From Methanomicrobiaceae archaeon (lineage in GTDB: Archaea; Halobacteriota; Methanomicrobia; Methanomicrobiales; Methanomicrobiaceae), in NCBI GenBank assembly GCA_029762625.1, contig JARVGI010000001.1:310001-374000 (forward strand): a DNA stretch of 64,000 bases, given 5' to 3'. A program made the position numbers and the translations under genes. The notes under the pieces are model-generated. The model searched no databases. It had not been told where the DNA came from and saw only the letters and a list, made by a program, of their open reading frames with translations. Positions 1-64,000 of the stretch are shown in pieces (within the stretch, counting starts at the first letter, position 1; the number at the start of each line of letters is the position of its first letter).

Positions 1-434
1 TGTGCCGGCACACCCTCTACCGGTTCCCCATACACCGCGGGGAGCGGTTCCGTCCCGGTACCCTCCCCGCCTGCCGCTCCTTCCAGAGCAAAGAGCGGCG
101 TTCCGGACCGGGTCTCCTGCGGAGAGAGCGCGGCCAGGTACTTATGGAGGAAGTCCACCTGCACGTCTGCATCGCGCGCGTCTCCGAGGGCCCGGGTGAT
201 ATTCCTGATTTCGAGTCGCCAGAATCTGTACTGCTTTTTCGAGAAGCAGTTCCGGTAGAGCGGCAGTGTCGCCCGGATACGCCGAGTGGCGACGCGCATC
301 CGGTGGACATACTCGATATCCTCCGCTTCCCTGACGCCCTCGATCTCCCCGCCGAGAGCACCGAGGAGGTCCAGGAGATTCCTGGCTCCGTACAGGCAGT
401 ACCCCGAGTCCTTCTCCGCTTCGGGAATGCTCAT
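1..434 (-). CDS. CHAD domain protein (3' end beyond window)
   Basis: This reading frame runs off the left edge, so only about 144 N-terminal residues are visible. It carries the CHAD signature: a histidine/arginine-rich helix (VHRMRVATRRIRATL, residues about 45-60), followed by ALGDARDADVQ. CHAD (conserved histidine alpha-helical) domains are known to bind polyphosphate. The gene starts about 21 nt downstream of the polyphosphate kinase stop on the same strand, so the two probably form an operon and act on polyphosphate together. I chose the ATG at 434 because an AGGTGAG motif lies 6 nt upstream; an in-frame ATG at 440 is too close to it. The family call is strong, but the full length is unknown. 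Confidence 0.85.
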   Translation of the reverse strand, partial: MSIPEAEKDSGYCLYGARNLLDLLGALGGEIEGVREAEDIEYVHRMRVATRRIRATLPLYRNCFSKKQYRFWRLEIRNITRALGDARDADVQVDFLHKYLAALSPQETRSGTPLFALEGAAGGEGTGTEPLPAVYGEPVEGVPA

Positions 435-455
435 TCTCATCTCACCTGATCGTAC

Positions 456-2642
456 TCATTCACTCTCCGCATGCCATGCGCCGCGGTGTTCCAGCATCCA
501 GCTCTGGCTGTCGAATGCCTCCTCCCCCTCGACGGGCACCACCCGCTCGTAGGTGCCGTCAGGCAGCAGCATCCGTGCGTGCGCCGTGTCCCTGAGATGG
601 ATGCTGAGAATATCGTGCAGTGCCTCTTTGATGTGGGGGTCACTGACCGGATAGAGTATCTCCACGCGCCGGTCGAGGTTCCGGGGCATCAGGTCCGCGC
701 TCCCGGAAAGAATGATGGCATCCCCGCCATTGTGGAAGAAGTAGATGCGTGAATGCTCGAGGAACCTGCCCACGATCGAGGTCACCGTGATGCGGTCGCT
801 GAAGCCGGGGATGCCGGGACGCAGGCAGCATATCCCCCTGACCTGGAGATCGATGTTCACCCCGGCCTGCGACGCCCGGTAGAGCATCCTGATGATTCGC
901 TGGTCGACGAGGGCGTTCATTTTCATCGCAATATACCCGTCGCCGAATTCTTCCTGCCGGGATATTTCGTGTTCGATCCGCTTGAGGAGATCGTTCCTCA
1001 TCGTGCCCATTTCACCGTGCGAGACCAACAATGTGCGATAATCAGCTTTCCTTGAATATCCTGTGATGGCGTTGAACAGATCGGTCACATCAGCCCCTAT
1101 CCCGGCATCTGCGGTGAAAAGCCCGATGTCTGTATACATCCGGGCCGTAGTTGCATTATAATTGCCCGTGGAGAGGTGGGTGTAGGTGGTGAGACCGTCC
1201 TTCTCCCTGCGCACGACCATGCACATCTTGGCATGCACCTTGAGGCCGACAAGGCCATACACCACGTGTACTCCCTCCCGCTCCAGTGCACGAGCCCAGA
1301 CGATGTTGTTCGCCTCGTCAAACCTCGCTTTGAGTTCCACGAGCACCGCCACCTGCTTGCCTGCCTCACGCGCCTCCATGAGCGCTTTCACGATAGGGGA
1401 ATTCTGGCCCACGCGATAGAGCGTCTGCTTGATGGCAAGTACGTCCGGGTCACGCACTGCCTGCCGGATGAAATTGATCACCGGCGTGAAGCTGTCGTAG
1501 GGATGGTACAGCAGGAAATCGTGCCTCTTTATCGCCGCAAAGATATCTTCGTCCTCCTTATCCAGTCCGTCAGGATAGGAGAGGGGGAACGGGCTGTCCT
1601 TGAGGTCGGGGCGATCGATCCGCATGAGTTCGATGAGATCCGCCATCCCCACCGGGTCGTCCATGGTGTACACCTCCCGCATAGGGATGCCGAGTTTGGA
1701 GGCGATCATCTCCCGCACCCAGTCCGGCATCGAGCAGTTCACCTCCAGCCGGCACGGCGAGCCGATGCGGCGGAGTTCAACACTCTCCTCGATGGCCGTG
1801 ATCAGGTCTGATGCCTCGTCTTCCTCGATCTCGAGGTCTGCGTCCCTGGTGACGCGGAAGGGGTATGCGGCGACCACTTCCAGGCCCGGGAAGAGCATAT
1901 CAAGGTTCGACGTCACGATATCCTCAAGAAAGAGAAAATGGTGCGCTTTTACCTTCTCCACCTCACTCTCTTCGGGTACGAACTCTTCGGGGATCCTGAT
2001 GAGGCGGGAGAACAGGCCCGCAGGCACCTTGAGCCGGGAGAAGACCATCCCGCGGAGGGGATCATCGATCACCACCGCAAGGTTAAGGCTCAGGTTGGAG
2101 ATGAACGGGAACGGGTGTCCGGGATCGAAGGCCATGGGAGTAAGCACGGGAAAAATCTCCTTTGCAAAGAACACCCGCATCGCATCCTTCCGGGAGGCCG
2201 ACAGGGCGGCAAAGCGGTGGATGTGAATACCTGTATCATTGAGCAGCGGGAGGATATCACTCCTCCAGCAGGCCTGCGCTTCGGCAAGTTGCGGCACCAG
2301 CTCCTGCCTGATCGCGGCCAGTTGCTCCGACGGCGTCATCCCGTCAGGTGGTGCGGCAAGGACACCTCCTGAGATCTGTCTGCGTAGGCCCGAGACACGA
2401 ATCATCATGAACTCGTCAAGATTGCTGGCAAAAATGGAGAGAAATTTTACTCGTTCGAGTAACGGATGACGCCTGTCCCGGGCTTCCTCAAGCACACGGC
2501 GGTTGAACTGGATCCAGCTCAATTCGCGGTTGATAAAGAGCCGGGGTTCGTCGAGCCGCACGGATTGCCCGGGAGATATGCCCCCTGTAACCGTCTGCAG
2601 ATCCGCCCCTGAAACATTATTCCCGCCATCGTTCGCAGACAT
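456..2642 (-). CDS. ppk: polyphosphate kinase 1
   Basis: This enzyme reversibly transfers the terminal phosphate of ATP to polyphosphate. At 728 residues it has the usual PPK1 length. Visible landmarks are the N-terminal FINRELSWIQFNRRVLEEA segment, the head-domain VLTPMAFDPGHPFPFISN segment, and two phospholipase-D-like catalytic domains. The autophosphorylated histidine is in GLKVHAKM (His470, equivalent to E. coli His435), and the second catalytic histidine is in LEHSRIYFFHN (His630). All expected catalytic residues seem intact. A TATA-like stretch lies about 25-35 nt before the start and no clear ribosome binding site is seen, so the transcript may be leaderless. The CHAD gene follows on the same strand. 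Confidence 0.96.
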   Translation of the reverse strand: MSANDGGNNVSGADLQTVTGGISPGQSVRLDEPRLFINRELSWIQFNRRVLEEARDRRHPLLERVKFLSIFASNLDEFMMIRVSGLRRQISGGVLAAPPDGMTPSEQLAAIRQELVPQLAEAQACWRSDILPLLNDTGIHIHRFAALSASRKDAMRVFFAKEIFPVLTPMAFDPGHPFPFISNLSLNLAVVIDDPLRGMVFSRLKVPAGLFSRLIRIPEEFVPEESEVEKVKAHHFLFLEDIVTSNLDMLFPGLEVVAAYPFRVTRDADLEIEEDEASDLITAIEESVELRRIGSPCRLEVNCSMPDWVREMIASKLGIPMREVYTMDDPVGMADLIELMRIDRPDLKDSPFPLSYPDGLDKEDEDIFAAIKRHDFLLYHPYDSFTPVINFIRQAVRDPDVLAIKQTLYRVGQNSPIVKALMEAREAGKQVAVLVELKARFDEANNIVWARALEREGVHVVYGLVGLKVHAKMCMVVRREKDGLTTYTHLSTGNYNATTARMYTDIGLFTADAGIGADVTDLFNAITGYSRKADYRTLLVSHGEMGTMRNDLLKRIEHEISRQEEFGDGYIAMKMNALVDQRIIRMLYRASQAGVNIDLQVRGICCLRPGIPGFSDRITVTSIVGRFLEHSRIYFFHNGGDAIILSGSADLMPRNLDRRVEILYPVSDPHIKEALHDILSIHLRDTAHARMLLPDGTYERVVPVEGEEAFDSQSWMLEHRGAWHAESE

Positions 2643-2717
2643 TTACATCATCATTAGGAATGATATATTATATTGTAATGGATAGTTCGGGGATCTTTGC
2701 GGCATCTCCAGGATCTT

Positions 2718-3212
2718 TCAGCAGAGTGAACGGTGCAGGTGCGCGACCGATTCGCACAACCCGCGTTCGCTTCCCGCAGGCCGCTCGCGGATGAGGCGGC
2801 GCACAGGCCTCGGCCCCTTTGCTTTCCCTGCATATATCAGGTCGGATACGATCGCTTCGCCGAGCGCGTGTCCCAGTTCTGTGGCGGAAAAGAGTCTTGA
2901 CAGGATCCCGGACGGTTCGGCAACCGCGGCGAGCGTCCGCTTTTTTTCGTCACCCGCATTGAGTACGACAACCACCGGGGTGTTGAAAATCTGATGAATG
3001 TCGGTCGCCGCCTCGATCGCCTCGGGTGCTGCAATGGCCTCGAGGTCGATCACCACGACACCGGGGGTACGCTCGATCACCTGGCAGAGCGCCTCCTCTC
3101 CCGAGGCGGCCGTCCCGATCACGCGATGCTCGAGGCGCTCGATCATCGTAGAAAGGGACCTTGAGGCGACCGAGTCATCGCCTGCGATGAGGATATCCAC
3201 GTTTTCCATCAT
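2718..3212 (-). CDS. response-regulator receiver-like protein, partly degenerate
   Basis: A protein of about 164 residues whose first 115 look like a CheY-type receiver fold. The paired acidic residues survive in DILIAGDDS, and an Asp sits where the phosphoacceptor should be (GVVVIDLEA). The conserved Thr/Ser after strand 4 is replaced (VVVVLNAGD) and the conserved Lys before the last helix seems to be Arg (GILSRLFSA), so phosphorylation or signalling may be altered. The C-terminal 45 residues are basic and match no output domain I recognise. Two tandem ATGs (3212 and 3209) follow AGGAG; the second has the better spacing. No histidine kinase is nearby. The gene faces away from the Mth938-like gene across an AT-rich promoter region. 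Confidence 0.75.
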   Translation of the reverse strand: MMENVDILIAGDDSVASRSLSTMIERLEHRVIGTAASGEEALCQVIERTPGVVVIDLEAIAAPEAIEAATDIHQIFNTPVVVVLNAGDEKKRTLAAVAEPSGILSRLFSATELGHALGEAIVSDLIYAGKAKGPRPVRRLIRERPAGSERGLCESVAHLHRSLC

Positions 3213-3546
3213 GATCTCCTATACTTTTCCGTTGCGTGCATACGAGAATGCTCCTGTGACATGCGGGGAAGGCATACCTGCAGGAAATCATATATAGTAT
3301 ACCAATGTATTTTTAAATATATATAGTTTTTATTCAAATAATATAAAAAATAATATCTACCCAAAAAGGTATAGATATATTTACCCAACTCTATCGAGCA
3401 CATCCCATCTCGATGTCGCTGCCAGGCATATCCGTGCACACCCGGTTCAAACCAAAATATTATACCCCTGTATCAATAGAAGGTATCTGGACGAAGAATT
3501 CTTCATCGAACCATCTTCGTTTTCGGATTGAATGGGATGAGATATC
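3213..3546. promoter_or_regulatory. AT-rich divergent promoter region
   Basis: This 334-nt stretch separates two divergent genes. Its central part (about 3288-3385) is very AT-rich and holds several TATA-like strings: one (around 3290-3300) fits the leftward receiver gene, and another (around 3458-3465) could serve the rightward Mth938-like gene. No convincing open reading frame, tRNA or hairpin terminator was seen. Direct inspection supports a double promoter only. Confidence 0.5.
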
Positions 3547-3894
3547 ATGGATACCGGGTTTGGCTGGGTGGAAATCAGGGGAGAAAGATTCGACCATGAC
3601 ATCATCCTTCATGCCGATAAAAGGGTCACCAAACGCAAAAAAAAGAAATCCAGGGATTATAAGGGCATGTATGGCCACACACCCCTCTCCGAACATGAAC
3701 TGGAGTTACTCGATGCGGAAGAGCCGGAGGTGGTCTTTGTCGGCACCGGGCAGTACGGCGATCTCACCCTCACGCCTGGAGCAAAGCAGGTACTCAGCAG
3801 GTACAGTGTGGTACTGCGGCCGACTCCCGAAATACTCGGTGAGATCGAGCATGAACAGCGCAGGTTTGTTGCGGTGATTCACGTCACCTGTTGA
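3547..3894 (+). CDS. Mth938-like domain protein (DUF498 family)
   Basis: A 115-residue protein of the Mth938/NDUFAF3 fold family, whose archaeal function is not established. Family-like features are the opening FGWVEIRGERFDHDIILHAD, the basic KRKKKKSRDYKG segment, the central VVFVGTGQYGDLTLTPGAK and the C-terminal HEQRRFVAVIHVTC. The length is normal for the family and no catalytic residue can be assigned. The start follows a GGATGAG motif. It stands alone between a receiver gene and the PhoU-like gene, 111 nt before the latter, so co-transcription is possible but not shown. Confidence 0.8.
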   Translation: MDTGFGWVEIRGERFDHDIILHADKRVTKRKKKKSRDYKGMYGHTPLSEHELELLDAEEPEVVFVGTGQYGDLTLTPGAKQVLSRYSVVLRPTPEILGEIEHEQRRFVAVIHVTC

Positions 3895-4005
3895 GGGCGG
3901 GATGTTGCAGGGAGACGTGCACCGAAAGACGCAACGGCTGAAATATGCCGTCCATCCCCATCACCCCCTCATGACAACCGATCGCACGGGAATGGGAAAG
4001 GGAGC

Positions 4006-5952
4006 ATGACCCAAAAAACGATGATCATCGAGCAACTCGGGGAAGAAGAGCTGCTCCGCCCGAGTCTGGTGAATACAGCCCTTGCAGCGAATGACCGGAT
4101 AAAATATTACTTCACCCTGCTCCAGGCAGCCCGTTCCCACGCAGAAAACCCCACCTCTGAGTTTTCCAACCTGAAGACCGAACGGGAGGCAGCAGGAGAG
4201 TACAATACCCTCCTTGACAGGGTTGTCGAGGGCTCCGAAAAGATGGGAAGCGGGATCTTCAAAATCCCGCACGCGGATGAGATCATGTCGTCTCTACGCA
4301 CCTGCCTCGAGGAGATGGCGGAACCGATACTCCGGGACGACCATGAACCCCCGGGGCAACTCCTGCAACGGCTGGAAAGACTGACCGCCGATCTGCCCTC
4401 GGGAGAATACGGCACCATCACTCTCGAGGCTATCCAGGCCATCACCGCGGGAAAACGCACCGAAGGGGACAGCATCCACATCCTCGTGATGGACATGCAC
4501 CGGGGGTTGAACGCCATGCAGGCAAAACTTTCACGGGAGACGATCAACGGTGCGCGTACCTACCTGCTCACCGCCGAAGACCGCGAGATGGTCGAGGCGT
4601 TTATGGAGGGGCTCAACCGTACGTCTCCCCTGAAGTTCGACCATCCCGGACTGGGGACCACCGCAACGCGCAGCGGAAAGCGCCTCGTCATCCAGAACGA
4701 TATCGGGATGACCGACGCCCACGTGCTCGTCGTCACCATCGAGGGGGCAACGGTCTCCATCATCTACACCGACATCCACATGCAGAGGCTGCAGTTTTTC
4801 CAGGGGATGTTCGAGGGCTGGCATGTACGGTGGCACGACACCATCTCGAAAAATGCGGACGCCCGGTTCGAGCAGGAGGTCTACCATCTATCGGTCGGCA
4901 CCTATCAGGCGCTCGATGCCGGGGAGCTGAAACAGTTCCTCGACCACCTCGGCTCGAGGATCGTCTTTATGATCGACTGGAACAGGGCCAGAAAGCGGCT
5001 TCGCAACTTCGTGCGGAACAGCGATGCCATCGGCATCCTCACGTGGGCGGCACAAACTGACATCGGGCACCGGGCCTGGCTCCAGCTGGGAGGAGAGAGC
5101 CTCATCTACGGTGCGCTGGAATCGGTGACCGGTGCGGCTGTCCGCCCGGGTGAGCCGCTCCACCAGATCATCGGCCGGGAAAACGCCGTCAACTACCTGA
5201 AATGGGTGCTCGATACCACGAAAAACAGCCTTGTGGCCAACCATTCCCTGCTTCTTGTGCGGGACGAGATCAAAGCAGAACTCCAGCGGTATTTTCGCTC
5301 GGTCAATGAAGAACTCCTCTCTCTTATCGAGGAGCACACGTACCTTGCGTTTGATGTGGCGACAGCTGTTCGCGACTCCCTTCTCTCCATCCAGCGCTCC
5401 TACGACAAAGCCTGCATCGAGCGGAGCGCCCGGCGTGCGAAACAGTGGGAGACGCGGGCGGACGATATCGTCAACAAGGTGCGCTCGCTCTCCACGCGGA
5501 TGGAAGCGCCGGACATCTTTTCCCACCTGATCAGCGTGACCGACGATGTATGCGATTACCTCGAAGAAGCGTGCTTCTACATCACCCTCATTCCGAACGG
5601 GTGGGGCCCGGCCACCCCCATCCACAAGAATCTCACCAATCTTGCGGAGATCGCTCTGCTGGGAAGCCAGGAATTCATCAAGGTCATTATCGCCGCACAG
5701 TACATCTACCGGGGCGGAGGGAGGATGGAAATGAAAACCTTCCTCGAATCAGTAGACCGGGTCATCAGCCTTGAGCAGGTTGCCGACGAAGAACTGCGCG
5801 AATGCCACAAGACGATTCTGCGGGAGAGCGCCGACCACCGGGACCTGTGGCTCTATTCGGAAATCGCACGGAACATTGAAAATTCAACGAATGCTCAGCG
5901 GAAATCGTCCCACCTCATGCGGGACATCATCATGGAGAAGATCATCCGGTAG
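4006..5952 (+). CDS. large protein with PhoU/DUF47-like C-terminal domain
   Basis: A 648-residue soluble protein that I do not recognise as a whole. Its last 200 residues are helical and resemble PhoU/DUF47 proteins, with a repeated acidic pattern such as RADDIVNKVRSLSTRM followed by TDDVCDYLEEACFYI. Residues 1-190 are mainly helical. The middle (about 200-430) is predicted mixed alpha/beta, including VLVVTIEGATVSIIYTDIHMQ, and has no motif I can name. There is no signal peptide or membrane segment. The stop is 14 nt before the start of a PPDK-like gene that has its own strong Shine-Dalgarno site, so the two are almost certainly co-transcribed. PhoU proteins usually modulate phosphate signalling or transport; extending that to this gene is inference. 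Confidence 0.65.
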   Translation: MTQKTMIIEQLGEEELLRPSLVNTALAANDRIKYYFTLLQAARSHAENPTSEFSNLKTEREAAGEYNTLLDRVVEGSEKMGSGIFKIPHADEIMSSLRTCLEEMAEPILRDDHEPPGQLLQRLERLTADLPSGEYGTITLEAIQAITAGKRTEGDSIHILVMDMHRGLNAMQAKLSRETINGARTYLLTAEDREMVEAFMEGLNRTSPLKFDHPGLGTTATRSGKRLVIQNDIGMTDAHVLVVTIEGATVSIIYTDIHMQRLQFFQGMFEGWHVRWHDTISKNADARFEQEVYHLSVGTYQALDAGELKQFLDHLGSRIVFMIDWNRARKRLRNFVRNSDAIGILTWAAQTDIGHRAWLQLGGESLIYGALESVTGAAVRPGEPLHQIIGRENAVNYLKWVLDTTKNSLVANHSLLLVRDEIKAELQRYFRSVNEELLSLIEEHTYLAFDVATAVRDSLLSIQRSYDKACIERSARRAKQWETRADDIVNKVRSLSTRMEAPDIFSHLISVTDDVCDYLEEACFYITLIPNGWGPATPIHKNLTNLAEIALLGSQEFIKVIIAAQYIYRGGGRMEMKTFLESVDRVISLEQVADEELRECHKTILRESADHRDLWLYSEIARNIENSTNAQRKSSHLMRDIIMEKIIR

Positions 5953-5966
5953 GAGGAGGGTTCGCG

Positions 5967-7574
5967 ATGGAAAAACGCATTCAACGGATTGTCACGTTCG
6001 GGTACGGGTCGACGGATGTGGTCCCCGCCCGGTATTTCGGCAATAAGGCGGCCGGGCTGGCAACCATGGCCTCGCTGGGCATCCCGGTGCCTCCCGGTTT
6101 TTCCCTGAGTGCGGAAATCTGTGCAGAATACCACAGGAACGGAAAAATCCTCCCTGATGACACCCTGCAGATCCTCCGGGAGGGAATAGTTTTTCTCGAA
6201 GATGCCACCGGCCGGAAATTCGGCGACGAGCGCGATCCCCTCATCCTGTCGGTCCGATCCGGCGCTCCGGTCTCCATGCCGGGCATCATGGACACCATCC
6301 TCAACGTCGGCCTCAACCGGAAAACCGTGCGGGGGCTCATCGCCATGACCGGGAACCCGCGGTTCTCGTGGGATTCCTACCGCCGGTTCCTTGAGAACTT
6401 CGGCGTTATCGTCTTCGGCCACGATCCATCGGCCTACCGCACTCTCCTGGCCGCGATTATGGCGGAGGAACATCTGGAGGATGAGGTTGAACTCGATTCC
6501 TTCTCTCTGCGGACGCTTGCCGAGAGTTACGAAAAAACCTTCTCAGGATTCTCCAGGAGGCCGTTTCCCGAAAATGCTGGCGAGCAGCTTGAACTTGCCA
6601 CCATTGCCGTGCTAGAATCATGGATGGGGCCCCGTGCCGAATTGTTCAGGACCATCCACGCGCTCGAAGATGTTGCCGGTACGGCCGTCACCGTGCAGGT
6701 GATGGTCTTTGGCAATACCGGCGCGCGGTCGGGTGCGGGGGTCGGGTTCACCCGGAACCCGTGGACGGGAGAGCAGGAGTTTCTCGTCGATTTTAAATTC
6801 GGGGCACAGGGCGAGGACGTCGTTTCGGGAGAGCAGTCCGCTGCCACCCAGACGGAGCTCGAAGCGGCACTTCCCGACGTCTACCAGGAGCTCAAAAGTG
6901 TGGGAGACAAACTCGAAGCATACTACAGGGACATGCAGGACATCGAATTCACCATCCAGGATGGTTCCCTCTTTCTCCTGCAGAGCCGGTCCGGCAAACG
7001 CGCACCCTTCGCAGCACTCAGGATTGCGGTCGATATGTGGAGGGAAGGGCTCATCTCCTCACAACGAGCGCTCCAGCTTCTGGAGGGCGTCGATCTCGAC
7101 AAAATTGTAGTCCAGAAAATTGTCACCGGCGAGTCCCCGATCGCATATTGTATCTCGGCCTCGACGGGCGTTGCATGGGGCAGGATAGCCTTTTCCTCGG
7201 AATACGCGGAAAAACTTGCCGCCGGGGGGCAGGTCATCCTGGTCAAGGACACCATCACCCCGGATGATCTGTCAGGCATCGATGCGGCAGCCGGCATCCT
7301 GACCGCGCGGGGGGCAAGAACATCGCACGCGGCAGTCGTCGCCCGCCAGATGGGAAAAGTCTGCATCGTCAACTGCGAGGATCTTGAAATCGATGCAAAC
7401 AACCACAGTTGCCGGGTACGCGACCGGGTTTTTTCGGAAGGAGATACCCTCACCCTTGATGGCGACCACGGCAGGATCTATGAAGGGAAAGTGGACATTT
7501 CCTTCGAAAGACCAGTAGAATTGCTTGCTATTACAGAACGATGGAAACGCGATCTCGAGGACACGATCTCATGA
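5967..7574 (+). CDS. PPDK-like ATP-grasp plus phosphohistidine protein lacking the PEP/pyruvate barrel
   Basis: A 535-residue protein equivalent to the first 60% of pyruvate,phosphate dikinase. The nucleotide-binding domain is clear: FGNKAAGLATMASLGIPVPPGF near residue 25, VRSGAPVSMPGIMDTILNVGL near 95-115, and VAFTRNP-like GVGFTRNPWTGE near 260. The swivelling phosphohistidine domain follows, with ARGARTSHAAVVARQMGK placing the catalytic histidine at residue 454. Full-length PPDK is about 870 residues and ends with a TIM barrel that binds PEP/pyruvate. Here the frame closes at 535 with a normal stop and nothing resembling the barrel follows. It should be able to phosphorylate its own histidine from ATP, but the acceptor is unknown. 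The Shine-Dalgarno GGAGGAGGG precedes the start, 14 nt after the PhoU-like gene. Confidence 0.85.
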   Translation: MEKRIQRIVTFGYGSTDVVPARYFGNKAAGLATMASLGIPVPPGFSLSAEICAEYHRNGKILPDDTLQILREGIVFLEDATGRKFGDERDPLILSVRSGAPVSMPGIMDTILNVGLNRKTVRGLIAMTGNPRFSWDSYRRFLENFGVIVFGHDPSAYRTLLAAIMAEEHLEDEVELDSFSLRTLAESYEKTFSGFSRRPFPENAGEQLELATIAVLESWMGPRAELFRTIHALEDVAGTAVTVQVMVFGNTGARSGAGVGFTRNPWTGEQEFLVDFKFGAQGEDVVSGEQSAATQTELEAALPDVYQELKSVGDKLEAYYRDMQDIEFTIQDGSLFLLQSRSGKRAPFAALRIAVDMWREGLISSQRALQLLEGVDLDKIVVQKIVTGESPIAYCISASTGVAWGRIAFSSEYAEKLAAGGQVILVKDTITPDDLSGIDAAAGILTARGARTSHAAVVARQMGKVCIVNCEDLEIDANNHSCRVRDRVFSEGDTLTLDGDHGRIYEGKVDISFERPVELLAITERWKRDLEDTIS

Positions 7575-7671
7575 AACACTGTTCCCACTCCCGGCACCCA
7601 TCCTTCCTGCAGCACAACCCATGGATCCACAGAGAGGCATGCTGCATGCCGGAGTAGATAGTGATACCCTG

Positions 7672-7760
7672 CAGTGGAAATGGAGGGGTCCTATTCGCGC
7701 ACGCCCATCGATGGCGAGATGACGTGGAGCCGACATCACTCCAGTGGAAATAAAGGGGTC
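7672..7760 (+). repeat. pair of 19-bp near-identical direct repeats
   Basis: CAGTGGAAATGGAGGGGTC (7672-7690) recurs as CAGTGGAAATAAAGGGGTC (7742-7760), 17 of 19 positions identical, 70 bp apart. They lie in the 228-nt convergent gap between the PPDK-like gene and the acyl-CoA synthetase gene, where no gene is seen. Such G-rich repeats occur near the ends of some insertion elements, so this could be an IS remnant, but no transposase fragment is visible. Confidence 0.5.
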
Positions 7761-7802
7761 ACCATATATTCCCCCTGATAGTACATGGCTGAATAGAGAA
7801 TT

Positions 7803-9941
7803 TCATTCACTATCACCCGGTTCTGGAGAATCCCCGTACCGATCCGGACTGCATCGTTCTGAATGCTCCTGCGGGTGCTGAACGGCATCGATACGCGATT
7901 CTTTCCGCTGCAATGCAATGCCCACCGCCTTGAACGCGTCCTCGAGCTCTGAAAAATTGGGGACGTGGGCAGTGCGCAGCATGCGTATGCCTGCGCGCAT
8001 ATTCTCCCCCCCGAGCAGGCACCCAACGACCATCTTTTCAGTATGCATGGAAAAGCGGATGATTTCCTTCGCCAGATGGGTCGGGTCGATGGTGACCGAG
8101 GGTACCGAGACGACAAAGGCGATGTCCCACCCGTCCTGGTGGCGTGTGAGGACATCGAAGACTTTCGCAAAGCGATCGACACCCGCATCGCCGACCATAT
8201 CGAGGGGATTTTCATGGCTCCACGCCTCGGGCAGGATGGTGTTGAGTTTTTCCATCACCTCTGCGGATAATTCGATGAGCTCTATCCCGTTCTCTTCTGA
8301 GTAATCGGAGGAAAGCACGGCAAAGCCGCCTGCACTGGTGACGATGACCGCCCTGTTTCCCCGGGGGTATCCCTCGGATGCGAGCAGCCCGGCGACGTCG
8401 AAGGCCTCCCTGAGCGAGTGGGCCTGTATCACCCCCGCCTGCCTGAAAGCGGCGGAATAAACCTCGAAGCTCCCTGCGAGGGACCCGGTATGGGACGACG
8501 CCGCCTTCCGGCCGCGCCGGGATGATCCGGATTTAATGGCAACGATGGGAATTCTTTCCGAAATTTCCCGCGCGAAATCGAGGAACCTGCGCCCGTTCTT
8601 GATCTCCTCGACATAGAGGATGACCGTCTTCGTATTCGGGTCATCGGCGGTGAATTTCATGAAATCTTCGAACTCGAGATCCGCCTGGTTGCCCACCGAG
8701 ATCACCGCGGAGAGGCCGATATCCTCCGCCAGGCTCCAGTCGACGACCGTGGTGATGACCGCCCCGCTCTGCGAGATGAACCCGATATGGCCGGGGCGGG
8801 GGCTCATGGGATCGAAGGTGGCATTCAGCGCGCGGTGGGGGAGCATGATGCCGAGGCAATTCGGGCCGATAATCCTGATCCCGTGGGACCGCGCCACCTC
8901 GATCACCTCGTCTTCCAGCCGTCCCCCGTCCTCTCCTGTCTCGCGAAAACCCGCCGAGACGATCACCGCCAGCTTCGCCATCGCGGCACCGGCTTCCTCC
9001 ATCACGCCGGGGACGAGATGGGCGGGGACGGCGACAATCACCATATCCGCCGGTTCGGGAAGGTCCTCCAGTGCCGGGTAGACCTTTCTTCCCAGCAGCT
9101 CGGTGGCGTTGGGGTTGACCGGGTAGACCGGGCCGTCAAAGGAGAGGAGATTGCGGAACAGCGCATACCCGATCTTATTGGGGTTGGACGATGCCCCGAC
9201 AAGCGCGATGCTGCCCGGGCAGAACAATCCGGTATCCACCGGCATGCGGCCCAAACGACGGGCGAACGCGCCTGCCGCCACCCCCCCGTCATTGAGAAAC
9301 CGGGCATCCACCGCGCAGGCGCCTTGTTCATAGAGGATCAGCGGGTTGATGTCGAATTCCACAATCTCGTCATGATCGAGAAAGAGCCGGCATGCACGCT
9401 CCAGTATGCTGACCAGCACGTCCTCATCCCGCGCCTTTCCGCCCCGGAACCCTTCGATGAGGGTATAGCCTTGAATTTCCCTGACCATCTCCTTGAGTTC
9501 GTCACGCGAGAGGGGGAGGACACGGATGGAGACGTCTCTGAGCAGCTCCACCATCATCCCGCCGATACCGAAGGTAAGGACCTTGCCAAACGACGGATCA
9601 CTCTTTCCGCCGATGAGCAATTCGAGCCCCTGCGGGAGCTGCTGCTCGACGACCACCCCCTCGATCCGCGCCCCAGGCGACCGCTTGCGCACCGAATCGT
9701 TGATAGCCTCAAACGCCTCTTTTGCCCCCGCATCGTCCTCGATGCCGGTCACGACGCCCCCCGCATCGCTCTTATGGACGATATCGGGCGAGACGACCTT
9801 CATGACCACGGGGTAGCCGATGGCCGATGCCGCTTCGACTGCCTCCCCCGCACTCGTGACCACGCGGTGCGCGGGTACCGGGATAGCATATTCCTCCAGC
9901 AGTTCGTACCCTTCCCATTCCGAAAGCATGTCCACCGGCAT
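7803..9941 (-). CDS. acetate/acyl-CoA ligase (ADP-forming), fused beta-alpha
   Basis: A 712-residue NDP-forming acyl-CoA synthetase that would couple acyl-CoA hydrolysis to ATP formation, or run in reverse to activate acids. The ATP-grasp (beta) part comes first, with the second-site histidine in DIVHKSDAGGV (His56). The CoA-binding and ligase (alpha) parts follow from about residue 240 (IALVGASSNPNKIGYALFRNL). The catalytic phosphohistidine is in SSHTGSLAG (His484). Both histidines needed for the two-step phosphoryl relay are present. The start follows GGAGAGGT. It lies 54 nt downstream of the phosphoesterase gene on the same strand. The substrate cannot be read from sequence; acetate is only the usual default. 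Confidence 0.9.
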   Translation of the reverse strand: MPVDMLSEWEGYELLEEYAIPVPAHRVVTSAGEAVEAASAIGYPVVMKVVSPDIVHKSDAGGVVTGIEDDAGAKEAFEAINDSVRKRSPGARIEGVVVEQQLPQGLELLIGGKSDPSFGKVLTFGIGGMMVELLRDVSIRVLPLSRDELKEMVREIQGYTLIEGFRGGKARDEDVLVSILERACRLFLDHDEIVEFDINPLILYEQGACAVDARFLNDGGVAAGAFARRLGRMPVDTGLFCPGSIALVGASSNPNKIGYALFRNLLSFDGPVYPVNPNATELLGRKVYPALEDLPEPADMVIVAVPAHLVPGVMEEAGAAMAKLAVIVSAGFRETGEDGGRLEDEVIEVARSHGIRIIGPNCLGIMLPHRALNATFDPMSPRPGHIGFISQSGAVITTVVDWSLAEDIGLSAVISVGNQADLEFEDFMKFTADDPNTKTVILYVEEIKNGRRFLDFAREISERIPIVAIKSGSSRRGRKAASSHTGSLAGSFEVYSAAFRQAGVIQAHSLREAFDVAGLLASEGYPRGNRAVIVTSAGGFAVLSSDYSEENGIELIELSAEVMEKLNTILPEAWSHENPLDMVGDAGVDRFAKVFDVLTRHQDGWDIAFVVSVPSVTIDPTHLAKEIIRFSMHTEKMVVGCLLGGENMRAGIRMLRTAHVPNFSELEDAFKAVGIALQRKESRIDAVQHPQEHSERCSPDRYGDSPEPGDSE

Positions 9942-9995
9942 AGTACCTCTCCAGGAACCATCATCTGGTCAGGATAAAGCACGACCCGCGATTAT

Positions 9996-11339
9996 TTAAG
10001 TAGTTTCCAGTTCGCCCTGCCGGATCCGGCCGGGAGCGGCCCCCATCCTCCACAGCGGCACGGCATCCTGCCGTCCTGCAAGCGTCCCGGCCCGGATGAG
10101 AGCGGTGATCGAGGAGAGAGGGAGAGGACAGAACCCCACAACATCCGCGCTCACGTTGACCCTGCGCGTGCCGAAATCGAGGAACGGGTAGGTGTGCAGG
10201 TCGTTGTTGTGGGTGTGCCCGTGGATGATCCAGCCGTCGAAGTCGCGGGGGGCAAGCCGGGGATTGTGCAGGAGCAGGAAGCGCACCCCGTCGGCCTCCA
10301 CAATAAGGCGGTCTTTCGCATGCCTGATGCCAGCATCGTGGTTTCCCCTGATGTAAGTGATGTGCCCGTTGAGGCATTCGGTGTAGCGGCGCAGTGCTGC
10401 GCCCGTACGGTTGTAGGTCAGGTCACCCAGAAACAGCACGCGGTCGCGCTCCCCCACCGTCCGGTTCCAGTTGGTGATGAGCACCTCGTCCATCTCCTCC
10501 ACACGGCCGGAGGGAAAGGGGCGGCCGCAGAAACGGATGATATTGGCGTGGCCGAGGTGCAGGTCGCCTATCACGTAGGTCGCCCGGCCCTCCGTGCAGG
10601 CGCGGCCGGTGCGTTCATTTCCCGACGCAAGGCGAAACAGCCGCAGGGTCTCCTGCATCCGGACGGGCTCTGCCGCTTCCCGTGCGGAGAGCCACTCGCC
10701 GGACGGCAGGTCGAAGACCGACTGCACCCGGTTGCCGGCCTCAATGCGGATGCGCAGGCCGTCCGCGGGGATGTGCACCGGGCGGACACGGTAGCGGGCG
10801 GCAGGCCTGCCGCGGCAGAAGAGCGCGCATCCCAGCCGTTCAAAACATCCCGTGGGCTGCCCCAGATCGCGCCACAACGCTGTCTGCGCCCACCGGGAGA
10901 GGGGGGGCGAGACCGGGAGGAGGAGCGGATCGTCCCCCGGCACCGGGGCCCCGCGCACTCCCACCTCGCGGGCGAGGCGGCGGCGGAATTCGGCCAGCGC
11001 CGGGGACGGGCGGACCGCGTAGCCGATCATCCGGCTCCCGTTCTCCCCCATCCTCCCCCAGCCGTCCAGCAGAAACGGGAGGTGGGAGAACCCCTCTGCG
11101 GCACGCTCCACAGCAGGTTCCAGGTCCCTGCCCTCCGCTATGCGGAAGGCCGGGCCGAGCACGGTGACCGAAGGGGCTGCGGACCGGCCCCGTGCAAAGC
11201 CGTATGCCTCCGCACACTCCCGCATCCGGTCGTCCACCCGCCACTCGGCCGGACCGAGCATGAGATCGATGCGCACCGCCTCCTCCACGAACACCGCCAC
11301 CCCCTCAGGTATTCCCAGCATTTGCTTCGATTGCTGCAT
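9996..11339 (-). CDS. 2H-phosphoesterase-like domain fused to calcineurin-type metallophosphoesterase
   Basis: About 447 residues in two parts. The C-terminal 195 residues form a complete calcineurin-like phosphoesterase: GDLHLGH, FLGDL, GNHD, LLLHNP and HGHTHNN supply all the metal ligands. The N-terminal half resembles a LigT/2'-5' RNA ligase fold (SVTVLGPAF then HLPFLLDGWGRM and RMIGYAVRPSPAL), but the two HxT/S catalytic motifs are not intact: the first reads PSVTV and I find no second. The start is uncertain: ATGs at 11351, 11339 and 11321 are all in frame and all overlap the polymerase gene's end, and none has a strong Shine-Dalgarno. The overlap implies translation coupled to the polymerase, so a nucleic-acid repair or processing role is inferred. 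Confidence 0.75.
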   Translation of the reverse strand: MQQSKQMLGIPEGVAVFVEEAVRIDLMLGPAEWRVDDRMRECAEAYGFARGRSAAPSVTVLGPAFRIAEGRDLEPAVERAAEGFSHLPFLLDGWGRMGENGSRMIGYAVRPSPALAEFRRRLAREVGVRGAPVPGDDPLLLPVSPPLSRWAQTALWRDLGQPTGCFERLGCALFCRGRPAARYRVRPVHIPADGLRIRIEAGNRVQSVFDLPSGEWLSAREAAEPVRMQETLRLFRLASGNERTGRACTEGRATYVIGDLHLGHANIIRFCGRPFPSGRVEEMDEVLITNWNRTVGERDRVLFLGDLTYNRTGAALRRYTECLNGHITYIRGNHDAGIRHAKDRLIVEADGVRFLLLHNPRLAPRDFDGWIIHGHTHNNDLHTYPFLDFGTRRVNVSADVVGFCPLPLSSITALIRAGTLAGRQDAVPLWRMGAAPGRIRQGELETT

Positions 11340-13302
11340 TATTCTTTTCATGCAGGCACCGGAAGGCAAACGCCACCTCTCCCCAGGCCTTTTCGACGAG
11401 AGCGCCGTAGTAGCCTGCGTCGATGCCGCCGGCGTCCCACGCGGGGTCAACCACCACCCGCGCGGCGTCCCGCACCACAAAGGCCACCTCCATCCCCGGC
11501 GCAACCTCGACCCCGCGGCGCTGGATCGCACGCACCGCCGCGCCCTCCATTCGGTTGCCTGCGTAGGTGAGCCGGCTGATGCGCCTGCGTATGGCAAGGT
11601 CTTCGGGATCGGCGCCGGCAAGACCGTCCCGATACCGGCGGCAGATGCCGCGCGCCTGCTCTTCGAGTGCGAGGAGCTCGGCGGGGCCCGCTGCCTCCCC
11701 CATGGCAGCGAGGAGATCCCGCTGCATCTCGCGGATGTAGGCGGGCGTGTCACGCCTGCGGGCCAGAATCCCCCGCACTTTGACCTCTCCTCCGGAAAGC
11801 CGTCCATAGTAGCGGTTGCAGGCGCCGGTCCCGTCGGCCTGGGGGAGAAAGACGATCCAGTCATAGTCCTCGCGCTCGGTGGAAATGCCCGTGGCCGCCT
11901 CCACCCTGCGCTTGAACTCCTCAACACCGCTGCCCTGCACCCAGAGGCAGTCCACGATGCCGTGGAGGACGGACAGCCCCATCTCCTCGGCAATCTCCTT
12001 CGACCGGAGCAGGATTTCCCTTGCGGCGGCGGTGATGCGTTCGTGCACCTCGATCTGCCCGAACCGCGCATTTTTGTAGCCGGTGTAGCCGAAGCAGGTG
12101 ACCAGCATCCACTTGAGAACGCAGTCGATGCCCGCGCACGAGGGATCGCTTTTTTTCTGCTGTTTGGTGGCGATGCGGAAGGCGAGAAGGGGCTCGAGGA
12201 CTTCCGGGAGAAACCCTCTCCGGCCGGGTGCGCGGATTGTCTCGGGAGAGAGGTTGTCGCGGACGATGATCGTCGGGTAGAGCGAGGTGAAATCGATCTG
12301 CGCCACGCGGAAATGGAGGGCGGGGTCGGGCTGGAAGATCAGCCCGCCCCGGTCCGCGGCGCGCAGCTCCGCACAGCCGCGCACCCCCTCCGCGTCCCAT
12401 TTCCGGAACGGGACGGCGATGCCCCGCCGCAGCGCCTCGGCCGCTTCGTAGGCGGATATGAGGGTGCCGGGCGTATACCGGGCGGCGAGGTTGGGCGCAA
12501 GGCCGGTTATGCGCGAGGCGATGAGCACCCCCCGGACGCCGCCTTCCCGGTAGACGAAACTCTGTTCCGTGTCGATGAGGATCCGGCCGTCCGGTATCAG
12601 CGCCGCCGGGCGGTACTCCCGCCGCCCGTAACTCCAGTAGGAGCGCGAACCGAGCGACCGGAAACACCCGGTGCGGCTGAACGGCGCGGGAAGCCCGGAA
12701 TCCTCCGCCTGCTCGGCGATGCGGTGCATCCAGAAATCGGCGTGGGGAAAGAGGATGAGGTCAGGATCAAAGGCCTTCACGCATGCCAGAAGATCGGCAA
12801 CGACAGTGCGGGGGCTCCCCGAGAAGGTCTCCGTACGCCCGTGCTTTACCGTGACCTGCGAGAGGGGCGAGCTCTGTCGCGGCGGCGCATCCACCGTCAC
12901 GTGCATCGATGAGAGCGGCACCTCGAAGGCGGCGGCACACCGCGGCTCGCCGGGGTATGCGCAGGGAAAGAGCCCGCGTTCGACGAGGTACCGCTGTTCG
13001 AGCCGCACGTCGACGTTGTACAGCCGGGCGGCATAGCGCGTCTCCCGCTCGATGGCCTCTGCGGCACGGCGCCCCGCACACACCCGGTAGCCGTCGACCG
13101 GGCCGTAGACGGTCTCGAACGTGCACTCCGCCGCACCAAAGCGCTCCTCGATTGCATCGAGCAGCCCGCAATGAAGGTGCGGGTCGGTAAGCGAGAAGAA
13201 GAACGATGGGGTGTACGCCACGGCATGGTGCCTGACGGAACCGCGGTCCCGGCACCAGAACTCCACTCCGTCCCGGGTGGCTCTCGCATCAAAAATCCAC
13301 AT
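11305..13302 (-). CDS. family B DNA polymerase-like protein, catalytically degenerate
   Basis: A 665-residue protein with family B polymerase architecture. Motif A is present as DFTSLYPTII (Asp337) and motif B as LKWMLVTCFGYTGYKNARFG. Motif C, normally YGDTDS, reads IVDCLWVQ (Asp451-Cys-Leu), so the second catalytic aspartate is missing. The exonuclease motifs are also poor: the Exo I position reads HVTVDAPP instead of DxE, and Exo II reads ADFWMHRI without the usual NxxxFD. It therefore resembles the inactivated archaeal PolB2 group rather than the main replicative PolB. I chose the ATG at 13302, preceded by a GGGGGT string and 13 nt after the upstream stop; a TTG at 13332 is possible but overlaps that gene. 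The next gene overlaps its 3' end. Confidence 0.85.
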   Translation of the reverse strand: MWIFDARATRDGVEFWCRDRGSVRHHAVAYTPSFFFSLTDPHLHCGLLDAIEERFGAAECTFETVYGPVDGYRVCAGRRAAEAIERETRYAARLYNVDVRLEQRYLVERGLFPCAYPGEPRCAAAFEVPLSSMHVTVDAPPRQSSPLSQVTVKHGRTETFSGSPRTVVADLLACVKAFDPDLILFPHADFWMHRIAEQAEDSGLPAPFSRTGCFRSLGSRSYWSYGRREYRPAALIPDGRILIDTEQSFVYREGGVRGVLIASRITGLAPNLAARYTPGTLISAYEAAEALRRGIAVPFRKWDAEGVRGCAELRAADRGGLIFQPDPALHFRVAQIDFTSLYPTIIVRDNLSPETIRAPGRRGFLPEVLEPLLAFRIATKQQKKSDPSCAGIDCVLKWMLVTCFGYTGYKNARFGQIEVHERITAAAREILLRSKEIAEEMGLSVLHGIVDCLWVQGSGVEEFKRRVEAATGISTEREDYDWIVFLPQADGTGACNRYYGRLSGGEVKVRGILARRRDTPAYIREMQRDLLAAMGEAAGPAELLALEEQARGICRRYRDGLAGADPEDLAIRRRISRLTYAGNRMEGAAVRAIQRRGVEVAPGMEVAFVVRDAARVVVDPAWDAGGIDAGYYGALVEKAWGEVAFAFRCLHEKNNAAIEANAGNT

Positions 13303-13315
13303 AGGAAACCCCCGG

Positions 13316-13822
13316 TCAGGGCGCCCGATCAAGCGTCTGCTGCTCCCGTACGAGGGGCGAGAGCTGCCGCGCCCGGCGCCCCGGAACCTCCTGCTGCTCT
13401 ACGGATACGATGCGGTGCGCACACTGCGCCATGCGCTGGAGGGCGGGATCGGCGCGGGCGGCGAGGAGAACCAGCGAGGCAATCCGGGCGCGGTCCGCAC
13501 AGGCCAGCCCCACCGGCAGGGCGAGATCGCTGGCATCGTCGTAGAGGGTGGGGTCGTGCTCGAGCACGATCAGGCGGCAGTCCGCTTCCTCGAGAATGGC
13601 CAGCAGCTGGTGGGCGGTGAATGCACGCCGCACCCGGAATTCGGGGCAGCACCGGTCAAGCCTGCCGAGGATGCGGGAGAAATTGCCGCATATGTAGAGG
13701 AGCCCAGCCCCGCCCTCCCGCACGAACCCCTCCAGCGCCAGGAAACACAGGTGTTCCGGTGCGATCACCATGCAGAATGTTCCCTGTGCGATCGCATGCA
13801 GGAAACGCAGCTCGACATTCAT
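13316..13822 (-). CDS. small RecA/RadA-like protein without a P-loop
   Basis: 168 residues, first gene of the polymerase cassette. Its layout resembles a trimmed RecA-superfamily ATPase core: beta strands such as CMVIAPE and LLYICGN, and a Walker-B-like CRLIVLEHDPTLYDD near residue 85. There is no GxxGxGK(S/T) Walker A motif, so ATP hydrolysis is unlikely. The assignment rests on overall pattern and context, not on an invariant motif. It ends 13 nt before the polymerase start. RecA-like partners lacking ATPase motifs are known beside some inactive or translesion polymerases; a similar regulatory role is inferred here. Confidence 0.5.
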   Translation of the reverse strand: MNVELRFLHAIAQGTFCMVIAPEHLCFLALEGFVREGGAGLLYICGNFSRILGRLDRCCPEFRVRRAFTAHQLLAILEEADCRLIVLEHDPTLYDDASDLALPVGLACADRARIASLVLLAARADPALQRMAQCAHRIVSVEQQEVPGRRARQLSPLVREQQTLDRAP

Positions 13823-13908
13823 CAGAACCCCTTTTGACGGTGCCGGCAGTTAAGGGCGATGCGGGAGGGCGGGGTGAAAGTGATAGCATGCCAGGGTGGC
13901 AGGTTAAT

Positions 13909-15306
13909 ATGCACCCGCGGAAAAAACTGATGGCAATGCAAAACGGTGTGAGCAGGACAACGGTGCTCCTCGTCGCCTCTCTTGCCTCGTTCCTCACGCC
14001 GTTCATGGGCTCTTCGATCAATATCGCGCTCCCCTCCATCGGCGCGGAGTTCGCAAGCGATGCGGTGCTTCTCTCGTGGGTGCCCACCGCCTACCTGCTC
14101 TCCTCGGCGATCTTTATCGTCCCCTTCGGCCGCCTCGCCGACATCCACGGGAAAGTGAAGATCTTTTCGTGGGGCATCGTGCTGTATACACTCGGGTCAC
14201 TGCTCTCCGCGCTCGCCCCCACGGTGATCGTGCTCATCGCGGTCCGGTTGCTGCAGGGCGTGGGGGCGGCAATGATCTACGGCACCGGCGTTGCCCTCAT
14301 CACCACGGTTTTTCCCGCGGAAGAGCGGGGAAAAGCGCTGGGCATCAACGTTGCCGCGGTGTACCTCGGACTGAGCCTCGGCCCGTTCATCGGCGGCGCC
14401 CTCACGCAGCAGTGGGGGTGGCGCAGCATTTTCCTCGCAAATGTGCTGTGCGGCGCAGTTATCATTTTTTTCGTGGCAACACGACTGAAGTCCGACCGGC
14501 ATGACAACCATGAACCGTTCGATGCGACCGGGTCGGTGATCTACGGCGGCATGCTCCTCTGCCTGATGTACGGTTTCTCCATATTGCCAGCATCGATGGG
14601 ATTCCTGCTCATCGCCGCCGGAATTGCAGGATTTTTTGCCTTCATGGAATGGGAAAAGCGCATCGAGCACCCCGTGCTCGACATCCGCCTGTTCACGAAA
14701 AATCGCGTCTTTGCATTCTCGAACCTGGCTGCACTCATCAACTACAGTGCCACGTTTGCCATCGCCTTCCTGATCAGCCTCTACCTTCAGTACATCAAGG
14801 GGTTCGATCCGCTGACCGCAGGGCTCGTGCTGATCGCCCAGCCGGTCGTGCAGACGATTTTTTCACCCCCGGCGGGACGCCTCTCGGACCGCATCGAGCC
14901 CAGCGTGATCGCATCGGCAGGGATGGCGGTCTGCTCGGTTGCACTCCTGCTGTTTGCCACGCTGGATGCAGATTCCGCCCTCGCCTTCATCATCGCCACG
15001 GAAATGCTGGTGGGCGTGGGGTTTGCCCTCTTCTCCTCGCCGAATACCAATGCCGTGATGAGCGCGGTGGCGCCACGGCAGTACGGCGTCGCCTCGGGAA
15101 CGCTGGCCAGCATGCGCTTGATAGGCATGATGTTTTCCATGGGCCTCGTCATGCTGCTCTTCTCGCTGCTCATCGGACGGGTGGAGATCACGCCAGAATT
15201 CTACCCCGCCTTCCTGATCAGCATGAAGGCGGCATTCGTGCTCTTTGCGGTGCTCTGCGGCATCGGCACCGTTACCTCGTACCAGCGGGGAAAGGTGCGG
15301 CAGTGA
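13909..15306 (+). CDS. MFS transporter, DHA2-type multidrug/H+ antiporter
   Basis: A 465-residue integral membrane protein with about 14 hydrophobic segments. It starts with TTVLLVASLASFLTPFMGSSINIALP, a typical DHA2 helix 1, followed by the antiporter-type GRLADIHGKVKIF loop (MFS motif A) and the motif-C-like LGLSLGPFIGGALTQ. It likely exports a toxic or amphipathic compound using the proton gradient; the substrate cannot be told. The ATG at 13909 follows AGGTTAAT. The 86-nt gap to the divergent RecA-like gene probably holds both promoters. It is a single gene, with the small RHH-like gene converging from the right. Confidence 0.9.
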   Translation: MHPRKKLMAMQNGVSRTTVLLVASLASFLTPFMGSSINIALPSIGAEFASDAVLLSWVPTAYLLSSAIFIVPFGRLADIHGKVKIFSWGIVLYTLGSLLSALAPTVIVLIAVRLLQGVGAAMIYGTGVALITTVFPAEERGKALGINVAAVYLGLSLGPFIGGALTQQWGWRSIFLANVLCGAVIIFFVATRLKSDRHDNHEPFDATGSVIYGGMLLCLMYGFSILPASMGFLLIAAGIAGFFAFMEWEKRIEHPVLDIRLFTKNRVFAFSNLAALINYSATFAIAFLISLYLQYIKGFDPLTAGLVLIAQPVVQTIFSPPAGRLSDRIEPSVIASAGMAVCSVALLLFATLDADSALAFIIATEMLVGVGFALFSSPNTNAVMSAVAPRQYGVASGTLASMRLIGMMFSMGLVMLLFSLLIGRVEITPEFYPAFLISMKAAFVLFAVLCGIGTVTSYQRGKVRQ

Positions 15307-15323
15307 GGGGTCCACCCGCCAGG

Positions 15324-15506
15324 CTAATAGCCCTGCAAACGCTCAAGCTCGTCCCGGACGACGCTGCGTACCGCCTCGAGGTCAAACGCACACCGCGTCT
15401 GTCTCTGGAGAAGGGCGTGCATGGTTCTGATGCCCTCCGAGACGGTCGGCCCGTAGTCAAGGGCAGTTTCGACCGCATCGTCGTGGATGCGTAGCACGCG
15501 TGACAT
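15324..15506 (-). CDS. small ribbon-helix-helix-like protein
   Basis: A 60-residue protein starting MSRVLRIHDDAVETA. The N-terminal strand (VLRIHD) followed by two short helices (ALDYGPTVSEGIRTMHALL) resembles an RHH/CopG DNA-binding or antitoxin fold. No partner toxin is adjacent. The start codon itself overlaps a TGTAAC half-site of the repeat array at 15506-15584, which suggests autoregulation. An alternative ATG at 15524 would add six residues (MVTLCY) over the same repeats. No clear Shine-Dalgarno is seen. The gene converges on the MFS transporter and is divergent from wrbA. Confidence 0.55.
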   Translation of the reverse strand: MSRVLRIHDDAVETALDYGPTVSEGIRTMHALLQRQTRCAFDLEAVRSVVRDELERLQGY

Positions 15507-15584
15507 GTAACATAATGTAACCACATCCGGGATAAATGTTGCATATTGTTACAGTAGCGGCGGATCTCTGTAACTAATTGTAAC
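15506..15584. promoter_or_regulatory. TGTAAC half-site array (putative operator)
   Basis: Four direct TGTAAC copies start at 15506, 15516, 15569 and 15579, and one inverted GTTACA lies at 15548-15553. Each direct pair has the form TGTAAC-N4-TGTAAC, a 10-bp spacing of one helical turn. The array lies between the divergent RHH-like gene and wrbA and covers the start of the former. This is the pattern of a cooperative repressor site; the binding protein is inferred to be the adjacent RHH-like product. Confidence 0.6.
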
Positions 15585-15696
15585 AAACCCTCAATCCGGG
15601 GTATTTTTCAAAAGAAAAGGCGTTCTGAGGAGGCTCGCGTGGAAAAAGTATATAGCACATCGGGCATTCCGGTGTACCCTGTTCGGAGGACTGGAC

Positions 15697-16341
15697 ATGA
15701 AGGTATTCATCGTGTACTACTCGCTCCACGGGCATATCCACGCACTGGCACAGGCGGTTGCGGAAGGAGTGCGAGAGGCGGACCTCGAAGCCGAGCTGTA
15801 CCGCGTTCCCGAGACGCTCCCCCTCGAGGTGATCGAAAAGATGGGCGCGGCAGCGTTTCAGGAAGAATTCGCAACGGTCCCGGTCATCGATCGCCACCGG
15901 CTCGGCGATGCCGATGCGATCATCTTCGGAACGCCCACACGCTTTGGCAACATGTGCGGCCAGATGCGCCAGTTCCTCGATGCCACGGGAAGCCTGTGGA
16001 CGTCGGGAGCGCTCGTGGGCAAGGTGGGAAGCGTGTTTACCGGCTCGAACTGCCAGCACGGAGGACAGGAGACGACGATCATCAGCACCCACATCACCCT
16101 CCTGCACCACGGCATGATCATCGCAGGCCTGCCCTACACCTTCGGGGCGCAATGCCGCGACGACGAGATCACCGGGTGTTCGCCCTATGGCGCATCCACC
16201 ATCGCAGGATCGGACGGCAGCCGCCGGCCGAGCGAAATCGAACTCGCCGGCGCCCGCTACCAGGGCAAATACGTCGCGCTCATCACCCGGGAGCTGGCGG
16301 GGACGCGGGAGAAACTGCTGGAGGAACTTGCGGCGCAATAG
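15697..16341 (+). CDS. wrbA: WrbA-type flavodoxin-like NAD(P)H:quinone oxidoreductase
   Basis: A 214-residue flavoprotein of the WrbA family, which reduces quinones by two electrons using FMN. The FMN phosphate loop is YYSLHGHIHALA near residue 7. The family-specific FGTPTRFGNMCGQMRQFLD is at about 85-103 and TGSNCQHGGQETTI near 123. The C-terminal GAxYQGKYVA segment fits too. Length is typical. GGAGG precedes the start. The upstream TGTAAC array suggests control by the divergent RHH-like regulator. In an anaerobic methanogen an oxidative-stress role is plausible but inferred. Confidence 0.9.
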   Translation: MKVFIVYYSLHGHIHALAQAVAEGVREADLEAELYRVPETLPLEVIEKMGAAAFQEEFATVPVIDRHRLGDADAIIFGTPTRFGNMCGQMRQFLDATGSLWTSGALVGKVGSVFTGSNCQHGGQETTIISTHITLLHHGMIIAGLPYTFGAQCRDDEITGCSPYGASTIAGSDGSRRPSEIELAGARYQGKYVALITRELAGTREKLLEELAAQ

Positions 16342-16410
16342 TGCGGCCATCGAAGAGCGGGCAGCAGAGGTACATACGGGTTTTGCGGCGGGAAACAGAG
16401 TGCCAAAAGA

Positions 16411-16418
16411 TAAAAAAA
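16411..16418 (-). terminator. oligo-T terminator of tRNA-Arg
   Basis: Immediately 3' of the tRNA the minus strand reads seven consecutive T residues, the usual archaeal transcription stop. Confidence 0.5.
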
Positions 16419-16490
16419 CGCCCCGGCCGGGACTTGAACCCGGGTCAAAAGCTCCGCAGGCTTCTAGGATATCCACTACCCTACCGGGAC
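16419..16490 (-). tRNA. tRNA-Arg (anticodon GCG)
   Basis: Read on the minus strand this 72-nt segment folds as a cloverleaf. The acceptor GTCCCGG pairs with CCGGGGC (one G-U). The T arm is CCGGG-TTCAAGT-CCCGG. The anticodon stem GAAGC pairs with GCTTT and encloses the loop CTGCGGA, giving anticodon GCG, which reads the arginine codon CGC. The D stem is weak (one possible mismatch). The discriminator is G and CCA is not encoded. A TATA-like TTTTAAAC lies upstream at about 16533-16541. Confidence 0.9.
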
Positions 16491-16590
16491 CGGAATGATG
16501 CAAAGGATTGCTCTACTACGTGTGTTCTGAAGGTTTAAAACCATTGTTACTCGTGCAAGGAACGTCGTGCACAGCGAAAAAAGGAGGGTA

Positions 16591-17220
16591 TCAGATATTT
16601 CCTTCGTGCACCTTGATGCGAGTCGTCACATCGACCTTGAAGCCTGTCATTTCGATGTGGTAGAAGCCGGGTGTACGGACGGTAAATGCCTGTTTCTCCG
16701 AATATCCATAGATGCCCCCGTATCCTTCATCGATGACAAGCGTCCCGGTATTCTTGTCATAGACCTTGAGCGAAAAAACCGCCAGTTCGCTTGGCACCCT
16801 GGTGGTCACCGAAAATTCTTCCTTCTCTCCGTACTGACTTGTTCCTTCTTTTTTGCGCTCGACCATTTCGGGAGAGACCGAATATTCGATGATCATCGGG
16901 GCCATTCTGAGATTGAAACTCCGTGCGACGATGTCATAGTTGAACTGGTGCGATGCGTTGTAGATCTCGACATAGGTCGTCGGCGCCGGCGTGGTCGCCG
17001 GCGGTCTGGCATAGGTCGGCGTCACGCCGGGGGTAGTGGTCGCAATAGGGGTCTCGACGGTCATGTATTCAGGCGTGGATGTCGGTGTTGGCGTCGATGT
17101 CTGCCCCATCCCGAAGAACGTCTCACCGTCCGCACCCTCTGCAATTTCAGCACATCCGGCGCATGCGAGGATGAGGACCAGCATCGCTCCCGCGCACAGT
17201 CCGGCATAAACGGGTTTCAT
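16591..17220 (-). CDS. secreted lipoprotein with Thr/Pro-rich linker
   Basis: A 209-residue predicted lipoprotein. The signal peptide (about residues 5-22) ends in a lipobox LACAGC, making Cys23 the likely lipidated residue. A Thr/Pro-rich low-complexity linker follows (about 40-80), typical of archaeal cell-surface proteins. The C-terminal 125 residues look beta-rich (FNLRMAPMIIEYSVSPEMV; FSLKVYDKNTGTLVIDEGYG) and match no family I recognise. It is monocistronic, with the tRNA-Arg downstream. The function is unknown; a surface-exposed binding or structural role is possible. Confidence 0.7.
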   Translation of the reverse strand: MKPVYAGLCAGAMLVLILACAGCAEIAEGADGETFFGMGQTSTPTPTSTPEYMTVETPIATTTPGVTPTYARPPATTPAPTTYVEIYNASHQFNYDIVARSFNLRMAPMIIEYSVSPEMVERKKEGTSQYGEKEEFSVTTRVPSELAVFSLKVYDKNTGTLVIDEGYGGIYGYSEKQAFTVRTPGFYHIEMTGFKVDVTTRIKVHEGNI

Positions 17221-17297
17221 TGTTAGTTGATAGGCTGATGCTATATAAGGGCTTTACGCATTCATTAAATCAAAATACCATTTGATTATCCATAACG

Positions 17298-18494
17298 TTA
17301 ATACACGATGCGGCGGTGCGCATCCGGCAGGGAATAGTGCCCGATAATACCCCGGTACACATCCGCCGCCGATTCCAGCTGGCTGATGGGGACCTGTTCA
17401 TCGATGGCATGCAGCGAATGCAGGTCGCCAGGCCCGTATTCAAGCACATCGAATCCGGCTTTGCGCAGGTAACGCGCATCGCTTGCAGCCCACTGGACGA
17501 TGGGGCGCGCCGTGTATCCCGTCACCCGCTCGATCTCCCTGCAGGTGACGGCGACGATCTCCGTATCGGACGGGGTGTAACTCGGTGCCGCCATGTTGAG
17601 GGGCGTGATGGCCGCCCGCGCCGCCTGGGCTGCAATCTTTGCCAGCAGGTGCTCGACATCGCACCCCCACGGGATACGTATATCCAGCTCGAGCAAGCAC
17701 TCCTGCGCAATGATATTGGCCTTCTCGCCCCCTTCGATCCTTCCCGGATTGAACGTGATGCGCCGGAGGGCGTCGCCGATGCCGGACAGCCCGAATATCT
17801 CCTCGAGCACCCCCGCCGAATCCTCGATGATGCCGAGCAGCTCTTCATCACCGGAGAATGTCCGGGTATTGAGCAGTTTCATGTATTCGAGCAGATCGAA
17901 CGCCTCCATGACCGCACTCACCCCGATATGCGGGTAGAGAGAGCCGTGGCCCGGTTCGCCGGAAAAATCAAACCTCAGGCGGCAGAGTCCCTTCTGCCCG
18001 ATGGACGGGCAGTGCTGCGGTGTCGGTTCTGCAATGACGCAATCGCAGGGGGAAAGCAGGTTCCGTGAGAGCAGGTAGCGCACCCCGAATTCACCTCCCG
18101 TCTCCTCGTCGCACACGAAGGCAAGGTTGACGCGCGGAACGGCGCCTTCGTTTGCACATTGCCGGAGCGCATGGAGAATGGAGGCACACCCGCCTTTCAT
18201 ATCGGTCGACCCCCGCCCCCAGACACACCCCGCCTCGATGTCTCCCGAAAACGGATGGCGCGTCCATCCGTCGGCGAGGGCCGGAACCACATCCACATGG
18301 CCGCACAGCAGCAGCCGGGTGTCCGGACTGTTGACCACCAGGTTGCAGCGCCCATCACGGTTCCGGGTCACCAGACCCCGGATACCTATCCGATCCAGAA
18401 AATCCTCGATATACTCGATTACATCGGCAGTCCCGCCCGGGGGGTTCTCACTGCGGATCCGGACCAGATCCGCACAGATCTCTGCGACGCCCAT
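17298..18494 (-). CDS. M20 metallopeptidase (ArgE/DapE family deacylase)
   Basis: A 398-residue M20-family zinc hydrolase that removes N-acyl groups from amino acids or short peptides. Metal ligands are visible: LLLCGHVDVVP (His and Asp), GRGSTDMKGG (bridging Asp) and CDEETGGEFG (catalytic and metal Glu). The dimerisation domain lies between about 180 and 290. Candidate activities are N-acetylornithine deacetylase (ArgE) and succinyl-diaminopimelate desuccinylase (DapE). Both arginine and lysine genes are elsewhere in the window but not adjacent, so the substrate stays open. The downstream gap to the lipoprotein gene is 77 nt. Confidence 0.85.
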   Translation of the reverse strand: MGVAEICADLVRIRSENPPGGTADVIEYIEDFLDRIGIRGLVTRNRDGRCNLVVNSPDTRLLLCGHVDVVPALADGWTRHPFSGDIEAGCVWGRGSTDMKGGCASILHALRQCANEGAVPRVNLAFVCDEETGGEFGVRYLLSRNLLSPCDCVIAEPTPQHCPSIGQKGLCRLRFDFSGEPGHGSLYPHIGVSAVMEAFDLLEYMKLLNTRTFSGDEELLGIIEDSAGVLEEIFGLSGIGDALRRITFNPGRIEGGEKANIIAQECLLELDIRIPWGCDVEHLLAKIAAQAARAAITPLNMAAPSYTPSDTEIVAVTCREIERVTGYTARPIVQWAASDARYLRKAGFDVLEYGPGDLHSLHAIDEQVPISQLESAADVYRGIIGHYSLPDAHRRIVY

Positions 18495-18514
18495 GTCCCC
18501 TTCACTCCGGCGGT

Positions 18515-19030
18515 TCAGCGGTTGACCGTCGAGACATACTCGTCGAAGAGCGAGGCGAGTGAGGCGCCGGTATATATCGTATTCAGGAAACTCCTCGAGA
18601 AGAATTCTTCGATGGACTGCACGAAGAACTGCGCCGGGACAGGCCTTGTGCTGTTCGGGTCGAGCACGATGCGGAAGGAACGGTAGCCTGCAGGCGTGTC
18701 CGCATCATAGATCTCCTTCCAGAAGGTGGGCAGCTTCTCGAACCGCTCGGAATGGTATTCCTTGAGCCAGTTGACGAAGCCGGGGAAGTGTACGCGGTCG
18801 CCCATCTTCTCCTCGTCGATCCGCCACCGCATATACTGCATGTTCATGATATTGCGCACAGACTGGAAATTGAAGGACAGGATGCAGAGCGTATAGTCGA
18901 TATGGGCGATCGCGTCGAGGAAATAAAAGTGCAGGACAGGATGAAATTCGGATGGCGATTCCAGTATGAGAGACCTGTCATAAAACCGTCTCAGGATGTT
19001 GAAATATTCGTTCTCCAATGGCATACCCAT
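18515..19030 (-). CDS. conserved-looking protein of unknown function
   Basis: A 171-residue soluble protein rich in aromatic residues (FHPVLHFYFLDAIAHIDYTL; MQYMRWRIDEEKMGD; FVNWLKEYHSERFEKLP). It is predicted mostly helical with no membrane segment, metal motif or nucleotide-binding loop. The ATG at 19030 has an in-frame alternative at 19024. It precedes the M20 peptidase gene by 20 nt on the same strand, so the two are probably co-transcribed. I do not recognise the family and propose no function. Confidence 0.7.
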   Translation of the reverse strand: MGMPLENEYFNILRRFYDRSLILESPSEFHPVLHFYFLDAIAHIDYTLCILSFNFQSVRNIMNMQYMRWRIDEEKMGDRVHFPGFVNWLKEYHSERFEKLPTFWKEIYDADTPAGYRSFRIVLDPNSTRPVPAQFFVQSIEEFFSRSFLNTIYTGASLASLFDEYVSTVNR

Positions 19031-19104
19031 CTATTGTGGATCGATGTACAAAAAGATTTGGGAGTTGACGGCACATATCGCTCCGTCTCACTTTTTAAGG
19101 AATT

Positions 19105-19983
19105 TTAACAGAAATACGCCTCCCGCCGGTCCACTGCTTCCCGGAACAGGGCGGCGAGCTCGTCACCCCTCCTGCCCCTGATATCCACATGGTTGTCATG
19201 CCGGAGCAGACAGGGCTTGAGAAATCCGTCCGACGTCACCCGGAGGCGGTTGCAATGCGAGCAAAACTCGGTATTGTGCAGCGGGCGCACGATCTCGATC
19301 TCCGACCCGTCGAGACAGTACTTCTTCCGGTGGTGCATCCTCCGGGTGATGATCACCTTCGACCGTGAGGCGAGGTCTTTTTCGAGAGGGGTAACATCGG
19401 AATGGTGCGTATCGCCGTCAAACTCCATGAGTTCTATGAGCTGCAGGATCAGGTTGCGGTTGTTGCGAACAAACCCGATGAAATCCTCCACCTCGCCCTC
19501 GTTGATACCCTTGAGCATGACCACGTTGAGTTTGATGGGCGTCAGGTCCGCATCGAGGGCGGCATCGATCCCGGCAAGCACCCGCTCGAGGTACGGCTTT
19601 CCCGTGATCGCCTCGTAGCGGTCCGGCCGGAGGCTGTCGAGGCTGATATTGACTCTGGAGAGACCCGCATCCTTCAGATCCTGCGCGATCGGTGCGAGGA
19701 GCGTACCGTTCGTGGTCATCGACGATTCCATGCTCTCCGGCACCGACGCGACGATCTCTGCCAGATCCCGCCTCAACGTCGGTTCGCCGCCGGTGAACTT
19801 CACGCTCGTCATGTCGAACCCGGCGGCGATGCGGAGTATTTCCGCAATATCGTCTGCGCTCATCTGTTCTTTCGGGGCAACCTCCCCCTCCGCATGGCAG
19901 TATGTGCAGCGGAGGTTGCACGCCGGTGTCAGGCTGATCCTGATATTGGTGACTTTTCTCCCGCAAGAGTCTTCAAGCAGCAT
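19105..19983 (-). CDS. moaA: GTP 3',8-cyclase MoaA
   Basis: A 292-residue radical SAM enzyme catalysing the first step of molybdopterin (pyranopterin) synthesis, needed for tungsten/molybdenum formylmethanofuran and formate dehydrogenases. The N-terminal cluster motif is CNLRCTYC (Cys22, 26, 29). KFTGGEPTLRRDL follows at about 62-74, and the C-terminal second [4Fe-4S] site is in FCSHCNRLRVTSDGFLKPCL. The length is near the archaeal norm. Its start overlaps the end of rlmE by 11 nt, so translation is probably coupled. Confidence 0.93.
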   Translation of the reverse strand: MLLEDSCGRKVTNIRISLTPACNLRCTYCHAEGEVAPKEQMSADDIAEILRIAAGFDMTSVKFTGGEPTLRRDLAEIVASVPESMESSMTTNGTLLAPIAQDLKDAGLSRVNISLDSLRPDRYEAITGKPYLERVLAGIDAALDADLTPIKLNVVMLKGINEGEVEDFIGFVRNNRNLILQLIELMEFDGDTHHSDVTPLEKDLASRSKVIITRRMHHRKKYCLDGSEIEIVRPLHNTEFCSHCNRLRVTSDGFLKPCLLRHDNHVDIRGRRGDELAALFREAVDRREAYFC

Positions 19984-20569
19984 CTCTCGTTCCTCTGAAA
20001 TTCTTTGCTATCACGTATGCTTCAGTGCTCCCTTTTCGTGTGGCCTGTGTGCGGTACACGCGCACCGACCGGAACCGCTCCCTCACCTCGGCGAGGAAAT
20101 CATCGAACTGCTCCCCCTGAAATGCTTTTACCACAAAATTGCCGCCCGGCTTGAGAATGGTGCAGCAGAACCCGAGTGCGTCTTCCGCCAGGCCGATCGA
20201 CCGCGCCTGGTCATAGCTTTTCTGGCCGGAGAGCTTCGGGGCGGCATCGCAGACGACCACGCCAACCTCCCTGACACGGGAGCAGATGTTGTCCTGCACC
20301 GCCTGCTGGGTGAAATCGCCGGTAATGGTGAGTGTGTCCTCCACGCTCGCGATGGGGGTGAGATCGACGCCGATGACCGTTCCTGCCGTGATCTCCCGCA
20401 ATACCTGCAGCCAGCTGCCCGGTGCCGCCCCGAGATCCACGACATTGTCGTCCGGCCGGATCAGCTGGAAGCGCCGTTGAATGTCAAGGAGCTTGTATGC
20501 TGCACGGGAGCGGTAGCCTTCGCTCTTCGCCCTGCGGTGATACCGGTCCCGCCCCCACTGTGAACCCAT
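19973..20569 (-). CDS. rlmE: 23S rRNA (uridine-2'-O-)-methyltransferase RlmE/FtsJ
   Basis: A 198-residue Rossmann-fold methyltransferase that 2'-O-methylates 23S rRNA. Family markers are the basic N-terminus DRYHRRAKSEGYRSRAAYKL, the SAM loop VVDLGAAPGSWLQVL, GVDLTPI, and the catalytic Asp in VCDAAPKLSG with a later Lys in FVVKAFQGE (K-D-K-E tetrad). Length is typical for archaeal RlmE. It is divergent from pcn, so the 106-nt gap between them likely holds promoters in both directions. Confidence 0.93.
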   Translation of the reverse strand: MGSQWGRDRYHRRAKSEGYRSRAAYKLLDIQRRFQLIRPDDNVVDLGAAPGSWLQVLREITAGTVIGVDLTPIASVEDTLTITGDFTQQAVQDNICSRVREVGVVVCDAAPKLSGQKSYDQARSIGLAEDALGFCCTILKPGGNFVVKAFQGEQFDDFLAEVRERFRSVRVYRTQATRKGSTEAYVIAKNFRGTRDAA

Positions 20570-20675
20570 ATTCGTCGACTACCTCGTGTCCGGCAATGCA
20601 CCGGTGCGATGCAAAATGCCAGATATTATTAAAAAATATGGTCATATAATTTATAATACACTTTGTTAAGGGGTA

Positions 20676-21422
20676 ATGATGTTAAAGGCAGATATTGACG
20701 CGGATATTTTCAGGGAAACCATCGATGTGATATCGGCCCTCGTGCCGGAATGCAGGCTTCACGTCGGCGAGAGCGGAATACGAACCCGCGCGGTGGACAC
20801 CGCGAACGTCGCCATGGTCTCCATCGAGCTCTCGGCAGATGCGTTCAATTCTTTTGTCGCCACCGAGGCGGAGCTGGGGATCGACATTGCCAAGATGAAA
20901 AACATCCTTGGAATGATGGGCAAGGGCGATGTCCTGAAGATGGAACTGCCGGATGAGGGACATAAACTGGAGCTTGCCTTCGGGGGCTACAAATACTCCG
21001 TCACCCTTCTCGACGTGAATACCATCAGAAAGGACCCGAACCCGCCGACCATCAACCTCCCCGGCAAAGCGGTGCTCTCCGGGGCCTCGCTCAACAACGC
21101 CGTCAAGGCGGCGGCAGTCATATCAGACAAGATCGCACTCGGGATCGATCCCGATGCGGGTATCTTCTACATGGAGGCAGAAGGTGATACCGACCACATC
21201 CGCCTCGACCTTGGCGGCGATGACCTGATCAGCCTGGAGGCGGCACAGGCGCGTTCGCTCTTCTCCCTCGACTACTTAAAGGACATGGGAAAAGTAATGA
21301 GCAGGGCCGAGAAGGTGGAGGTCCACCTCGGCATCGACCATCCCGTAAAATTCTCCTTTGCAATTGCCGAAGGGAACGGACAGGTGGAGTACCTGCTCGC
21401 TCCCCGCATCGAGGCAGATTGA
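20676..21422 (+). CDS. pcn: DNA polymerase sliding clamp (PCNA)
   Basis: A 248-residue archaeal PCNA, which forms a ring around DNA and tethers polymerases, FEN1 and ligase. Typical segments are the opening MLKADIDADIFRETIDVISALV, the conserved GIDIAKMKNILGMMGKGD loop, and the C-terminal HPVKFSFAIAEGNGQVEYLLAPR. Two tandem ATGs (20676 and 20679) follow AAGGGG. A TATA-like TTTATAATA lies about 20-27 nt upstream. Its stop overlaps the start of priL by one base, so clamp and primase subunit are translationally coupled. Confidence 0.96.
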   Translation: MMLKADIDADIFRETIDVISALVPECRLHVGESGIRTRAVDTANVAMVSIELSADAFNSFVATEAELGIDIAKMKNILGMMGKGDVLKMELPDEGHKLELAFGGYKYSVTLLDVNTIRKDPNPPTINLPGKAVLSGASLNNAVKAAAVISDKIALGIDPDAGIFYMEAEGDTDHIRLDLGGDDLISLEAAQARSLFSLDYLKDMGKVMSRAEKVEVHLGIDHPVKFSFAIAEGNGQVEYLLAPRIEAD

Positions 21423-22453
21423 TGGCAGTGCGGCTGGAACCTGAAGATTTCGCAAAATACCCATTTTTAGAAGAGGCGCAGGATTTCGTTCGCGCCAGAG
21501 GATATACCCTTGAGAAAATCCTCACGTCGAGTTCGGGGAAAATCATCGCCACGAAAGCAGTCGACAGGATCATTGCCGCACTTTCATCAAAGCTCAGGTT
21601 CGATGATACCATCAAACTCGAGTCGGTCGAAAAGGAGATATTGAGCTACTCCATCGCACGAATCCTGATCGTCTGCATCAACAACCGCACGATCACCGAG
21701 AAACTGATGCACTACGAATCCGACCGCGTGCGCTATTTTCTGCACAGGGAGTTGACGGACGAGCGGGGAGACCCGGAGAAAAAGCGCATTATCATGGAAA
21801 AAATCGGGATCGCACCCGACCAGGAAGCGCTCCCGGTGAACGCGTACGTGGAGCTCGCCGCAGGGCTTCGGGACGACGCATGGCGTCTGGTAAACAGGGA
21901 CATCCGGAACGGAATGGTCAGGATACACCCGGAAGAAATCGAATCCATCGTACGGGAAAAACTCCGGATCATCCTGCAGAAAAAACTGCCTCGGGAGGTC
22001 CCCGAAGAGCTATGCTCCCGGGTGCAACCTCTCATCGACCGGATCACGAAGGCCAACCAGGAGCATATCCTGGAAAGCTACGGCGATATCGAAGAGGGGT
22101 ACTTTCCACCCTGCATCACGGCGCTGATCGCCGCCGTGGCATCGGGCGCCAATATCCCCCACACGGGCCGATTCGCCATCACCGCGTTCCTCCATACCAT
22201 CGGCATGCACCCGGCCCAGATCGTGGAGGTATTCTCCCGGGCGCCGGACTTCGATCTCTCCCGGACGGTCTACCAGGTGGAGCATATCTCCGGCAGGAGC
22301 GGCACCGAATACACGCCCCCCTCCTGTGCAACCATGCGCACCTACGGCCTGTGCGTCAACCGGGACGGGTGGTGCGAGCATGTGCACCACCCGCTCTCCT
22401 ATTACCGCGACCGGAAGAAGAAAGAGCAGAAAAAATCAGAGACCCCGGCTTAA
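21422..22453 (+). CDS. priL: DNA primase large subunit PriL
   Basis: A 343-residue non-catalytic primase subunit that carries the Fe-S domain helping PriS start RNA/DNA primers. The four cluster cysteines are visible: Cys231 in YFPPCIT, Cys302 in PPSCATM, Cys311 in GLCVN and Cys318 in GWCEHVHHPLSYY. The start ATG shares its A with the pcn stop (TGATG). No priS is seen in the window. The stop overlaps the stop of a convergent 59-residue membrane protein gene. Confidence 0.93.
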   Translation: MAVRLEPEDFAKYPFLEEAQDFVRARGYTLEKILTSSSGKIIATKAVDRIIAALSSKLRFDDTIKLESVEKEILSYSIARILIVCINNRTITEKLMHYESDRVRYFLHRELTDERGDPEKKRIIMEKIGIAPDQEALPVNAYVELAAGLRDDAWRLVNRDIRNGMVRIHPEEIESIVREKLRIILQKKLPREVPEELCSRVQPLIDRITKANQEHILESYGDIEEGYFPPCITALIAAVASGANIPHTGRFAITAFLHTIGMHPAQIVEVFSRAPDFDLSRTVYQVEHISGRSGTEYTPPSCATMRTYGLCVNRDGWCEHVHHPLSYYRDRKKKEQKKSETPA

Positions 22454-22629
22454 ATCGTTCTGGTGCCCACCCAGACGCCCGCCGCACTCATCACCAGAAT
22501 GAAGACCGAGATGGCCGCAATGTAGGCAAATCCCGCCCCAAGCCCGGTAAGCGGGAATACGATCAGGCACACCAGAAAAATGAACAGGGAGGCGATGGCC
22601 ACTGCGCTGTCAAGAACCCATCCTTTCAT
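22450..22629 (-). CDS. 59-residue two-helix membrane protein
   Basis: A short frame, ATG at 22629 to TAA at 22450. The protein begins MKGWVLDSAVAIASLFIFL and is almost wholly hydrophobic, with two predicted membrane helices (about residues 6-28 and 31-53) ending VWVGTRTI. The length, hydrophobicity and lack of frame disruption support a real gene. Its stop overlaps the priL stop in the convergent arrangement. I see no strong Shine-Dalgarno. No family is recognised. Confidence 0.6.
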   Translation of the reverse strand: MKGWVLDSAVAIASLFIFLVCLIVFPLTGLGAGFAYIAAISVFILVMSAAGVWVGTRTI

Positions 22630-22730
22630 CCGGCAGGATATTGTCCCTCAAGAGGTAAATTTCTATCCATACCACGCCTCTCGCCACGAGCACAAAGGGA
22701 CCGATCGATTTTTGGGTGACAGGGGAAAAC

Positions 22731-23288
22731 ATGTGTGCAATGGACAGAGAGGACGCGCTTTCGCTGCTCAAGGCTTATGTGCATGAGGAGTCGCTGATCA
22801 AGCACTGTCTGGCGACCGCCGCGGTCATGAAAGCTGCCGCCGGGTATCTCGGCGAGGATGCCGCCGCCTGGGAGATCATCGGCATCCTGCACGACATCGA
22901 TTTCGAGCAGGTAGGTGAGGACATGGAACGCCACGGCATTGAAGGAGAGCGGATACTGCTCGAGCACGGGGTGGACGCAAAGATCGCCGCAATCGTGAAG
23001 CGGCACAACCACATGCTCTTCGGCGATTACGAATCGCCTGCAGAGATCGCGTTGCAGGCGGCAGACAGCGTCTCCGGGCTGATCATCGCCTGTGCTCTCG
23101 TAAAAGGGGGTGAGCTGACCGCCGTCACGCCGAAAACGGTGAAAAAGAAATTCAAGGAGAAGAGTTTCGCCGCTGGCTGCGAGCGTGACCGGATACGGTC
23201 GATAGAGCCCCTGATCGAACTTCCCACCTTCTACCAGCTTGCCATCGACGGGCTTATCACGATCAGGGATGAACTGGGGCTCACCTGA
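22731..23288 (+). CDS. HD-domain phosphohydrolase
   Basis: A protein of about 185 residues with an HD-superfamily fold: HCLATAAVMKAAA, then the metal-binding ILHDIDFEQ and, near residue 115, ALQAADSVSGL, giving H...HD...D ligands. Members hydrolyse nucleotide or other phosphate esters; the substrate here is unknown. I chose the ATG at 22731, 4 nt after AGGGGA; a GTG at 22716 and an ATG at 22740 are also in frame. ThiN and rpS17e genes follow closely on the same strand (22 and 6 nt), suggesting one transcript. Confidence 0.8.
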   Translation: MCAMDREDALSLLKAYVHEESLIKHCLATAAVMKAAAGYLGEDAAAWEIIGILHDIDFEQVGEDMERHGIEGERILLEHGVDAKIAAIVKRHNHMLFGDYESPAEIALQAADSVSGLIIACALVKGGELTAVTPKTVKKKFKEKSFAAGCERDRIRSIEPLIELPTFYQLAIDGLITIRDELGLT

Positions 23289-23310
23289 CCGGCAGGAGGG
23301 GACCGGTGCA

Positions 23311-23868
23311 ATGATTTCGGATGAAGAAAAGGACAGTATTCTCAGGGATCTCGAGTTTGCGGTGTTGCTTCTCGTCGAGCATATGGATCCCGCATTGATA
23401 CCCGAGGTGGGGTCGAATATCGTTTACGCCCTCCCGGGTGCAACGGAGCCCGGGCAGGTGGCAGGCGTCTTCGGCAGGATTGTATCTCTCAAGGGGCGTG
23501 TCCACCCGGTGGGAGAGGTCGGGTTCGGGGCGAGCGACCATATCGCCCGTGTCGCCCTCACCGCAATGCGGTTCGAGCCGGCGGTCCGCAGCGCAGCAAA
23601 TATCCGCTTTTCCGAGGAGACGGTGGAGCTGCTCAAAAGCCTCCTCTTCGAAGTATGCGAATTCGACCGGACGAAAGAGCCGCCCGGGGTCAAAACGATG
23701 GACTGGGGCGTTGCGTTCTGCTGCAGGGAGGGGGTGCCGGATGCCATCGCGGATCGCGGCGCGATCGGCAAGGAGCCGATGATCCGCATCCTTGGCGAGG
23801 ATCCTGAACACGTGGCACGCAATATTATTAAGCTGTCAGGGCGCATTAAGAATACAACTCTAGGATAG
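23311..23868 (+). CDS. ThiN-family thiamine-phosphate synthase domain protein
   Basis: A 185-residue protein matching the ThiN domain, which replaces ThiE in many archaea and joins HMP-PP with the thiazole phosphate. Characteristic segments are LIPEVGSNIVYALPGATEPGQVAGVFGRIV, GEVGFGASDHIARVALTAMRF and SAANIRFSEETVELLKS. It stands alone, without the ThiD kinase or an HTH domain to which ThiN is often fused, so either biosynthesis or ligand sensing is possible. The ATG at 23311 follows a GGAGGGG string by about 10 nt. Confidence 0.75.
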   Translation: MISDEEKDSILRDLEFAVLLLVEHMDPALIPEVGSNIVYALPGATEPGQVAGVFGRIVSLKGRVHPVGEVGFGASDHIARVALTAMRFEPAVRSAANIRFSEETVELLKSLLFEVCEFDRTKEPPGVKTMDWGVAFCCREGVPDAIADRGAIGKEPMIRILGEDPEHVARNIIKLSGRIKNTTLG

Positions 23869-23874
23869 GTCTCC

Positions 23875-24066
23875 ATGGGAATCAAACCGACGTATATCAA
23901 GACTCTGAGCGAGGAACTCCTGGCCAAACACGGCAACAGGTTCGGCAAAGACTTCGAAGAAAACAAACAGGCTGTCTCCGAAGTTACGGTTATCGAGAGC
24001 AAACGGGTCAGGAACCGGGTTGCAGGCAACATCACGAGAAGGGTCAACCGGAAGAAACACAGATAA
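23875..24066 (+). CDS. rps17e: 30S ribosomal protein S17e
   Basis: A 63-residue basic protein of the archaeal/eukaryotic S17e family and part of the small subunit. It shows the family pattern: GIKPTYIKTLSEELLAKHG, FGKDFEENKQAVSE, then the basic tail SKRVRNRVAGNITRRVNRK. It has normal archaeal length. It begins 6 nt after the ThiN stop. Confidence 0.92.
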   Translation: MGIKPTYIKTLSEELLAKHGNRFGKDFEENKQAVSEVTVIESKRVRNRVAGNITRRVNRKKHR

Positions 24067-24494
24067 GCGGTGAATGTCCCGCACATTTACGCAGGTGCCG
24101 TGGGGTCGGGGCAGCATCGGATACCGGACCGATTCAGGACATATTTTTCCAATCGTGGTACGTGAGCAGTACGCATATGGCTGTGCATGCCGGACGGATG
24201 GTTGGCACACCCCCGTTGCGTTGGGATGCACCCGGCACGGATGATGCGGCAGATCCACCGCCGATCCTGTATGTCCGGAAAGGATACCGGCGTTGTGCGG
24301 TGGCAGCAGGTATCGACTCTTCAGCGTCCCCCCGTCCGTGAAACCGGAACTTTGATACCTTTTTGAATGATGAACGAATAGTATTCATACCCATGGGGAT
24401 CCTCCGTGCATGCAGTTCCTAAAAACGGCATCACTCGTTGCGGAGCTCTCCTGAGGCATACACCCTCCGGGGTGCGAACAAGGTGACACATAGC
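24067..24494. other. 428-nt intergenic region before dapA
   Basis: No credible gene, tRNA or hairpin terminator was seen. Near its right end lies a perfect 11-bp palindrome GAATAGTATTC (24376-24386), which could be an operator or part of the promoter of the dapA-dapB transcript. The last 100 nt are a long untranslated leader or contain an unrecognised element. Confidence 0.4.
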
Positions 24495-25370
24495 ATGTTT
24501 CAAGGCGTTCTTCCTGCAATAATTACCCCGTTTCAGGATACTCCCGAACGGGATCTTGATATCGAGGGCCTCAGGTCGAATATCAGGTTTCTTCTCTCGC
24601 AGGGGATTCACGGCATCGTCCCCTGCGGCTCGACCGGCGAATCGGCCACGCTCACGTTCGAAGAGCACGAGACGGTGATCGGGGAGACAATCGATGTCGT
24701 CGACGACAGGGTGCCGGTGCTCGCGGGGACGGGGTCCAACAACACCGCGGAAGCGCTCCGCTTTACAAAGGCCGCAAAGGATCAGGGGGCGGACGGCGTG
24801 CTCGTCATCAGCCCCTACTATAACAAGCCGAACCGGTCGGGGCTGATCAAGCATTACACGGCGCTCGCGGATCTCGATATCCCCGTCATTCTCTATAATG
24901 TGCCGGGAAGAACCGGCCAGAATCTCCTCCCGGATCTCGTCGCCGAACTCGCCGCCCACCCGAATATCGTCGGGATCAAGGAGGCCAGCGGCAACATCTC
25001 CCAGGTATCGGACATTCTTGAAAAAACACGTGACGAGGAGTTCGTGGTGCTCTCGGGCGACGATGCAATGACGCTGCCCATCCTCGCTCTCGGGGGCCAC
25101 GGCGTCATCTCGGTGGCGGCGAACGTCGTGCCGCGGCTGATGGCGGAGATGTACGAGTCTTTCGGAGCCGGCGACCTTGATGCAGCCCGGCAGCTTCATT
25201 TCAGGATGGGTCCGCTCTTCCGGGGAATGTTCATCGACACCAATCCCATTCCGGTGAAGACGGCCGCAGGCCTGCGGGGCATGGCGGCAGGACCGGTCAG
25301 GCTGCCGCTTGACGGCCTTGACCAGCCGAAGATAGAAGATCTGAAGAAGGTGCTGGCAAACTATGACTAG
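24495..25370 (+). CDS. dapA: 4-hydroxy-tetrahydrodipicolinate synthase DapA
   Basis: A 291-residue class I aldolase condensing pyruvate with aspartate semialdehyde, the committed step of lysine/diaminopimelate synthesis. Features: GVLPAIITPF at the N-terminus, GSTGESATLT (substrate loop), YNVPGRTGQNL with the relay Tyr, and the Schiff-base lysine in IVGIKEASGN. The ATG at 24495 follows AAGGTGA. It overlaps dapB by 8 nt and heads a dapA-dapB-ferredoxin-asd-alba string. Confidence 0.96.
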   Translation: MFQGVLPAIITPFQDTPERDLDIEGLRSNIRFLLSQGIHGIVPCGSTGESATLTFEEHETVIGETIDVVDDRVPVLAGTGSNNTAEALRFTKAAKDQGADGVLVISPYYNKPNRSGLIKHYTALADLDIPVILYNVPGRTGQNLLPDLVAELAAHPNIVGIKEASGNISQVSDILEKTRDEEFVVLSGDDAMTLPILALGGHGVISVAANVVPRLMAEMYESFGAGDLDAARQLHFRMGPLFRGMFIDTNPIPVKTAAGLRGMAAGPVRLPLDGLDQPKIEDLKKVLANYD

Positions 25371-26124
25371 GGTGGTGATCTGCGGTGCGATGGGCCGCAT
25401 GGGCATGACCATCGGCCGCCTTATCGATGAATCGGATGACCTCGAGCTGGCAGGCGGCGTCGATGTCGGCCAGGGTGAGTTCTACGGCGTCGAAATCGCC
25501 GCAGCCTCAGAGATCGATTCCTTTCTCGAGCAGGTCGCTCCCGATGTCCTCATCGACTTCACCATTGCGCACGCGGCAGTGGAGAACATCAAAGCCGCGG
25601 CCCGGCACAGGACCGCACTTGTCGTGGGGACGACCGGGTTTAGCCCTGAGCAGCGTGCAGAAATCGAGGCTGCGATCGAGGGAGCGGTTCCTGCGGTCAT
25701 TTCAAGCAATTTCTCCGTGGGAATGAATATCTTCTGGCGGCTCGTCCGCGATGCAGCACGACTCCTCGGTGATTACGACATCGAGGTGATCGAAGCCCAT
25801 CACCGCTATAAAAAAGACGCCCCGAGCGGCACGGCAAAGACCATTCTCCAGATTATCGAGGAGGAAGCGGGAGAGCGGCAGAAAATGTACGGCAGGGAAG
25901 GGGTGACGGAGCGCAGCAATGAGATCGGTGTCCATGTGGTCCGGGGAGGCGATATCGTCGGCGACCATACCGTTCTTTTTGCGGCAAACAACGAGACCAT
26001 ACAACTCTCCCACCAGGCATTCGACCGTGCGGTGTTCGCCCACGGGGTGCTGCGGGCGGCGCGGTGGGTGCCGGAGAAACAACCCGGCATTTATTCGATG
26101 GACGATGTGCTCGGCCTCTCCTGA
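25363..26124 (+). CDS. dapB: 4-hydroxy-tetrahydrodipicolinate reductase DapB
   Basis: A 253-residue NAD(P)H reductase following DapA in lysine synthesis. The nucleotide-binding loop is CGAMGRMGMTIGRL. The DapB catalytic region EAHHRYKKDAPSGTAK and the C-terminal HGVLRAARWV are present. It overlaps dapA by 8 nt; a ferredoxin gene lies 74 nt downstream, after a TATA-like TTAAATCG. Confidence 0.96.
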   Translation: MTRVVICGAMGRMGMTIGRLIDESDDLELAGGVDVGQGEFYGVEIAAASEIDSFLEQVAPDVLIDFTIAHAAVENIKAAARHRTALVVGTTGFSPEQRAEIEAAIEGAVPAVISSNFSVGMNIFWRLVRDAARLLGDYDIEVIEAHHRYKKDAPSGTAKTILQIIEEEAGERQKMYGREGVTERSNEIGVHVVRGGDIVGDHTVLFAANNETIQLSHQAFDRAVFAHGVLRAARWVPEKQPGIYSMDDVLGLS

Positions 26125-26198
26125 AAAGCACGGCGCGGAATTGGTTAAATCGAAACCTATTTTACCTCTTTTTCCGAGAATAGATAGGAGAAAAACGA

Positions 26199-26372
26199 AT
26201 GGTAGCAGTAGTTGACAAGGAAAAATGTACCGGCTGTGAGACCTGTGTCGATGTGTGCCCCTCGGCGGCGATTACCATGCAGGACGGCATCGCAGTCGTC
26301 GACCACGAACTCTGTGTGGACTGTGAGACCTGCGTGGAAGAGTGCCCCTCAGAAGCCATTCACATGGAATAG
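26199..26372 (+). CDS. 2[4Fe-4S] ferredoxin (57 aa)
   Basis: A 57-residue ferredoxin with two complete CxxCxxCxxxCP motifs (CTGCETCVDVCP and CVDCETCVEECP), able to hold two [4Fe-4S] clusters for low-potential electron transfer. It begins MVAVVDKEKC. An AGGAG lies upstream of the ATG at 26199. It is inserted between dapB and asd, two lysine-pathway enzymes that use NAD(P)H rather than ferredoxin, so its partner is not obvious from context. Confidence 0.93.
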   Translation: MVAVVDKEKCTGCETCVDVCPSAAITMQDGIAVVDHELCVDCETCVEECPSEAIHME

Positions 26373-26416
26373 AGAACAAATCTTTTTTAACTCCCACGCG
26401 GTAATAACTTCAATCC

Positions 26417-27436
26417 ATGATCAATGCAGGAGTGCTAGGTGCCACTGGTGCGGTGGGACAGCGCTTCATCCAGTTGCTTGCAGAACATCCCTGGTTTGAC
26501 CTTCAAGTAATCACCGCATCAGAACGCAGTGCAGGAAAACGCTACCGGGACATCGTGAACTGGCGGCTTGATGTGCCGTTCCCCGAGCATGTCGGAGATC
26601 TCGTCGTGCAGCCGACCACGGTGGACGCGGTCAGGCATCTCGATCTCGTCTTTTCCGCCCTTCCCGCGGATATCGCAACCCACATCGAGGACGATATTGC
26701 CCGGGCGGGTGTGGCGGTGTTTTCCAACGCCGCATCACATCGTATGGACAATGACGTGCCGCTTGTCATCCCCGAGGTGAACCCCGACCACCTCGGGTTG
26801 ATCGACGTCCAGCGGGACCGGGGAAGAGACGGGTTTATCGTAACCAATCCAAACTGCTCGACAATTGTGCTCGCACTCGCCCTCACACCCCTGCGATCCT
26901 GTGATTATTCCAAGGTGCAGGTTGCAACCATGCAGGCGATTTCCGGGGCCGGGTTCGAGGGGATCCCCGCAATGGTGATCTACGAGAACGTGGTCCCCTT
27001 TATCGGCTCCGAAGAGAAGAAGATGGAGACGGAAACCCTGAAAATCATGGGTTCGCTTTCAGGCGATGCGATCGAACCCGCACCGTTTTCGGTGAGTGCC
27101 AGCTGCCACCGTGTCCCGGTGATCGACGGGCACACCATGGCGGTGTGGATCGATGCAAAAGAATCCGTTGACGAGATTAAAGACGCATTCCGGTCATTCG
27201 CCCCCCCATTCAGCGGACTCCCCCTGCAGCCTGCAAAATCAATCGAGCTTTTCGAACAACCCGATCGCCCGCAGCCACGGCTCGATCGGAACCGCGGGAG
27301 GGGCATGACCGTCTCGATCGGGAGGGTTCGTGAAGGAGTGCGTTTCATTGCTCTTGGACACAACACCATCCGCGGGGCGGCCGGTGCCTCGGTCCTCAAT
27401 GCGGAGCTGATGGCGTCGAAAAAGAAGTATCTCTGA
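26417..27436 (+). CDS. asd: aspartate-semialdehyde dehydrogenase
   Basis: A 339-residue enzyme reducing aspartyl phosphate to aspartate semialdehyde, the substrate of DapA, and feeding threonine/methionine synthesis. The NADP loop is VLGATGAVGQRF, the catalytic Cys is in TNPNCSTIVLAL, and the catalytic His is likely in SCHRVPVIDGH. The sequence resembles the archaeal/fungal type. It lies 44 nt after the ferredoxin gene and 13 nt before alba. Confidence 0.95.
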   Translation: MINAGVLGATGAVGQRFIQLLAEHPWFDLQVITASERSAGKRYRDIVNWRLDVPFPEHVGDLVVQPTTVDAVRHLDLVFSALPADIATHIEDDIARAGVAVFSNAASHRMDNDVPLVIPEVNPDHLGLIDVQRDRGRDGFIVTNPNCSTIVLALALTPLRSCDYSKVQVATMQAISGAGFEGIPAMVIYENVVPFIGSEEKKMETETLKIMGSLSGDAIEPAPFSVSASCHRVPVIDGHTMAVWIDAKESVDEIKDAFRSFAPPFSGLPLQPAKSIELFEQPDRPQPRLDRNRGRGMTVSIGRVREGVRFIALGHNTIRGAAGASVLNAELMASKKKYL

Positions 27437-27449
27437 TAGAGGGTGAGTC

Positions 27450-27725
27450 ATGTTAAAGGATAATACAGTGTTCGTCGGAAACAAACCGGTCATGAACTAC
27501 GTGCTGGCAGTAGTAACCCAGTTCAACAACGGGGCGGGAGAAGTTGCCATAAAAGCAAGAGGAAAAGCGATTTCGCGTGCGGTTGACACCGCGGAAATCG
27601 CACTCAACCGATTCCTCGAAAACGTTGACAAAAAGCAGATCATCACCTCGACGGAGATGATTGACACGGACAGCGGGAAGACGAATGTCTCAAGCATTGA
27701 AATCCTTCTGACACAGAAACAGTAA
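27450..27725 (+). CDS. albA: Alba DNA/RNA-binding chromatin protein
   Basis: A 91-residue Alba-family protein that coats DNA and also binds RNA. Hallmarks: [19 protein letters not shown] with the lysine in GNKPVMNYV that is acetylated in some homologues, then [20 protein letters not shown] and the loop [12 protein letters not shown]. The start is preceded by GAGGGTGA. It is the last gene of the lysine-pathway string, an unusual link that may reflect only co-transcription. A hairpin (GGCGACGG...CCGTCGCC, 27771-27791) follows in the gap. Confidence 0.95.
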
Positions 27726-27770
27726 GTGCAATCATCAATTTTCATCTGACCTGTCGGATCGGCGGCGAAC

Positions 27771-27791
27771 GGCGACGGGCATGCCGTCGCC
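27771..27791 (+). terminator. perfect 8-bp stem hairpin 3' of alba
   Basis: GGCGACGG (27771-27778) and CCGTCGCC (27784-27791) form a perfect stem with a 5-nt loop, 46 nt after the alba stop. No T-run follows, so the terminator reading is weak. The rest of the 266-nt gap shows only a TATA-like GGATATATC about 30 nt before the next gene. Confidence 0.35.
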
Positions 27792-27991
27792 CGCATCCTG
27801 CCTTCCCGTCTCAGTCACCATGGCGGCGCGTCAACTCCCCCATTGCCCGCCGTGCGCCGGAGTGCATGGATACGGCCCTTCTCATATCGACACAGTACCC
27901 CTCATTCCCTGATCCACCGGATATATTGCGCCGGATAATGGCATGGCACCGACCAGAAAGGATATATCAAATCCACCATAAGATCTAGGCC

Positions 27992-28438
27992 ATGCAAAAA
28001 TGGTCACTCGTCGTGCTCATCCTCCTTCTGAGCGGAGCCGTTACACCGGCGATGGCCGCGGATACCGGCCGATACGGCTACATTACCGTAGAACAGGTCG
28101 ATATCTATCTCGTCAACGACAAAGCAACCGTCGATATTTCTTATAAAATCGATGACGGGATCCAGTTCATCGTCCTCCTCCTCGGGAAGTCGGATCTCAG
28201 GACCAAACTTGAGTATATCGTCGATTACAATGGAGCCGAATTCAAAAAGATCGAGCTGGACCATGCAGTGCTGGAGATAGAAAACGCATCGATCGATTAT
28301 AATGACGGCTCGTACTGGTTCCCCGAGCATGAATTCGGGATTACCCTTCCGCGGCTCGTCATCACCACACCCCAGGTGAAAAAGGAGTTTACCAACACCA
28401 GCGTGCTTCCCACGGGTGTTGGACATTTCAAGACCTGA
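27992..28438 (+). CDS. secreted protein of unknown function
   Basis: A 148-residue protein with a Sec-type signal peptide (MQKWSLVVLILLLSGAVTPAMA, cleavage likely after AMA at about 22). The mature part is acidic, beta-rich and aromatic (YITVEQVDIYLVNDKATVDISY; DHAVLEIENASIDYNDGSYWF) with no cysteine or metal motif. No family is recognised. A TATA-like box about 25-30 nt before the ATG and no Shine-Dalgarno suggest a leaderless transcript. It converges with the DUF373 gene. Confidence 0.65.
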   Translation: MQKWSLVVLILLLSGAVTPAMAADTGRYGYITVEQVDIYLVNDKATVDISYKIDDGIQFIVLLLGKSDLRTKLEYIVDYNGAEFKKIELDHAVLEIENASIDYNDGSYWFPEHEFGITLPRLVITTPQVKKEFTNTSVLPTGVGHFKT

Positions 28439-28458
28439 GGGACTTTTGCCCTGTTTTT

Positions 28459-29586
28459 TCATGCTTCATTCTGCAGCGTGGCCATGGAATAGGTGCCCAG
28501 CCACTGGTTGATGACCCGCTGGATGTAGATTCCCAGAAACGCACAGCCGAGTCCGCCGAGCGTGGAAAAAATGATTGAGCGTATCCCGTCATCCTCGGCA
28601 AACGGGAATCCGGCGATGCCGCTGATGGAGAGGGTGTAGACGCTCGCTCCATACGCGATGATCCCGATGGCGAGGAGGAAAAAGGGAAGCACGATGACTT
28701 TTGCCAGGTTTTCAGGCTCGTTGAGAAAGGTGTCGATGATCTTCCCGCCCGATGCGACGAGACTCGCTACGATGAACCAGGAAACCGAACCGTACAGAAA
28801 CGAAATGGCGTAGAAGAAAAGCCCTGCCTCTGCTGCGTACCATTCCATGAGGCTGGTCAGCCCCATCACCACCCCCACGACGATCAGCAGCAGCGAGGTG
28901 ATGTAGGCAACAAATGTTATCCTGCCGCCCCGAAAAGAAGACCGGAGTGCATGAAACCCGTAGGTGAAGACCTCGTCAATGCCGAATCCCTTGAAGAGCA
29001 GGTATATCCCGATCACTCCCACCACGGCGATGATCGCACCCTCGGGGTACCCGAGCATGTAGGCGACGGCGTACAGGAGCATTCCAAGCCCGACGGGCAC
29101 GAACACCTGTTTTGAGATCTTGGGGTCGTCAAAGAGTTTCTTGAGGATGTAGTAGGTCCCCTCGAGGTTGGGCATCTGGTTGACAATGACACGCTGCACA
29201 CCGTCCACGCGTATTCTCGACTGGATGATGGGGAGGATGAATTCATCCTCGGCGCCGTCGGTGACGAGAATGCACCGGTCGGCGCCGGTCTGCGCGACCA
29301 GATCCCCGAGATCGCCGGCGATTTTCCGGTCCCCGTCCAGCATCTGATGATGATCACCGCTGATAATCGCCACGACAACATCCTCGCCCTTCGCAGAGAG
29401 ATTGTCGAATAATTTCAGTGCCTGGAAAATCGCATTGATGTCCGAATCCTCCGGATCCATCAACCCCAGGACATTCGCTGCATTGAGACAGCTCTCGCGC
29501 CCGATGACGGGGCTGGCAATACCGCCCTTGAACCCAATATCGTCGTCACGGTCAACGCATAAGATCAACGTCGGGCTATTCGGCAT
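28459..29586 (-). CDS. DUF373 family membrane protein
   Basis: A 375-residue DUF373 protein. The N-terminal cytoplasmic part (about 1-140) starts PTLILCVDRDDDIGFKGGIASPVIGRE and contains DPEDSDINAIF. About six membrane helices follow between residues 145 and 350 (for example VGLGMLLYAVAYMLG). DUF373 is common in euryarchaea and its function is not established; the acidic N-terminal repeats may bind metal or nucleotide. The start ATG at 29586 lies 3 nt after an in-frame TTG. A coiled-coil gene precedes it by 58 nt on the same strand. Confidence 0.88.
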   Translation of the reverse strand: MPNSPTLILCVDRDDDIGFKGGIASPVIGRESCLNAANVLGLMDPEDSDINAIFQALKLFDNLSAKGEDVVVAIISGDHHQMLDGDRKIAGDLGDLVAQTGADRCILVTDGAEDEFILPIIQSRIRVDGVQRVIVNQMPNLEGTYYILKKLFDDPKISKQVFVPVGLGMLLYAVAYMLGYPEGAIIAVVGVIGIYLLFKGFGIDEVFTYGFHALRSSFRGGRITFVAYITSLLLIVVGVVMGLTSLMEWYAAEAGLFFYAISFLYGSVSWFIVASLVASGGKIIDTFLNEPENLAKVIVLPFFLLAIGIIAYGASVYTLSISGIAGFPFAEDDGIRSIIFSTLGGLGCAFLGIYIQRVINQWLGTYSMATLQNEA

Positions 29587-29644
29587 CAATTAAAAAATGA
29601 ACTCAAATCTATTAAATCGTTGCTGACCGTGATGTGTAAAAGAA

Positions 29645-30505
29645 TTATATGAGTTTTGCCCGCTGGAGCAGGAGGATGTCGTCGGTCGTGAGCTTCTCGC
29701 CGCTCCGGAAGAGCTGGAATACCCGTTCGGCCTCTTTGCGAACTTCTTTCTGTTCCCGGGTGATCCGGGTCTTCTTGGTTTTCTTGCGCAGCCCGCCGAT
29801 AACCTTGTCGTAGTCCCGAAGCTCCTTCTGGCAGGTGATGAACTGGTTGTGTTCCGCATCGGCAGCTTCCTGCGCTTCCACGAACTTCTTGTGCATCTCG
29901 TCGGCCTCTTCGCGCGATTTGTCGGCATTGCGGTAGCACTCGACCATCAGGTCGTGGTGCTGCTGGGCGAGATCCGCCACCTCAGTAACCTTTGCGTGGA
30001 TATCGGATGCCTGTTTGCGCAGGTCCCGGGCGTCCTGGAGCTTGGTGCGCATCTCCTTGTTCTGTTCGAGCTCGGCTTCCTGCTCCCGCACAGATGATTT
30101 CATCTGCTTGATCTTTTCGATCAGTTCGCGCTCTTTATCGGTGCTGATGACCTCGGTCTGCTGGCGGAACTCCATGTACTCGATCTGCTTCTGGATCTCC
30201 TTGATCCCGCGGGTCTTGATGGTCCCGTGCTCCTTTTTGAATTTGTCAATATCTTCAAAAAGCACGTTCGCCTGGTCATTCAGAACATTACGCTCGTCTT
30301 TGAGCTTCTGCACTTCATCGTTGTTTTTGTCCCGGAGTTCTTTGTGCTTCTGCGCCTCTTCCACACATTCCCGGGTCTGGTTGTTGAGAGTGTTGCGCTC
30401 CCGTGCGTACTGGCTCGCAAGGGCGTTCAACCGGTTTCTCTCTTCTTTGTGCTTCTCAGAATCAGTAAGGATCTTTTTTCGTTTATCAATCAATTCGTTC
30501 AACAT
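29645..30505 (-). CDS. long coiled-coil protein (COG1340-like)
   Basis: A protein of about 286 residues that is almost entirely charged heptads, for example KHKEERNRLNALASQYARERNTLN and EQEAELEQNKEMRTKLQD, with a short globular C-terminus (FRSGEKLTTDDILLLQRAKLI). It resembles the archaeal coiled-coil family COG1340, of unknown function. I chose the ATG at 30505 (MLNELIDKRKKIL), 9 nt after AAGGA; a GTG at 30538 would add 11 residues. It lies between DUF373 and ftsZ on the same strand, so a cytoskeletal or division-linked role is a hypothesis only. Confidence 0.8.
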   Translation of the reverse strand: MLNELIDKRKKILTDSEKHKEERNRLNALASQYARERNTLNNQTRECVEEAQKHKELRDKNNDEVQKLKDERNVLNDQANVLFEDIDKFKKEHGTIKTRGIKEIQKQIEYMEFRQQTEVISTDKERELIEKIKQMKSSVREQEAELEQNKEMRTKLQDARDLRKQASDIHAKVTEVADLAQQHHDLMVECYRNADKSREEADEMHKKFVEAQEAADAEHNQFITCQKELRDYDKVIGGLRKKTKKTRITREQKEVRKEAERVFQLFRSGEKLTTDDILLLQRAKLI

Positions 30506-31016
30506 GCTCAACCAATCCTTGAACTCGATACCGCCCACCTGTCCTTCGGGAATACGGGAATGCGGCGGATGCAGAGCGCTCTGTCATCGGAGACAGAGAT
30601 GAGTGGAAAATGCCGGAGAAAGAGAGTGCGTGTTCTTCAGGCTGTTCAATGTTCAACCGCCGCTACCTTTCATGATCCGGGCAATCCTCGATTTCTGGCC
30701 CGATTGCTGTATCTCCCGGTGATCCCGAAGGGATGTACAGTAATTTCTATTATTCAAATGTTATCCGGCCTATTAAGTATTTCGTCTTCCGGACACTGTT
30801 TTCTGCGGACCCCGCAGCGCGGGCACCCCCCAGCGCACCCGTCAGAGCTCGGAGAAGATAGCCAGAAAAAAGGAGGCGGTGCGGTATTGGTGAGATGGCC
30901 ACGAAGAGGCAGTGTGGAATTGATATGGGAGGTGGGGGGCCCATCTCATGTGCCGGAATTCCCGTTCACCGCGTATTTGCTGAAACTTCAACCTCTTGTT
31001 GTGTCGTAGTACACAG
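30506..31016. other. about 510-nt intergenic region between ftsZ and the coiled-coil gene
   Basis: No gene is convincing here. A GC-rich perfect hairpin CTGCGG-ACC-CCGCAG (30803-30817) is followed by a C-rich stretch. A TATA-like TACTTAATAG on the minus strand (about 30770-30779) could be the coiled-coil gene's promoter or belong to a small RNA. I looked for RNase P and SRP RNA signatures and did not find them. Confidence 0.35.
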
Positions 31017-32153
31017 TTACATCTGGTCGATCAGTCCGCCGCTGGTGGCATCCATGGCCGACCTTCTTCCTGCGGACTGGAAAGCGCCGAAATTACTGCG
31101 GGGAGCGGGCTCGGCTATCCTGCTGCGGTGGCTGAGGATCTGTGCGCTCTTGACGCCGGTCATGATCGCCATCACGCGGACCCGGCCTTCGTACTCGCTG
31201 TTGATGCGCGCACCCCAGATGACGTCCGCATGCGGATCGAGCTCGTAGGTCAGCGAGCTGGCGATTTCCTCCGCATCCTGCAGCGCAAGGTCGCTGCCGC
31301 CGGTGATATGGATGAGCGCACCGGTCGCGCCGCGGTAGTCGATGTCCAGAAGCGGGTGGTTGAGGCACTCGTGGACGACGCTCTCTGCCTTGTTCTGCTG
31401 CTTGCTCTCGCCGACGAGCATGACTGCGACGCCGCCCTTGCTCATGGTGGCGCGGACATCTGCGTAATCGATGTTGATGAGCGACGGCTCGGTGATGGTC
31501 TCCGAAATGCCCTTGACGGTCTCTGCGATCAGCTGGTCCATGACGGAGAACGCCTGTCCGAGGGGGAGGTTGGGCACGAAGCTCATCAGGCGGTTGTTAT
31601 CGAGCACTATGACGGAATCCGCAGCATTCGAGAGCGCCTCAAGCCCCTCTTCCGCGCGGAGCAGGCGCGCCTTTTCGACCTGGAACGGATAGCTGACCAT
31701 CCCGACGACAATTGCGCCCTGCTCTTTCGCGATCTGCGCGACCACGGGAGCTGCCCCGGTCCCCGTGCCGCCGCCCATGCCCGCGGTCACAAAGACAAGG
31801 TCTGCGGATTCGAGCAGGTTCTCAAGCGTTGTGCGTGCCATTTCCGCCGCACGCTTTCCGACATCGGGGAACCCGCCCGCACCGAGACCCTTGGTCAGTG
31901 ATTTCCCGACGAGGACGCGCTTGTCGGCCTGGATCATCTCCAGGTGCTGCTTGTCGGTATTGACGGCGATGGTCTCGGCGCCCTTCACCTTCATGTGGTA
32001 GAGCCGGTTGATGGTGTTGTTACCCGCACCGCCGCACCCGACAATCACGATACGCGGCTGTCCTGAAAACGTTTCGTCTTCTCCGAACAGATCTTTGTTG
32101 GTCAATTTTTCCTGTTCGGAATAATCAAGAGCCTTTTTGATAATGTTCTGCAT
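31017..32153 (-). CDS. ftsZ: cell division GTPase FtsZ
   Basis: A 378-residue tubulin-like GTPase that forms the division ring. Motifs: [15 protein letters not shown], the tubulin signature [12 protein letters not shown], and the catalytic-loop [11 protein letters not shown] (T7). A variable C-terminal tail from about residue 335 ends [12 protein letters not shown]. The ATG at 32153 follows GGAGGG. A short RHH regulator ends 10 nt upstream on the same strand, and the two are almost certainly co-transcribed. Confidence 0.97.
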
Positions 32154-32163
32154 CAAAACCCTC

Positions 32164-32340
32164 CTACACCTCAAATGAGATTTGTTCGCTGTCTCTCAGT
32201 ACACGGTGAGCGTGTTTCTCGATGAGTTCCCGGACAGCATATCGCACGGCCTCGGATACGGTCGGAAACTCTCCTGCCTCGACCAGCTTCTCAAGCATGG
32301 ACACCTGCTGGGGGGGGAGTCGGATCGTGATTCGCTTCAT
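32164..32340 (-). CDS. short ribbon-helix-helix regulator upstream of ftsZ (CdrS-like)
   Basis: A 58-residue RHH protein ([23 protein letters not shown], then [21 protein letters not shown]). The N-terminal strand ITIRLPP would insert into the DNA major groove as a dimer. Its size and position directly before ftsZ match CdrS, the short RHH regulator that controls division genes in haloarchaea; the orthology is inferred. The ATG at 32340 follows GGAG. Repeats in its leader suggest autoregulation. Confidence 0.8.
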
Positions 32341-32352
32341 CCATGTTCTCCG

Positions 32353-32456
32353 TGTCTGACGATTGGCAGCTTTTTGTCTGTCGCATGTCAGACGTTTGAC
32401 ATCCTTACGACTGACCCAAATCAGACAAGCATTCATATTTCAGCATAATATATAAA
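32353..32456 (-). promoter_or_regulatory. promoter and TGTCTGAC-type operator cluster of the RHH-ftsZ operon
   Basis: A TATA-like box lies at 32448-32456 on the minus strand. Between it and the RHH start are repeated TGTC(T/A)GAC-like words: 32353, 32375, 32386 and inverted TCAGACA at 32421. One perfect inverted repeat is GTCTG-N8-CAGAC (32376-32393) and another GTCA-N6-TGAC (32387-32400). They fall downstream of the expected transcription start, a typical roadblock-repressor position. Confidence 0.55.
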
Positions 32457-32535
32457 CGTTATTAATTGTGATTAACACCTGCGCACAATCATTTTATGGC
32501 GGAATAATCTATATTTTTTAAAAAGGAGTCTCATC

Positions 32536-33534
32536 GTGAGAAAAGATATTCCGCACAAGGTGATACACGGCGATAGGATTATAAGGCTGAGGGAGATCAC
32601 CGGTAAAAAACTTCTCGATTTCGGCGCGAACCTCAACCCGTTCCCTCCCGAAATCGGATGGATTCCTGACGTTTCCATGCTGGCATCCTACCCCGACGAC
32701 AGTTACCACCGGCTCAAAGAGGCCATCGGCCACCAGATTGCGCGGGATATCGAGGAGATATGCGTCGGCAACGGATCGGTCGAGCTTATCAGATCCTTCT
32801 GCTACGCAGCCCTGTCTGCAGGCGACGGAGTGTATATCCCCCACCCCACCTTCGGGGAATACCTTGTTTCCGCCCGGCTCGCAGGTGCCGGAGAGGTCGC
32901 CGATCCTGCGGATGCGAAGGTGCGGTTTCTCTGCAATCCCAACAACCCCACCGGATCGCTCCTTTCACGGGACCGCGTCATCGACCTGCTCGGGCAGGCC
33001 GAACGTTACGACCAGATTCTCTGCGTCGACGAGGCATTCATCGATCTCGCCGACCCGCACCAGTCGGTCATTGACATCGCATCACCCCACCTCTTCGTGC
33101 TCAGGTCGCTCACCAAATCGTTCGCCGTCCCCGGCCTGCGGGTCGGATTCGGGTGCGGTGATACGGATCTCGCATCGATTATCGAAGCGATACGCCCACC
33201 GTGGACGGTCAACTGTTTCGCCGAGGATTTTGCGGTCCGCTGCCTGGCGCGGAGCGACGACCTTGCACAGTCGAGAAGGGCCATCGCCGCAGAGCGGGAA
33301 TGGCTGAAGAATGCGTTCGACGCACTGGGCATTGCCCACCGCCCCTCGGACACGAACTTCATCCTGCTGGATCTTGATGAGCCAGCAGCGGATCTGGCAG
33401 GCCGCCTCCTTGCCCACGGCGTGGTGGTCCGTGACTGCGCGTCGTTCGGGCTCCTGCACTCCATACGGGTGGCCGTGCGCACACACGAGGAAAACCGGCA
33501 GCTTGTCCGGGCACTGGAAGTATGCTTGCGCTGA
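32536..33534 (+). CDS. L-threonine-phosphate decarboxylase-like PLP enzyme (CobD-like)
   Basis: A 332-residue fold-type I PLP enzyme. The cofactor lysine is in SLTKSFAVPGLRVGFG, the Asp-pyridine contact in CVDEAFIDLAD, and FLCNPNNPTGSLL is the aminotransferase-type substrate loop. It resembles HisC/CobD. The next gene is cobY with a 13-nt overlap, favouring threonine-phosphate decarboxylase, which makes the aminopropanol linker of cobamides. A GTG start (32536) follows AAGGAG. HisC remains an alternative because the two families are hard to separate by eye. Confidence 0.75.
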   Translation: MRKDIPHKVIHGDRIIRLREITGKKLLDFGANLNPFPPEIGWIPDVSMLASYPDDSYHRLKEAIGHQIARDIEEICVGNGSVELIRSFCYAALSAGDGVYIPHPTFGEYLVSARLAGAGEVADPADAKVRFLCNPNNPTGSLLSRDRVIDLLGQAERYDQILCVDEAFIDLADPHQSVIDIASPHLFVLRSLTKSFAVPGLRVGFGCGDTDLASIIEAIRPPWTVNCFAEDFAVRCLARSDDLAQSRRAIAAEREWLKNAFDALGIAHRPSDTNFILLDLDEPAADLAGRLLAHGVVVRDCASFGLLHSIRVAVRTHEENRQLVRALEVCLR

Positions 33535-34112
33535 TAATGGCCGGAGGCGGCGGCACCCGCCTCGGCATGGGAGAGAAACCGCTCGTCACCATCTGCGGCA
33601 GGCCGATGGTGAGGTACGTCATCGAAGCATTCGAGCAGGCAGGTCACGAGGCGGTCGTGGTCGCATCGCCAAAGACGCCCTTCACCAGAAACTGGTGCAC
33701 GGCACACAGCATCCCCTTCATCGCTGCGGAGGGGAGAGGCTATGTCGAGGATCTCGTCGAGGCTGTGGAGGAACTCGGGGAATGCGCCCCCCTGTTCACC
33801 TGTGTTTCCGACCTCCCGTGCCTCACGTCCGGGATCATCGCCCGCATCGGTGAGGAGTATGCACGGTCCGGCAACGACGCCCTATCGACATGGGTTCCCC
33901 TGAGCATCTGCCGGCAGTATACCTGCCGGACGAGCTATGTCGAGGCCATCGGTGGGAGAGAGGTATGCCCTGCAGGGATCAATGTCCTGCGCGGAGAGTA
34001 CATCACCGAGGAGCAGGACGAGTACAGGCTCGTCATCACCGAACGCCGGATCGCTTTCAATGTCAACACCCGCGAAGAGCTGCAGGCCGTCCGCCAGTAC
34101 CTCTGCCGCTGA
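33522..34112 (+). CDS. cobY: adenosylcobinamide-phosphate guanylyltransferase CobY
   Basis: A 196-residue archaeal enzyme transferring GMP from GTP to adenosylcobinamide phosphate during cobamide nucleotide-loop assembly. The nucleotidyltransferase loop is MAGGGGTRLGMGEKPL, followed by GRPMVRYVIEA and FTCVSDLPCLTSG. It overlaps the upstream PLP enzyme gene by 13 nt. Methanogens need cobamide for the Mtr methyltransferase, which fits this host. Confidence 0.92.
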   Translation: MLALIMAGGGGTRLGMGEKPLVTICGRPMVRYVIEAFEQAGHEAVVVASPKTPFTRNWCTAHSIPFIAAEGRGYVEDLVEAVEELGECAPLFTCVSDLPCLTSGIIARIGEEYARSGNDALSTWVPLSICRQYTCRTSYVEAIGGREVCPAGINVLRGEYITEEQDEYRLVITERRIAFNVNTREELQAVRQYLCR

Positions 34113-34227
34113 AAGCCGGCCCCTGTACCCCGGTAAAGACCGATACCGGGGGATACTTCGTTGGTGTGCGAATGCCCGTCTACCGGTACAATAAGTCATA
34201 TTAGGGAGCATCACCGACGTATTGGGT

Positions 34228-35451
34228 ATGGAGCGAAGCCGGGAATTCGAGCTCGAGGGCCATATCATCGACTCGGGGACCCTCACCCAGATTTTTGACA
34301 AGATCATGGATATGGGCGGTGATTTTGAAACCACGCGGTTCGACATAGGAAAGCGCAAAACCGATCCCAGTTACGCACGTATTGCCGTCACCGCCCCGGA
34401 CAAGGCGAGTCTCGACGCCATCATGAGCGAACTGCACCGTCTCGGTGCCCGGCTGCTTGAACTGGAGGATGTACGGCTCGAATCCGCCGAAGCAGACCGT
34501 GTCGTCCCGAAGGGCTTCTATTCGACGACCAACCACCCGACGTATGTGAAATGCGCCGGCGCCTGGACACCTGTGGAGCGCATCGAGATGGACTGCCTGA
34601 TCGTGGTGGACAGGGAAGAGCGAAGAGCCGTCTGCACACCCATGTCAAAACTAAAAAAGGGCGATTATGTCGTGATGGGCGAGGAAGGCGTCAGGGTGGT
34701 TCCCCCGGAGCGCCCCCGGAAGGTCAGCACATTCGAGTTCATGCACGGCACGGTCTCCTCGGAACGCCCCAGCGAGACCATCATCGCACAGATCGCCCGC
34801 GAGATGATCGCCCTGAAAAAGCGGGGCGGCAAAATAGGCGTCGTGGGCGGCCCTGCCATCGTGCATACGGGTGCTGCGCCGGCACTCGCCGAGATCATCA
34901 GGAACGGGTACGTGGACGCCCTCTTTGCCGGCAATGCCCTTGCAACCCATGATATCGAGTACAATATCTTCGGGACCTCCCTCGGGATGAACCTGGATAC
35001 GGGAACGCTCGTCACCGCAGGGCACAAGCACCACATCTACGCCATCAGCGAGGTGATCCGGGCCGGTTCGATCCGCGACGCGGTGGAAGAGGGGGTGATC
35101 GGGTGCGGCATCATGTACGAGTGCGTGAAAAACAATGTGCCGTTTGTCCTTGCAGGCTCCATCCGGGACGACGGGCCCCTCCCCGACGTGATCACCGACG
35201 TCATGGAGGCGCAGGACGTGATGCGCGAGTACCTGCGGGATCTGGACATGGTCCTCATGATCGGTACCCTCCTGCACTCGGTGGCGATCGGCAACTGCCT
35301 TCCCAGTTTCGTCAAGACCATCTGCGTGGATATCAATCCCGCATCGGTCACCAAACTCATGGACAGGGGCACCCACCAGGCGATCGGTGTCGTGAGCGAC
35401 GTGGGCACGTTCCTCCCGCTCCTCGCAAAACACCTCCGCGACCAGAACTAA
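34228..35451 (+). CDS. archaeal ornithine cyclodeaminase (TIGR00300/LOR-SDH-like family)
   Basis: A 407-residue protein. The N-terminal third (FELEGHIIDSGTLTQIFDKIMDMGG) matches the LOR/SDH-like conserved domain. The C-terminal part is Rossmann-like (GKIGVVGGPAIVHTGAAPALAEII, then FAGNALATHDIEYNIFGTSLG). A methanococcal member has been shown to be an NAD-dependent ornithine cyclodeaminase making proline from ornithine; I infer that activity. The ATG at 34228 has a TTG six bases earlier. It converges with raSEA 19 nt away. Confidence 0.8.
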   Translation: MERSREFELEGHIIDSGTLTQIFDKIMDMGGDFETTRFDIGKRKTDPSYARIAVTAPDKASLDAIMSELHRLGARLLELEDVRLESAEADRVVPKGFYSTTNHPTYVKCAGAWTPVERIEMDCLIVVDREERRAVCTPMSKLKKGDYVVMGEEGVRVVPPERPRKVSTFEFMHGTVSSERPSETIIAQIAREMIALKKRGGKIGVVGGPAIVHTGAAPALAEIIRNGYVDALFAGNALATHDIEYNIFGTSLGMNLDTGTLVTAGHKHHIYAISEVIRAGSIRDAVEEGVIGCGIMYECVKNNVPFVLAGSIRDDGPLPDVITDVMEAQDVMREYLRDLDMVLMIGTLLHSVAIGNCLPSFVKTICVDINPASVTKLMDRGTHQAIGVVSDVGTFLPLLAKHLRDQN

Positions 35452-35470
35452 AAAAACGACTCCGGGAATG

Positions 35471-36457
35471 TCACCGGGTGAGGGGCATGCAGTAGGGCTT
35501 CTCGCCGGCGAGCACGAACTCCCACTCTTCTTTGCACCGGCATTCGGTTTCCATCAGCGCGGCAAGGAGATCGCGGTCCCCTGAAAGGGAATATTCCCGG
35601 ATCCCCCTGACGATATCGAAATCGCAGGACCCACAGTTGTGCGGCCCGCGTTTCTTTCCTCCCCCGACAGGGTCGCAGGAAACGTGTACCGGCGCCGCTG
35701 CGAGGACCGCCAGAGCGCTCCAGAGATAGGGGGGGCGGTACATCCCCCTCTTCCAGTAGTACTCCACATCGGTGCGGTTCTGCACCGTGCAGAGATTCAT
35801 GGAGATCATGTCGGAGACCGGGGCCGCCTCCTCGATGGAGCGCTGCATGTCTTCCATCGCTTCCCGTTCGGTCAGGAACGGGGGCTTCATCATCAGGTAG
35901 GTCTTTATGCCCGCGCCGCCCTCTCTCGCCGCCGAGACCGCATCGTAGAACTCCTGCAGCGTAAACCCCTTGTCGATGCACTTTTCCCGGATGACATCAC
36001 TGGTTGTCTCAAGGCCCGTCGCCACGTACAGCGGGCAATTCCACGAACCATCATCCACGAGTTCGCATGCCTCGCGTATCGTATCGGGAGAGACGTACTC
36101 GGGTCGCGTCTCGGCAATGACAAGTTTTCCCCGAAAGCCCTCGAGAATCGCCCGGCGGGCGGATGCAGGCACCTCATCCGCATCAAAAAAACTGCCCGAC
36201 GTGAAGATCTTGACCATCTGGTAGTCCGACTGCGGATACTCTCTCTGCACCCACGCCATCTGCGCGAAAAGTCGCGTGGTGAGGTCCGCCGGAGCCATGG
36301 GTGAATAGCGCTCGTGGCGGTAGCCGCACATCCGGCAGCGGTTCCACGAACACCCGCCGGTCTTGAAGATCACCGTCAGGCAATCGAGCACGGATCCCCG
36401 GTATATGTCCTTTCCTTTCCAGCATGCGAGTGGTTTCTCGATGAAAAAAGATATCAT
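35471..36457 (-). CDS. raSEA: archaeosine biosynthesis radical SAM protein RaSEA
   Basis: A 328-residue radical SAM enzyme that, with ArcS, converts the lysine adduct of preQ0 in tRNA (position 15) into archaeosine. The cluster motif is GGCSWNRCRMCGYRHE (Cys36, 41, 44) with CxxxxCxxC spacing. Further family-like segments are MVKIFTSGSFFDADEV, ETRPEYVSPDTI and the cysteine-rich GPHNCGSCDFDIVRG. Length fits. No tgt or arcS gene is nearby. It faces away from a surface protein gene across 27 nt that probably hold both promoters. Confidence 0.85.
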   Translation of the reverse strand: MISFFIEKPLACWKGKDIYRGSVLDCLTVIFKTGGCSWNRCRMCGYRHERYSPMAPADLTTRLFAQMAWVQREYPQSDYQMVKIFTSGSFFDADEVPASARRAILEGFRGKLVIAETRPEYVSPDTIREACELVDDGSWNCPLYVATGLETTSDVIREKCIDKGFTLQEFYDAVSAAREGGAGIKTYLMMKPPFLTEREAMEDMQRSIEEAAPVSDMISMNLCTVQNRTDVEYYWKRGMYRPPYLWSALAVLAAAPVHVSCDPVGGGKKRGPHNCGSCDFDIVRGIREYSLSGDRDLLAALMETECRCKEEWEFVLAGEKPYCMPLTR

Positions 36458-36484
36458 TAACAGTATAGTAGTTGACGTTTGTTC

Positions 36485-37585
36485 ATGAAAAAGATCGCCT
36501 GTCTGTTGATCTTCGCACTGGCCATGGCGGTACCGTCATCAGCCTATCTGATCAACTGCGACTGTCCGACAGAGCTCTATGTTGGTGAGACGCTTGCACT
36601 ATCCGGTACCAGCAATCTACCCGCGGGGTTGACCATCGATATCGTGCTGTACCGGGGAGCACGAGAAATTGAGCGAAAGTCCTTCACCATCCAGGATGGT
36701 GGCGATTGGTCTGTTGCGTTCGAGACGGAAGGACTGCAGGGCGGTGTGTACAAGGTCGAGATCGAGGAAAAGACGCTGTATGTCGACCGCGAGTATATCC
36801 GGTACGAGTTCGGCTCGAGTTCCGATACGCTGAAGGTGATCACGTTTATCGACCGTTCCGGTGAGATCGCCATCACCTCGCCCCTCGTCCAGGGCTTTGC
36901 CGACACCCTCCTGATTTCGGGAACGAACGAGAAAAAGCCGAATTCTGCGGTGAAAATCGGCGTCGTCGGACCATCAGGACCCGTATTCGGCCCAACATAT
37001 GTGGCCACCGATGCCTCCGGTCGTTTCACGGTGGAGGTGCCTGTCAGCGAGACCGGGCCCTATGAGGTCACCTTCTCCGATGCGGGCGGCCTGATCACCA
37101 CGGAAACGTTCACGGTTAAGGGAGCGACGGCACCGCCGACCACGCAGCCGACCTCCGCTCCTGAGAGCTCCATTGTCGAAGCCACGGCAGACGCTTCAAG
37201 GGAAAATCCCGCATTTTTTGCTGTTGCCACCCAGGACGGCGGGGTGCGCATCACCACCTCCGCCGGGGTTGACTGGGTGGTCGAGTATGTCGATGAAGAC
37301 GGCACGCTCAAAAAGGTCAACACCCAGGGCAGGCTGAACCCCGAGGAGATCCGCCTGTCCGCACGGGGGGGGACCGTGTACCTCAAAGTGTATCCGGTGC
37401 GGTTCAATGACGAGGAAACGGTGACTATTTATGCCGAAAATGTTGATTCGGTTACGAGCGCACCCGAAGCGGCAAGCATCTTCGGTGATGCCCCCGAAGC
37501 GACAGCCACCCCGCAATCGCCGCTCCCTGCCGGCCTTGTGCTCCTCGCAGTCGTTCTTGCCTGCCTGCTGTATTTCAGGAGATAA
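36485..37585 (+). CDS. secreted, C-terminally anchored surface protein
   Basis: A 366-residue exported protein. Residues 1-22 form a signal peptide (IACLLIFALAMAVPSSA). Two beta-sandwich-like units follow (about 25-120 and 130-220), with GASS- and TG-rich turns such as FGPTYVATDASGRFTVEVPV. A Thr/Pro linker (PPTTQPTSAPESS) separates a third unit. A C-terminal helix (LVLLAVVLACLLYFRR) would anchor it in the membrane. This is the plan of archaeal S-layer-associated proteins. No catalytic motif is seen. The ATG at 36485 has a TTG six bases upstream. Confidence 0.75.
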   Translation: MKKIACLLIFALAMAVPSSAYLINCDCPTELYVGETLALSGTSNLPAGLTIDIVLYRGAREIERKSFTIQDGGDWSVAFETEGLQGGVYKVEIEEKTLYVDREYIRYEFGSSSDTLKVITFIDRSGEIAITSPLVQGFADTLLISGTNEKKPNSAVKIGVVGPSGPVFGPTYVATDASGRFTVEVPVSETGPYEVTFSDAGGLITTETFTVKGATAPPTTQPTSAPESSIVEATADASRENPAFFAVATQDGGVRITTSAGVDWVVEYVDEDGTLKKVNTQGRLNPEEIRLSARGGTVYLKVYPVRFNDEETVTIYAENVDSVTSAPEAASIFGDAPEATATPQSPLPAGLVLLAVVLACLLYFRR

Positions 37586-37589
37586 CACC

Positions 37590-37596
37590 TTTTTTT
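37590..37596 (+). terminator. oligo-T stop after the surface protein gene
   Basis: Seven T residues start 5 nt past the stop codon, a typical archaeal terminator, placed before the tRNA-Ser gene. Confidence 0.5.
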
Positions 37597-37622
37597 ACCC
37601 CGGACCACAAACACTTATGGGA

Positions 37623-37707
37623 GCCGGGATAGTCTAGTCCGGTAAGGCGGTGGCCTTGAAAGCCACTGGTGCTCGGCACCTCAGGAGTTCAAATCTCCTT
37701 CCCGGCG
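37623..37707 (+). tRNA. tRNA-Ser (anticodon TGA)
   Basis: An 85-nt class II tRNA. The acceptor GCCGGGA pairs with TCCCGGC; the anticodon arm TGGCC-TTGAAAG-CCA reads TGA, decoding UCA serine. The long variable arm GGTGCTCGGCACC is a serine/leucine hallmark. The T arm is AGGAG-TTCAAAT-CTCCT. Discriminator is G and CCA is not encoded. A pyrimidine-rich tract follows. No intron is seen. Confidence 0.95.
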
Positions 37708-37920
37708 CTTCTTTTCTTCGCATGTGATTGATGTATTCCTTCCATTCCGGGTGCCGCTGCGGCACCCGGAGACGGGCGGCATATTACTGCGATCGAGAAT
37801 TCCTGCGAGCGCACCATTATGCAGACACGGAGCATCCGGATATATTATTACGGGATATAAGTTATTGGATTTTTATAATATGTAAATTATTATATAATCG
37901 AAGATGCATCCATACACTCC

Positions 37921-38328
37921 ATGGAAGGAATTGGCCTGAGAGTACAGGTGCGGGCCGTACCCAGCCGCGGCAGGGTGAGGGTTCATGAGTCTGCGCTCGG
38001 AATGCTTGAAATCGAACAGGGAGACTCCATCGACCTCTACGGTGATCCTGACGCAAAACCGATACGCGTGAGCGTCTACGCCGATGCGATGGTGGAAAAG
38101 GGTGTCGTCAGGATGGATGCAGGCGACATGGAGAAGCTCGGACTGAGGGAAGGCTCGGTGGTCACGGCCACAAAAACGCCCACATTCACCGAGAAAATAA
38201 AGTCAGCCACCTCACGAACGACGCAGAGCATTGAAGAGGGCGTCGGTTCGGTCTCGAAGAAGATCACCGGAAAACAAGGAGAGACGGAAGAGCCTGAAAA
38301 ACCCGAGATGCAGAAGAAATCGGTCTGA
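37921..38328 (+). CDS. small protein with Cdc48-N/AbrB-like beta-barrel and basic-acidic tail
   Basis: A 135-residue protein. Residues 5-85 resemble a double-psi beta-barrel as in the Cdc48 N-domain or AbrB group: SRGRVRVHESALGMLEIEQGD, GVVRMDAGDMEKLGLREGSVV. The C-terminal 50 residues are low-complexity and charged (EKIKSATSRTTQSIEEGVGS, then EPEKPEMQKK). A TATA-like TTATATAATC about 25-30 nt before the ATG and no Shine-Dalgarno suggest a leaderless start. It is the first gene of a six-gene string ending at 39862. The domain call is by eye only. Confidence 0.65.
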   Translation: MEGIGLRVQVRAVPSRGRVRVHESALGMLEIEQGDSIDLYGDPDAKPIRVSVYADAMVEKGVVRMDAGDMEKLGLREGSVVTATKTPTFTEKIKSATSRTTQSIEEGVGSVSKKITGKQGETEEPEKPEMQKKSV

Positions 38329-38340
38329 CGGAGAGAAGTC

Positions 38341-38718
38341 ATGGCATTACCGGTAACTGATTATGTCATCTATGCCCTTCTCGTCTTCGTCGGACTGATC
38401 ATCATCTATTTTATCATCAGGGAACTGCGCACCTGGCGCAACCAGCCGCGCCTTGCCCAGATCGAACTGGACCGGGAAAAACTGGACCTGATCAAGGCTG
38501 ACATGGGCAGGCGGGGAGAGCCCTACAGTAAACTCCCCGACGAGAAACTTGGGGAACTGCGTATGCTGGATGCCGAAAACAACGCGCTTGAGATCGATAT
38601 TTTCGGCAAGCAGAAAACAGTTGAGGGCAGAATTCAGCGGCTTGAAAACGAGGTAAAAGATAAAAAATACGACAAGATGCTGGAACGCATCCGGGAAGAA
38701 GAGATCAAACTGAGGTGA
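38341..38718 (+). CDS. membrane-anchored coiled-coil protein
   Basis: 125 residues: an N-terminal membrane helix (VIYALLVFVGLIIIYFIIREL, about 7-27) and a long charged coiled coil (LDREKLDLIKADM; VEGRIQRLENEVKDKKYDKML). The cytoplasmic face is probably the C-terminal side. It lies 12 nt after the beta-barrel gene with GGAGAG upstream, and the next gene begins within a few nt of its stop. No known family is recognised. Confidence 0.7.
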   Translation: MALPVTDYVIYALLVFVGLIIIYFIIRELRTWRNQPRLAQIELDREKLDLIKADMGRRGEPYSKLPDEKLGELRMLDAENNALEIDIFGKQKTVEGRIQRLENEVKDKKYDKMLERIREEEIKLR

Positions 38719-38723
38719 ACATT

Positions 38724-39029
38724 GTGTATTCCACGGAGTATGAAAAAGCCCGGAAACGAGAATTGATTGCACCCGAGCTACCTGAACGTTCTTCGACCTT
38801 CGGAGAACGCCTCCCCACACTGGAACAACGTCTGGATCGATATTTCGATTCACATATGGAGGTCATCATCGAGGAATGGGGGCTTGTCACCGCCCATGAC
38901 CTTGCGGTTTTCGAAAAACGGCTTGAGGACATAAGCAGGGAGATCAACGCACTTGAATCAGGAAAAAGCAGGCTGGAAACGCGGGCTTCGGCGGTTGATG
39001 CCGCATTGAAGGAGATGGAACGGTCATGA
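38724..39029 (+). CDS. small coiled-coil protein with shared YxD/EEW motif (copy A)
   Basis: A protein of about 101 residues from a GTG at 38724, chosen because GAGGTGA lies 5 nt upstream; a GTG at 38715 overlapping the previous stop is also possible. It holds the motif LDRYFDSHMEVIIEEWGLVT (38832-38891), which recurs in the next two genes. A coiled-coil C-terminus (FEKRLEDISREINALESGKS) follows. No membrane segment. The function is unknown; the family appears to be an undescribed paralogous set. Confidence 0.65.
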   Translation: MYSTEYEKARKRELIAPELPERSSTFGERLPTLEQRLDRYFDSHMEVIIEEWGLVTAHDLAVFEKRLEDISREINALESGKSRLETRASAVDAALKEMERS

Positions 39030-39250
39030 CAGGCATAGATTCGTACATGAATGCCTACCTCGATAAGAGAATGGCATCTATCATGGATGAATGGCAGCTT
39101 GCCACCCGTTTTGAAACCGGCGATCTCGAGCACCGGCTCAGGATACTCGAGGACGACATCCGTTCGATGGACGATTTCGAGAAGATGGCGGATGTGAAAC
39201 TGACTGACCTCGAGAACCGGATCGCACGCCTGAAGGAGGCGAGACCGTGA
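39026..39250 (+). CDS. small coiled-coil protein with shared motif (copy B)
   Basis: 74 residues, overlapping the previous gene by 4 nt (ATGA), implying coupled translation. The motif MNAYLDKRMASIMDEWQLAT (39047-39106) aligns position for position with copies A and C (tyrosine, LD/FD, R/H, then E-W/Y and L-x-T). The C-terminal half is a charged coiled coil (LEHRLRILEDDIRSMD; LENRIARLKEARP). No other domain. Confidence 0.65.
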   Translation: MTGIDSYMNAYLDKRMASIMDEWQLATRFETGDLEHRLRILEDDIRSMDDFEKMADVKLTDLENRIARLKEARP

Positions 39251-39588
39251 CGATTCTTGAAATTATTCTCATAATCGCCATAATCGCTCTGATCGCATTT
39301 TTCCTCTACTATTTCTTCCGAGGATCCGGCGGTCGTGTCTCGATCTCCCGACCCATGGAGAGCCGCGTGGACATGTACCTTGACCGGCGGTTTGATCTCC
39401 TGATGGACGAATACTCGCTGATCACGAAACCGAAGCTGAGAGCATTCAAGGCAGAAAAAGACCCGTACCTCTCGGAAGAAGAGGGAAAAGCGGAGAGGTT
39501 AAAGATATTCAGGGATGAGATGACCGCAACGATGGCGGAGATGGAGAAGAGATTGGATGTTCTGGAAGCGGAATCTCAGGCCGATTAG
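39247..39588 (+). CDS. membrane-anchored coiled-coil protein with shared motif (copy C)
   Basis: 113 residues from a GTG at 39247, overlapping the previous gene by 4 nt. An N-terminal membrane helix (ILEIILIIAIIALIAFFLYYFF, about 3-24) is followed by the motif VDMYLDRRFDLLMDEYSLIT (39367-39426) and a coiled coil (MAEMEKRLDVLEAE). Its layout unites the membrane anchor of the first coiled-coil gene with the shared motif of copies A and B. No family is recognised. Confidence 0.65.
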   Translation: MTILEIILIIAIIALIAFFLYYFFRGSGGRVSISRPMESRVDMYLDRRFDLLMDEYSLITKPKLRAFKAEKDPYLSEEEGKAERLKIFRDEMTATMAEMEKRLDVLEAESQAD

Positions 39589-39862
39589 AGGCACACGATC
39601 GGAAGGGGAGAACGACCTCTTTTCCAGGCTGAAAAAGGAGATCACGCCCCTGCGCCCGCAGGGGGACCCTCCGCTCCGCGATTCGGGCAGCTTTTCCAGG
39701 TACACCTGTGAACTCTGCGCCACTCCTGCACCCCTCGCCGAGCTGAAGCAATGCGTCCTTTGCGGCAGATGGGCGTGCAGCTCGTGCTGGACATCCGAAT
39801 ACTACGTCTGCAATGCATGTAACGGCATATTACAGCTCCATCTGCTCCACCAGAGCCGTTAA
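39557..39862 (+). CDS. small zinc-binding protein (paired CxxC motifs)
   Basis: 101 residues. The C-terminal half has a cross-brace-like cysteine pattern: CELCATPAPLAELKQCVLCGRWACSSCW and later CNAC, enough to bind two zinc ions, as in B-box, FYVE or RING-like folds. The N-terminal 45 residues are basic and unstructured (RNLRPIRGTRSEGEN). The ATG at 39557 overlaps the previous gene by 32 nt, so the true start could be a later in-frame codon. It closes the six-gene operon. Confidence 0.6.
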   Translation: MFWKRNLRPIRGTRSEGENDLFSRLKKEITPLRPQGDPPLRDSGSFSRYTCELCATPAPLAELKQCVLCGRWACSSCWTSEYYVCNACNGILQLHLLHQSR

Positions 39863-40029
39863 GGGCGATCCCCGATCACGATCGACGCGGCACGCCGGGT
39901 GTGGATTTCCTTGCACCATGCCATTTTTGCCTCAGGAGAAATCACGCCATAATGCGTAAATTTCACTGATCCAATCAATGTATTAATGTATCGGGCAGGA
40001 AATAGTAGTACTGCCAGGTGGAGGAACCC

Positions 40030-40254
40030 ATGTGTATCGCAGTACCGGCTGAAGTGCTCGAAATCAAGGAAGGAAAGATCGGCGTGGTCGATTACGGTGA
40101 TCTCAGGCAGGAGGTGCGACTGGATCTTGTCGATGTCGAAGTGGGGGAATTTGTGCTCGTCCATGTGGGCTTTGCCATCCAGAAACTCAGCAGAGAAGAG
40201 GCGCTGGAAACGCGTGAACTGTTCAGGCAGGTATACGCGGCGATGGAGGAGTGA
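40030..40254 (+). CDS. hypC: hydrogenase maturation chaperone HypC
   Basis: A 74-residue chaperone that carries the Fe(CN)2CO unit during [NiFe]-hydrogenase assembly. It begins with the invariant MCIAVPAEV (catalytic Cys2) and has the HypC core VVDYGDLRQEVRLDLVDVEVGEFVLVHVGFAIQKLS. The ATG at 40030 follows GGTGGAGG; an upstream in-frame start would destroy the required N-terminal MC. It overlaps hypA by one base. Confidence 0.95.
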   Translation: MCIAVPAEVLEIKEGKIGVVDYGDLRQEVRLDLVDVEVGEFVLVHVGFAIQKLSREEALETRELFRQVYAAMEE

Positions 40255-40601
40255 TGCACGAATACAGTATCGCCTATGATGTCTATGCCACGGCGAAACG
40301 GGCGGCAGACGAGCACAATGCCACGGAAGTCAGGAAAATTTTCGTTGATGTCGGCGAAATGACCATGGTCAATCCTGAACAGGTAAAATTTCTCTTCGAT
40401 GTCATCCGGGAAGAAGACACCGTGTTCCACAACGCCGTACTCGAGTACAGGCAGGTGGCCGTCAGGGTCAGGTGTGCCTGCGGGTACGAGGGAAGCGAAT
40501 ATTTTGTCTGCCCCGAGTGCGGGGGGTTGCCCGAGGTCATCGAAGGCCGGGAGATTGTCGTGACCAATATCGAGATCGAAGTTGATGATGATGAGAGTTA
40601 A
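40254..40601 (+). CDS. hypA: hydrogenase nickel incorporation protein HypA
   Basis: A 115-residue nickel chaperone. The N-terminal MHEYS (nickel-binding His2) fixes the ATG at 40254. The structural zinc site is in CACGYEGSEYFVCPEC. It overlaps hypC by one base and hypE by 11. In methanogens it serves Frh, Mvh, Ech and related hydrogenases. Confidence 0.95.
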   Translation: MHEYSIAYDVYATAKRAADEHNATEVRKIFVDVGEMTMVNPEQVKFLFDVIREEDTVFHNAVLEYRQVAVRVRCACGYEGSEYFVCPECGGLPEVIEGREIVVTNIEIEVDDDES

Positions 40602-41586
40602 CCTGATGCACGGAGCCGGCGGGGAAGTGATGGGAGAACTTCTCCAGACACTGACAAAATTTTCCCACAACAACGCAGGGGGCATCGGGCTCGAATCGCT
40701 TGATGACGGCGCGGTGATCCCGATCGGGGATATCAATCTCGTGTTCACAACTGATTCCCATGTCGTCCAGCCGATATTCTTCCCCGGCGGCGATATCGGA
40801 CGCCTCGCGGTATGCGGGACGATCAACGATCTCGCCGTGATGGGAGGGCGGCCCATCGCCCTGTCGTGCGGGATGATCCTCGAGGAGGGGTTCGAGGTAT
40901 CGGCGCTGGAGCGGATTGTCCGCTCGATGGACGAGGCGCTGGGGGAATGCGGCGCATCGCTGGTGACCGGCGACACCAAGGTGCTCGAACGCGGGGCACT
41001 GGATAAGATCGCGATCAACACTGCCGGAATCGGCATCGCCGAACAGCCTGTCAGGGACAACGGCCTTGTGGTCGGCGACGCGATCATCGTCAGCGGGACG
41101 ATCGGGGATCACGGCATGGCGATCATGTGCCACCGCGAAGGGTTCGACCTCGGCGAACAGATCACCTCCGATGTCGCCCCTCTCTGGCCGATGATAGAAC
41201 ACGCCCTGAGCGCAGGCGAGATCCATGCGATGAAAGACCCGACGCGGGGCGGGTTTGCCAATGCCATCAACGAGATGGCGCAGAAAAGCGGCGTGGGCGT
41301 GCGTATCAGGGAAGAGGGGTTTCCCGTCAGGAGAAGCGTACAAAGCGCCTCGGAGATGCTGGGCATCGACCCCCTCGAGGTGGCAAACGAGGGCAAGGTG
41401 ATCATGGGGGTCGCCGCTGAAGATGCGGAATCGGTGCTCAAAGCGCTCAGGTCACACCGCTACGGGCGGGATGCGGTGATCGTCGGGACGGTGACCGGCG
41501 ACGGGCAGGTGATCATGGAGACCGGGATCGGCGGCGAGCGGTTTATTGAGGCTCCCATCGGCGACCCGGTGCCACGGGTCTGCTGA
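40591..41586 (+). CDS. hypE: hydrogenase expression/formation protein HypE
   Basis: About 331 residues of the PurM/ThiL-like ATPase that dehydrates thiocarboxamide to the cyanide ligand of [NiFe] hydrogenase. The catalytic C-terminal cysteine is present (PVPRVC). Family segments are GAGGEVMGELL, TTDSHVVQPIFFPGGDIGRLAVCGTINDLAVMGG and DPTRGGFANAINEMA. Three tandem ATGs (40585, 40588, 40591) precede RVNLMHGAGG; any could be used. It overlaps the hypA end, giving a compact hypC-hypA-hypE operon; hypB, hypD and hypF are absent here. Confidence 0.95.
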   Translation: MRVNLMHGAGGEVMGELLQTLTKFSHNNAGGIGLESLDDGAVIPIGDINLVFTTDSHVVQPIFFPGGDIGRLAVCGTINDLAVMGGRPIALSCGMILEEGFEVSALERIVRSMDEALGECGASLVTGDTKVLERGALDKIAINTAGIGIAEQPVRDNGLVVGDAIIVSGTIGDHGMAIMCHREGFDLGEQITSDVAPLWPMIEHALSAGEIHAMKDPTRGGFANAINEMAQKSGVGVRIREEGFPVRRSVQSASEMLGIDPLEVANEGKVIMGVAAEDAESVLKALRSHRYGRDAVIVGTVTGDGQVIMETGIGGERFIEAPIGDPVPRVC

Positions 41587-41686
41587 ACGGCGAGACCGGC
41601 AGAGTATTCTTTTTTCCCGGCCGCGGGTGCACCCCCTGCTTCCCACGGGCGGCGGAGCGGTCGCGGGCAGAGCAGGGGGATATATC

Positions 41687-42184
41687 ATGCAGCATGCCGA
41701 ATCTAGCCCGTCAACTATGGAGCCGAACGACCGAAGGAATGATCGGGACAACGTGCGTATCCTGCGTGTCAGTGCATGGGACGCAGGAGAGATCGCCGAT
41801 CTCTACCGGGAAGGGGGGTGGTGGAACGAGACCTGGGATCCCACCCGTCTCAGTAAGCTCATCGAAGGGAGTTTTCTCTTTGTGGTCGCCGTCGACACAG
41901 CGACGGGAAAGGCGATAGGGATGGGCCGGGCGATCTCGGACGGCGTTTCAGACGCCTATATCCAGGACCTCGTGGTGCGGTCGTCGATGCGGAGAAAACA
42001 CATCGGGAGGCGTATTCTTGACAGGATTGTCGAAGAGTGCCTTGCTGCGGGTCTGGGATGGATCGGCTGTATTGCCGAGCCGGGCACACACGGATTCTAC
42101 CGGGGGGCGGGGTTTGCACCGCTGGAAGGCCATGTACCCCTCCTCTATGGTGCAAGGAGCCGCTCTGATGCTGCATCTCGATGA
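41687..42184 (+). CDS. GNAT-family N-acetyltransferase
   Basis: A 165-residue acetyltransferase. The acetyl-CoA pyrophosphate loop is IQDLVVRSSMRRKHIGRRILDRI near residues 95-115, and the C-terminal GTHGFYRGAGFAPLEGHVPLLYG completes the GNAT core. The substrate is unknown. The ATG at 41687 follows AGGGGG. It overlaps the DUF2156-like gene by 17 nt, so the two are likely functional partners. Confidence 0.8.
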   Translation: MQHAESSPSTMEPNDRRNDRDNVRILRVSAWDAGEIADLYREGGWWNETWDPTRLSKLIEGSFLFVVAVDTATGKAIGMGRAISDGVSDAYIQDLVVRSSMRRKHIGRRILDRIVEECLAAGLGWIGCIAEPGTHGFYRGAGFAPLEGHVPLLYGARSRSDAASR

Positions 42185-43070
42185 CTTCCAGCCCGTTTCC
42201 CTTACGGACAGGGATACCTTCCGGCGCATTCAGGGAAAGCATCCGCCGGTGCACAGTGACAACACCTTCACCAATATGGTGTGCTGGAACCATTACGCCC
42301 ACTACCGCTATGCGCTGGTGGAAAGGACCCCGGTCGTTGCCACCACAATCGACAACGAGACCTCGTTTCGGATCCTGGCAGGTCCAGGACACCGGGCTAT
42401 TCTCAAACGGGTGCTCTCCCTTGCCGCGCGCGAGGGAGGAGAGAATGCATTCCACCTGTTTGGCGAGAAGGCAAAAGAGGTGTTCGAACGGCGCTTCCCC
42501 TCAACACCCGTCTATCCGGACAGGGACTTTTTCGATTACGTGTACACCACTGCCGAGCTCGCCACCCTCCCCGGCAAAAAATATCTCTCCATCCGGCGGC
42601 ACCTGAACAGGTTCAGGAGCAACTGCCTCTATGACGTCGAGGCAATCACGGCGGACAACCTTGCGGACGTGCGGGAGTTTCTTGAAAAATGGTGCGTATG
42701 GAAGGAATGCGATGAGAATCCAGTACTTGGAAATGAAAAGGGGGCGGTCATGTTCGCCATGGACCATTTCTGCGCACTGGATCTCTCGGGCCTGCTTCTG
42801 CGGGTTGACGGGCAGGTTTCTGCGATGGCGATATACGAGATGCTCGACCGGGACACGGCCGTGGTGCATTTCGAAAAGGCGCTCCCCGACTGCCCGGGGA
42901 TCTACAAGGGCATCAACCAGGAAACCGCAAGGACACTCTTTGATGAGGCCCGTTGTATCAACAGGGAATCGGACCTCGGGGTCCCCGGCCTCCGGGAGGC
43001 AAAACTCCGGTACCACCCCAGTCACTTTGTTGAAGTTTATTATGTGAAAAGAGACGAGATCAGAGTATAA
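42168..43070 (+). CDS. DUF2156/GNAT-like protein
   Basis: A 300-residue protein of the DUF2156 type (related to the aminoacyl-transfer domain of phosphatidylglycerol lysyltransferase). The fold is a double GNAT, with segments LTDRDTFRRIQGKHPPVHSD, FTNMVCWNHYAHYRYALVE, KYLSIRRHLNRFRSNC, and the C-terminal YKGINQETARTLFDEARCINRESDLGVPGLREAKLRYHP. It might transfer an acyl or aminoacyl group to a lipid or peptide; no membrane domain is attached. The ATG at 42168 follows AAGGAG. Confidence 0.75.
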   Translation: MLHLDDFQPVSLTDRDTFRRIQGKHPPVHSDNTFTNMVCWNHYAHYRYALVERTPVVATTIDNETSFRILAGPGHRAILKRVLSLAAREGGENAFHLFGEKAKEVFERRFPSTPVYPDRDFFDYVYTTAELATLPGKKYLSIRRHLNRFRSNCLYDVEAITADNLADVREFLEKWCVWKECDENPVLGNEKGAVMFAMDHFCALDLSGLLLRVDGQVSAMAIYEMLDRDTAVVHFEKALPDCPGIYKGINQETARTLFDEARCINRESDLGVPGLREAKLRYHPSHFVEVYYVKRDEIRV

Positions 43071-43127
43071 ATTATGAGACGCAGGAGTGCATCCGGGGAT
43101 AGAGACACACGGGAGAGTCGATCGGAC

Positions 43128-44426
43128 ATGCAGGTGCAGGGAGGCGAGCTCCTGCTGAAAGATGCGCTGCTCCCGGGAGGCAGGAGAGCGGATATCCTCA
43201 TCGCCGCAGGAAGGGTCGTCCACGTGGGCGCAGGGATCCGGGCCGAGGAGGTCGTCGACTGCTCGGGCCTGCTCTGTCTTCCCGGCGCCGTCGACATGCA
43301 CGTCCATATGCGCGGCGGCGGCCAGGCCCACAAAGAAGACTGGCGCACGGGGAGCATGAGCGCCCTTGCGGGCGGGGTCACCACTGTGGTCGATCAGCCG
43401 AACACCATCCCGCCCCTCACCACCGCAGACCTCTTCTCGGCGCGGGTGCGGGAGGCGGCGGCAGCCTGTCTCTGCAACTTCGGGGTCAACGCCGCGGTCA
43501 CCCCCGCTGCCGATATCGAGGGGATGTGGACGGCGGGAGCGCTTGCCTTCGGGGAGACGTTCGCCGCACCGTCGAGTTACGGGGACGCCGTGAGCATGGG
43601 AGATCTCCGCATCCTCATGGAGCGCATCGCCGCACTCGGCGCACCCATGACCGTTCATGCGGAAGAAATCCTCCCCGGTGTCGATGCAACACTCGCCGCG
43701 CACGATGCCCTGCGCCCGGCTCACGGAGAGCGGAAAATGGTGGAGGAGATCAGCAGGATGCGGCCGCAGGGTCTTTCCCTTCACTTCTGCCATCTCTCAT
43801 CCGCCGGATCGGTCGATGCCGCCCGGGGGAGCGTGGAGGCAACGCCCCACCACCTGTTTCTCTCCCGGCAACGGTTCGCGCCCACTGATGCGCGGGGAAA
43901 GGTCAACCCGCCCCTGCGCAGCGATCAGGAACGAAAACACCTCTGGTCACGCTGGGACCGCATCGACGTCATCGCATCCGACCATGCACCCCACGCGCGT
44001 GCGGAGAAATCGATGGAATTTTCCGCCGCACCCTCGGGAATCCCCGGGGTCGAGACGATGATGCCGCTCCTTATTGCTGAGGTGTACAGGGGGACCGTCA
44101 CCCTTGCATCCCTGCTTGAAAAGACCGTCCATGCCCCGGCGAGGATCCTCGGCATCGAGGCCCCGGAGTTTTCGAAAGGGTGCCGGGCGGATTTCGCACT
44201 CTACCCGAAAGAGGCCTCGTCCATCCGGGGAGACCTGCTCCACAGCAAAGCGGGCTGGACGCCGTACGAGGGCATGCTGGCCGCGTTCCCCGTCACGGTG
44301 ATCGCCGGCGGGCATATCGCCCTGCATAAAGGGGAATGTGCCGGGATACGGGGCGCGTGGCTCCCGGGACGTGGGTATATATGCAACGGGGACACACAGG
44401 TACATGCCGATACAGCACATCTATAG
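43128..44426 (+). CDS. pyrC: dihydroorotase
   Basis: A 432-residue amidohydrolase forming dihydroorotate in pyrimidine synthesis. Metal ligands are seen in DMHVHMRGG, TVHAEE, HFCHLSSAG and SDHAPHA. The substrate-site GVETMMPLL near the C-terminus is typical of dihydroorotase. The ATG at 43128 (MQVQGGELLLKDALL) fits the family N-terminus; an ATG at 43074 would add 18 basic residues. It follows the DUF2156 gene closely. carB and pyrE are elsewhere in the window. Confidence 0.88.
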   Translation: MQVQGGELLLKDALLPGGRRADILIAAGRVVHVGAGIRAEEVVDCSGLLCLPGAVDMHVHMRGGGQAHKEDWRTGSMSALAGGVTTVVDQPNTIPPLTTADLFSARVREAAAACLCNFGVNAAVTPAADIEGMWTAGALAFGETFAAPSSYGDAVSMGDLRILMERIAALGAPMTVHAEEILPGVDATLAAHDALRPAHGERKMVEEISRMRPQGLSLHFCHLSSAGSVDAARGSVEATPHHLFLSRQRFAPTDARGKVNPPLRSDQERKHLWSRWDRIDVIASDHAPHARAEKSMEFSAAPSGIPGVETMMPLLIAEVYRGTVTLASLLEKTVHAPARILGIEAPEFSKGCRADFALYPKEASSIRGDLLHSKAGWTPYEGMLAAFPVTVIAGGHIALHKGECAGIRGAWLPGRGYICNGDTQVHADTAHL

Positions 44427-44607
44427 GTCCCCGGGTGATCGATTGGCATATGCCTGGATATGAACTTCGGGACAACCCAGGTATGCGACAGGCAACGCCC
44501 GGCAATGGGTAAAAACAGGTGAAGAACGGCGCCAGCCACTCGTGATCCATGTTTGTTAATGCCGGGCGACACCCTTTTCATGACGTTCGCCGTACGGAGA
44601 ACCACCC

Positions 44608-44934
44608 ATGTTCGCACAGGCCATACAGGAGGGCGAAACTGGCGCAATCATTTCGCTTGACGTGAGTCCGGGTGCCAGAAAAGACTGTTTTCCGGCCGGA
44701 TACAACGAATGGCGGAAGAGTATATCGTGCCAGATACGGGCGCCTCCGGTCGAAGGCAAAGCAAATACAGCAATTCAGGCTGCAGTCGCGTCTGCGCTCG
44801 GCGTGCCGAAGTCGGACGTCACCATCATCAGCGGCGCCACATCGTCACACAAGCGCGTCAGGATTGAGAGGATGGCAAAGGACGAGGTGATCGCACGGCT
44901 TTCCCCAGCTTTTGCACCCGGGCATGCACCGTAG
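44608..44934 (+). CDS. DUF167/YggU family protein
   Basis: A 108-residue protein of the small YggU/DUF167 family, whose function is unsettled. The diagnostic segments are SLDVSPGARKD and IRAPPVEGKANTAIQAAVASALGVPKSDVTIISGATSSHKRVRIE. GGAGA precedes the ATG. It stands alone, 180 nt after dihydroorotase and before a 224-nt gap leading to dnaG. Confidence 0.9.
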   Translation: MFAQAIQEGETGAIISLDVSPGARKDCFPAGYNEWRKSISCQIRAPPVEGKANTAIQAAVASALGVPKSDVTIISGATSSHKRVRIERMAKDEVIARLSPAFAPGHAP

Positions 44935-45158
44935 CCACGCTGCAGTGCGGGGGGTGTGCGACAGGCTGCCAGCCGCTGCCCGTATTCCCCTGAGAAGTCC
45001 TTTTTTCAAAAATAACCTTCAATTCGAATTTTTACGGCGCAGAGTGATGAATCGATTTAAATAATTTTAGCAACTATAGACATCTGACCTATGTTCAGGT
45101 TTATCATGCTTTGTATTCACCACCGCACAGGCGCGGTGGGATCCGGAGGCGATGATTA

Positions 45159-46391
45159 TTGTACTCACCAGAAACTACGAAGTATCTTATTCACGTGTAC
45201 CTTGAAGCAGAGGGGGTGGTCGAGAAATCCGACGTGATCGGGGCAATATTTGGCCAGACCGAAGGATTACTCGGCGAAGACCTGGATCTGCGCGATTTAC
45301 AGAGAACCGGAAGAGTGGGCAGGATTGATGTACAGATCGCAAGCAAAAAGGGAGAGACCAGTGGCGAGATTCTGATCTCTTCCTCCCTTGATAAGGCGGA
45401 AACGGCTATCCTCGCAGCATCGCTGGAGACCATCGACCGCGTCGGCCCCTGCAATGCACGGGTCGCCATCGAGAAGATCGAGGACATCCGCATCACCAAA
45501 CGGCGCATCATCATCGATCGGGCGAAGGAGATTCTCCTCGAGCGGTTTGACGAGGGGACGATCGACTCGAACGAGCTGATCGACATCGTCAGGGAATATT
45601 CCCGCATTGAAAAGGCAGGTACGATCGGGGAGGAAAAACTCCCTGCCGGGCCAAACGTGATCGATTCCGATGCCATTATTGTGGTGGAGGGGCGGGCGGA
45701 TGTCATCAATCTCCTCAGGTTCGGGATCAAAAACGCGGTTGCGGTGGAGGGGACAAAGGTCCCCGCAACGATCATCAACCTCTGCGAGAGCAAGACGGCG
45801 ACCGCGTTTCTCGATGGCGACCGCGGCGGCGATCTCATCCTCTCGGAACTGCTGCAGGTTGCGGACATCGATTATGTGGCGATCAGCCCCCGCGGCCGGA
45901 GTGTCGAGGAGATGACCCGGAAAGAGATCGTCAAAGCGCTCCGCAACAAGGTGCCGGTAGAATTTGTCGCCGAACAGCAGGCGGATATGGGGAAACAAAA
46001 AGATGCGAACCACAAAAGCACCCCCCGTCCCGTCCCGGTCGGCGAAGACATCAGGCAAACACGTGCCGGTGCCGTGGTTCGAAGGCAACAGGACGGCAAC
46101 CAGCCGTACCGGCCGAAAACCCTCGTCGAGCATGCCGCCGCCGTCAAGGGCACCACGAACGTTCGTTTTCTCTCATCGGGGTACGATATGGTGAAGGAAA
46201 CCCGCATCGAGGATCTGGAAAAGGAGATCGAGGTGCTGGAGAATGAAGCCGTCGGCCTCGTGACCGACGGGATCATGAACCAGCGCCTGCTCGATCTGCT
46301 GACCGCGCAGGGGTTTGAATACATTGCGGCGCGTGACTTTCAGGGTATTATAAAAAAGCCTGTGTCGGTCAAGCTGCTGAAAATACCATAG
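45159..46391 (+). CDS. dnaG: archaeal DnaG-type primase
   Basis: A 410-residue DnaG/TOPRIM protein; archaeal members associate with the exosome and may also prime DNA. The N-terminal HVYLEAEGVVEKSDVIGAIFGQTEGLLGEDLDLRDLQRTGRVGRIDV is diagnostic. The TOPRIM domain begins DSDAIIVVEGRADVINLLRFG and continues AFLDGDRGGDLI. A TTG start at 45159 fits the family's MYS opening and follows GGAGGCGATG; no in-frame ATG is suitable. A TATA-like TTTAAATAAT lies about 95 nt upstream. Confidence 0.95.
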   Translation: MYSPETTKYLIHVYLEAEGVVEKSDVIGAIFGQTEGLLGEDLDLRDLQRTGRVGRIDVQIASKKGETSGEILISSSLDKAETAILAASLETIDRVGPCNARVAIEKIEDIRITKRRIIIDRAKEILLERFDEGTIDSNELIDIVREYSRIEKAGTIGEEKLPAGPNVIDSDAIIVVEGRADVINLLRFGIKNAVAVEGTKVPATIINLCESKTATAFLDGDRGGDLILSELLQVADIDYVAISPRGRSVEEMTRKEIVKALRNKVPVEFVAEQQADMGKQKDANHKSTPRPVPVGEDIRQTRAGAVVRRQQDGNQPYRPKTLVEHAAAVKGTTNVRFLSSGYDMVKETRIEDLEKEIEVLENEAVGLVTDGIMNQRLLDLLTAQGFEYIAARDFQGIIKKPVSVKLLKIP

Positions 46392-46471
46392 ATAAATATT
46401 TTTTGTGAAAATATATTTATACATACTTCTGCAAATTGTGATTATCCAAAGTGATTCGCGGAAGTGGTTGT

Positions 46472-46756
46472 ATGCATAAAGAAGAACTGATTACCCTGCA
46501 CCAGATCATGGCTGAAATTAAAGACTTTTTTGAACGCACTGAAGCAAATGCATCCTTCTCCGATTATTACAATCTCAAGGTCGAACCGACCCAGATCCAT
46601 AAAAGCAAAATGGAGCACAAACATGCCATTTTCGTGCTCGGAAAAGATATTGCCAGGGGCATGAACGGCGTGGAATACTCTGCAACGTCACGAACTGCGG
46701 CGAGAATGCAGGAACTTGCCGAAAAAACCCAGAAAGAGATAGAATATCTCCATTAA
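46472..46756 (+). CDS. UPF0058 family protein
   Basis: A 94-residue protein of the archaeal UPF0058 family, function unknown. It begins MHKEELITLHQIMAEIKDFFE and contains IHKSKMEHKHAIFVLGKDI and a C-terminal helix (MQELAEKTQKEIEYLH). A GTG at 46451 is in frame but the ATG at 46472 fits family starts. It converges with the DUF4349 gene 14 nt away. Confidence 0.85.
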   Translation: MHKEELITLHQIMAEIKDFFERTEANASFSDYYNLKVEPTQIHKSKMEHKHAIFVLGKDIARGMNGVEYSATSRTAARMQELAEKTQKEIEYLH

Positions 46757-46770
46757 AGAAAGTGTTGTAT

Positions 46771-47646
46771 TCATTGCTCTCCGGGCTTATTATTTCCAGT
46801 CTTTTTTCGTTTCCTGACGCGGTAGACGCCATAGATTCCTCCGCCGACCAGGATCAGGGGGAGCAGTATGAAGAATACGATGATAATTGCATCGACCGTG
46901 AAGAGGAAGGCTTCAATTGCCGCATTGAACACGGCAGCGAAGTCGTGGCCGATACCGGTGCCCACCGGGGTGGGTTCCCGGAGGCTCACCGTGATCGTCG
47001 CCAGATCGATACGGTTGTCAAAATACCGTAACCTGCCGGTGATACGCTCCATCTCGACCTGGACACGCTCCATCTCGACCTGAACCCGGAGGATGTCCTC
47101 GACCGTCTCGGCCTTCTCCATGATGCGGGAGTACTGCTCGTACTGGTGCTCCAGTGCATCGATGCGCGCCTGCAGGTCGACGTACTCCTCGGTCACGTCC
47201 TGTGCATTGACCGTCTGGCTTCGCACCGTCCCGAGGGCCCGGATATGATCCATCGTCGCATCAAACCTGTCCGCAGGGATGCGAAGGATTACCGTTGCGT
47301 GGGCGCTCCCGGTGCCGGGAACGCCCGCATTCGACGAGGACACGTATCCTCCCTGCCGTGCGCCGATGCTCTCGAGCTCCTCAAGGACTCCTTCGAAATC
47401 GGAGACTTCGAGGCTTACCGATGCAGTCCTGATGATTTTCGCATCGGACACAGAACCGGCCCCTGACGATGCCTCCGCCGCTTTCCGGTCATACGCGGCC
47501 TGAACGACGATTTCTTGAGAACTGCCGGCAGTCCCGGTATAGAATTCGGATACAGAGAAATCACCTGCAGCAGGAAGTGAGAGACAACCGCAGGAACAGA
47601 CGAGCACGCCCAGAAGCGTGAGGATACCGAGCACTCTTGATCGCAT
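46771..47646 (-). CDS. DUF4349 membrane lipoprotein
   Basis: A 291-residue protein with a lipoprotein signal peptide (SRVLGILTLLGVLVCSCGC; likely lipidated Cys21), a DUF4349 extracellular domain (ASVSLEVSDFEGVLEELESIGARQGGYVSS), a central coiled coil (ALEHQYEQYSRIMEKAETVEDIL) and a C-terminal membrane helix (IIIVFFILLPLILVGGGIYGVY). A heptad VQVEMER is exactly duplicated by a 21-bp tandem repeat at about 47044-47085. ATG at 47646. The function is unknown. Confidence 0.85.
   Translation of the reverse strand: MRSRVLGILTLLGVLVCSCGCLSLPAAGDFSVSEFYTGTAGSSQEIVVQAAYDRKAAEASSGAGSVSDAKIIRTASVSLEVSDFEGVLEELESIGARQGGYVSSSNAGVPGTGSAHATVILRIPADRFDATMDHIRALGTVRSQTVNAQDVTEEYVDLQARIDALEHQYEQYSRIMEKAETVEDILRVQVEMERVQVEMERITGRLRYFDNRIDLATITVSLREPTPVGTGIGHDFAAVFNAAIEAFLFTVDAIIIVFFILLPLILVGGGIYGVYRVRKRKKTGNNKPGEQ
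47044..47085 (-). repeat. 21-bp tandem duplication in the DUF4349 coiled coil
   Basis: The 18-mer ACGCTCCATCTCGACCTG occurs at 47044-47061 and 47065-47082, a 21-bp period that encodes one extra heptad (VQVEMER) in frame. Confidence 0.8.
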
Positions 47647-47755
47647 GGGAAAAAATGGCACAGGATGGTATAAATACTCACCCGAAACTGCGAAAAAATT
47701 CGTAATCATGAATTCCGGGCCATACAGGGGGATCCTGATCTCCCGGCCTTTTCCT

Positions 47756-48553
47756 TCACCAATCGCAGCGGGTCGTCTCCTGCTCGACGAGATAGCGGGC
47801 AAGAAGACGGGGGATGGGCGCTTCCATGCAGTGCCAGTTGGGCGTGCCGTTGACTTCGAGCACGGTATAGCCGCCCTCGTGCATCAGGAGATCGACGCCG
47901 CAGTAGTCGATCCCGATTGCGTGTGCTGCGGCACCGGCGATCGCCGCCATCGCCGGGGATACCGGCACTGCCCGTCCCGAGCCTCCCTGGTGGATGTTGT
48001 GGGCGAACCCGTCCGAGCGGCGCTCGATTGCGCCAACGGCGTTCCCGTCGATGACAAAGACGCGGAAATCTCGGTCGTTTTCGATATATTCCTGCAGGTA
48101 GAAGGGAGGGGCGGGAAGCGCTTCGGCCGAGGTGAGCGGGAAGATGCCGTTGCCGTCGTAGCCGTACAGGGGTTTGTAGACGACCGTGCCGTGACGTTCG
48201 ATGAATAATTCCGCTGCAGAAAGAGAGGACGTGAACAGGGTGTCGGGCGTGGCGACGCCGGCTTTGAGGAGCAGTCCCGTGGTCCGCGCTTTGCTGGCAC
48301 AGGTGGCGATGGCATCGGGCGCGTTCACGACCCTGTTGTCCATGGCGAGAATATTGAGCAGCTCGAACGATGCCGGATCCTGCCGCATCCCGCACACCCA
48401 GATCAGCTCGCCCCGCAGACCGCCTGCAAAGGGATCGATGCGCTCGAGATCGAGGGAGCGCCACGATGCCCCGAGCCGCGTGAGCTCCGCAGCGACCATT
48501 CCCGTGGAGTTGTCATCCGGCGTGTCGGTCGGTTTTTGAATGATGTGAATCAT
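47756..48553 (-). CDS. RimK-type ATP-grasp ligase (MptN-like)
   Basis: A 265-residue ATP-grasp enzyme. Nucleotide/metal segments are HGTVVYKPLYGYDGNGIF, ENDRDFRVFVIDG and the Mg-binding VDLLMHEGGYTVLEVNGTPNW. Such enzymes add glutamate to an acceptor; in methanogens relatives include MptN (tetrahydromethanopterin to tetrahydrosarcinapterin) and CofF (F420). The Tes gene lies about 1.1 kb away, and the Methanocaldococcus homologues MJ0620 (mptN) and MJ0619 (tes) are neighbours, which supports MptN but does not prove it. I chose the ATG at 48553; longer in-frame starts give no family-like residues. Confidence 0.7.
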   Translation of the reverse strand: MIHIIQKPTDTPDDNSTGMVAAELTRLGASWRSLDLERIDPFAGGLRGELIWVCGMRQDPASFELLNILAMDNRVVNAPDAIATCASKARTTGLLLKAGVATPDTLFTSSLSAAELFIERHGTVVYKPLYGYDGNGIFPLTSAEALPAPPFYLQEYIENDRDFRVFVIDGNAVGAIERRSDGFAHNIHQGGSGRAVPVSPAMAAIAGAAAHAIGIDYCGVDLLMHEGGYTVLEVNGTPNWHCMEAPIPRLLARYLVEQETTRCDW

Positions 48554-48738
48554 GTCGGTATGCCACGCTCCCTGCGTCGGTGGTGTGGAGTGATTTTCGC
48601 ATACCACCATATGGCTGTCAGGGCAAAAAAGCATCCGAAACTGCCATGCATCCCTGCATGCACCTTCAGGTGAGGCTCCCCGGTCCCGCGGGGACATTTC
48701 GATACACACTTTTTTAAAAAACGATTACATAGTCTTCT

Positions 48739-49674
48739 ATGCACTACTACCATCATCCCGAATCCGGGCTTTCTTTTGATGCGATTATCTCCACCGTCGA
48801 AGAAGCGTTTGCCGAACACTGCAGGGGCAATGTGCAGATGCCCTCGAAAGTCTACGTGACCTTCGATGCGGGGGACTTCAGGACCATGCCGGCATACATT
48901 CCCGGCCTCGACATTGCGGGGGTAAAAATCGTCAACGTGCATCCCGGCAACCGCACGCGGGGGCTTCCCACCGTGATGGCGCTCACGGTGATCATCGATG
49001 CGGAGACGGGTGAGCCAACAGCGCTCCTCAATGCGACAGATCTGACCGATTTCCGGACCGGTGCGGCAGGGGCGATCGCCACAAAATACCTCTGCCCGAA
49101 ACGCGAGATCGTGCTGGGGCTTGTCGGGAGCGGAAGGCAGGCGGAAACGCAGCTGGAAGCCATTGCGAGGGTATGCGACATCAGCGAGATCCGTGTCTGG
49201 AGCAGGAAGGAAAGCAACCAGGAAGCCTTCCTCTCACGGTATTCACAGTACGATGGAACGGCAACGTCCCTCGAACAGACATGCGACTGCGATGTGCTGT
49301 GCACCACCACCCCTTCCACCGCTCCTATCGTGAGCGACGAGTGGGTTCTCGACGGGACGCATATCAACGCCATCGGTGCTGATGCACCGGGAAAGCAGGA
49401 GCTCGACCCCGCCATTCTCGCACGGGCCCGGGTGTTCATCGACGACTACGAGCAGGCGACCCATTCGGGAGAGGTCAATGTCCCCATTTCGCAGGGGCTA
49501 TATTCGCCCGCCGATATCGCCGGGACGCTGGGAGAGGTGGTATGCGGGAACAAAGGGCGGAACGGCGACAGAGAGATCACCATTTTTGATTCAACCGGCC
49601 TTGCCCTCCAGGATCTGGCAATCGCAAAGATAGCCCTGGAAAACGGCGATGGTCTGGATCTGCCCTTCCCCTGA
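48739..49674 (+). CDS. alanine dehydrogenase / ornithine cyclodeaminase family protein
   Basis: A 311-residue member of the OCD/mu-crystallin family. The substrate site is in PSKVYVTFDAGDFRTMPAY and KIVNVHPGNR; the NAD loop is GLVGSGRQAETQLEAI. The archaeal characterised member is an alanine dehydrogenase, and ornithine cyclodeaminase, ketimine reductase or pyrroline reductase are alternatives. It starts 185 nt from the divergent RimK-type gene, with promoters for both between, and converges on tes with no gap. Confidence 0.85.
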   Translation: MHYYHHPESGLSFDAIISTVEEAFAEHCRGNVQMPSKVYVTFDAGDFRTMPAYIPGLDIAGVKIVNVHPGNRTRGLPTVMALTVIIDAETGEPTALLNATDLTDFRTGAAGAIATKYLCPKREIVLGLVGSGRQAETQLEAIARVCDISEIRVWSRKESNQEAFLSRYSQYDGTATSLEQTCDCDVLCTTTPSTAPIVSDEWVLDGTHINAIGADAPGKQELDPAILARARVFIDDYEQATHSGEVNVPISQGLYSPADIAGTLGEVVCGNKGRNGDREITIFDSTGLALQDLAIAKIALENGDGLDLPFP

Positions 49675-51156
49675 TCACCTCGATTCTATGTGATCGGGCG
49701 CAGGGATCGGCCGGGAGAACGTTTTCCAGACCTCCTCCCTGTGCACCGGACCGCTATTATAGGCACAGAAGGGTATCAAGCGTCCGTCAGGCGTGGCATA
49801 ATGGATGCAGCACCGCTGTACCCGCGAGAGATCGTAATTGAAGTTGTCCATGAAATGCATGGTGCCGATAAAGAGGGCATTCCAGTGGAAATCCTTTAAT
49901 GCCTTGAAATCCTGGTGAATCAGCGTTGAAGCCAGCAGTTTCCAGAAGGTTGTGGTGCTCCCGGTCTCGGAACCTTTCATCGAGGTGTGCATCTGGCGGA
50001 CGCCGTCGAGCAGTGCCATGTACTTATTGAGGGAACCGCTCTGGTTGATGTGTTCGGCAATCGCGGAAATGGCGTCAAAAAACTTATTCACATCAAGCAT
50101 CCTGTTGATGGGCACCAGCCCCTCCTCGGTCACGAAGACGTAGGTGGCCGCCCCGCAATGCTGGTGGGTGGTGAAGCGCACCTGCGGTTTTCCGGTATAG
50201 GCCTCCACGAGATCGGAAATCGGGATCACGCAGGGGACAGGGAAAAAGTAGTCCTTTTTGACGGCGCCGCCGGTCTGGAGCTCGATCCTCTCCGCCAGAT
50301 CAGGAATGGTGACCCGCTCCTGCTGGATATTCTCGTCATTCGCCGCGCCGGTGAACGCCACCGGCTGGAAATTCACGCCGCGCACCGCCTGCATGTGGTT
50401 CGCGGCGAACTCGATGATCGCGCCGACCTCATGATCATTCCTGCCGTTGATCACGGTGGGTACCAGCACCACCCCCATCTCGATATCGCAGCAGTTCTTC
50501 ACCGCCCTCTCGTGGACTGCAATCTGGGGATTGGTCGCTTTTGTCACGCCGTCGAAATGGAGATAGATCGTGCTGAGACCTGCATCTTTGAGTTCCTGGG
50601 CATATCCGTTGTCCCTGGCGATATTGACCCCGTTGGTGGCAAGCTGCACCTGTGAAAAGCCCACCTCTTTTGCCATGCGAATGAGATCGAAGATATCATC
50701 GCGCATCGTCGGTTCGCCGCCCGAAAACTGCACCGCAGGGGCGGGCACGGGTTTCTGGGACCGGACCATTCGCATCATCTCGACGATCTGGTCGAAATCA
50801 GGTTCGTACAGGTACCCGCAGGCGCGTGCATTTGCAAAACAGAAATCACAGTTCAGGTTGCACCTGTTCGTTACATCGATATTTGCAAGCAGCGTTCCCG
50901 ATGCATGGTTGGTGCAGAGCCCGCATGCACGGGGGCACTCATCGGCACTCGCATGCCGCTGAGGGTTTTCCACGCCGTTTCCGATCGACTCGAATGCCTC
51001 GAAACGCCGGTACATCTTCGCATCAGACCAGTAGAGGTGCTTGAATTCGCCGTGTTCCGGACAGGTCCGGGAAATCCATACCCTGCCATCCTCTTCGGTC
51101 ACGTCAGCAGGGAGTGTTCTGGCACATACAGGACATATACTCTTTGTCTTTTTCAC
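49675..51156 (-). CDS. tes: tetraether lipid synthase-like radical SAM protein Tes
   Basis: A 493-residue multi-cluster radical SAM protein like MJ0619/Tes, which joins archaeol chains at their ends into tetraether lipids. Visible sites: an N-terminal rubredoxin-like pair (CPVC, Cys8/11, and CPEHG, Cys32), an auxiliary cluster CPRACGLC (74, 78, 81), the radical SAM cluster CNLNCDFC (99, 103, 106), and C-terminal CCIHYATPDGRLIPFC. A GTG at 51156 follows GAGAGG; a TTG at 51171 is less likely. It is divergent from carS, another lipid gene. An alternative reading, methanopterin methylation, was once proposed for the family. Confidence 0.8.
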   Translation of the reverse strand: MKKTKSICPVCARTLPADVTEEDGRVWISRTCPEHGEFKHLYWSDAKMYRRFEAFESIGNGVENPQRHASADECPRACGLCTNHASGTLLANIDVTNRCNLNCDFCFANARACGYLYEPDFDQIVEMMRMVRSQKPVPAPAVQFSGGEPTMRDDIFDLIRMAKEVGFSQVQLATNGVNIARDNGYAQELKDAGLSTIYLHFDGVTKATNPQIAVHERAVKNCCDIEMGVVLVPTVINGRNDHEVGAIIEFAANHMQAVRGVNFQPVAFTGAANDENIQQERVTIPDLAERIELQTGGAVKKDYFFPVPCVIPISDLVEAYTGKPQVRFTTHQHCGAATYVFVTEEGLVPINRMLDVNKFFDAISAIAEHINQSGSLNKYMALLDGVRQMHTSMKGSETGSTTTFWKLLASTLIHQDFKALKDFHWNALFIGTMHFMDNFNYDLSRVQRCCIHYATPDGRLIPFCAYNSGPVHREEVWKTFSRPIPAPDHIESR

Positions 51157-51243
51157 GAAAATGCCTCTCAAATATACGAATTGTGATTCCCTTTCGTCTT
51201 TTCCGATACTTTAATGCTCCTATTCTAACAAACCAATGATGTA

Positions 51244-51798
51244 TTGATAGGTAATCCCCTTCTTATAGATTATGCTGCCGGTGCACTGATGACCGCACTC
51301 TGGATCATGATCCCGGCATATGTGCCAAACCCCATCGCCGTGGTCGCGGGGGGAGGCACACCGATCGATCTGGGCACAACCTTCCGCGACGGCAGGAGAG
51401 TGCTGGGCGACGGGAAAACGTTCCGGGGATTGTTCGTCGGCATCATGGGCGGGATCCTCGCAGGAATCCTGCTCATCTGGCTCGAAGGTATCCTCGGATT
51501 CAGCATTCACACCCCATCCTCGGTGGTGCTGCTCGCCACCGGCGCATTGATCGGCGATCTCGTGAAAAGTTTTTTCAAGAGAAGATTGAATAAAAAGCGG
51601 GGAGAACAATGGTTTCTTGCGGACAGTTACGATCTGGTCGCCGGAGCGCTCGTCATGGTCGCACTCTTCGACCTCCCCTGGCTGACCGCACATGTCACCC
51701 TCCCCGTGGCGATCTGGATTATCATAGCAACACCGCTCTTGCACAGGGGAGCAAACATCATAGGATACCTTGCAGGAATGAAGGATGTTCCATGGTAA
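51244..51798 (+). CDS. carS: CDP-archaeol synthase CarS
   Basis: A 184-residue integral membrane protein that activates unsaturated archaeol (DGGGP) with CTP before headgroup attachment. The family's GGGTPIDLGTTFRDGRRVLGDGKTFRGLF segment is near residues 37-65, flanked by about five membrane helices. A TTG at 51244 is the only plausible start that keeps the first helix (DYAAGALMTALWIMIPAYV). It overlaps pyrE by 7 nt. Confidence 0.92.
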   Translation: MIGNPLLIDYAAGALMTALWIMIPAYVPNPIAVVAGGGTPIDLGTTFRDGRRVLGDGKTFRGLFVGIMGGILAGILLIWLEGILGFSIHTPSSVVLLATGALIGDLVKSFFKRRLNKKRGEQWFLADSYDLVAGALVMVALFDLPWLTAHVTLPVAIWIIIATPLLHRGANIIGYLAGMKDVPW

Positions 51799-52304
51799 AT
51801 GATATTGCAGAACTACTGGTCCGCTACGGCGCCATCGAGTGCGGGGACTTCACGCTGGCATCGGGAGCGAAAAGCAGATACTACGTGGATATTAAAACAG
51901 CCGCCACGAATCCGGATCTGCTGGAAGCGATCGGCGATGCCATCGCCGCCACGGGTGATTTCGATGTGGTTGCCGGGGTCGCGGTGGGAGCGGTGCCGAT
52001 CGCCGTTGCAGTCTCCCTCGCAGCCCGCAAACCCTACGCCATCATCCGGAGGGACGAAAAGGGGCACGGCAAAGCAGGAAATATAATCGGGGATGTGGCA
52101 GGAAAGGAGGTCCTTCTGGTTGAGGATGTGACGACCTCCGGCGGCAGTGTTCTCTACGGCATCCGGTGCCTGCAGGATGCCGGGGCGCGGATACGGCAGG
52201 TGGTCTGCGTCGTGGACCGGGAACAGGGCGCCGATGCCGCCCTGCGGGACATCGGGATCGAATTGACCGCACTGGTGAAGGCTTCGGACATTCTCACCCA
52301 ATAA
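51792..52304 (+). CDS. pyrE: orotate phosphoribosyltransferase
   Basis: A 170-residue PRTase forming OMP from orotate and PRPP. The PRPP loop is VLLVEDVTTSGGSVL (near residue 105). Family segments are GDFTLASGAKSRYYVDIK and IIRRDEKGHGKAGNIIGD. It overlaps carS by 7 nt; purD follows 36 nt on. Confidence 0.95.
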   Translation: MVNDIAELLVRYGAIECGDFTLASGAKSRYYVDIKTAATNPDLLEAIGDAIAATGDFDVVAGVAVGAVPIAVAVSLAARKPYAIIRRDEKGHGKAGNIIGDVAGKEVLLVEDVTTSGGSVLYGIRCLQDAGARIRQVVCVVDREQGADAALRDIGIELTALVKASDILTQ

Positions 52305-52340
52305 TCAATTTTTTTACGCCATAACGACATACTACTGGAC

Positions 52341-53627
52341 ATGAAGATACTTGTCGTCGGTGGTGGAGGCCGAGAGCACGCAATCACCACGGCACTTTCC
52401 CGCAATCCGGATGTGCAACTCTATTCGGTCATGGCAAAACCCAATCCCGGCATTGCCTCTCTTGCCACAGAGGTTTGCCTGGCCAAAGAGACACGAGTGA
52501 AGGAAATCACCGATTTTGCAATAACATCAGGAATCGAGTACGCGGTTATCGGTCCCGAAGCGCCCCTTGAGGCGGGCCTCGTGGACAGCCTGGAGAGCAG
52601 GGAGATCGCGTGCATCGGTCCGGTGCGTGCTGCCGCACGTCTGGAGACGGATAAGGGGTTCTGCCGGACGATGATGGAAAAACACGGGATCGCCGGGTGC
52701 CCCCGGCACCGGATTTTTGCCGCTCCGGAGGATGCCTGTGATTTCATCGATGCATATGACGGTGACCTCGCCATCAAGCCCATCGGGCTGACCGGCGGCA
52801 AGGGTGTCAGGATAATGGGCGAGCACCTTGATCGGGATGGTGCAAAGGAATACGTCCGCTCGCTCGGCGGCGATGTCGTGCTTGAAGAGAGACTGATCGG
52901 CGAGGAATTCACCCTGCAGGCGTTCGTTGACGGCTCGCATCTGGTCCCCATGCCGCTCGTGCAGGACCATAAACGGGCTTTTGAGGGTGATGTCGGGCCG
53001 AATACCGGAGGTATGGGATCGTACTCGATGCCCGACCACCGGCTGCCGTTTGTAACCGCCCGGGACTACGAACAGGCCCTCGCCATCATGAAGGACGCCG
53101 TCACGTCCATGTACCACGAGGGGTTCCCCTACCGGGGCATCCTCTACGGCCAGTTCATGAACACCGCCGAAGGGCCCAAGGTGATCGAATTCAATGCCCG
53201 CTTCGGCGATCCCGAAGCGATGAACGTCCTCTCCCTCCTCTCCTCCGATTTCACGGATATCATCTGCAGGATGGTCGAGGGATCCCTCTCCGCCTCCCAT
53301 GTGACGTTCGAGCAGAAGGCATCGGTCTGCAAATATATGGTACCCGAGGGCTACCCGGAAGCCCCGAGATCGGGGGAGCCGCTCGGTATCGGAGATACGG
53401 GTGCTGCGCTGCGCTACGATGCAAACGTGGTCGAGCAGAACGGCACACTCTACACCCAGACCTCGCGCACCCTCGCATTCGTAGGCCTCGGCGATACCCT
53501 TGAAGAGGCAGAGGGCGTGGCCGAAGCAGCGGCGGCAGCAGTACGCGGCGCAGTCCGTCACCGCAGGGATATCGGCACGGCGGATCTGCTGCAGCAGCGT
53601 ATCGATCATATGAGGGAACTGCGATGA
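52341..53627 (+). CDS. purD: phosphoribosylamine-glycine ligase
   Basis: A 428-residue ATP-grasp enzyme making GAR in purine synthesis. Features: [39 protein letters not shown], and [14 protein letters not shown] with [13 protein letters not shown]. It overlaps argF by 4 nt (ATGA), implying coupled translation. Confidence 0.96.
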
Positions 53628-54550
53628 AAAGAGACCTCCTCTCCATCCTCGATCTCTCGAAAGAGGAGCTCGAATCACTGCTGAATACCGCGGCCTCGCT
53701 GAAAGCATCGAGAGCGGGCGGCGAACCGGCCCCCTATCTCCCGGGGCGGACGCTCGGCATGATATTTGAGAAGGCCTCGACGAGAACGCGCATCTCGTTT
53801 GAGGTGGGCATGTACGAGCTGGGCGGAACCGCACTCTTTCTCAGCAGCCAGGATCTGCAGCTCGGCAGGGGCGAGGAGATACGGGACACCGCACGGGTTC
53901 TCTCGCGCTATGTCTCCGCCATCATGATCCGGGCGTACCGGCACGGCACCATCGAAGATATGGCGCGATATGCGACTGTACCGGTCATCAACGCCCTGAG
54001 CGACAGGGAACACCCCTGCCAGCTGCTCGCCGACATCCTCACGCTCCGCGAGCACTTCGGGGATACGGAGGGCCTCACCGTTGCGTGGGTGGGAGACGGA
54101 AACAACGTCTGCAACTCGCTCATCCTCTCATCTGCACTGGCCGGCTATACGGTGCGCGTCGCCGCACCGGAAGGCTACCTCCCGCCGGCAGCGCTGGTGG
54201 AGGAGGCGGTCGCACGCGGGGGCCGGGTCTCGATCGCCGCCACCCCCCGCGACGCAGTGCGCGACGCCGACGTGATCTATACCGACACGTGGATTTCAAT
54301 GGGCAGCGAAAACGAACAAAAAGAACGCGTATCCGCATTTGCCGGATATACCGTGGACCGGGACCTTGTTGACGGGGCGGCGGACGATGCCGTCGTGCTG
54401 CACTGCCTGCCCGCACACCGCGGTGAAGAGATTACGGATGACGTGATGGAAGGAGAAAACAGCCTGATCTGGGACCAGGCGGAAAACCGGCTCCACGCAC
54501 AAAAAGCGCTGCTTGTCCGGCTTATCGGGAAACAGGAAACGCGGGATTAA
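53624..54550 (+). CDS. argF: ornithine carbamoyltransferase
   Basis: A 308-residue enzyme making citrulline from ornithine and carbamoyl phosphate. The carbamoyl-phosphate site is [16 protein letters not shown], with [11 protein letters not shown] and [12 protein letters not shown] next. The ornithine loop [15 protein letters not shown] is intact. The stop overlaps the convergent small gene by 4 nt. Confidence 0.96.
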
Positions 54551-54783
54551 TCCTCCCCGATATAGTCCTCTAATTTTTTGAACACGTACGTTTCCACTTC
54601 CTCGACCACCTCTCTCGTCCCCCTGAATGCGAGCAGTTCCCTGACGTCACCCTCCATATTCGCATAATAGAGGCGTTCTTTGCGAGACACCAGCTCCACA
54701 TCGTACTTTTTCAGCACGTCGGCGATGATCGTCCGGGGGGTTCCCGGCGGAATCAGCATATCAAATTTTTCTTCTTCTGCCAT
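54547..54783 (-). CDS. 78-residue protein next to methanogenesis marker 14
   Basis: A small acidic protein starting MAEEEKFDMLIPPGTPRTII, then KKYDVELVSRKERLYYANMEGDVRELLAFRG. It ends 4 nt inside the argF stop. It lies 14 nt downstream of the methanogenesis-marker-14 gene on the same strand, so the two likely form one transcript. No family is recognised; association with marker 14 suggests, but does not show, a role in methanogenesis. Confidence 0.7.
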   Translation of the reverse strand: MAEEEKFDMLIPPGTPRTIIADVLKKYDVELVSRKERLYYANMEGDVRELLAFRGTREVVEEVETYVFKKLEDYIGED

Positions 54784-54797
54784 GGTACATTCAATCC

Positions 54798-56291
54798 TTA
54801 TTTACCAATTTTTATCCTCCGGCCCATAATGCACGGGCCACCCCGGACACCGCCGATGGGATTCTTCGGTTTGCCGAGCGAATTCATGCACCGACCCATC
54901 AGGGCGGCACCGCGGGCAAGGCCGTCATCCACGAAAACCACATGATCCTCGGGGTTTTCATAAATGCCTCTCTCGGCGATTCCATCGAGAATGATCTGGG
55001 GTTTTCGTCCCGAAATCGCCGCCCTGCCGGTAAATCCAATGGATGAATTCGGCGGAACAAGGCCCTCGCCAATCGCGACATCGATCAGGCGCAGCGCCAT
55101 GCGCGCGCAGACGTGATCGACGACTTCATTCAGCATGCCCATGCCATAGTTCTCATATATTTCAGCCCCAATTTCCTTAAGTTTGTCTGCGTCGCTGTTA
55201 TTCACACCGCAGTCAGAGCCGATCATCGCCACTCCCGATTCTTTTGCGATATCGGCAAATACCGGAACGCGACCGAAACGCTTCCTCTCTGGCGGCACGA
55301 TACGGATATCGATATGCGAATGGCACCGCTCCTCATAATCATGGACAAGAGAACTCTTCTTCTTTGAAAATGGGCTGATCTTGCTTTTTTCTCCGAAGAT
55401 GTCCAGTGCGGTTCCCGTGGCATCCGAAACCAGCCCGGTTCCCCGGACGATTGCATCGGGGATGGCACCGGCAAGGCCGCAGAAATTGCCGATGGTTTTC
55501 GCAAACGGTGTGGGCGCATCCTTCGCCACATCACTGGTGATACGCCCGTCGAGCGTCGTCCCGAAGTCGATGGATATGCATGGATTCCTGAAATCGACAG
55601 TGGTCCACTTGGCCCCTTCCTTGATCCCGGCCATGGCCAGCTCCCCTTCCATCTCGTTTGCCACCATCTCCACGCCCGAGCTCCCGATGGGCGGGGAGAC
55701 ACCGGCAACCGTGCCGCAGAACGTCACCTTGTCGGCGAAGCTGAATTTCTGGAGCCGCTTTGGAAGGTTCTCGATGGACATGGGCGGCGTCATCTTTTTG
55801 GGGGGGACGCCCGCGTCAAGACACCCGTTGGCAAGCGCGATGACGAAATCCCCCACCTGGTCCGGAGACTCCATCGCAGCCACGACGCCTGTGCTCCGCA
55901 CCACGAAATCAAGGTCGTCCTTGATGCTCAGCCCGGCCTCCCTGTGGCACTGGATAAGGGTATCCTTCACGAGTTCGGTGACCGATTCGCGAGTGATGGG
56001 CGTCCCCACAAGGGTTTCCCCGAACACCTCCTCGCCGGGTTTGGGCGGCCGTACATCCCGGCTCATGCTCACCGTTTTATGGATAATAAAACATCGTCCT
56101 GTTTCCAGGTTGGTCCCGGTCAGGATACATTTGGTGGTGGTATTTCCCATTTCAACAGATGCAACGATGAAATAGGGTTTGACGCGATATTCAGGCATTC
56201 TCATACCGGCACCGGTTCCGACAAAGGGGGGAGGGGGGCTCTCCACAATATTTGGTTTTCGCTTTCGGAACCGGTCAAAAAAACCACACAT
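54798..56291 (-). CDS. methanogenesis marker protein 14 (ASKHA-like)
   Basis: A 497-residue protein of the methanogenesis-marker-14 family, found in methanogens. After an N-terminal low-complexity segment (RKRKPNIVESPPPPFVGTGAG), an actin-like phosphate loop appears (VASVEMGNTTTKCILTG) and a second (CISIDFGTTLDGRIT), typical of ASKHA ATPases that activate corrinoid or Fe-S proteins. GFTGRAAISGRKPQIILDG and FVDDGLARGAALMGRCM follow. Function is not established. A TATA-like GTATAAAG about 30 nt before the ATG and no Shine-Dalgarno suggest a leaderless start. Confidence 0.85.
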   Translation of the reverse strand: MCGFFDRFRKRKPNIVESPPPPFVGTGAGMRMPEYRVKPYFIVASVEMGNTTTKCILTGTNLETGRCFIIHKTVSMSRDVRPPKPGEEVFGETLVGTPITRESVTELVKDTLIQCHREAGLSIKDDLDFVVRSTGVVAAMESPDQVGDFVIALANGCLDAGVPPKKMTPPMSIENLPKRLQKFSFADKVTFCGTVAGVSPPIGSSGVEMVANEMEGELAMAGIKEGAKWTTVDFRNPCISIDFGTTLDGRITSDVAKDAPTPFAKTIGNFCGLAGAIPDAIVRGTGLVSDATGTALDIFGEKSKISPFSKKKSSLVHDYEERCHSHIDIRIVPPERKRFGRVPVFADIAKESGVAMIGSDCGVNNSDADKLKEIGAEIYENYGMGMLNEVVDHVCARMALRLIDVAIGEGLVPPNSSIGFTGRAAISGRKPQIILDGIAERGIYENPEDHVVFVDDGLARGAALMGRCMNSLGKPKNPIGGVRGGPCIMGRRIKIGK

Positions 56292-56431
56292 AATAGTCGT
56301 TTTTTCCGTTGAAAACTTTATACCTTTCGATTTACGCAAATTTTCGCCACGACACCATACTGCCGGAGATATGCCGCATCGTCTATCCGCGGGGTATCAG
56401 GAACCCGGGCACCGGGCAGTGACCGACGCCC

Positions 56432-56716
56432 TCAATCTTTCAGGCCGATGACCCGCACCGTGACCAGCTGGAAAAAGCCCACGGCATAGACAAACCATGT
56501 GGCAAATGCACACAGACCGGCGAATGTTTTTGAGAGCCCGAGAGAGGAGAGAAAAAGGGGGAGCTGAACAGTACTGTGTACCAGTCCGCCGGCAACCGCA
56601 GCGACGATGCCTGCCTGTCCTCCCGTGCCCACAAACGCGACCAGTCCCATCCCGCAGGAGATGCTAACCAGTATATTGAACAGTAAAAGCAAGAGTGCCA
56701 CGATGTAGGTTTTCAT
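56432..56716 (-). CDS. small membrane protein
   Basis: A 94-residue protein with about three membrane helices (TYIVALLLLLFNILVSISCG; VAAVAGGLVHSTVQLPLFL; FAGLCAFATWFVYAVGFFQ). The ATG at 56716 begins MKTYIVALL; longer in-frame starts add basic residues without a family signal. Single gene, with marker 14 140 nt downstream. No family is recognised. Confidence 0.65.
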   Translation of the reverse strand: MKTYIVALLLLLFNILVSISCGMGLVAFVGTGGQAGIVAAVAGGLVHSTVQLPLFLSSLGLSKTFAGLCAFATWFVYAVGFFQLVTVRVIGLKD

Positions 56717-56966
56717 CAGCCAGATCCCCCGGAAACGCTGGAGGAAGGAGTCCTGCGATCCTCCCGTCAGATACCCATTGTTTACGTTCTTTGAAGGATA
56801 TTTTATCAATGAGGTATATACATTCTCTTTTTCCCGCGTCCCCTCACCATTGTTTCCTGTCCCCGGGCAACGCTATTTACTCTCCGGTGCCATGCGTGAT
56901 AGAACGCCGTGATGTCGGGCGACCGCCATCCCCCGTACGACACACGGAACACAGGAGAGTATTCGT

Positions 56967-57383
56967 ATGACAGTCCTGACCGACGAGATGAAAGACGTGC
57001 TGCACAAGAACAACAAGAAATTCATCGCGGTTCCCATGGCCACTGCATCAAAGGAGGGGGTGCCGAATGTCGCACCCATGGCCTCCGTCTGGGTACGCGA
57101 CGACGCCACGCTCTGGATATGCGACAACTTCATGAAAAAAACGCTGCATAACCTGCAGGAAAATCCCATCGCTGCGTTCTACTTCTGGGACGCCGATACA
57201 AAGCGGTGTTTTCAGGTCAAGGGACATGCCGGGATCCACACGAGCGGGCCGGAGTATGAAGAGATGTACGGGATGGTGAAAAAAGAGCGCCCGTCGTTTC
57301 CGGCGAAATCGCTCATCGTCGTTACCATCACCGCAGTCTACGACTGCACCCCGGGAGCGAACGCCGGGGCACAGCTGCAGTAG
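56967..57383 (+). CDS. pyridoxamine 5'-phosphate oxidase-like flavoprotein
   Basis: A 138-residue split-barrel protein of the PNPOx-like FMN/F420-binding superfamily. Features: NNKKFIAVPMATASKEGVPNVAPMASVWV (first strands), LWICDNFMKKTLHNLQENPIAAFYF and FQVKGHAGIHTSGPEYEEMYGMV. The cofactor and substrate are unknown; F420 or FMN are both plausible in this host. It converges on argG 6 nt away. Confidence 0.8.
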   Translation: MTVLTDEMKDVLHKNNKKFIAVPMATASKEGVPNVAPMASVWVRDDATLWICDNFMKKTLHNLQENPIAAFYFWDADTKRCFQVKGHAGIHTSGPEYEEMYGMVKKERPSFPAKSLIVVTITAVYDCTPGANAGAQLQ

Positions 57384-57389
57384 GCGCTT

Positions 57390-58574
57390 CTAGCGGTCCA
57401 TATTTTTATGCATTCGCGCCTGGAGACCGAAGAACGCCGAGAAACCGACGGAATGGGTCTGGTCCAGCATCGGGCTGTCAAAAGAGACCATCTCATCGGA
57501 ATAGAGCCCTGAAACCGAGCTCCTGCCGGCGACATGCACGCTGCCCTTGTAGAGCACGACATCGACGGTACCGGACAGGCGCTGCTGGGTGGTGTCGATG
57601 AACGCGTTGAGGGCCGCAAAGAGCGGCTCGTGCACCAGGCCCATATAGCCGAGTTCAGCCCATTTTTCATCCACACACTGTTTGAAGGCAAGCTCCTGGC
57701 GCGAGAGCACGAGATGTTCCAGATCGCGGTGGGCCGCGAGAATGGCGGTCGCCGCAGGGTGCTCGTAGATCTCGCGTGCCTTGATCCCGAGGATGCGATC
57801 CTCGATCATGTCGTTCCGGCCGACGCCGTTGCGCCCGGCGATGAGGTTGAGCCGCTGGATCAGCGCAAGGCCGGTCAGGTCTTCTTCGTTGATCGCCACG
57901 GGGACACCTTTCTCGAACGAGATCCGGACCGTCTCGGGCGTATCGGGCGCCTGTGTGGGGGAGACCGTCCATGCATAGATGTCTTCGGGAGGGTGATGCG
58001 CCGGGTTCTCGAGAATGCCTCCCTCGATGCTCCTGCTCCAGCAGTTTTCATCGATACTATAGGGGTTTTCCCTGCCGACCGAAACCGGTATGCCGTGTTC
58101 GCGGGCATACTCGATCTCCCAGTCCCGCGTGAGGTTCATCTCCCTCATGGGTGCGATGATTTCCAGTCCGGCGGACCTGAAAATGAAATCGAATCGCAGC
58201 TGGTCGTTGCCCTTGCCGGTACAGCCGTGTGCCACCGCTTCGGCCCCTTCGCTTCTCGTGATATTGACGATCTCTTCCGCGATGAGCGGGCGGGCGAGTG
58301 AGGTGCCCATCGGATAGCCCTCATAGGACCCGTTTGCCTTGATCGAGGGGAAAATATACTCCTCCACGAACCGGTCCTTGACATCGATCGTGTAGTGTTT
58401 GTCGGCAATCTGTCTGCCCTTCTGCGTCGCACGCTCGATATCGGCTTCGGGCTGCCCGACATCAACGGCAACGGTGATGACCTCGTCAAAGCCATAGTGC
58501 TCTTTGAGAAGGGGGACGCAGATGGAGGTATCCAGCCCCCCGGAGAATGCAAGAACTACCTTTCCTTTTCCCAT
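57390..58574 (-). CDS. argG: argininosuccinate synthase
   Basis: A 394-residue enzyme condensing citrulline and aspartate using ATP. The ATP P-loop is [28 protein letters not shown] and [15 protein letters not shown]-like segments ([15 protein letters not shown]) follow. Full length and intact. It starts in a 378-nt gap before the transporter operon. With argF it covers the citrulline end of arginine synthesis; argH is not in the window. Confidence 0.96.
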
Positions 58575-58952
58575 AATGCCCAGATCTCCACTTCAAATCC
58601 CGAATATGCATCAGGTTGCGCTTCAGCTACAGTACCTGTGATCTCCGATGCAATAAATCAATGGTATCGATAAATCAGGCATGCGTGAGTCAGATGGACT
58701 GAAGGGGATTGATGCATTCATTGTTCGCGCACCACCGGCAAAAATCCGCACCGTTCCGGGTTTCAGGGATTCAGCGCGGCATGAATTCGAGTGCCATCGC
58801 CTGAGCGGCGGCAATCAAAAAATACATGCCCGGGTGTCGTCTGTTCCCTGATAAAACGCGTAATCACCTCTTCTGTGAAATCTAAACCGTTATTACTCAT
58901 AAAAATGAAACCTTAGAGTAGAACGATTATTTTATATTTATGAGGTTATTTA
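58575..58952. promoter_or_regulatory. divergent promoter region between argG and the betaine transporter
   Basis: A 378-nt gap. The right third is AT-rich, with TATA-like strings such as CATAAAAATG (about 58899-58909) and a GAGGT ribosome binding site 7 nt before the transporter start. Nothing gene-like, and no riboswitch, was seen in the rest. Confidence 0.45.
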
Positions 58953-60170
58953 ATGCAAGATCCAGAGGACATGGAGAAGAGGGTGAAAGTTCGGGTTGAA
59001 AACCTGACAAAGGTCTTTGGTCCAAAGCCAATGCTCGCGCTGGAACTACTGGATAAAGGCGAACACAAACAGGATATACTTGAGAAAACAAGGCAGAACG
59101 TCGCCCTCAATAATGTCTCCTTCGAGGTCTATGACGGGGATATCTTCGTCCTGATGGGGCTGTCGGGGTGCGGGAAATCAACCCTGCTCCGGTGCATCAA
59201 CCGCCTCATCGAACCGACGAGAGGCTCGATCACCATCGATGACGAGGATATTCTCAGGATGGACCAGGAGGAACTGCGGGAACTCCGCCGGAAAAAACTG
59301 GGGATGATATTCCAGAGCTTCGCCCTCCTGCCCCACCGGAGCATCCTCGACAATGTCGCCTTCGGGCTGGAAATACAGGGAATGCCGGTTGAAGAACGCT
59401 ACGGCAAGGCTCGCGAGGCGATCAGGCTGGTCGGTCTCGAAGGATACGAAGAGAGCAAACCGCCACAGCTCTCGGGAGGGATGCAGCAGCGGGTCGGGCT
59501 GGCGAGGGCGCTTGCGAGCGATGCGGATATTCTCCTGATGGACGAGGCGTTCAGCGCACTCGACCCCCTCATCCGCCGTGACATGCAGGACGAACTGCTC
59601 GACCTTCAGGAACGGGTGAGCAAGACGATCATCTTCGTGAGCCATGACCTGGACGAAGCGCTCAAACTGGGGGACCGGATCGCGCTGATGAAAGACGGCG
59701 AGATCGTCCAGGTGGGCACCGCAGAGGAAATCCTCACGAAGCCGAGCACCAGTTATGTGGAGAAATTCGTCGAGGACGTGGATATGGCAAAGGTGCTGAC
59801 GGCCCGTGATGTCATGAAACGTCCCGAACCCCTGCTCTCCCTCGATTCCGGCCCCACCAACGCCCTGCGCCTGATGAAAGAATATGGCATTTCAAGCGTG
59901 TTCGTGGTCGCCAAACACCGCCAGTTCCGCGGCCTTGTGACAGCGGACGACGCAATAGGAGCTAAATCGGCAAACAAACCCCTCCAGGACATTCTCATCA
60001 CAAACCTGACGACAGTCCCTCCTGACACGCCCGTCGCCGAGATCATTCCGATGATTGCAGAAGCGCAGTATCCCGTGGCGGTGGTCGACGATACCGGCAA
60101 GATGAGGGGAATAATCGTGCGCGGGTCGGTGCTTGCCGCGCTCGCCCGTATGGAGGTCGATGCCCTGTGA
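58953..60170 (+). CDS. proV: glycine betaine/proline ABC transporter, ATP-binding subunit with CBS domains
   Basis: A 405-residue ATPase of the OpuA/ProU class. Walker A GLSGCGKST, signature LSGGMQQRVGLARAL and Walker B ILLMDEAFSALDP are intact. Residues about 280-400 form a tandem CBS pair (LTARDVMKRPEPLLSL; ILITNLTTVPPDTPVAEIIP) which in OpuA senses ionic strength. It overlaps the permease gene by 4 nt. The role is osmolyte uptake, as expected in methanogens under salt stress. Confidence 0.93.
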   Translation: MQDPEDMEKRVKVRVENLTKVFGPKPMLALELLDKGEHKQDILEKTRQNVALNNVSFEVYDGDIFVLMGLSGCGKSTLLRCINRLIEPTRGSITIDDEDILRMDQEELRELRRKKLGMIFQSFALLPHRSILDNVAFGLEIQGMPVEERYGKAREAIRLVGLEGYEESKPPQLSGGMQQRVGLARALASDADILLMDEAFSALDPLIRRDMQDELLDLQERVSKTIIFVSHDLDEALKLGDRIALMKDGEIVQVGTAEEILTKPSTSYVEKFVEDVDMAKVLTARDVMKRPEPLLSLDSGPTNALRLMKEYGISSVFVVAKHRQFRGLVTADDAIGAKSANKPLQDILITNLTTVPPDTPVAEIIPMIAEAQYPVAVVDDTGKMRGIIVRGSVLAALARMEVDAL

Positions 60171-61015
60171 TCCCGACATCAATCGTCCCAAAGATCCCCA
60201 TCGGCGAGATGGTCGAGGGGCTCGTCGACTGGATCGATGACTATTTCGGGTGGCTTCTGGACCTCATCAGTGCGCTGCTCGACTTTCTGGTGAGCGGATT
60301 CCAGGAGATCCTTCTTCTCATCCCGCCGCTCCTCCTGATCCTCATCCTCTCGGCCATCGTCTGGCAGGTGACGAGGAGAGACTGGAAGATTGCCGTTATC
60401 GTAGGCTTCGGCCTCCTTCTCATCTGGAACATGCGGTTGTGGCCTGCGGCAATGCAGACGCTGGCACTAGTGATCTCGTCTGCCATCGTCACCCTGATCA
60501 TCGCCATACCGCTGGGCATCCTTGCCGCACGCCATGATCTCGTCGATGCAGTGATCAGGCCGATCCTCGACTTCATGCAGACCATGCCCTCGTTCGTGTA
60601 CCTCATCCCGGCAGTCATCTTCTTCGGGCTCGGCAACGTCCCGGGCATGATCGCGACCGTGATTTTCGCCATGCCGCCGGCCATACGCCTCACCAATCTC
60701 GGCATCCGCCAGATACCCAAAGAGCTCATCGAGGTCTCGGATGCCTTCGGCGCAACCAGCAACCAGAAGCTGATCAAGGTGCAGCTCCCGGTTGCACTGC
60801 CCACCATTATGGCCGGCGTGAACCAGTGCATCATGCTCGCCCTCTCCATGACGGTGATCGCCTCGATGATCGGTGCCGGGGGCCTCGGCCTGAACGTCCT
60901 GAAAGGGATCCAGCGGGTCGATATCGGGGGCGGGTTCGAAGCCGGGCTGGCGATCGTCATCATCGCCATCGTGCTCGACCGCATCACCCAGAATATCATC
61001 CAGTCGGGCCCATAA
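60167..61015 (+). CDS. proW: glycine betaine ABC transporter permease
   Basis: A 282-residue permease with an N-terminal amphipathic part and about six membrane helices. The ABC-coupling EAA loop is GATSNQKLIKVQLPVALPTIMAGVNQ. It follows proV with an ATGA-type overlap (GTGA). One permease per operon implies a homodimer. Confidence 0.93.
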   Translation: MIPTSIVPKIPIGEMVEGLVDWIDDYFGWLLDLISALLDFLVSGFQEILLLIPPLLLILILSAIVWQVTRRDWKIAVIVGFGLLLIWNMRLWPAAMQTLALVISSAIVTLIIAIPLGILAARHDLVDAVIRPILDFMQTMPSFVYLIPAVIFFGLGNVPGMIATVIFAMPPAIRLTNLGIRQIPKELIEVSDAFGATSNQKLIKVQLPVALPTIMAGVNQCIMLALSMTVIASMIGAGGLGLNVLKGIQRVDIGGGFEAGLAIVIIAIVLDRITQNIIQSGP

Positions 61016-61116
61016 GGACCCATACACATTTATAGAGTCAGCCACATAACGAAAACTGGCCCCTATTCAGGCCCTTTTTACCTTTCGGTAAGGTATGTCG
61101 CATTGGATGTGAGCGT

Positions 61117-61998
61117 GTGGTAAAAAATTTGAAAACACTTGTTATTATAGGAGTATTGTGTATTGCCTGCATATTCGTCGCCGGATGTGCAGATGAAGGT
61201 GCGCAGAACGGACCCGTGGAACCAAAAGGCACTGTCTCGATCGGCTATGTGCTCTGGGACTCGGAAATCGCCAGTACAAACGTCTTAAAAATCGTCTTCG
61301 AGGAAGCCGGCTACGACGTGGAACTCAGAGCGGTCGATGCGGGACCGCTCTACCAGGCGGTTGCGAACGGCAATGTCGACTGTACGGTCTCTGCGTGGCT
61401 GCCGGCAACGCAGGCCAACTACTGGGAGCAGTACGGTGACGACATCGATCTCGTCAGGCACAACCTCGACGGAGCAAAGATCGGCCTCGTGGTGCCAACG
61501 TACGTCACGATCGACTCCATCGAAGAGATGAACGATGTCCGTGACGAGTTTGAAGGTCAGATCATCGGCATCGAGCCCGGTGCGGGAATCATGCAGAATA
61601 CCGAGGAGGCAATCGAGGAGTATGATCTCGATTACGAAATCGTTCCCAGCAGCAGCGCCGGCATGGCCGCCGAGCTCTCCAAGGCCTATCCCAACGAAGA
61701 ATGGATTGTGGTGACCGGCTGGACGCCCCACTGGAAGTTCGCCCGGTTCGATCTCAAGTACCTCGAAGACCCGCTGGAAGTCTACGGCGGAGAGGAATTC
61801 ATCGGAACACTGGCCCGACAGGGATTGAGTGAAGACATGCCCGAGGCGTACGGTATCCTCGAGCGCTTCTACTGGACTCCTGCAGACATGGAGTCGGTCA
61901 TGCTCGACATCGAACAGGGCACGCCTGATGAAGAAGCGGCACAGGCTTGGGTCGACGCTCACCCCGATCAGGTCGCCGAATGGATCGGGGAAGCCTGA
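61117..61998 (+). CDS. proX: glycine betaine ABC transporter substrate-binding lipoprotein
   Basis: A 293-residue periplasmic-type binding protein with a lipoprotein signal peptide (VIIGVLCIACIFVAGC; Cys24 lipidated). OpuAC-type segments: GYVLWDSEIASTNVLKIVFEEAGYDV, SAWLPATQANYWEQYG and VTGWTPHWKFARFDLKYLEDP, which offer tryptophans for a cation-pi betaine site. A GTG at 61117 is the start. It is 101 nt after proW, probably on the same transcript. Confidence 0.92.
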   Translation: MVKNLKTLVIIGVLCIACIFVAGCADEGAQNGPVEPKGTVSIGYVLWDSEIASTNVLKIVFEEAGYDVELRAVDAGPLYQAVANGNVDCTVSAWLPATQANYWEQYGDDIDLVRHNLDGAKIGLVVPTYVTIDSIEEMNDVRDEFEGQIIGIEPGAGIMQNTEEAIEEYDLDYEIVPSSSAGMAAELSKAYPNEEWIVVTGWTPHWKFARFDLKYLEDPLEVYGGEEFIGTLARQGLSEDMPEAYGILERFYWTPADMESVMLDIEQGTPDEEAAQAWVDAHPDQVAEWIGEA

Positions 61999-62070
61999 AA
62001 CGCATAAGCCGACTCTGAAAACAAACTCAAACCATTTTTTGGCAGTTTCCGTGGAGTGTCCAGCCCGCCC

Positions 62071-62355
62071 TCAAACGGACCTTCCGGTTCCTCCGGGAGT
62101 AAGAAGCTCCTCGATCTTTCGGATATCGATATCGTCGAAATTCGATGCGCGGAGCAGAGCCGCGACGGAAAAATCCTCGTGGAACAGCAGCTCGATCGAA
62201 AGGTCATCCCTGTCAGCCCCGACGATATCCGCAAGCCGCGATGCGGCATCGATCGACCCTTCTCCAGCCGGGTCCCGGGATTCCGGAGCGCGGCCGGCCG
62301 GCTCACTCCCGGACGCCTTGCCTCCCGGCACAAGAACATAAGCAGGTCTGGTCAT
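62071..62355 (-). CDS. small acidic protein, tentative
   Basis: A 94-residue frame, starting MTRPAYVLVPGGKASGSEP and ending in a helical, acidic part (DDLSIELLFHEDFSVAALLRASNF, then DIDIRKIEELLTPGG). The amino-acid composition is protein-like on this strand, and an AT-rich stretch with a TATA-like TTTATAAA sits about 35-45 nt before the ATG. It lies downstream of carB on the same strand with its own apparent promoter. No family is recognised; coding status is uncertain. Confidence 0.4.
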   Translation of the reverse strand: MTRPAYVLVPGGKASGSEPAGRAPESRDPAGEGSIDAASRLADIVGADRDDLSIELLFHEDFSVAALLRASNFDDIDIRKIEELLTPGGTGRSV

Positions 62356-62442
62356 GCGAGAGAATGAAAAATTATTATTATTTAAATTTTTTTATAAAAA
62401 GAGTCTTCACGAAACCCCCTTGCAGGAGGGGGATGAAAAAAG

Positions 62443-64000
62443 TCAGGAATTATCGTGGTAATGCCTCAGCGGCTCGATGGTAATCTCCTGCGTGGTGATA
62501 TCATCGATTGCCATGGCGGCGGCACGTGCACCCTGCATGGTGGTGATATAGGGGATGCCGTAATCCATGGTTGCCCGCATGATCTCGTAGTGGTCCTGAC
62601 GGGATTTCTTTCCTGCCGGGGTGTTGACGATCAGGTTCACTTCGCCGCGGCGCATCATATCGATGACATTGGGCGAACCCTCCTGCACCTTCCTCACCAG
62701 GTTGGTGGCGATGCCCGCACGGGTGAGCGCTTCCACCGTGCCGCTCGTCCCGTAGAGCGCAAGGCCGTGATCCGCGAGTTTCCGGGCGATGGGGACGATT
62801 TCTTCCTTTTGCTCATCGGTAACCGAGATAAACACGTTCCCCTCCAGCGGCAGCTCGTTGTCCGCGGCGATGCACGCCTTGTAGAACGCCCTGCCGAACC
62901 CGTAATCGATCCCCATGACCTCGCCGGTGCTCTTCATCTCGGGGCCGAGCACGGTATCCACGCCGGGGAGCTTGTTGAAGGGCAGAAGGACCTCCTTGAT
63001 GGCCACATGCCTGATCTCCTTCTCGACGTACCCGAGATCCTTCAACTTCCTGCCCAGCATCGTCTTCGCCGCCACCTTGGCGAGCGGAATGCCGGTCGCC
63101 TTGCTCACGAAGGGCACCGTCCGGCTTGCACGCGGGTTTGCTTCGAGGACGTAGACCACGTCGTCCTTGACCGCATACTGGATATTGATCAGCCCCGCGG
63201 TGCCGATAGCGAGGGCGAGCCTGACCGTATAGTCCCGCACGCGCCCGATGACCGAATCGGAGAGCGACTGCGGCGGGATGACACAGGCGGAATCGCCGCT
63301 GTGCACGCCTGCTTCCTCGATGTGCTCCATGATGCCGCCGATGAGCACCTCTTCCCCGTCGCATACGGCATCCACATCGATCTCGACGGCGTCCTGCAGG
63401 AACGAATCGATGAGCACCGGGTGCTGCCGGCTCACCCGCACCGCCTCCTTCATATAACTCTCCAGCTCCACCTCATCGTACACGATTTCCATCGCCCGTC
63501 CGCCGAGCACGTAACTGGGACGCACGAGGACAGGATACCCGATACTTTCGGCGATTGCCCGCGCTTCCGTTTCAGAGTATGCGGCGCTGTTGGGCGGCGT
63601 GGGGATACCCAGATCCTCGAGGATGCCGCTGAACCGGTCGCGGTCTTCGGCCATGTCCATTGCATCGGGGCTCGTTCCCAGAATGCGGGTGGCAAGACCG
63701 AGCTCGGCCAGCCTCTTTTCCAGCGGCATCGCAAGATTGACCGAGTTCTGCCCTCCAAACTGCACCATCACCCCGGCATAATGGTCTTTGCGGAGGATGT
63801 TGACCACGTCTTCGAGCTGCATCGGTTCAAAAAAGAGCCGGTCCGAGGTATCGAAATCGGTGGAGACGGTTTCCGGATTGTTGTTGACGATATGAACCTC
63901 CACCCCCTCCTCCCGCAACGCCATCACCGCGTGCACGGTGCAGTAGTCGAACTCGATGCCCTGCCCGATCCGGATGGGACCCGAGCCGAGGATGAGCACC
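62443..64000 (-). CDS. carB: carbamoyl-phosphate synthase large subunit, C-terminal half (5' end beyond window)
   Basis: A partial CarB: about 519 residues up to its stop, the start lying outside. It contains the second ATP-grasp half: LILGSGPIRIGQGIEFDYC, VMVQFGGQNSVNLAMPL, VLEANPRASRTVPFVSK, and the C-terminal allosteric domain (VFISVTDEQKEEIVPIARKLAD; MMRRGEVNLIVNTPAGKKSRQD). It makes carbamoyl phosphate for ArgF and pyrimidine synthesis, tying it to argF, pyrC and pyrE here. Confidence 0.96.
   Translation of the reverse strand, partial: VLILGSGPIRIGQGIEFDYCTVHAVMALREEGVEVHIVNNNPETVSTDFDTSDRLFFEPMQLEDVVNILRKDHYAGVMVQFGGQNSVNLAMPLEKRLAELGLATRILGTSPDAMDMAEDRDRFSGILEDLGIPTPPNSAAYSETEARAIAESIGYPVLVRPSYVLGGRAMEIVYDEVELESYMKEAVRVSRQHPVLIDSFLQDAVEIDVDAVCDGEEVLIGGIMEHIEEAGVHSGDSACVIPPQSLSDSVIGRVRDYTVRLALAIGTAGLINIQYAVKDDVVYVLEANPRASRTVPFVSKATGIPLAKVAAKTMLGRKLKDLGYVEKEIRHVAIKEVLLPFNKLPGVDTVLGPEMKSTGEVMGIDYGFGRAFYKACIAADNELPLEGNVFISVTDEQKEEIVPIARKLADHGLALYGTSGTVEALTRAGIATNLVRKVQEGSPNVIDMMRRGEVNLIVNTPAGKKSRQDHYEIMRATMDYGIPYITTMQGARAAAMAIDDITTQEITIEPLRHYHDNS

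Follow-up and report, generated by a model that had tools for sequence, protein, structure and literature searches.

A conserved six-gene cassette of Methanomicrobiales that may encode a membrane-anchored coiled-coil complex with a Cdc48-N-type barrel

To our knowledge, few adaptors have been described for archaeal Cdc48. In Cdc48, the known groove for cofactors is built in part by the second half of the N-domain. The cassette reported here opens with a protein whose predicted model has the same barrel fold as the Cdc48/VAT N-domain (PF02359), with Foldseek probabilities of 1.00 to Cdc48/VAT N-domains, including the AtCDC48 N-domain (9m4g) and the double-psi β-barrel of a VCP-like ATPase (7dg9). 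Unlike in Cdc48/VAT, this barrel stands alone, without AAA domains or the second N subdomain, and is followed instead by a repeat tail. Long orthologues of this protein end in a TrkA_C, or RCK_C, domain (PF02080), but the copy studied here has no such domain and no transporter is joined to it. Genes 3, 4, and 5 share a block whose second half weakly resembles, in register, the short helix, LxT capping box, and coiled coil of phasins of the PhaF/PhaI type (PF05597); unlike phasins, they score below the family cut-off, carry a Y(F/L)DxRM half, and occur as three tandem copies, one of them membrane anchored. Gene 6 encodes a full-length, well-scoring member of Prok-RING_2 (PF14445) with its eight cysteines, but it has no constant ubiquitin-system neighbors and is missing from six loci. 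The Prok-RING families were reportedly defined in a 2011 paper by Burroughs, Iyer, and Aravind. Each of these folds is known, and we found no described system with such a gene set; a literature search, which did not cover the 2011 prokaryotic RING paper, returned no published account of the six-gene cassette.

The cassette lies in a 64,000-nucleotide stretch of DNA from a Methanomicrobiaceae archaeon, the whole of which was analyzed and is called the window. All six open reading frames are present as the original prediction, made from the sequence alone, had described them, and the features are as follows.

37890..37897, + strand: TATA box TTATATAA, predicted from sequence, ∼27 nt 5′ of the gene 1 start
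37921..38328, + strand: gene 1, 135 aa, predicted Cdc48-N-type double-psi β-barrel (∼residues 1 to 86) and helical tail
38341..38718, + strand: gene 2, 125 aa, N-terminal single-pass transmembrane (TM) helix and predicted cytoplasmic coiled coil
38715..39029 (or from 38724), + strand: gene 3, 104 aa, predicted soluble paralogue, shared block (38832-38891, LDRYFDSHMEVIIEEWGLVT) and then coiled coil
39026..39250, + strand: gene 4, 74 aa, predicted soluble minimal paralogue, shared block (39047-39106, MNAYLDKRMASIMDEWQLAT) and then coiled coil
39247..39588, + strand: gene 5, 113 aa, N-terminal TM helix, shared block (39367-39426, VDMYLDRRFDLLMDEYSLIT), and a later coiled coil
39557..39862, + strand: gene 6, 101 aa, predicted eight-cysteine two-zinc treble-clef domain, Prok-RING_2 (PF14445)

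A TATA-like element is found at a similar distance in the two nearest relatives and in several other loci, and its spacing from gene 1 suggests a leaderless or near-leaderless transcript. Genes 3 and 4 and genes 4 and 5 overlap by 4 nt (ATGA and GTGA), as had been claimed. Gene 3 itself may start at the GTG at 38715, which gives a 4-nt overlap with gene 2, or at the GTG at 38724 originally assigned, and many of its orthologues start at the position equivalent to the latter (MYETE...). The start/stop overlaps of the cassette are conserved; that between genes 5 and 6 is 32 nt in the window, and one of ∼29 to 47 nt is kept in most loci.

All six genes have orthologues in the genome that the window comes from and, of 59 further genomes searched, in 21; within this set they were never found apart. 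Against the two nearest relatives, dN/dS was 0.06 to 0.24 for each gene. Judged by this shared presence and by these ratios, the six ORFs are real genes under purifying selection. Scanning one genome per species yielded 70 loci in Methanogenium, Methanolinea, Methanoregula, Methanospirillum, and unnamed Methanomicrobiales; the order 1-2-3-4-5-6 on one strand is kept in 59 of them, 57 without defects and 2 with one gene divided between two frames. The others are truncated by a contig end or are short of gene 6 alone, with no rearranged locus among the 70. Among 394 genomes of the phylum, the gene 4 profile matches strongly in 31, and the PF14445 profile does so in exactly these; the former retrieves three paralogues per cassette and, in one genome, six copies that seemingly represent two cassettes. 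Outside the 31 genomes, the profiles retrieve weak coiled-coil matches or short zinc proteins, and many other members of the family and order do not carry the cassette.

No constant neighbor accompanies the cassette among the 70 loci, and flanking genes vary. In ∼12 loci, a DUF308/HdeD-like gene in the same orientation lies 3′ of the cassette; the membrane protein that it encodes comes just after the cassette in L098, L099, L106, L107, L118, and L121. Upstream in the window are a predicted secreted 368-aa protein with no Pfam match (36479-37585, + strand), which recurs in 12 loci and is divergent in those of Methanolinea, and between it and the cassette a tRNA gene (Rfam RF00005; 37623-37707, + strand). 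The PADLOC anti-phage defense models matched none of the six proteins; with this result, one marginal PHROG match, and no phage or plasmid matches for gene 5, we rejected a defense or phage origin.

The three shared 20-residue blocks were recovered where they had been placed, and the pattern matches nowhere else in the window in all six frames. A coiled coil follows the block directly in genes 3 and 4, as had been proposed for all three proteins, but in gene 5 a stretch of ∼30 residues intervenes. The concern attached to the original prediction was that such similarity might be no better than random coiled-coil matches; the genes would then be unrelated neighbors, and all three proteins are indeed largely helical. 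Profile-profile comparison with hhalign, on alignments of 62 to 70 orthologues per family, gave probabilities of 98.87% for genes 3 and 4 (E = 3e-17, 71 columns), 99.34% for genes 3 and 5 (E = 7e-21, 107 columns), and 99.13% for genes 4 and 5 (E = 6e-19, 70 columns), compared to at most 22% for reversed-profile controls that keep composition and helix periodicity. The gene 4 profile also retrieves genes 3 and 5 within cassettes. We therefore give chance resemblance practically no credence and discarded it; on these profiles genes 3, 4, and 5 are true paralogues with a similarity far above chance. Gene 2, which is also a coiled-coil protein, did not join genes 3 to 5 in hhalign; only its TM segment aligned, with gene 5.

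In a tree of 63 sequences, built on few columns and with long branches flagged by the tree program, genes 3, 4, and 5 each form one group that arose once (supports 96/94, 94/91, and 97/97), which places the triplication before the split of the sampled lineages. The anchors are divided among the copies. An N-terminal TM segment is present in 100% of gene 2 (63/63) and gene 5 orthologues, whereas genes 3 and 4 have none and only 1 of 65 gene 3 orthologues passes the hydrophobicity threshold. The proposed tandem duplication into anchored and unanchored subunits thus agrees with both the three clades and the TM pattern, and the membrane-anchored coiled-coil neighbor of the original prediction is gene 2. 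Just after the TM segment, gene 2 and gene 5 orthologues carry a net charge of ∼+2 and, by the positive-inside rule, their coiled coils should be cytoplasmic. No Pfam family scored over its cut-off on gene 2, and a search of solved structures returned no match for gene 2 and, for gene 3, nothing beyond generic or designed coiled coils.

By sequence and by predicted fold, gene 1 is a double-psi barrel of the Cdc48 type. The Pfam CDC48_N model scores just below its curated cut-off (6.3e-8, 33.1 versus 35.1 bits), the model has a pLDDT of ∼90 for residues 1 to 85 with a tail of low confidence, and the gene 1 profile also retrieves the N-terminal parts of Cdc48-like ORFs of 700 to 834 aa, down to 3e-8. 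Of the barrel described earlier as Cdc48-N/AbrB-like, the Cdc48-N half is therefore retained and the AbrB half is not: an AbrB/MazE toxin-antitoxin or transcription factor was rejected on the fold and on the MazE_antitoxin/AbrB score (E = 0.071, 13.5 versus 24.7 bits). A Cdc48 ATPase was likewise rejected, there being no AAA domains within 135 aa. The tails of gene 1 orthologues repeat with a period of 11 residues (z = 30 at 11 and 24.5 at 22), and their hydrophobic moment peaks near 98°, the angle of an 11/3 helix, in three examples. The repeat tail, which is short in the window's own gene 1, may form a hendecad coiled coil and not a lipid-binding helix.

Gene 6, called a two-zinc protein in the original prediction, belongs to a described family: it matches the full Prok-RING_2 domain (8.2e-28, 96.8 bits versus a cut-off of 22.4, positions 1 to 56 of 56), and its eight cysteines are invariant in 24 sequences. 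It is missing from six loci although the sequence runs past gene 5 (L081, L082, L094, L095, L101, and L104); for four of the six the sequence itself was inspected. Genes 1 to 5 thus look like the core of the cassette and gene 6 like an accessory. Several bins with such a locus hold a second one with gene 6 (L112, L114, L066, and L115), which we treat as a lead only since the bins may be mixed. Elsewhere, a same-phylum genome of family f8 encodes a stand-alone 64-aa Prok-RING_2 protein (L161, 2618-2812, − strand), and short matches of this kind occur in several of its relatives.

The fixed gene order, the overlapping starts, the joint occurrence of the genes, and the division of anchors among them together argue that the products of the cassette form one complex, and such assembly is likely. 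As no gene encodes a recognizable enzyme, the complex should hold or recruit something at the membrane. Our main reading, to which we assign a probability of roughly 0.5, is a membrane-anchored hetero-oligomeric scaffold or adaptor with Cdc48/VAT as its best candidate partner. The scaffold would sit on the cytoplasmic face of the cell membrane, anchored by the single-pass proteins of genes 2 and 5. In genes 3, 4, and 5, a single subunit would have diverged into three copies, and their N-terminal helix blocks and coiled coils would build, together with gene 2, a mixed bundle of helices. The Cdc48-N-type binding head would come from gene 1, whose amphipathic tail would rest either on lipid or within that bundle, and gene 6 would add a two-zinc binding module as an accessory. 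As an adaptor, the whole would bring its partners to the membrane, with the Cdc48/VAT unfoldase as the best candidate among them.

Cdc48 or its clients are favored as partners by the Cdc48-type head and by one genomic neighbor. In genome G377, gene 1 is the sole cassette gene found, in two copies, one of which directly follows the gene for an 810-aa Cdc48, ∼200 nt from it and in the same orientation (L195, 956-4183); genes 2, 4, 5, and 6 have no match there. Being an adjacency in a single draft genome of 96% completeness, this is a lead only, and no Cdc48 was found in the flanks of the 70 cassette loci. That gene 1 has no counterpart to the second N-domain half also counts against this step, and we regard the Cdc48 link as tentative. 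The most far-reaching version of the proposal, in which an as yet unnamed membrane complex of some Methanomicrobiales carries a stand-alone Cdc48-N-like head on a lipid-binding 11-residue-repeat tail, recruits Cdc48 or its clients to a triplicated coiled-coil platform on the membrane, and serves as a ubiquitin-free adaptor for membrane protein quality control, is rather unlikely.

The closest competitor does away with protein unfolding and sees a structural coat of a membrane surface or granule, a phasin- or apolipoprotein-like scaffold that shapes or protects the surface. Phasin is the commonest Pfam match of gene 3 orthologues (25/33, best 1.9e-5, weak) and also matches 10/34 gene 4 orthologues; hhalign against archaeal phasins gives 70% for gene 4, with the same LxT-xxDL register, and gene 1 tails show weak apolipoprotein/senescence matches. 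The HdeD-like gene downstream would also fit a coat. However, the window's gene 3 reaches only 17.8 of the 28.8 bits of the curated cut-off, genes 3 and 5 stay at 18% and 29% against archaeal phasins where controls reach up to 22%, coiled coils attract chance matches, and no phasin-family match at E = 0.001 was found in 60 relatives. Phasin membership of genes 3 to 5 is suggestive but falls short of the cut-off, and we did not adopt it; what had been called an undescribed motif remains so in that no Pfam model exceeds its cut-off, less so in its weak in-register likeness to the C-terminal part of phasins. A phasin-like protein occurs in 25 of 31 genomes of family f8 (L167 to L191). These phasin- and apolipoprotein-like features favor a plain membrane-surface scaffold, which is possible, if somewhat unlikely; we place the adaptor slightly ahead of it, the scaffold being common to both.

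Two other readings take their cue from single domains. TrkA_C exceeds its cut-off at the C terminus of 7/7 long gene 1 orthologues tested, including that of Methanospirillum, and such fusions are seen in L112, L123, L093, L104, L077, L113, and L110. Gene 1 could then sense a small ligand and the membrane subunits signal to a transporter or channel, but the window's gene 1 and most orthologues have no TrkA_C and no transporter is a constant neighbor, making a ligand-gated regulatory complex improbable. The family name of gene 6, together with the Cdc48-N likeness of gene 1, would suggest a membrane-bound RING E3 ligase that passes tagged proteins to Cdc48 in an archaeal ubiquitin-like system. 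Against this, the core is kept without gene 6 in six loci, and with no constant neighbor there is no linked E1, E2, or ubiquitin-like gene. The UQ_con E2 model had no match in 30 relatives, where the control gave none either, and the fold search with the gene 6 model gave weak matches throughout, to FYVE and PHD fingers no less than to RINGs (best E = 0.17); a weak match to a TFIIE structure was taken as chance. A RING ubiquitin-ligase reading of gene 6 is not supported, and we rejected the ligase system as very improbable for want of supporting genes.

The scaffold or adaptor that we prefer would be a six-part assembly, without a recognizable enzyme or a named system to which it belongs, that has stayed whole in several families of a single archaeal order, and it points to an unstudied cell-biological structure. 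The cassette is also a clear instance of a gene triplicated into separate subunits, with membrane anchoring divided among them. If gene 1 is a Cdc48 adaptor, ubiquitin-independent recruitment of Cdc48 to membranes would become testable.
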